From a candidate division TA06 bacterium SM23_40 (GTDB taxonomy: Bacteria; LJUI01; SM1-40): a DNA stretch of 19,493 nt. Where the stretch lies: NCBI GenBank assembly GCA_001303705.1, contig LJUI01000034.1, positions 1 through 19,493 on the forward strand. The letters are read 5' to 3'. The position numbers and the translations under genes are program-made. This document shows, piece by piece, positions 1 to 19,493 of this stretch. The notes beneath the pieces are model-generated. The model searched no databases. It was not told where the DNA came from and was given only the letters and a program-made list of their open reading frames with translations. The number at the start of each line of letters is the position of its first letter. Positions within the stretch are counted from its first letter, which is position 1.

Positions 1-479
1 ATACCTGACGCACGCCTCAGCTCCGTCCGCCGCATCCCCTCCGGACGTTCGCATAGGAGATGCAACGCACGAGCCTGACGTGGAGCGCGCCTAACGAGCT
101 GGTCCGCTATCGCCACCAGTGAAGGAGCATCCGCCGCCGGCTTCACCCACACTTCTCTCTTCGCCACGGCTGAAGCCTTCGGTGCAGCCGCCCTGAGCAC
201 CTCCCCCCAGGGACAGAGATAGTAGTCGGCGATCCACCTGCTCAATGCCAGGATCTCCGGATCGAGAATCGGCCCCTCGCCCACTGTACCCTCGATCTCC
301 TTAAGCGCCTTCGGAGGCGGAGTCTCCGTCTCTGCGACGACATACCCTGTTCGCCTCCGGTTTCGAAACGGAGCCAACACGGCACTGCCCACGCCAACGC
401 GATCCCTCAGATTATCTGGAACGGCGTAGGTGAAGAGACGATCGACGGCAAGCGGAAACGCGACCTCAACATACTCCAT
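1..479 (-). CDS. priA: Primosomal protein N' (PriA helicase), N-terminal part, cut by window edge
   Basis: This reading frame is open to the left edge and gives about 159 N-terminal residues. The start (MEYVEVAFPLAVDRLFTYAV) and the following stretch with VGSAVLAPF and RRRTGYVV match the 3'-DNA-binding domain that opens PriA proteins. A later segment, LSRWIADYYLCPWGEVLRAA, is also typical of PriA. PriA is a superfamily 2 helicase that restarts stalled replication forks by loading DnaB. The helicase motifs and zinc-binding cysteines lie outside the window and cannot be checked. The ATG at 477-479 begins exactly at the family's usual N-terminus; the ribosome binding site is weak. The gene starts 62 bp after the tamB stop, so it is probably co-transcribed with tamB. 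The name rests on the N-terminal domain only. Confidence 0.85.
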   Translation of the reverse strand, partial: MEYVEVAFPLAVDRLFTYAVPDNLRDRVGVGSAVLAPFRNRRRTGYVVAETETPPPKALKEIEGTVGEGPILDPEILALSRWIADYYLCPWGEVLRAAAPKASAVAKREVWVKPAADAPSLVAIADQLVRRAPRQARALHLLCERPEGMRRTELRRASG

Positions 480-541
480 TGCTTCAACCGATACTCTCGT
501 GCCGGCACAAGCCGGCCGAAGGACCTGGGCACAGCATCCAA

Positions 542-3500
542 TCAGTACCTGAACTTGAACTCCACTCCTAAACCGTACCGCTTCTCCTCGTCGCGCTCGC
601 CGACGAGCGAGCTCTGCCCCCCCAGGTAGTACTCGACCTTGAATGCATCCCCGGAGGCAGCGAATAGATCGTGGGTATAGCTGACGAATAGATCGTCGGA
701 GACGTACTTGCCGACGGTGAGACGGGCACTCCGTTCCTCAGCGGCGCCGAAGATCTCGGTCTCGAGCCGCGCCATGTCGAACCCACGCTTGCGCAGCTCC
801 CGCGACAGCACCCTCTCGGTGAAGTAGGCGAGCACCCTCTCGGGAACTTCCTCGCCCAGAACCTGCCCTCGCTGAAGCTGCGCCAGCTCTTCCGTCGTCA
901 GATTGAGACCGAGGAGCGTAAGGATGTCCTGCTGGCCGAAATAGGCCGGATCGGCGGATAGTTCCAGCACCGGCTTGGTAAGGGTCCCTGTCAGGTGAAG
1001 CCGAATAGTCACGTCCACACGTTCGGCCATCGAGTCATGTGAAACGAGTCCTCCACGGGGACGGGGTACCCTGCGGATAACTGTCATCGCCCAGATATCG
1101 AGTTCGGGGTCGAGACGCGTTGGATCGATGAACCGGATATCCGCCGACTCGATCTCCAGGCGTCTATCGAAGTAGTAGTAGGCCCCGCGCAGCGACCGGA
1201 GGTAGCCGACGAGGGTGAATGCATTCCCCTCACTTCTCAGCGTGAGCTCACCCTGGAGCTCTATCTCCGCCTCATCGTTGCGAAGCCAGAGTCCTCGCTC
1301 GGCTGTAATCTTCAGATCGTATTCAAACGGAACCCTGCCGGCGCGTTCCTCGCGGGCCTCGCCGAACGGCCGGGTGACCTCTCCTCTCGTCACGTTGATC
1401 GACCCGATCACCGTCGGCGAAGCGATGAGACCGGTCACTGTCACATCTCCATCGACCACGGCGCCGACGTCCGGAATCCCGGCCACCAGCACCTGGCTCG
1501 CCAGGATGCGCAGATCAACTTCCTGTGGCAGGAAGGCGGCGAACCGCACTGACCCTTTCATCTGGACAAATCCCGTCTCCGTCTTCCCTGAGATCGACTC
1601 CAGTTTCAATGTGTCGCCGCTGAAGGTCGCGTATCCTCCGACCTCATTGACTACCGCACCGAGCGGCCTCACCTCCAGTCTTCCCGACCGGAGTGTCATC
1701 TCTCCACCGTACTCGGGATGACGCATGGTGCCACCGACACTGATATTCGCATCGACCCTCCCTTGCGTTATGTTGATCAGATCGCTCAGGGGATAGAATA
1801 TCCACACTCCAACATCGTTCAACACCGCCTCCAGGTTCGTCGGTTCGTCGGGAAAGCGCTCTGCGACGTCCCGCAACCCGAGGTCGATGGACACCACTCC
1901 ATGCGCCTCTGACACTGAACCTGCCCGCTCCAGGGTTGCGCTCGCCAGTGTCAGCCTCCGGTCACGATAGGAGCACCGCGCCCGCAGGACATCCCCACGT
2001 ATGTCCCTGATCGCCGGGTCGTGGACGACCATCCATGCGTCGATCTCTGGGCTCGCCGGGCTGCCACTGGCACGGAGCTCGAAGTCCAGGAGTCCCTTGA
2101 TTTCCCAGTTAAGGCCGAGCACGAGGCCGAGTGCAGCGAGATCAAGCTTACTCGCCGAGGTCTGAACGACGAGTACTCCACTCGAGTCCATCTCCGCCGC
2201 CAGCGTGAGCTCTCCATTCACCAGTTGCAGCACGGTAGGATAGACGGTGAGCTCGCGAGGAGACCTGTGGACAGTAAGGGGGGTCACGTTCCGCATCTCT
2301 ATGCCAGCGGCCGCAAGGGACAGATCCGTGATCTCTCCCCACAGCTCGTCCCCATCGATCTTCATCCGACCCTCGGCCGCAACACGAGCACCCTCATCCC
2401 GATCGATACGGAGATGAAAGCCTGTCCGGTTCTCCTCGTGGGATGTGAACTGAAATCTCGCCTGTCGAAACTGCTCGCCCGCCACGGAGGCATGCATAAT
2501 GCTCACCATGCCGGTTCCCTGTAACGGCCGGCGGATATCTTCGAGAGTTATCGCTCCTGATAGATGGTTAAAGGAGAGATGTCCGATACTCCCGTCATGA
2601 AACTCCACTCTGCCCGATAAGGAAGGGCCTTCGATGAGCCCGTCGAGTACAATTGCAACATCCAGTCGCCCTTCGACTCCTTCCAGACCAGCCAGCCGCT
2701 CTACAGCCCTGCCATCGACACCTTCTGCCGAGACCTCCCAATACATCCGCTCTCCGCCCAGCCAGCCCTGGCCGGAGATGATTCCCTGAAAGCAATTTGC
2801 GGAGAACCTCGAGAGGGCCACCCTCTCTTCGTCGATATGGACTCTGGCAATGGCGGCGTCGACCTCGAGGCCTGCGATCACGCTCTTCACGAGCGTCATG
2901 TCCGCCTGCAGATCGTAATCGTCCTGATCTCTCCCCGTTCCCGCAATCAGTAGATCTCCAGTCAGCGTGCTGGGCACCAGAGCAAAGAGCGTAGGAGAGA
3001 GATCCTGGAGGTCGAACCGGAGTAGATCGACAGCGGCAGAAGCCGCGATCTTCCCTCCGCTGCGCCACAGTATGGCGTCCCCGCTGATCCTCCCCTCCCC
3101 CACTTCCGCATCGAGCGCCTGAAATCGCAACGAATCTCCCCTGAGGAAGGCATCTGCGAGAAAGCTGTCTACTCTCCACCCCTCGGCACGGACGTCAGAC
3201 AAGGCGATCCGCCCCGCCCCCTCCAGAGTCTCCCCCATCCAGGCGAGGACGAACTCTCCCGTGAGCTGACCTCTCCACTCTTCGCCCGGACGCCGGAGCA
3301 GCCTGCCGATCTCGGTCAGGGAGAGCGAGACGCCATCTCGAGATGTTTTCAAGGCGACAACCCCCTGGCCCAGCGTGAGCTCGCCGCCCAGTACGGAGGA
3401 TGGTGTCTGCGCCCGGAAGTCGGAGACCCGCAACGCTCCTACACCCGAGTCGTAGGTTGCCATGCCCGAGATCGACACGTGTCCGAGGAGACGCTCCGGT

Positions 3501-4081
3501 AGCGCAAACGTCATCCGATCGACGAGAAGTCCAAATCCTTCGAGCGTTGGGCGAAAACTGGCATCGACATCGATGTCGGAGATCTCCTCTCTCTCATCCC
3601 CCCGCACAAGCACAAATGCTCCATCCCGCACCACTAACTCGCCGACGGCAATCCGGGAGAGGGGGGATCGGGAGGCAGGGGCCGCAGGCTCCATTATCTG
3701 CCGACTCTCCTCCCCCCCGGGTGTGCCGGAGAGAGAATCGACCGCAACTTCTACCACCAGGCCGTCGATCGCGAGAGAGACGACATCGAGCCTGCCGCGC
3801 AGGAGACGCCAGGGCCTGTACTGGGCTCTGATACTGCGAGCAGAGAGAAGCCGGATGGCCGAGGTCCCGGGTCTGCACACGACGCCTTCAGCCACGAATC
3901 CCGTAACCAGGTTGCCGGAGACGCGCCCCACGGAGACGTCGCCACCCAGAGCAGCACCCAGACGCGCTTCCGCCATTCCCCGCACCATGTCGCGGAATGG
4001 CTGAGTCTGAGTGCCGGCAGCGAGCAGGACCAGTACGAGTATGACTACAAGCGGCAGATAGCGAACTCGCTTCAGTTTCAT
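542..4081 (-). CDS. tamB: TamB-family inner-membrane-anchored translocation/lipid-transport protein
   Basis: The product has 1179 residues, close to the size of E. coli TamB. It starts with a basic stretch and a hydrophobic signal anchor (MKLKRVRYLPLVVILVLVLL), followed by an AsmA-like region. A long beta-rich repeat region follows, with many DG, SG and GxL-type strands. The C-terminal third carries the TamB (DUF490) domain, including YYYFDRRLEIESADIRFIDP and ILTLLGLNLTTEELAQLQ, and ends in an aromatic strand (GVEFKFRY). TamB proteins bridge the inner and outer membranes and act with an Omp85 partner in outer-membrane protein insertion or phospholipid transport. The Omp85 gene lies 68 bp upstream. 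I chose the ATG at 4079-4081 because the signal anchor follows at once; a TTG at 4118-4120 would add 13 residues and has a poorly spaced Shine-Dalgarno. Confidence 0.92.
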   Translation of the reverse strand: MKLKRVRYLPLVVILVLVLLAAGTQTQPFRDMVRGMAEARLGAALGGDVSVGRVSGNLVTGFVAEGVVCRPGTSAIRLLSARSIRAQYRPWRLLRGRLDVVSLAIDGLVVEVAVDSLSGTPGGEESRQIMEPAAPASRSPLSRIAVGELVVRDGAFVLVRGDEREEISDIDVDASFRPTLEGFGLLVDRMTFALPERLLGHVSISGMATYDSGVGALRVSDFRAQTPSSVLGGELTLGQGVVALKTSRDGVSLSLTEIGRLLRRPGEEWRGQLTGEFVLAWMGETLEGAGRIALSDVRAEGWRVDSFLADAFLRGDSLRFQALDAEVGEGRISGDAILWRSGGKIAASAAVDLLRFDLQDLSPTLFALVPSTLTGDLLIAGTGRDQDDYDLQADMTLVKSVIAGLEVDAAIARVHIDEERVALSRFSANCFQGIISGQGWLGGERMYWEVSAEGVDGRAVERLAGLEGVEGRLDVAIVLDGLIEGPSLSGRVEFHDGSIGHLSFNHLSGAITLEDIRRPLQGTGMVSIMHASVAGEQFRQARFQFTSHEENRTGFHLRIDRDEGARVAAEGRMKIDGDELWGEITDLSLAAAGIEMRNVTPLTVHRSPRELTVYPTVLQLVNGELTLAAEMDSSGVLVVQTSASKLDLAALGLVLGLNWEIKGLLDFELRASGSPASPEIDAWMVVHDPAIRDIRGDVLRARCSYRDRRLTLASATLERAGSVSEAHGVVSIDLGLRDVAERFPDEPTNLEAVLNDVGVWIFYPLSDLINITQGRVDANISVGGTMRHPEYGGEMTLRSGRLEVRPLGAVVNEVGGYATFSGDTLKLESISGKTETGFVQMKGSVRFAAFLPQEVDLRILASQVLVAGIPDVGAVVDGDVTVTGLIASPTVIGSINVTRGEVTRPFGEAREERAGRVPFEYDLKITAERGLWLRNDEAEIELQGELTLRSEGNAFTLVGYLRSLRGAYYYFDRRLEIESADIRFIDPTRLDPELDIWAMTVIRRVPRPRGGLVSHDSMAERVDVTIRLHLTGTLTKPVLELSADPAYFGQQDILTLLGLNLTTEELAQLQRGQVLGEEVPERVLAYFTERVLSRELRKRGFDMARLETEIFGAAEERSARLTVGKYVSDDLFVSYTHDLFAASGDAFKVEYYLGGQSSLVGERDEEKRYGLGVEFKFRY

Positions 4082-4149
4082 GGGCAACTCGGCAGCTCTC
4101 TCCCTGTAGCCAAGAGCCAACAGCCTTCCCGTCGCGCAGCCGGGAAGAA

Positions 4150-5994
4150 CTAGAATATGTGACCTATGCCGAGATAGACCCGGCCGTGATCTCCACTCCG
4201 CCTCTCCGTGAGCTTCCTTCCATAATCGAGGCGCAGCGGACCGATCGCCGTCCGATACCGCAGCCCGATCCCGGCACCGAAACCAAGGTCCGCGGGATCG
4301 ACATCCGACACGTTTCTCCAGACACCTCCGCCGTCGATGAAGGCTACCCCCCCGAACCTCCAGAAGAGAGGGATCCTCGCCTCCACGTTGACGTTGGCCA
4401 TGACGCTTCCTCTCCGCTCACCGAGGGGATTCTCGGGTCCGATCGAGGCCTCATCATAGCCGCGGACCGAGCTCTCGCCGCCGAGCTCGAACTGCTCCTC
4501 CCGCGGCACAGCGCCGGATCGGCCATAGTTCCTCACATACCCACATCTGCCTCTGATAGCCCACACCGGGCTCCAGCGCGGCTCCGCGTAGAACTTCGCC
4601 TCGGCGGGAACGCGCCAGAAGTCGTGATCTCCGCCCAGGAGTCCGCCTGCCACCTCGATGCCACCGGAAATGAGCGATCCATCGGAGGGATCGAAGATAT
4701 CGTTTCGGACATCACGCAACAGCATGGCGGCCATGCTGTTCGTCACGCCACCCTCCAGCTCCTCACGGTTCTCGGCAGGGAGGTTCTCCGGGTGGGCAAC
4801 CCTGTAGCGCACGGATCTGTATCCATATCCCAGGGATAGCCTCGTACCGGGCCCGACGAATCGGCCGACCTGCACGTTCACGCCGAAGCGCGATACCCGC
4901 CACGGCACCCGGATGACTCTCTTCTCATGATCATAGTACGTGCGAATACCGCCCTGGAATCCCGAGCTGAAGAGTCTCGGCTCGAGGTAGTCAGCAGCGT
5001 ACTCAGCTTCCCATTCACCCTTCACATTGAACGCGCCACTGACGGAAAGCACCAGGCGCTGCGCGTTGTCGAAGAGATTCTCGTGCCCCCAATCGAGGGC
5101 AGCACGTATCCGATCCGGAGAGAGATAGCCGAACCCAACTCCGATCCAGTTCAGCCTGTCTTCGGTCACTTCGATGAATACGTCGACCGTGTCAGCCATC
5201 TCAGTCAGACCGCTCATCACGAACCGAACGTCCCTGAAGAGGCCGGTCGCATATATTCTACGCTGGCTCTCCAGCACCTGGCGCGGCCTGTACAGGTCTC
5301 CCCGGTGAATCACCAGTTCCCGCCCGATGATTGCCGATCGCACGCGTTCGTTGCCGGTGATCTCAATGTCGCCAATGTACGCCCGCGGGCCCTCCTCAAT
5401 CCGGAACTGCACTATCATGTGGCGAGCCCGCTCCCCGGGCAGCGTGGTCGTCTCGAGCTCCGCATAGACGTATCCCGCGTCAGCATACGCGGCCACAATC
5501 CCATCCTCAGAAGCCTCGAGCTTCGCCTTGTCGAGAGGATCATCTTTCTTCAAATCGAGGTACCGCACCAGGTCACCTGTACTCATGACCGCATTCCCCG
5601 ACACCTGTACCTCTTCGACGAATGACCGCGCTCCCTCATCGACCGTTATCAGATAGTCGATGTGACGCTCATCCGCCATCTCTCCCCGGGTGCCGATTAC
5701 CTTCGCATCCAGGTAACCACGATTGTGATAGAACGAGGTGACCTTGAGAATGCCCCGTTCCAGGATGCTGCGCCTGAAGACCGCACCACGGCGAATTCGC
5801 ATCTCTTTTCTCAGGAGATCGTCGGAGAAGGCCTCATTTCCCTGGAACGAGATCTTCCCGAACAGACGCTGGGTCACCCCCCCCGAGGAAAGGGATTGAG
5901 ATGTGGCGACACGGACCGTCCCGGACGATACCAGAATGAGGACGGCGAGAAAGGCCGTGACGCACCTGTTCTTGGACGACATGGTCGGCAACAT
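4150..5994 (-). CDS. tamA: Omp85-family outer-membrane protein with three POTRA domains (TamA-like)
   Basis: The 614-residue protein has an N-terminal signal peptide (hydrophobic core around residues 12-30). Three POTRA repeats follow, at roughly 44-122, 123-203 and 204-279; the first opens with GKISFQGNEAFSDDLLRKEM. A C-terminal 16-strand-type beta-barrel runs from about 285 to 614. The barrel shows the Omp85 hallmark VRGY at 510-513 and the conserved end segment GIGLRYRTAIGPLRLDYG, and finishes on the outer-membrane signature phenylalanine (HIF). BamA usually has five POTRAs, so three POTRAs plus the downstream tamB gene point to TamA. In phyla with a single Omp85 it could also serve as the main assembly porin. 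The ATG at 5992-5994 has GAGGA 10 nt upstream; an in-frame ATG at 5980-5982 is an alternative. A sigma70-type promoter lies about 50 bp upstream. Confidence 0.88.
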   Translation of the reverse strand: MLPTMSSKNRCVTAFLAVLILVSSGTVRVATSQSLSSGGVTQRLFGKISFQGNEAFSDDLLRKEMRIRRGAVFRRSILERGILKVTSFYHNRGYLDAKVIGTRGEMADERHIDYLITVDEGARSFVEEVQVSGNAVMSTGDLVRYLDLKKDDPLDKAKLEASEDGIVAAYADAGYVYAELETTTLPGERARHMIVQFRIEEGPRAYIGDIEITGNERVRSAIIGRELVIHRGDLYRPRQVLESQRRIYATGLFRDVRFVMSGLTEMADTVDVFIEVTEDRLNWIGVGFGYLSPDRIRAALDWGHENLFDNAQRLVLSVSGAFNVKGEWEAEYAADYLEPRLFSSGFQGGIRTYYDHEKRVIRVPWRVSRFGVNVQVGRFVGPGTRLSLGYGYRSVRYRVAHPENLPAENREELEGGVTNSMAAMLLRDVRNDIFDPSDGSLISGGIEVAGGLLGGDHDFWRVPAEAKFYAEPRWSPVWAIRGRCGYVRNYGRSGAVPREEQFELGGESSVRGYDEASIGPENPLGERRGSVMANVNVEARIPLFWRFGGVAFIDGGGVWRNVSDVDPADLGFGAGIGLRYRTAIGPLRLDYGRKLTERRSGDHGRVYLGIGHIF

Positions 5995-6045
5995 ACTTCA
6001 TCGGTCCTCGCGAAAACATGACGGTCGGCGCATTTGGGGGGTTCC

Positions 6046-6074
6046 ACAATATCACACCCCCCTGGTCGGGTCAA
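6046..6074 (-). promoter_or_regulatory. Sigma70-type promoter for the tamA-tamB-priA operon
   Basis: On the minus strand, TTGACC (6069-6074) and TATTGT (6046-6051) are separated by exactly 17 bp. That gives 5/6 and 4/6 matches to the -35 and -10 consensus. Predicted transcription would start near 6039, leaving a leader of about 45 nt before the tamA ATG that contains its Shine-Dalgarno. Seen in sequence; activity is inferred. Confidence 0.65.
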
Positions 6075-6156
6075 GCGATCATCGACGGCGCGAACGCGCT
6101 CTGTGATGCGAAAGAGAGGTTTCACGACGCGAACTGTCTCCCTGGCAGTAAATCGC

Positions 6157-6185
6157 TTGACAGACGGGGGAAGCGCATCTAGGGT
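6157..6185 (+). promoter_or_regulatory. Sigma70-type promoter for the EamA transporter gene
   Basis: A perfect -35 hexamer TTGACA (6157-6162) lies 17 bp from TAGGGT (6180-6185), a 3/6 match to the -10 consensus. It faces the transporter start at 6256 and gives a leader of about 65 nt. It diverges from the tamA promoter; the two -35 boxes are about 82 bp apart. Confidence 0.5.
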
Positions 6186-6255
6186 TGAAGCCGACAGGGA
6201 TGGAGCATCTCAGGGGGAATCGATCCACGCACGAACCCCGGGGCCGGGGAACCTT

Positions 6256-7206
6256 ATGGCGCCGATGAAAGATCAGACGCGGGCATACCTCTATACGATC
6301 ATCGTTGTGCTCATCTGGGCGACAGTTGCCTCTGCCTTCAAGCTCTCTCTGAGGCATCTCGATCCTCTGGAGCTCTTGCTCTATGCCTCGGTTGTATCGA
6401 CAGCCAGTCTCTTCTCGGTTCTGCTCATCCAGAGGAAGGCAACACTCCTCCGCGAATTCACGAGGGGAGACTACCTCCGTTCCGCATCGCTCGGTTTTCT
6501 GAACCCCTTCATCTACTATATCATCCTGTTCAAGGCGTATGCGCTTCTCCCCGCACAGGAAGCACTGCCGCTCAATTACACGTGGCCGATAATGCTGGTC
6601 CTCCTATCGATCCCGTTACTGAAGCAGAGAATAGGGCTGAGGGGGCTTCTCTCAATCGTCATCGGTTTCGCCGGCGTATTCATAGTCTCGACAAGAGGTG
6701 ACTTCTCGGCCCTCAGCTTCTCCAGCCCCACGGGCGTGCTCCTCGCCCTCGGGAGTGCTGTCATCTGGGCCCTGTTCTGGATCTTGAACATCCGGGACCC
6801 ACGTGATGAAGTCGCGAAACTGTTCCTCAATTTCGCCTTCGGATCCGCCTTCATCATCTGCTTCATGTTGCTCTTCGGCCGCACGAGGGTGCCCGGCCCG
6901 GCCGGGCTCCTCGGCGCGGCCTACGTCGGCTTGTTCGAAATGGGAATCACCTTCATCATCTGGCTCAAAGCCCTGAAGCTGTCGAGATCGACGGCTCAGA
7001 TCACCACGTTCATCTATATCATCCCGTTCCTCTCACTCGGCGTCATCAGGGTCATAGTGGGGGAGACGATCCTGTCATCAACAGTCGTGGGGTTGGTGTT
7101 GATCGTCGGCGGAATCATCGGCGGCAGGACCCCGCAAGTCGAGCTCACCCGAGCCCCTGTCCCGGGCAGCGAGGGGGGGCACCGTGGAACGGAGATCTCG
7201 AGGTAA
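6256..7206 (+). CDS. EamA/DMT-superfamily transporter
   Basis: The 316-residue integral membrane protein has about ten hydrophobic segments arranged as two EamA repeats of five. The first starts at YTIIVVLIWATVASAFKLSL and includes the inter-repeat hallmark LNYTWPIMLVLLSIPLLKQR. The second starts near GVLLALGSAVIWALFWIL. Family members export metabolites such as amino acids or nucleotides across the inner membrane; the substrate cannot be told from the sequence. The ATG at 6256-6258 has GGGGA 5 nt upstream and puts the first membrane span at the N-terminus. The frame is open back to 6034, but that extension is arginine/serine-rich, overlaps both promoters and is unlikely to be translated. A second in-frame ATG is at 6265. 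The C-terminal tail of about 25 residues is polar. The gene appears monocistronic. Confidence 0.9.
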   Translation: MAPMKDQTRAYLYTIIVVLIWATVASAFKLSLRHLDPLELLLYASVVSTASLFSVLLIQRKATLLREFTRGDYLRSASLGFLNPFIYYIILFKAYALLPAQEALPLNYTWPIMLVLLSIPLLKQRIGLRGLLSIVIGFAGVFIVSTRGDFSALSFSSPTGVLLALGSAVIWALFWILNIRDPRDEVAKLFLNFAFGSAFIICFMLLFGRTRVPGPAGLLGAAYVGLFEMGITFIIWLKALKLSRSTAQITTFIYIIPFLSLGVIRVIVGETILSSTVVGLVLIVGGIIGGRTPQVELTRAPVPGSEGGHRGTEISR

Positions 7207-7289
7207 CCACAGGTCAGCCGATCGCCCTCGATCAATAGGTGGGCGCGAGGGAAGCGGGGAAGGTGCATGCCGAAGAGGTGTACGAAGAC

Positions 7290-7321
7290 GCGGGCCGGAA
7301 TGGACGAACCCTGCGGCCCGC
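7290..7321. terminator. Hairpin in the convergent gap, possible bidirectional terminator
   Basis: GCGGGCCG (7290-7297) and CGGCCCGC (7314-7321) form a perfect 8-bp GC-rich stem with a 16-nt loop. It lies between the stops of the converging transporter gene and pdxT. Neither side has a good run of T, so intrinsic termination is uncertain. The rest of the 133-bp gap shows nothing else I can name. Confidence 0.35.
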
Positions 7322-7339
7322 TCGATCTGTGTGGTAGAC

Positions 7340-7915
7340 TCAAGCCCCGGCCCGTACCATCTCGAGGAAGCGGGCGTGTAGACGGCCGTCAGGTGTCAAT
7401 TCCGGATGGAAGGTCGCCACCAGTATTCTTCCCTGGCGGGCGAGCACGCAGTCGGAGCCGACGGTCGCGAGGGCCTCGACCTCTGGCCCGAGCCGAACGA
7501 TCTTGGGGGCTCTGATGAAGATTCCGGGGAAGGGGTCGTTGCCGAGAGCCGGAACGGAGATTGCCTGCTCAAAGCTCTCCCGCTGCCTGCCGTAGGCGTT
7601 GCGCTCCACCCCCACATCGATGAGGCCGAGGCCCGGCTGAGCCGGATGCCTCACCTCCCGCGCCAGAATGATCAGGCCGGCGCAGGTGCCGAAGATCGCA
7701 CCTCCGCGTTCCCCGAACTCCTGTATCGCACGGTCCATCCCGCCTTCGGCGATGAGTTTGAGAAGCGCCGTGCTCTCGCCCCCCGGGACGATAAGCCCCC
7801 CCAGGCCCGAAAGCTGATCGGGCCTTCGCACTTCCACGCCCCCACATCCCAGTCTCGCCAGCGCCTTCCCGTGGGCCGCGAAATCACCCTGGAGGGCGAG
7901 GAGCCCTACCTTCAT
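7340..7915 (-). CDS. pdxT: Pyridoxal 5'-phosphate synthase, glutaminase subunit PdxT
   Basis: PdxT hydrolyses glutamine and channels the ammonia to PdxS for PLP synthesis in the cytoplasm. The 191-residue product is of usual length and opens with the family motif VGLLALQGDFAAHGKAL. It has the PGGEST segment, the nucleophile cysteine in GTCAG (Cys78) and the catalytic His170 and Glu172 in TFHPEL, so the class I glutaminase triad is complete. I prefer the ATG at 7913-7915, with AGAGG 9 nt upstream. A GTG at 7919-7921 would overlap the pdxS TGA by GTGA, but its Shine-Dalgarno spacing is too short. Either way the two genes are translationally coupled. It is the last gene of the ilvE-pdxS-pdxT run. 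Confidence 0.96.
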   Translation of the reverse strand: MKVGLLALQGDFAAHGKALARLGCGGVEVRRPDQLSGLGGLIVPGGESTALLKLIAEGGMDRAIQEFGERGGAIFGTCAGLIILAREVRHPAQPGLGLIDVGVERNAYGRQRESFEQAISVPALGNDPFPGIFIRAPKIVRLGPEVEALATVGSDCVLARQGRILVATFHPELTPDGRLHARFLEMVRAGA

Positions 7916-7917
7916 CG

Positions 7918-8799
7918 TCACACACCTCTGATCTGCAGGAGCTCTTTCTCTTCCAGACGGGTGAGATCGATGCCCGGCATCGGCTCGCCAAGCCCCTCTG
8001 AGACGCGGGCAAGAACGTCCGGTTCCCGGTAATGGGTAGTTGCCTGAACGATCGCCCTGGCCCGCGGGGCCGGGTCCTCCGATTTGAATATGCCTGACCC
8101 GACAAAGACCGACTCCGCACCGAGCTGCATCATGAGGGCGGCATCGGCTGGTGTGGCGATTCCGCCTGCGGCGAAGTTCGGCACGGGTAAGGACCCTGTT
8201 TCAGCAACGAGCTTTACTAAGGCGTACGGGGCACCCATCTCCTTCGCCTTCGTCATCAGTTCCTCGGGCGAGAGTATCGTCAATTCCTTCATGGAACGCA
8301 GGACAAGCCGCATGTGCCGTACCGCCTCGGCGACGTTACCTGAACCAGCCTCTCCCTTCGTCCTGATGAGAGCAGCCCCCTCGCCGATTCTCCGCAAAGC
8401 CTCTCCAAGATCTCGTGCCCCGCAGACGAACGGTACCTTGAATGCGAACTTGTCGATGTGGTTGTGCTCGTCGGCAGGAGTGAGGACTTCGCTCTCGTCG
8501 ATGTAGTCGACCCCCAATGCCTCCAGTATCTGCGCCTCCACGAAGTGACCGATCCTGACCTTCGCCATGACGGGAATCGAGACCATTTCCATGATCTCGA
8601 CGATCTTCTTGGGGTCGGCCATTCTCGCCACCCCGCCACCGGCCCGGATGTCCGCGGGGACCCGTTCCAGCGCCATGACCGCCACGGCACCCGCGTCTTC
8701 TGAGATCTTCGCCTGCTCGGCGGTCGTGACGTCCATTATGACGCCGCCCTTGAGCATCTCCGCGAGACCGGTCTTGAGCCTCAACGTCCCAGTCTCCAT
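7918..8799 (-). CDS. pdxS: Pyridoxal 5'-phosphate synthase, synthase subunit PdxS
   Basis: PdxS condenses ribose 5-phosphate (or ribulose 5-phosphate), glyceraldehyde 3-phosphate and ammonia from PdxT into PLP. The 293-residue (beta/alpha)8 barrel is of standard length and very well conserved. It starts [20 protein letters not shown]. It carries Asp23 in [10 protein letters not shown], the substrate-binding Lys80 in [10 protein letters not shown] and the second lysine Lys148 in [10 protein letters not shown]. The ATG at 8797-8799 matches the family N-terminus; AAAGGAGA lies very close to it. The frame continues upstream to 8895, but those residues do not belong to the family. The gene lies 126 bp after ilvE, leaving room for its own control signals, and overlaps or abuts pdxT. 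This indicates the DXP-independent B6 pathway. Confidence 0.97.
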
Positions 8800-8825
8800 T
8801 CTCCTTTGCCCCCTTCTTCTGTTAT

Positions 8826-8846
8826 GATCTCGTCGACTATGAGATC
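8826..8846. repeat. Small dyad upstream of pdxS
   Basis: GATCTC (8826-8831) and GAGATC (8841-8846) form a perfect inverted repeat with a 9-nt spacer, 27-47 bp before the pdxS start. The geometry fits a small operator, but a six-base arm can arise by chance. It does not resemble the inverted repeat at the upstream regulator's promoter. Confidence 0.25.
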
Positions 8847-8909
8847 GTCTCTCAACACCTTCATCCTCTATTGCTGCGGGCAACTTCAGCCGCACCGATC
8901 CCCTCAGGG

Positions 8910-8923
8910 CCGGCGCGCGCCGG
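8910..8923. repeat. 14-bp GC palindrome between ilvE and pdxS
   Basis: CCGGCGCGCGCCGG is a perfect palindrome starting 2 bp after the ilvE stop codon. It could form a short hairpin that slows exonucleases or weakly terminates transcription. No T-run follows on the minus strand, so a full terminator is unlikely. Confidence 0.3.
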
Positions 8924-8925
8924 AA

Positions 8926-9855
8926 TCAGTCGACATCGACGGATGTGAGCCACCCGTACTTGTCTGGCTTCTTCCCGCGTATGATGCCGCTGAGTTCGTC
9001 CTGTATCTGCTTCGTGAGCGTTCCTCTCTTTCCGTCACCGACTTCGATCCGATCGACCGAGCGAACCGGTACGATCTCCGTAGCGCTTCCGGTGAGGAAT
9101 ATCTCATCCGCTATATAAAGAAGCTCTCGCGGAATACGGCCCTCGATCACGGGATATCCCAAGTCTCCAGCGATCTGCATAACCGAATCCCGTGTAATCC
9201 CCGGCAGAATGGACGAGGCGAGCGGCGGAGTGCGGATTCTGCCCCCCTTGATGACGAAGATGTTCTGCACGCTCCCCTCGCTCACGAATCCTTCGCGGTC
9301 GAGAGCGATGCCCTCTCCGTAGCCATTGACATCGGCCTCCATCCTGATGAGCTGCGAACTCATGTAGTTGCAGCCAGCCTTCGACAGGAAGGGATGCGTG
9401 TTCGGCGCTTGCCGACTCCAGGAAGAGACCTGGACATCGACTCCCTCCTCCGCCGCCTTCACCCCGAGATAGCTTTTCCACTCGAAGGCGGCAATGTAGG
9501 TCTCCACCGGGCACTCGTACGGCAGTACTCCCAGGACGCCGTAGCCTCGAAAGACGAGCGGCCTGATGTAGCACTCCGCCAGGCCGTTCGCCCGTACTGT
9601 CTCGACAATTGCGTCGCACAGCTCGTCCGCCGAATAGGGGATTCCCATTCGGTAGATCTTGGCGGAGTCGGACAGCCGATTGACGTGGTCGCGGAGCCGG
9701 AGGATGACCGACCCCCGCTGCCCTCGGTAACACCGCAAGCCCTCAAAAAAAGATGTGCCGTAGTGAACGACGTGGGACAGTACATGGATCTTCGCCTCAT
9801 CCCATGGGATGAGTTCCCCGTTACGCCAGATCGACTTCGAAGATTTGATCGGCAT
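8926..9855 (-). CDS. ilvE: Branched-chain amino acid aminotransferase (class IV)
   Basis: The 309-residue protein is a fold-type IV PLP enzyme of the usual length for IlvE. It shows [19 protein letters not shown] at the N-terminal domain, [15 protein letters not shown], and the Schiff-base lysine Lys159 in [13 protein letters not shown]. It also has the PLP-contacting region [16 protein letters not shown] and the phosphate-binding GSATEIVPV. It should transfer amino groups between glutamate and the branched-chain 2-oxo acids, the last step in Val, Leu and Ile synthesis. A D-amino-acid or aminodeoxychorismate-lyase role is less likely because the [11 protein letters not shown] and GSATEIVPV segments are IlvE-like. 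The ATG at 9853-9855 is preceded by a strong AAGGAGG. It lies 79 bp after the MocR-type regulator and before pdxST, so a PLP-using enzyme sits with the PLP-making genes. Confidence 0.92.
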
Positions 9856-9934
9856 GGCAACCTCCTTACACCCAGATGCTGAACCGATTCCCTATGGGCT
9901 CACCCAGCGGTCGCGACTCCCTCCTCACTCGACC

Positions 9935-11467
9935 TTAGACGACTGAAACATCGCTTCGCCTCCGGCTTCGCCGCGAGACGCCAGATCTCCCGACAAGCCG
10001 CCTCTTGACGATCTTCCCCAGGATATCGACTCCCTCCTCGATCTCCTCGGGAGCGAGCTGAGAGAAGCCGAGGCGAAGTGCATTCCTCCCCGATCCGTCA
10101 CAACAGAAGATCGGGCCCGGCACGAAGACAACGCCGGCCTCTCTGGCTTCGAAGAACAGAGAGGTTGTATCCACATCTGGGACGGTCACCCACAGGTATA
10201 GGCCGCCGCTCGGCGTTGTCCATGTCACCTCACCGGGGAAGTGTCGTTCCAGGGCACGAAGCATCGCGTCGCGGCGCTCGCGGTAGATGCCCCGAGTGCG
10301 CTCCAGATGTCCCTTGAGATAGCCGCGACGGCAGAACTCGTACATCGCGCCCTGCGTCATAGTATTCGTATGGAGATCCCTCGCCCCTTTAGCCCGCTTG
10401 ATGCGCTCGATCAGTTCCTCGGGAGCGACCATCCAGCCGAGCCGTAATCCCGGAAAGAGGATCTTGGAGAAGCTCGACAGGTAGACGACAAGACCATCCC
10501 CATCGAGCGCCCGCAGCGGGGCCGGCGGGGCCGAGTTGAAGTAGAGTTCCGATGACACATTATCTTCCAGAATGGGCACTCCATAACGCGCTGCGAGCGA
10601 CAGGATTTCATGTCTACGCTCCAGGCTCATCACCGCCCCGCTCGGGTTCTGGAACGTGGGAATAAGATAGACGAACTTGGGACGCTGCGTGGCCAGCACA
10701 CGTTCCAGAAGATCCGGCCGTATGCCCTCATCGTCGATGGGCACACCGATGCAGCTCGCCTGCCTCAATCCGAAGACCCGCAGCGCTCCAGGATACGTCG
10801 GGACCTCGAGCACAACTGTGTCGCCAGGTTCGAGAACCACCTCAGACAGCAGATCGAGCCCCTCCTGGGTGCCGCAGCTCGTCATCACCTCGCCCGCTCC
10901 GGGGCCGATTCCCTGCCGGGCAAGCTGGCGCCGCAGTAGCTGCAGAAACGGACCGTATCCAACTGTGTTTCCGAATTCGAGGATCTCTCTCCCATGTTCT
11001 CTCAGCGCCGCATTTGTCGCGCGGCGGAACTCATCAACTGGATAGAACTCAGCCGGGGGAAGACCCGAACTGAAGGGAAATCTGGCGGGCTCGGTGCAGA
11101 GCGCCACGAGCTCCTCGAAGCCCGCGTCACGATTCCACCCCGCCTCCTGTCTGAGCGCATCTATCCACGCCGCGCCTGCTGCTACCACTCCCTCGCTGAA
11201 GCTCCCCGGTTCCCCGAAGAGGAGATGGATGTCGCGGGCGACAAACGTACCCTGCCCCACATGCCGTTCCAGCAGGCCCTCGGCTACAAGCTCGTCGTAT
11301 GCGGCATTCGCCGTATTCCGATTGATGCCCAGCTCCCTCGCCAACTGCCTGGCCGGCGGCAGCCTGGCACCCGCATCAAGCGCCCCGGACGAAATGAGCC
11401 GCCGCACGCCCTGGACGATCTGAACGTACAGGGGAACGGGACTGTCTCGATCGAGCTGTACCAGCAT
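9935..11467 (-). CDS. MocR-family regulator: GntR-type HTH fused to PLP aminotransferase domain (PdxR candidate)
   Basis: The 510-residue protein has two parts. Residues about 10-76 form a GntR-type winged helix (PLYVQIVQGVRRLISSG, LPPARQLARELGINRNT, VGQGTFVA). Residues about 125-490 are a fold-type I aminotransferase domain. The latter keeps the PLP-site residues: NP in FQNPSG, Asp302 in ILEDNVSSELYF, the Schiff-base Lys335 in SSFSKILFPG, and Arg464 in LRLGFS. MocR regulators use PLP, alone or with an amino compound, as the signal. Its position upstream of ilvE, pdxS and pdxT makes a PdxR-like role in controlling PLP synthesis the best guess. An active 2-aminoadipate-type aminotransferase, or a regulator of amino-acid genes, cannot be excluded. 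The ATG at 11465-11467 has GAGGGAG about 10 nt upstream. A promoter and a 17-bp inverted repeat lie just ahead of it. Confidence 0.88.
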   Translation of the reverse strand: MLVQLDRDSPVPLYVQIVQGVRRLISSGALDAGARLPPARQLARELGINRNTANAAYDELVAEGLLERHVGQGTFVARDIHLLFGEPGSFSEGVVAAGAAWIDALRQEAGWNRDAGFEELVALCTEPARFPFSSGLPPAEFYPVDEFRRATNAALREHGREILEFGNTVGYGPFLQLLRRQLARQGIGPGAGEVMTSCGTQEGLDLLSEVVLEPGDTVVLEVPTYPGALRVFGLRQASCIGVPIDDEGIRPDLLERVLATQRPKFVYLIPTFQNPSGAVMSLERRHEILSLAARYGVPILEDNVSSELYFNSAPPAPLRALDGDGLVVYLSSFSKILFPGLRLGWMVAPEELIERIKRAKGARDLHTNTMTQGAMYEFCRRGYLKGHLERTRGIYRERRDAMLRALERHFPGEVTWTTPSGGLYLWVTVPDVDTTSLFFEAREAGVVFVPGPIFCCDGSGRNALRLGFSQLAPEEIEEGVDILGKIVKRRLVGRSGVSRRSRRRSDVSVV

Positions 11468-11508
11468 CGCGTATCTGCTCCCTCAGGCGTTCGATTGCCG
11501 TTGTTGAC

Positions 11509-11611
11509 CCGCTTATTGACATAGTCCTTCTCGCTCCGATCGTGACAATACTACGTTACTTTGATCCTGTAAAGGGCCAATATGGGAAAATTGTACTATG
11601 TCAATATGCGG
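11509..11611. repeat. 17-bp inverted repeat flanking the MocR-type gene promoter (operator candidate)
   Basis: The left arm CCGCTTATTGACATAGT (11509-11525) and the right arm ACTATGTCAATATGCGG (11595-11611) are inverted copies with 16 of 17 bases matching. They are 86 bp apart centre to centre, near eight helical turns. The predicted -35 and -10 boxes lie between them, so one arm is just downstream of the start site and the other about 60-70 bp upstream. A partial third copy, TATTGTCAC on the minus strand (11542-11550), overlaps the -10 box. Paired repeats at this spacing fit a two-site operator, most simply for autoregulation by the MocR protein. A very short terminal-inverted-repeat element is the other option, but no target duplication is visible. 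Confidence 0.65.
11545..11573 (-). promoter_or_regulatory. Sigma70-type promoter for the MocR-type regulator gene
   Basis: On the minus strand, TTTACA (11568-11573) and TATTGT (11545-11550) are separated by 17 bp, with 5/6 and 4/6 consensus matches. Transcription would start near 11538, giving a leader of about 70 nt. A second possible pair, the TTGACA inside the right repeat arm (11599-11604) with TATTGG (11577-11582, 16-bp spacing), would put a -35 box inside the operator candidate. Confidence 0.6.
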
Positions 11612-11915
11612 CCCTTCGCTGCCCCAGCCCCTCCATCACAGGAGGTAGGACCGCCGCGCTCGTCGATCCTTCCGGGGAGGGGAGCCGGAAGATGTGCGAG
11701 ATGCCACACCAGTTGCGAGAAATGACCACACGGTGTAACCATCTACATATCATAAAGATACGAGCTCGGCGATGCTCAGCGCGGGGATCCGGGGCGCGAA
11801 AATCCGCCCGCTTCCGGTTGCCGAGCGCAAGAACCAAGTAAGCAGCGCCCTGACGTTGGCTGTTAACCTCATGTATCAAAGCCCGTTACGACAACACATC
11901 ACATTTCGTATCACC

Positions 11916-11932
11916 TTGGCACGGTTCTTGCC
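11916..11932 (+). promoter_or_regulatory. Sigma54 (RpoN)-type -24/-12 promoter motif upstream of the diguanylate cyclase
   Basis: TTGGCACGGTTCTTGCC matches the RpoN consensus YTGGCACGRNNNTTGCW at all specified positions but the last. The invariant GG (11918-11919) and GC (11930-11931) are exactly 12 bp apart. It points toward the GGDEF gene, with a predicted start near 11943 and a leader of about 150 nt. No enhancer-binding activator gene or clear enhancer site is visible in the window, so use of the site is inferred. Confidence 0.5.
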
Positions 11933-12094
11933 TCTGACGGCTGTTGAAGGTGGCCGGCGGATCGCACCCGTCGTCTCGCCGCCCGCAAATAAGCCCTGAA
12001 TTGTGGGATGGGCAAGGGGAACAGAGAGCCAGACCGATCGGCCCCGGACCAGCAATGGAACTCCGGTCTTCCATAAAAGGAGGGGACGACATCG

Positions 12095-14143
12095 ATGGCG
12101 AGAGAACTGAAAGTAGATCAATTCGGCAGTAAAGTTGCGGTCGTCAGGCTCATCATTTTCGCCTGGGTCCTACTCTCCGCCCGACTGACGGGCGCGTTCC
12201 ACGACTCCGCCATCCCCCTGTCCCCGAACGCCCTGCTCGCTATCGGTTGTCTGTACGGAATCGCCTCGACCTTCCTGCCCCTCAAGAAGATGCCCCGAAT
12301 CCGCAGGGACATGCTTCTGGTGGCATGGGATACCGTATTCGCAACTGCGATCACGCTTGCCACAGGAGGAGTGGCCAGCCACTTCTACCCCGTATTCTTC
12401 ATACTCCTTTTTGAGACGAGCATCCTGTTCGGCCTCCGTGAGACCTTCGAGATAGCGATCCTCGTCTGTCTCGTCTATCTATATACCGGCCTCCTCATGG
12501 GCTGGTATGTGGAGATACCGAAGGTCGTGTACTTGCAGGTCGCGGTCTTCTCTATCCAGTGCCTCCTCCTCGGGGTGCTATTCGCGCTGCTTGTCCAGGC
12601 GGCACGCACTCAAGCTCAACGGGCACAGGACCTGAGCTGCCTCTATGAGGTGAGTCGCGTCTTCTCGTCTACATTCCAGCTCGACGGAATCGTTACCGGC
12701 ACTGTGCGAAGGATCGCCTCGATCATGCGCTTCGATCGTTGCGCCATCATCCTCCGAGGCGATGACGAGAAGACATTACTGTTGCAGGCCGGATATGACG
12801 GCACGAAGGAAGAGCCCTGGGTGATCAAGCTGCCACTGGAATTGGCGCGTTATCCCGAAGTACAGCAGGCCCTGGAGACGAAAGAGCCGGTTATCGTGTC
12901 CGATCCGACGAACGATCCGATCATGAGCTCGGTCCGCGACGGTCTGAGCGACCTGCCTCTCGGAAGCATCGCCGTCGTCCCGCTCGTACTGGGGACGGAA
13001 GCGATCGGCACACTCAGCATCGCGAGGACGCTTGATCACCCTGCGCTCACCGACAACGAAATCAATCTCTGCCGCATTCTCGCCAACCAGACAGCGATCG
13101 CCATAGAAAAAGCCCGTCTTTTCGAGCAGGAGCGAAGACGAAACACACAGCTGGCAGTGATCAACGAGATCAACCGCCAGGCTCTCTCCACACTGGAACA
13201 GGATATCCTGCTTCACAATGTCGCCGAAGCACTCAGACGCAACTTCAACTGCACCAGCGCCGGGCTGTACGTGCTCGATCGCTCAACTGGACTGCTCACC
13301 CTCGAGGCGTTTGCAGGGCCCAAACACATAGAGCACGTACTGCGGAATGAATTGGAGTGTGGCAACAGCATTGCCGGCCACGTGTCGCGGACCGGTTCGA
13401 CCGTATTGACGAGGGGCAGCACAAGACGCGATCTTCAGGGCAGCGGCCCGGAAAACGAGACACACCTGTTTGCTCCCATCAAGGTCGATGACGGAACCGT
13501 GGGGGTCATCGCCCTCCGATCGAGAAACGCCCTCGCCTTCAGCGACGGGGAGACATCAATCCTTGAGGCACTCTCAGGTCCCCTCGCGAATGCGATCCAG
13601 AACGCTCAACTCTACGAGCGGGCGAGGCAGCTGTCGATATCAGATACGCTGACCGACCTGTACAACAGCCGATATCTGTTCCAGGCGCTCGATAAGGAGC
13701 TGGCCCGAGCTGACCGGTACGGCACACTCCTTTCGGTGGTCGTCCTCGACATCGATCACTTCCAAATGATCAATGACCGGTTGGGAAGACCGGCCGGAGA
13801 CCAGATCCTGAAGCAGTTCGGTAGGTTGCTGCCCACGCTCGTCCGGGATGCCGATTTCGTCGCCCGGTACGGCGGAGAGGAATTCGTCATCCTCATGCCT
13901 GAGACGCCACAGGAAGAGGCGACTATCGCAGCCCAGAGAATCTGCTCCATGATCGCAGAGCATCGGTTCAGACTCGAGGAAAGCGCCGAACCCGTCCAGA
14001 TTACGGTCAGTGCCGGCGTCGCCGCCTACCCCGGGGAGGGTACGGACAAAATGAAGCTCCTCCACGCTTCCGACCTCGCGCTCTACTCAGCCAAGAGACT
14101 CGGGACGAGTAAGGTGATGGCTGCCCGGGAGCAGCAGAGCTAA
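12095..14143 (+). CDS. Membrane diguanylate cyclase with two GAF domains and GGDEF
   Basis: The 682-residue protein has about six N-terminal membrane spans (residues 12-170). GAF domains follow at about 190-340 and 365-503, joined by short helical linkers (ending EKARLFEQERRRN and NAQLYERARQL). A C-terminal GGDEF domain spans about 515-675. The active-site motif is RYGGEEF (GGEEF at 593-597), and an RxxD inhibitory site (RDAD, 584-587) lies five residues upstream. It should therefore make c-di-GMP from two GTP and be product-inhibited, with the membrane and GAF parts as sensors. Guanine-contact Asn560 and Asp569 are kept. The segment DIDHFQMINDRLGRPAGD has Gln for the usual Lys and Arg for the usual His. 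The ATG at 12095 has AGGAGG 11 nt upstream. It stands alone, 163 bp after the sigma54-type motif. Confidence 0.93.
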   Translation: MARELKVDQFGSKVAVVRLIIFAWVLLSARLTGAFHDSAIPLSPNALLAIGCLYGIASTFLPLKKMPRIRRDMLLVAWDTVFATAITLATGGVASHFYPVFFILLFETSILFGLRETFEIAILVCLVYLYTGLLMGWYVEIPKVVYLQVAVFSIQCLLLGVLFALLVQAARTQAQRAQDLSCLYEVSRVFSSTFQLDGIVTGTVRRIASIMRFDRCAIILRGDDEKTLLLQAGYDGTKEEPWVIKLPLELARYPEVQQALETKEPVIVSDPTNDPIMSSVRDGLSDLPLGSIAVVPLVLGTEAIGTLSIARTLDHPALTDNEINLCRILANQTAIAIEKARLFEQERRRNTQLAVINEINRQALSTLEQDILLHNVAEALRRNFNCTSAGLYVLDRSTGLLTLEAFAGPKHIEHVLRNELECGNSIAGHVSRTGSTVLTRGSTRRDLQGSGPENETHLFAPIKVDDGTVGVIALRSRNALAFSDGETSILEALSGPLANAIQNAQLYERARQLSISDTLTDLYNSRYLFQALDKELARADRYGTLLSVVVLDIDHFQMINDRLGRPAGDQILKQFGRLLPTLVRDADFVARYGGEEFVILMPETPQEEATIAAQRICSMIAEHRFRLEESAEPVQITVSAGVAAYPGEGTDKMKLLHASDLALYSAKRLGTSKVMAAREQQS

Positions 14144-14189
14144 CGGCAATCCAACTCTCTCACGGACACAGCGTTCTCCACATACAGAA

Positions 14190-14219
14190 ACGCGATCCCG
14201 CCGCGCTGCGAGATCGCGT
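14190..14219 (-). terminator. Hairpin downstream of tRNA-Gln, possible terminator
   Basis: ACGCGATC (14190-14197) and GATCGCGT (14212-14219) form a perfect 8-bp stem with a 14-nt loop. It begins 7 bp beyond the tRNA 3' end. On the minus strand the stem is followed by TTCTGT, a weak T-run. It may also serve the diguanylate cyclase transcript arriving on the other strand. Confidence 0.4.
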
Positions 14220-14225
14220 ATATCA

Positions 14226-14299
14226 TGGCTGGGGGACAGGGATTCGAACCCCGATACCGTGATCCAGAGTCACGTGTCCTGCCGTTGGACGATCCCCCA
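14226..14299 (-). tRNA. tRNA-Gln (anticodon CUG)
   Basis: The minus strand folds as a standard tRNA of 74 nt. The acceptor stem pairs TGGGGGA with TCCCCCA, beginning U1-A72 with discriminator G73 as expected for glutamine. The anticodon stem CGTGA/TCACG closes the loop CTCTGGA, giving anticodon CUG for codon CAG. The T arm is CGGGG-TTCGAAT-CCCTG, with one G-U pair. The 3' CCA is encoded. It lies 125 bp downstream of murQ and has its own promoter. Confidence 0.96.
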
Positions 14300-14379
14300 A
14301 TCGATCGTCACAACATCTCCGTCCGGAGGTGCTGTCACGGACTTCCCCGGATAGGGGAGCAATGCAGAGAACTGATCAT

Positions 14380-14408
14380 ATAGTAGCAGGCCCGGATATC
14401 GATGTCAA
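14380..14408 (-). promoter_or_regulatory. Strong sigma70-type promoter for tRNA-Gln
   Basis: On the minus strand, TTGACA (14403-14408, perfect) and TACTAT (14380-14385, 5/6) are separated by 17 bp. Transcription would start near 14373, leaving a leader of about 74 nt to be trimmed. That leader can form a small stem (TCCCC 14344-14348 with GGGGA 14354-14358). The -35 box begins 17 bp after the murQ stop codon. Confidence 0.7.
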
Positions 14409-14424
14409 GCAGCAAGATGGCCGG

Positions 14425-15363
14425 TCACTGCATCTCCCCGGCCCTCGCTAGTGCCTTCCCCACAAACCCATCAGCCTCTCGGAGCAAGGCCTCCGCCTCT
14501 GAGCGACCCAGATTCTTCTTGATCATGATGATCGCTGTCTTCACGCTGCCTCCCGCCAGATCGAGCATGCGCGCCGCATCGTCATACGAGACCCCGGTTA
14601 CGATCATCAGCACGCGCTTCGATCGCTCAGTCAGCTTCTGACTCGTTGCCTGGAGATCAACCATCATATTCTCATAGACCTTGCCCAGTCGCACCATCGA
14701 AGTCGTCGTGAGCATATTGAGAACCATCTTCTGCGCAGTCGCCGCCTTCATCCTCGTCGACCCCATGATCACCTCAGGGCCGACAAGAGGAGCGATGACG
14801 ATGTCGGCCTCGATGTCGGCAGTGGGCGACGGATTAGAGCAGAGATAGACTGTCCGCGCACCCAGCTCCCGCGCCTTTGCCAGAGCCCCGAGGACAAATG
14901 GCGTGCGGCGGCTAGCCGCGATACCGACGACGATATCCCGTTCTCCCACTCCCCTGGCAATCAGCTCCGCCTCACCCTCCTCGGCTCTGTCCTCCGCCCC
15001 CTCCTGCGCCCGAACCAGCGCCCCGTATCCGCCGGCGATGACTCCCTGAATCATATCCAGTGATGTCCCAAACGTGGGAGGACACTCCGCCGCATCGAGA
15101 ACCCCCAGGCGCCCGCTAGTGCCCGCGCCGACATAGATGAGCCGTCCCCCGTGGCCAAGTGCTTCGACGATGACTTCAACGGCGCGCTCGATGTTGGGTA
15201 TCTCCTCTGCCACGGCGCGTGCAACACGTTCATCCTCGCGATTGATGATCTCCAGGATCTCGCGAATGCTCTTACTATCCAGGTCCATGGTGCGAGGGTT
15301 GCGCTGCTCCGTCATGAGCTCTCGGAGTTCCTCGAACACTTCTCGACCGCCTCTTTCAGTCAC
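14425..15363 (-). CDS. murQ: N-acetylmuramic acid 6-phosphate etherase MurQ
   Basis: MurQ cleaves the lactyl ether of MurNAc 6-phosphate to give GlcNAc 6-phosphate and D-lactate, a cytoplasmic step of peptidoglycan recycling. The 312-residue protein has the family's N-terminal TEQRNPRTMDLD and the SIS-domain signature YVGAGTSGRLGVLDAAECPP. It also has QEGAEDR, with the second catalytic-type acidic residue, and MGSTRMKAATAQKMVLNML with LTTTSMVRLGKVYENMMVDL. The C-terminal helical part (VKTAIIMIKKNLGRSEAEALL) is complete. I chose the GTG at 15361-15363 because AGGAG lies 6 nt upstream; the ATG at 15313-15315 would still keep the core. It follows the sugar kinase by 60 bp and is the last protein gene before tRNA-Gln. 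No MurP transporter gene is present, so its substrate probably comes from the adjacent kinase. Confidence 0.96.
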   Translation of the reverse strand: MTERGGREVFEELRELMTEQRNPRTMDLDSKSIREILEIINREDERVARAVAEEIPNIERAVEVIVEALGHGGRLIYVGAGTSGRLGVLDAAECPPTFGTSLDMIQGVIAGGYGALVRAQEGAEDRAEEGEAELIARGVGERDIVVGIAASRRTPFVLGALAKARELGARTVYLCSNPSPTADIEADIVIAPLVGPEVIMGSTRMKAATAQKMVLNMLTTTSMVRLGKVYENMMVDLQATSQKLTERSKRVLMIVTGVSYDDAARMLDLAGGSVKTAIIMIKKNLGRSEAEALLREADGFVGKALARAGEMQ

Positions 15364-15423
15364 GTCTCTCTCCTCAACCGAATTGTGCCCGCCGCCGTCG
15401 GGCCACCCATCTCCAATCTCCCG

Positions 15424-16419
15424 TCACGCTCCGGAGATGGGAGACCGACACCTCCACGCACGTTCGCTCCGATCGAGGCGGTTCAGGAGATCGGCGTCGA
15501 GGTCGACATCCGCTCTTCCCAGCGCCACCAGAGAGGCTCCGAGAGAAGGGGAAAACCTGGGGGGTACGATCTCGATTTCGACCGAGGTGCGGGCGATAAC
15601 CCGCTCAAGCAAGGCATAGGAATCCCGGAAGAGACCACCGAACGGACAGAGAGGAACGACGACCGAGTCGAGGCGAAGCTGCTTGATGACACTATCGACC
15701 AGGTGCGCCAGCGCCTGCCCGGCTTGGTCGAGGATGGTGGCGGAAACGCGGTCCCCCTCCCCGGCTGCATCGAAGACGAGGGGCGCGAGCGAGGCCAGTC
15801 TGCTCACGGCGGCGTCACGGTCTCCGTATACCCAGTCGATGACATCGTCGATAGAACTGAGCCCGATGTGAGCTGCCAGCTTGGGCAAGAGAAGTGTCTC
15901 CTCCCCGCTCCCATTCTGCGCCGCGAGAGCCGCCATGACAGCCCGCCGTCCCAGATCGTATCCGCTTCCGTCGTCTCCGAGCAGATGACCCCATCCCCCG
16001 GCACGCGCGCTGCCACCTCGCTCATCGACCGCCATCGCCAGCGATCCTGTACCGGCGATGAGTGCGACGCCCGATCTCCCGGGAAACGCACTGACCAGGG
16101 CAGCTACGCCGTCGCTTGTCACCAGGATATCCTGCGCGGGAATCCTTTCACGTACTGCATCGAGGACAGTCCGCTGCGCCCGGGGGCGCCCGGCTCCGGC
16201 CAGAGCGAGGCAGATGGAGCGGGGAATCTCTCGCTCTACTTCCGCCAAGATCTTGCCCTCAGCCACCAGCTGCGCCATGACCCGGGCAACGGGCTCCACC
16301 CCGCTGAGCAGATAGTTGCCCGGTCCACCCCTCAACAGAGCCAGTACTGTACCGTCCAGGGCTACGAGCGTCGCTGTGCTCGCACTGCCCCCTCCATCGA
16401 TGCCAATGACATATTCCAT
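15424..16419 (-). CDS. BadF/BcrA-type N-acetylglucosamine/N-acetylmuramic acid kinase (MurK/NagK-like)
   Basis: The 331-residue protein has the ASKHA ATPase layout of the BadF/BadG/BcrA/BcrD sugar kinases. It has phosphate-1 motif YVIGIDGGGSASTATLV (residues 3-19), phosphate-2 region TSDGVAALVSAF and ALIAGTGSLAMAV, and GGWGHLLGDDGSGYDLGRRAV (141-161), typical of amino-sugar kinases. The iron-sulfur cysteines of 2-hydroxyacyl-CoA dehydratase activators are not seen. The gene lies directly upstream of murQ. That suggests ATP-dependent phosphorylation of MurNAc and/or GlcNAc to the 6-phosphates, as for the clostridial kinase MurK. The ATG at 16417-16419, with GGTGAG upstream, fits the family N-terminus. 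The frame is open to 16554, but that extension would overlap the upstream gene and lacks family similarity. Confidence 0.88.
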   Translation of the reverse strand: MEYVIGIDGGGSASTATLVALDGTVLALLRGGPGNYLLSGVEPVARVMAQLVAEGKILAEVEREIPRSICLALAGAGRPRAQRTVLDAVRERIPAQDILVTSDGVAALVSAFPGRSGVALIAGTGSLAMAVDERGGSARAGGWGHLLGDDGSGYDLGRRAVMAALAAQNGSGEETLLLPKLAAHIGLSSIDDVIDWVYGDRDAAVSRLASLAPLVFDAAGEGDRVSATILDQAGQALAHLVDSVIKQLRLDSVVVPLCPFGGLFRDSYALLERVIARTSVEIEIVPPRFSPSLGASLVALGRADVDLDADLLNRLDRSERAWRCRSPISGA

Positions 16420-16459
16420 TTCGATCTCACCAGTGCGTGGGCCAGATGCGGCCGCTGCG

Positions 16460-17353
16460 TTATCCCTCGCCGCGCCTGCTGCGCGACGCCAGATAGCCGA
16501 CGTTACCCAAGATGATGCAACCGATGATAAGAAGATGTGCCACCGATTGCGCATCCATGCCTCGGCTCGCCCGTCCCGTCATCCCGATCAACTGCTCGTA
16601 CTCGGACGCACCCCTCAGGCCGGGAATCAGACCCTCGATCTGGCCCGAGTCGAGATAAGGATAGAAGACCGTCGCCATGACGGCCGCGGCCCCGGAGACG
16701 ATGCGCTGGCCGTACCTGGCGCCGGCATACTGTATCCAGAGTACCATCTCGGTGCCGGAAGCGAATCCGACCATCAGCGGGATGTCACGGTAGTTCTCGA
16801 TACCGTCCATTACGGGATACTCTGCCGTTGGCTGCGAACGGAAATCCCGGGGGAAGACACGCACAATATCCTCGCCCATGCCCAGGATGGCAGCCTCGAT
16901 CTGAGGCTTATACCCGAGATGGACGTAATCGACGCCGTAGACTCTGCCCATCTCATCGGCAACGCTGTCGAGCACCTCTGCCCCTATGCTCGCCCCTTCG
17001 GGGAGGAGCCCAAGCCCCAGCACCCTCAGGTCGCGGCGGAAACAGTGCCGGACAACCGCCACGGTCATGGGGTACAGTTCCGGCATCGAGGGCGCACCGA
17101 AGTCGAAGGAGATGAGTATCGGAGTTCTGGCCGGGAGTTCCTCGATCGCATCGTACACCCTCCGCACCTCATCGGTGACGGGGATGCGTAGGCCGAGAGG
17201 CCGAAACAGGATACCCACCACAGCGACGGCGATCGCCAGGTACAAAATCCGCCTGTCGACCTGCCCCAGTCGGGCAATCGCTTCATTTTTCAGACGACGA
17301 CGGGGCTCGGGTCGCTCGAACCCATGTTCGCGCTCTGTGCGCGGATCCGGCAT
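16460..17353 (-). CDS. Uncharacterised membrane-anchored protein, soluble domain between two TM helices
   Basis: I do not recognise a named family. The 297-residue protein has a charged N-terminal tail, one membrane helix (about 35-54), a soluble alpha/beta-like domain (about 55-265) and a C-terminal membrane helix (about 271-289). Notable segments are TPILISFDFGAPSMPE, DYVHLGYKPQIEAAILGM, VGFASGTEMVLWIQY and SGQIEGLIPGLRGASEYEQL. These line up in order with segments of the protein encoded at 18732-19475, so the two may be homologous. It lies 17 bp after the upstream membrane gene and 40 bp before the amino-sugar kinase. I chose the ATG at 17351-17353, with GGGGGG 8 nt upstream; a TTG at 17372-17374 would overlap the preceding stop. 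Function is unknown. Confidence 0.82.
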   Translation of the reverse strand: MPDPRTEREHGFERPEPRRRLKNEAIARLGQVDRRILYLAIAVAVVGILFRPLGLRIPVTDEVRRVYDAIEELPARTPILISFDFGAPSMPELYPMTVAVVRHCFRRDLRVLGLGLLPEGASIGAEVLDSVADEMGRVYGVDYVHLGYKPQIEAAILGMGEDIVRVFPRDFRSQPTAEYPVMDGIENYRDIPLMVGFASGTEMVLWIQYAGARYGQRIVSGAAAVMATVFYPYLDSGQIEGLIPGLRGASEYEQLIGMTGRASRGMDAQSVAHLLIIGCIILGNVGYLASRSRRGEG

Positions 17354-17370
17354 TGCGCCAGCCCCCCAGG

Positions 17371-17979
17371 TCAATCAGCCAGTAGATGGAGCCAATCGCC
17401 CAACAGAAACTGCATGCGCCCGATCAACAGAGATATGCGGGCCATGACTGTGTAGCCGAATGTGGCCCCGAATCCCACCATAAGAAACCACGTGCCCAGC
17501 GTGGCCACCTTCCCCAACGCTCCCTCGTGGCGCACACTGAACAGAAAGTAGACGAGGGTTGCCGCCACTCCGACGACCAGGATAACAGATGAAAGCGATG
17601 TGAGTGGGATCATCGTCGCCTCGATCTGCCGGTACACCCGCGCATCGACCGCAGTCGGAATGGAGACCCCCGCCCCGGCTCCGATGACAAACGCCATCGG
17701 CACCCGGCTCAGCCAACTCCATCGCAACGAGAATCGGGTCAGCATGAGGAGCCCCATCGCGAGCGGGACGAGCACGAGCACGTTGCCTCCCTCCACGAGT
17801 GGCACCCACAGTTTCGGGATGAGTGTGGTATGCCAGTACAGACCGACAAAGTACCCCAGCGACACGCCGACCAGAATGTGCTCCGCCAGCTTGTAGATCG
17901 GATTGTCCCTGTATAGAAAGGAATAGATCGCCAGTGTGAGAATGGCCGCCACCCAGATGCCTATGGTCGTCATCGCCAT
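17371..17979 (-). CDS. Uncharacterised polytopic membrane protein (about six TM)
   Basis: The 202-residue protein is almost entirely hydrophobic, with about six membrane spans (around 6-22, 33-49, 67-81, 91-110, 132-152 and 161-185). The polar motif YRDNPIYKLAEHILVG follows the first span and may be functional. I recognise no transporter or enzyme family. The ATG at 17977-17979 is preceded by GGGGGAG; a second ATG six bases on is equally possible. The frame is open upstream to 18345, but that part is arginine-rich, overlaps the neighbouring gene in another frame and is not membrane-like. It lies 38 bp after the upstream membrane gene and 17 bp before the next, so these are clearly one transcription unit. 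Confidence 0.82.
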   Translation of the reverse strand: MAMTTIGIWVAAILTLAIYSFLYRDNPIYKLAEHILVGVSLGYFVGLYWHTTLIPKLWVPLVEGGNVLVLVPLAMGLLMLTRFSLRWSWLSRVPMAFVIGAGAGVSIPTAVDARVYRQIEATMIPLTSLSSVILVVGVAATLVYFLFSVRHEGALGKVATLGTWFLMVGFGATFGYTVMARISLLIGRMQFLLGDWLHLLAD

Positions 17980-18017
17980 CCCACTCCCCCTCTCGCCGGG
18001 GGCCATCTCGACCGCAG

Positions 18018-18641
18018 CTACTCGACCCCGAGATAGGACCGTTCGACCCCGAATATTATGCGGAGCGACGTGGAGATCGCCCCCAGCCCGATGCCTATCG
18101 TGATTCCTCGCATCGCGGCTGTGTTGGGGACATTCAGTACCCAGTTCGATGCGATCGGGATCGCCCTGTGAATCGCCTCTCCGATCGGAACGCGACCGAG
18201 CATGACGACCATCGCAGCGGCCAGGAGGATCCCCGCCTCCCTGGTGCGCACGCGAAACCCGCGGTACGCAGCGGACACGACAAAGAAGGCCAGGAGCGAC
18301 ATCATGGTCGATTGCATCGGCGCCTGCACATACCGAAACAACCAAGCATACGGAGTCCCCTGCTCAATCCCTCCCACTACTCCCAATATACCCATGACCG
18401 CCAATCCCGCCAGTGTCGCAATGCTGTATCTCCACCCCGCCCGTCTGACAACCACCCGCCGCCAGTGTATTCTACCCAGACCGATCACTCCCACGGCGAG
18501 TGCGAAGACGCTTACGATCTGCATCCAGTCGAGGACGTTCTCGTATACGTACCGCGACAGTGGATGGGGTACGAAGAACTGAACAGCCATAAGGACGCCC
18601 ATTACGAAACAGAGCGCGAGAGGTACTCCTCGCTTCGCCAT
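18018..18641 (-). CDS. Uncharacterised polytopic membrane protein (about six TM)
   Basis: The 207-residue protein has about six membrane spans (around 5-24, 37-57, 72-91, 109-126, 135-150 and 176-194). The most distinctive stretches are FRYVQAPMQSTMMSLLAFFV, SAAYRGFRVRTREAG and MLGRVPIGEAI, which read like conserved loops. I cannot assign a family or activity. The ATG at 18639-18641 has GGAGG just upstream and puts the first span at the N-terminus; the frame is open to 18722, but the extra part is not membrane-like. The gene is 90 bp from the preceding gene and 38 bp from the next, all on the same strand. Confidence 0.8.
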   Translation of the reverse strand: MAKRGVPLALCFVMGVLMAVQFFVPHPLSRYVYENVLDWMQIVSVFALAVGVIGLGRIHWRRVVVRRAGWRYSIATLAGLAVMGILGVVGGIEQGTPYAWLFRYVQAPMQSTMMSLLAFFVVSAAYRGFRVRTREAGILLAAAMVVMLGRVPIGEAIHRAIPIASNWVLNVPNTAAMRGITIGIGLGAISTSLRIIFGVERSYLGVE

Positions 18642-18731
18642 CCATCCTCCAGACCGATCAGATCTTGCCGCCGAATACTGTATCTGCCCGACCGCTCCGC
18701 CGCTGGGTGCGGCCCGCCACACCTATACTCG

Positions 18732-19475
18732 TCACCGGACTAACGCTCGTGCCACCATATCGATGCCAAACGTGCTGAGAAGAGCGCCCAACACAGCCAA
18801 CAGGATCGCCGCGATCTTGAGCCAGTCTTGCCCCACGAGACATCCCAGGAGCGACGGCTCGCGGGAGAGGTATGCGCTGGCAGCGTACAGTTCCTCTCCG
18901 ATGAGGGTGTAGTCGCATGTGACGAGAAAGAACGCGAGCTGAATCGTCGAATCCGTTCCCGCGACCTGGATGGCGCCGGTGACGTGCCCCGTCTCGGCGA
19001 GGATGAGAGACTCGGCTGCGAACGAACCCATGTACAGATTGGTCGCGGGGCGTTCCCGCAGCATCAAGCCGTCGACTGCAGCCGCATACCCGAACTGACT
19101 CTCAGTCAGAAAGAAGACGTCTCGCTCCTCGTACGCATCCGGATGGCCGACACGCAAGCAACCCTCCCGCACCACCTCCTGGGCCACCGTCATGACGACG
19201 GCATCTGCACATGGCACGAGGAGCCGCGTTCCATGTGCGGCTACACGCTCGGCCACGGTCCCCAGTATGTTCATCGACGCCATGGTGGAGACCCGCGACA
19301 TCGGGCTGATCCCCGGAGAGTAGAGCACAGGCCTCCCCATCTCCGTCGCTCGCCCGACCGCCTCATCGATCGCCGCGAGACCGGCAATCCTTCTGAGAGT
19401 GATTTCTTTTCGATGGCGGGCGAGGCCGATCCCGAGGAAGATGGCGAACCCACACAAGAGACAGCCGACAAGCAC
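18732..19475 (-). CDS. DUF6754-like membrane-anchored protein, 5' end near window edge
   Basis: The 247-residue frame has an N-terminal membrane helix (about 1-18), a soluble domain (about 30-215) and a C-terminal membrane helix (about 218-240). The stretch AAIDEAVGRATEMGRPVLYS is, from memory, the hallmark of the uncharacterised DUF6754 family; I could not check this. Other segments are DVFFLTESQFGYAAAVDGLM, VAGTDSTIQLAFFLVTCDYT and LLGCLVGQDWLK. The start shown is a GTG at 19473-19475 with AGGA 5 nt upstream. The frame stays open to the right edge, so the true start may lie outside. It is the first visible gene of the membrane cluster; no function is known. Confidence 0.8.
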   Translation of the reverse strand: MLVGCLLCGFAIFLGIGLARHRKEITLRRIAGLAAIDEAVGRATEMGRPVLYSPGISPMSRVSTMASMNILGTVAERVAAHGTRLLVPCADAVVMTVAQEVVREGCLRVGHPDAYEERDVFFLTESQFGYAAAVDGLMLRERPATNLYMGSFAAESLILAETGHVTGAIQVAGTDSTIQLAFFLVTCDYTLIGEELYAASAYLSREPSLLGCLVGQDWLKIAAILLAVLGALLSTFGIDMVARALVR

Positions 19476-19493
19476 TCCTGTCCTGTCGGCTGC

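Follow-up and report, generated by a model that had tools for sequence, protein, structure and literature searches.

A conserved membrane cassette with a DUF6754 protein and its recurrent partner genes in a candidate division TA06 bacterium and other bacteria

Four genes at one end of a contig of the candidate division TA06 bacterium SM23_40 were found to belong to a set of seven gene families, here named A to G, which in the order G-E-F-A-B-C-D very probably represent one widespread and undescribed system. Physical assembly of the products was not shown. In the reading preferred here, A, B, C and D form the membrane module of a seven-component cell-envelope system that is driven or gated by E; in the absence of interaction, ATPase and substrate data, this reading is put forward with as much doubt as confidence. 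The system was detected in 102 of 386 sampled bacterial genomes, in many candidate phyla and with copy numbers of up to at least six per genome, and it probably belongs to the basic biology of its carrier lineages. DUF6754, PF20539 and PF13941 were found in no paper by a literature search that did not cover subscription-only papers and preprints. As far as the literature could be searched, the cluster, which is real and widely conserved, is undescribed.

Genes of the window and their families

The four genes are located on the minus strand of the window, i.e., the whole stretch of 19,493 nucleotides that was analyzed, and are transcribed from the contig end inward in the order A, B, D, C. Gene A (18732..19493, minus strand) encodes a DUF6754 protein and is 5'-truncated, without a start codon, because contig C133 stops at window position 19493. 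The visible part of A comprises a transmembrane helix, a Rossmann-like alpha/beta domain predicted to be cytosolic, and a C-terminal transmembrane helix. Gene B (18018..18641, minus strand) encodes 207 amino acids with six transmembrane segments and a predicted N-in/C-in topology, and gene D (17371..17979, minus strand) encodes 202 amino acids with six, perhaps seven, transmembrane segments and a predicted N-out orientation. The product of gene C (16460..17353, minus strand; 297 amino acids) consists of a predicted extracytoplasmic Rossmann-like domain between two transmembrane segments. The window copy differs from nearly all other cassettes in that D and C are swapped; elsewhere C precedes D.

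In the initial annotation of the window, four adjacent genes on one strand had been described with gaps of 90, 38 and 17 bp, which is exact with the chosen ATG starts. The pattern of two, six, six and two transmembrane segments given there was reproduced by alignment-averaged hydropathy (two in A, six in B, six to seven in D, two in C), and the suspected continuation of the cluster past the right edge was borne out by the missing N-terminal part of A. The statement that no product could be assigned to a family held for B, C and D, which matched no curated family in Pfam or NCBIfam, but not for A: the window protein reached 345.3 bits against Pfam DUF6754 (PF20539; cut-off 27) and is a full member of this family. 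DUF6754 is a domain of unknown function, and of the six families that regularly accompany it, B to G, only E has a Pfam family.

No reproducible Pfam match was obtained with 24 sequences of B and 22 of D, and no named enzyme or transporter family was found for B, C, D, F and G in Pfam, NCBIfam, PHROGs and PADLOC. The phage library (PHROGs) yielded nothing of weight for the components, and none of them matched the defense-system models of PADLOC, except for a weak match of G to Cas11a (E-value 0.0012). Strong matches to unrelated known families with separate roles, which had been named as grounds for abandoning the idea of a common complex, did not appear.

Alignments were built from 24 homologues of B, 24 of C and 22 of D. 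The conserved cytosolic domain of A showed a mean column identity of 57%, compared with 32% for B, 41% for C and 46% for D. A C-terminal motif of A, CDYTLIGEExxAAS, had invariant C, D, L, I, G and E in 25 sequences, and the motifs FSFLYKDNPFYKFAEHLFVGVSAGY and FGASFGYTVMARISLLIGR were recognized in the alignment of D. Invariant positions were C191, D192, E199 and E159 in A and E73 in C. Complete paralogues of A possess an additional N-terminal ectodomain, the size of which ranges across copies from none to about 900 amino acids; some ectodomains are fibronectin-III-like. Among the paralogues of the source genome, identity was 36-43% in the ectodomain and 55-58% in the cytosolic part.

Conservation of the cassette

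In a sample of 59 genomes, 14 genomes encoded DUF6754, each of them representing a different family. A, B, C and D, of which the latter three were searched separately, were present in these identical 14 genomes and absent from the other 45. The models of B, C and D had been built partly from the 14 genomes themselves, so that the informative part of this result is the absence elsewhere. Apart from the source genome, each of the remaining 13 DUF6754 genomes of this first sample encoded A-B-C-D together on one strand and in that order. One cassette in locus L047 contained an additional gene between B and C.

The four genes also recurred as a unit in nearly all further loci examined, and 115 complete A-B-C-D cassettes were collected from 91 loci; the median distances between successive genes were 12, -1 and 3 bp. 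The 102 genomes encoding DUF6754 belong to 68 families. A scan of genome contigs yielded at least 580 confirmed relatives, the best 80 of which bear the names Zixibacteria, Latescibacterota, Edwardsbacteria, TA06, Stahlbacteria/WOR-3, Cloacimonadota, Eisenbacteria, Poribacteria, Coatesbacteria, Fermentibacteria/Aegiribacteria, Armatimonadota, Mcinerneyibacteriota and others. Cassettes span at least ten named phyla, and the expectation that the genes of one complex stay together across phyla was met by these counts. Candidatus Syntrophosphaera thermopropionivorans W5 is among the carriers of cassettes.

The pairwise distance matrices of A, B, C and D from the 115 cassettes correlated at 0.63-0.83. 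After 300 shuffles of paralogues within loci, the observed correlation was reached by none, with the exception of a single shuffle for A-D. Every correlation dropped on shuffling. This is strong evidence that the four are not independent genes which happen to be neighbours, and that paralogous cassettes evolve as units. The earlier view of the four genes as one unit is supported by conserved synteny and by this co-evolution of paralogues, but the unit was drawn too small, as G, E and F also belong to it.

A search of the source genome with the window DNA yielded related stretches on contigs C183 and C119. These contigs carry four more B-C-D sets, each accompanied by A, and one of the sets is headed by two A genes; in one set on C183, D is cut by the contig end. 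The genome thereby contains six A genes and five cassettes. G, E and F are neighbours on contig C72, whose end truncates F, and there is one E-F-G set to the five cassettes.

Partner genes G, E and F

E and F are families that recur beside the cassettes, and G (about 115 amino acids, no family) precedes E. Operons of the order G-E-F-A-B-C-D were present in several lineages, sometimes followed by a second A-B-C-D; loci L066, L076 and L108 contain complete examples. E comprises about 600-680 amino acids and matches Pfam PF13941 (GlmL/MutL) with 390-440 bits; the protein of the source genome reached 412.7 bits over profile positions 1-450 of 450. The motifs DCGSTTTK, VDIGGATTD and GSGG, which correspond to the phosphate-1, phosphate-2 and adenosine motifs of the actin/Hsp70/sugar-kinase (ASKHA) superfamily, were retained by 90% or more of 25 E sequences. 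E is therefore proposed to bind ATP; ATPase activity is inferred only. F (376 amino acids) has a barrel-sandwich hybrid-like N-terminus and a KOW-like C-terminus and belongs to no Pfam family. Its N-terminus gave weak matches to RnfC_N (best 2.2e-5), NqrA_N and biotin-lipoyl domains, which among the matches listed were below the Pfam cut-offs.

F was detected in 97 of the 386 genomes, all of them within the 102 DUF6754 genomes, and E in 108, including 97 DUF6754 genomes. Fisher p values were about 5e-86 for F with A and 2e-71 for E with A, uncorrected for kinship among the 386 genomes. These values overstate the significance because the genomes are related; the set relation itself is clear. 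Nine of the 11 genomes with E and without DUF6754 encoded short, high-scoring GlmL-like proteins. The long form of E was present in the other two, G087 and G274, whose assemblies are 85% and 90% complete, and in G087 it follows a G gene. Conversely, no E was detectable in G007, which encodes DUF6754, and neither E nor F in four further DUF6754 genomes (G058, G077, G217 and G255); the F match in G030 was very weak. These gaps mean that E-F is dispensable in some cases or that the assemblies are incomplete.

In some genomes, single open reading frames of about 950-1045 amino acids matched E and then F, and this fusion argues for direct contact between the two proteins. At least 196 DUF6754 domains were counted in the 102 genomes, 49 of which had two or more, whereas full-length F was almost always single per genome. 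Several membrane modules thus appear to share one E-F-G module.

Structure models and predicted topology

AlphaFold models of A (pLDDT 90.9, pTM 0.85) and C (pLDDT 93.3, pTM 0.88) both consisted of a transmembrane helix, a six-stranded alpha/beta domain and a second transmembrane helix. Foldseek returned no match for A at E <= 0.001 and a single, unconvincing match for C, without a strong relative. With VIA-align, the best match of A was the sirtuin 1ma3 (Z 11.7, rmsd 3.6, 142 residues). MT0777 (1kjn) was matched by A with Z 9.9 and rmsd 3.5 over 134 residues and by C with Z 10.4 and rmsd 3.0 over 137 residues, and the CODH epsilon subunit (9c0r) reached Z 9.8 against A and 9.9 against C. A specific fold relative of A or C was rejected, the matches being common Rossmann-like folds (sirtuin, CODH epsilon, MT0777, RCK, GmhA, SDR), so that nothing certain about ligand or function follows from them. 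Comparison of the sequences of A, C and F with solved structures gave only weak or chance-level matches.

From the models, A and C are taken to be two subunits with a similar Rossmann-like fold. Common descent was not shown, because profile comparison found nothing: detectable sequence homology between A and C was rejected (hhalign probability 0.7%), as was homology between B and D (1.7%).

Loop charges placed the domain of A inside and that of C outside, with B N-in and D N-out; charged N- and C-termini were noted for C. If this topology, which rests on charge bias only, is right, the membrane module is made of two pairs in opposite orientation.

Proposed function and alternatives

According to the preferred reading, the conserved domain of A would lie in the cytosol and meet the E-F(-G) ATPase assembly, while the domain of C and the variable N-terminal domain of A would face outwards and contact a substrate or the envelope. 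The membrane core is inferred to consist of B (N-in) and D (N-out). E, together with F and G, may dock on A at its cytosolic domain, which is highly conserved, and change the state of the B-D core, and ATP binding or hydrolysis by E would open, drive or assemble the complex. The most likely role would be the moving or remodelling of an envelope-related substrate. Cassettes with different ectodomains could share one energizing module as in group II ECF vitamin transporters: here too, several interchangeable membrane modules appear to be served by one cytosolic ATPase module. This is a functional analogy only: E has an actin fold and is not an ABC ATPase, and there is no sequence relation. A broader and more tentative idea, for which doubt outweighs support, is an ATP-driven envelope machine of a new class, in which an actin-fold E and a barrel-sandwich/KOW F would power exchangeable membrane modules built of two pairs in opposite orientation. 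Rossmann-like domains would lie on either side of the membrane (A inside, C outside), next to the six-transmembrane subunits B and D of opposite topology, and the machine would be present in much of the poorly studied bacterial phyla.

The membrane genes could also form a sensory or regulatory complex without transport, in which a nucleotide or metabolite is the ligand of the Rossmann-like domains of A (inside) and C (outside) and E-F acts as a cytosolic switch. The variable ectodomain of A would then sense surface conditions, and E-F would be shared in the way that chemoreceptors share one kinase. This explanation would fit the variability of the ectodomains relative to the conserved cytosolic core (36-43% and 55-58% identity, respectively, in the paralogues of the source genome), one E-F common to several cassettes, and DUF4388 after one cassette. 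However, two conserved six-transmembrane subunits exceed the needs of a receptor, and neither kinases nor cyclases nor response regulators occur as constant neighbours; a sensory role is considered unlikely, without being negligible. Still less probable is a redox or ion pump resembling Rnf/Na+-NQR, with F as the RnfC/NqrA-like component, B and D as a pair like RnfA/RnfE, and A and C binding nucleotides. The resemblance lies in the weak similarity of the F N-terminus to the barrel-sandwich domains of RnfC (RnfC_N, best 2.2e-5) and NqrA (NqrA_N), the two six-transmembrane subunits of opposite predicted orientation, and the Rossmann-like domains of A and C. The F matches listed fall below the Pfam cut-offs, though, no conserved iron-sulphur cysteine was present in the consensus of 26 F sequences, and, at E-values up to 1, no Rnf-Nqr match occurred among the families listed for 24 B sequences (the best 25 of 38) or for 22 D sequences. 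Because of the lack of such matches in B and D and of conserved cysteines in F, membership in Rnf/Na+-NQR fails, although the layout still resembles that of these pumps. An ATPase is found in place of dehydrogenase subunits; no dehydrogenase or flavin subunit is linked, and the ATPase would be left unexplained.

Proteins of the GlmL/MutL family (PF13941; TIGR01319, NF040745, NF040744) are accessory proteins of glutamate mutase and of ornithine degradation. E aligns across the whole 450-position profile at 390-440 bits and retains the ASKHA nucleotide-binding motifs, and it might be taken for a genuine GlmL that serves a cobalamin mutase as reactivating chaperone, with the membrane genes as unrelated passengers. 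This explanation was already disfavored and can hardly be maintained. E has an extra C-terminal part, co-occurs with F and DUF6754, and remains below all three NCBIfam cut-offs, with scores of 220.5 against 475 for GlmL, 210.7 against 600 for Or-4, and 152.7 against 204 for the GlmL family. The catalytic subunit of glutamate mutase (PF06368) is absent from the source genome (89.8% complete) and was above the cut-off in none of the 59 sampled genomes. The large distance to the cut-offs and the absence of glutamate mutase show that E is not GlmL proper.

If E does power A-B-C-D as preferred here, the actin-fold ATPase superfamily would gain a new role, in which a multi-subunit membrane complex is driven rather than an enzyme rescued. 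The gene set also names concrete partners for DUF6754, and likewise for the many proteins to which automatic annotation may give the label 'GlmL/MutL' in genomes without glutamate mutase.

Genomic neighbourhood

Outside the seven genes there was no constant neighbour, and no single process was indicated. At least eight FlgD_ig matches per genome were counted in 53 of the 102 DUF6754 genomes and in 37 of the 284 others. A link to secreted proteins with FlgD-Ig domains or sorting tails is suggestive; it is confounded by phylum and far from exclusive. In some lineages the nearby genes are suggestive of the envelope; in others they include glycine-cleavage, shikimate and serine genes. In some loci, genes for TonB-dependent receptors or ExbB/ExbD/TonB were located downstream of D, and DUF4388 follows the cassette of locus L097. 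The gene gcvPB was found upstream of G in ten loci, and other lineage-specific neighbours were gcv genes, aroK/aroB and serA. An NfeD-stomatin neighbour and an SLBB export protein were observed once each.

Cassette order and composition

The four membrane-protein genes of the window are arranged in the order A-B-D-C (16460-17979), whereas nearly all other cassettes have the order A-B-C-D. The latter order is also found, unlike in the window copy, in the further cassettes of the same genome on contigs C183 and C119. At locus L009 (contig C183, 5694-8376), two consecutive A genes precede a single B-C-D set (A-A-B-C-D). At locus L095, the normal set is followed by a second, strongly diverged A-(B)-C-D set (14337-17421; 27-44 bits), suggesting that the cassette has a sister subfamily. 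A gene D on contig C47 of genome G030 is likewise diverged.

Neighbouring genes

Closely following gene C of the window cassette, on the same (minus) strand and with gaps of approximately 40 and 60 bp, are genes for an ATPase of the BadF/BcrAD type, which is GlcNAc/MurNAc-kinase-like, and for the MurNAc-6-phosphate etherase MurQ (14425-16419). These two genes likely constitute a muropeptide-recycling pair and may be co-transcribed with the cassette; the pair was not seen at the other cassettes examined. A membrane-anchored GGDEF diguanylate cyclase with two GAF domains is encoded on the opposite, plus strand (12095-14143).

In the same genome and several other lineages, gcvPB (glycine decarboxylase subunit 2) was found just ahead of the G-E-F genes, as at L048 (3512-5029) and at L066, L069, L075, L076, L081, L095, L108, L112 and L115. 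The cassette at L098 has gcvH and gcvPA nearby. At four loci, gene D is followed on the same strand by genes for a TonB-dependent receptor and/or ExbB, two ExbD and TonB-like proteins (L108, 13088-18676; L112, 13086-18732; L097, 10114-12285; L066, 17780-20554).

Upstream of a cassette at L009, a gene (12328-13797) encodes a repeat protein that combines a DUF5122-like propeller, a FlgD-Ig domain and a weak secretion-tail match. Genomes with at least 8 FlgD_ig matches, counted by eye, made up a larger share of the DUF6754 carriers (53 of 102) than of the non-carriers (37 of 284).

Stand-alone E-F fusion proteins

Fusions of E (GlmL-like ATPase) and F (barrel-sandwich/KOW-like), approximately 950-1015 aa long, are encoded distant from any ABCD cassette at L139 (894-3932), L140 (7322-10171), L141 (8296-11322), L142 (6826-9663) and L144 (6878-9925), the last starting with a helix-turn-helix-like segment. 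The genomes concerned carry the normal system as well.
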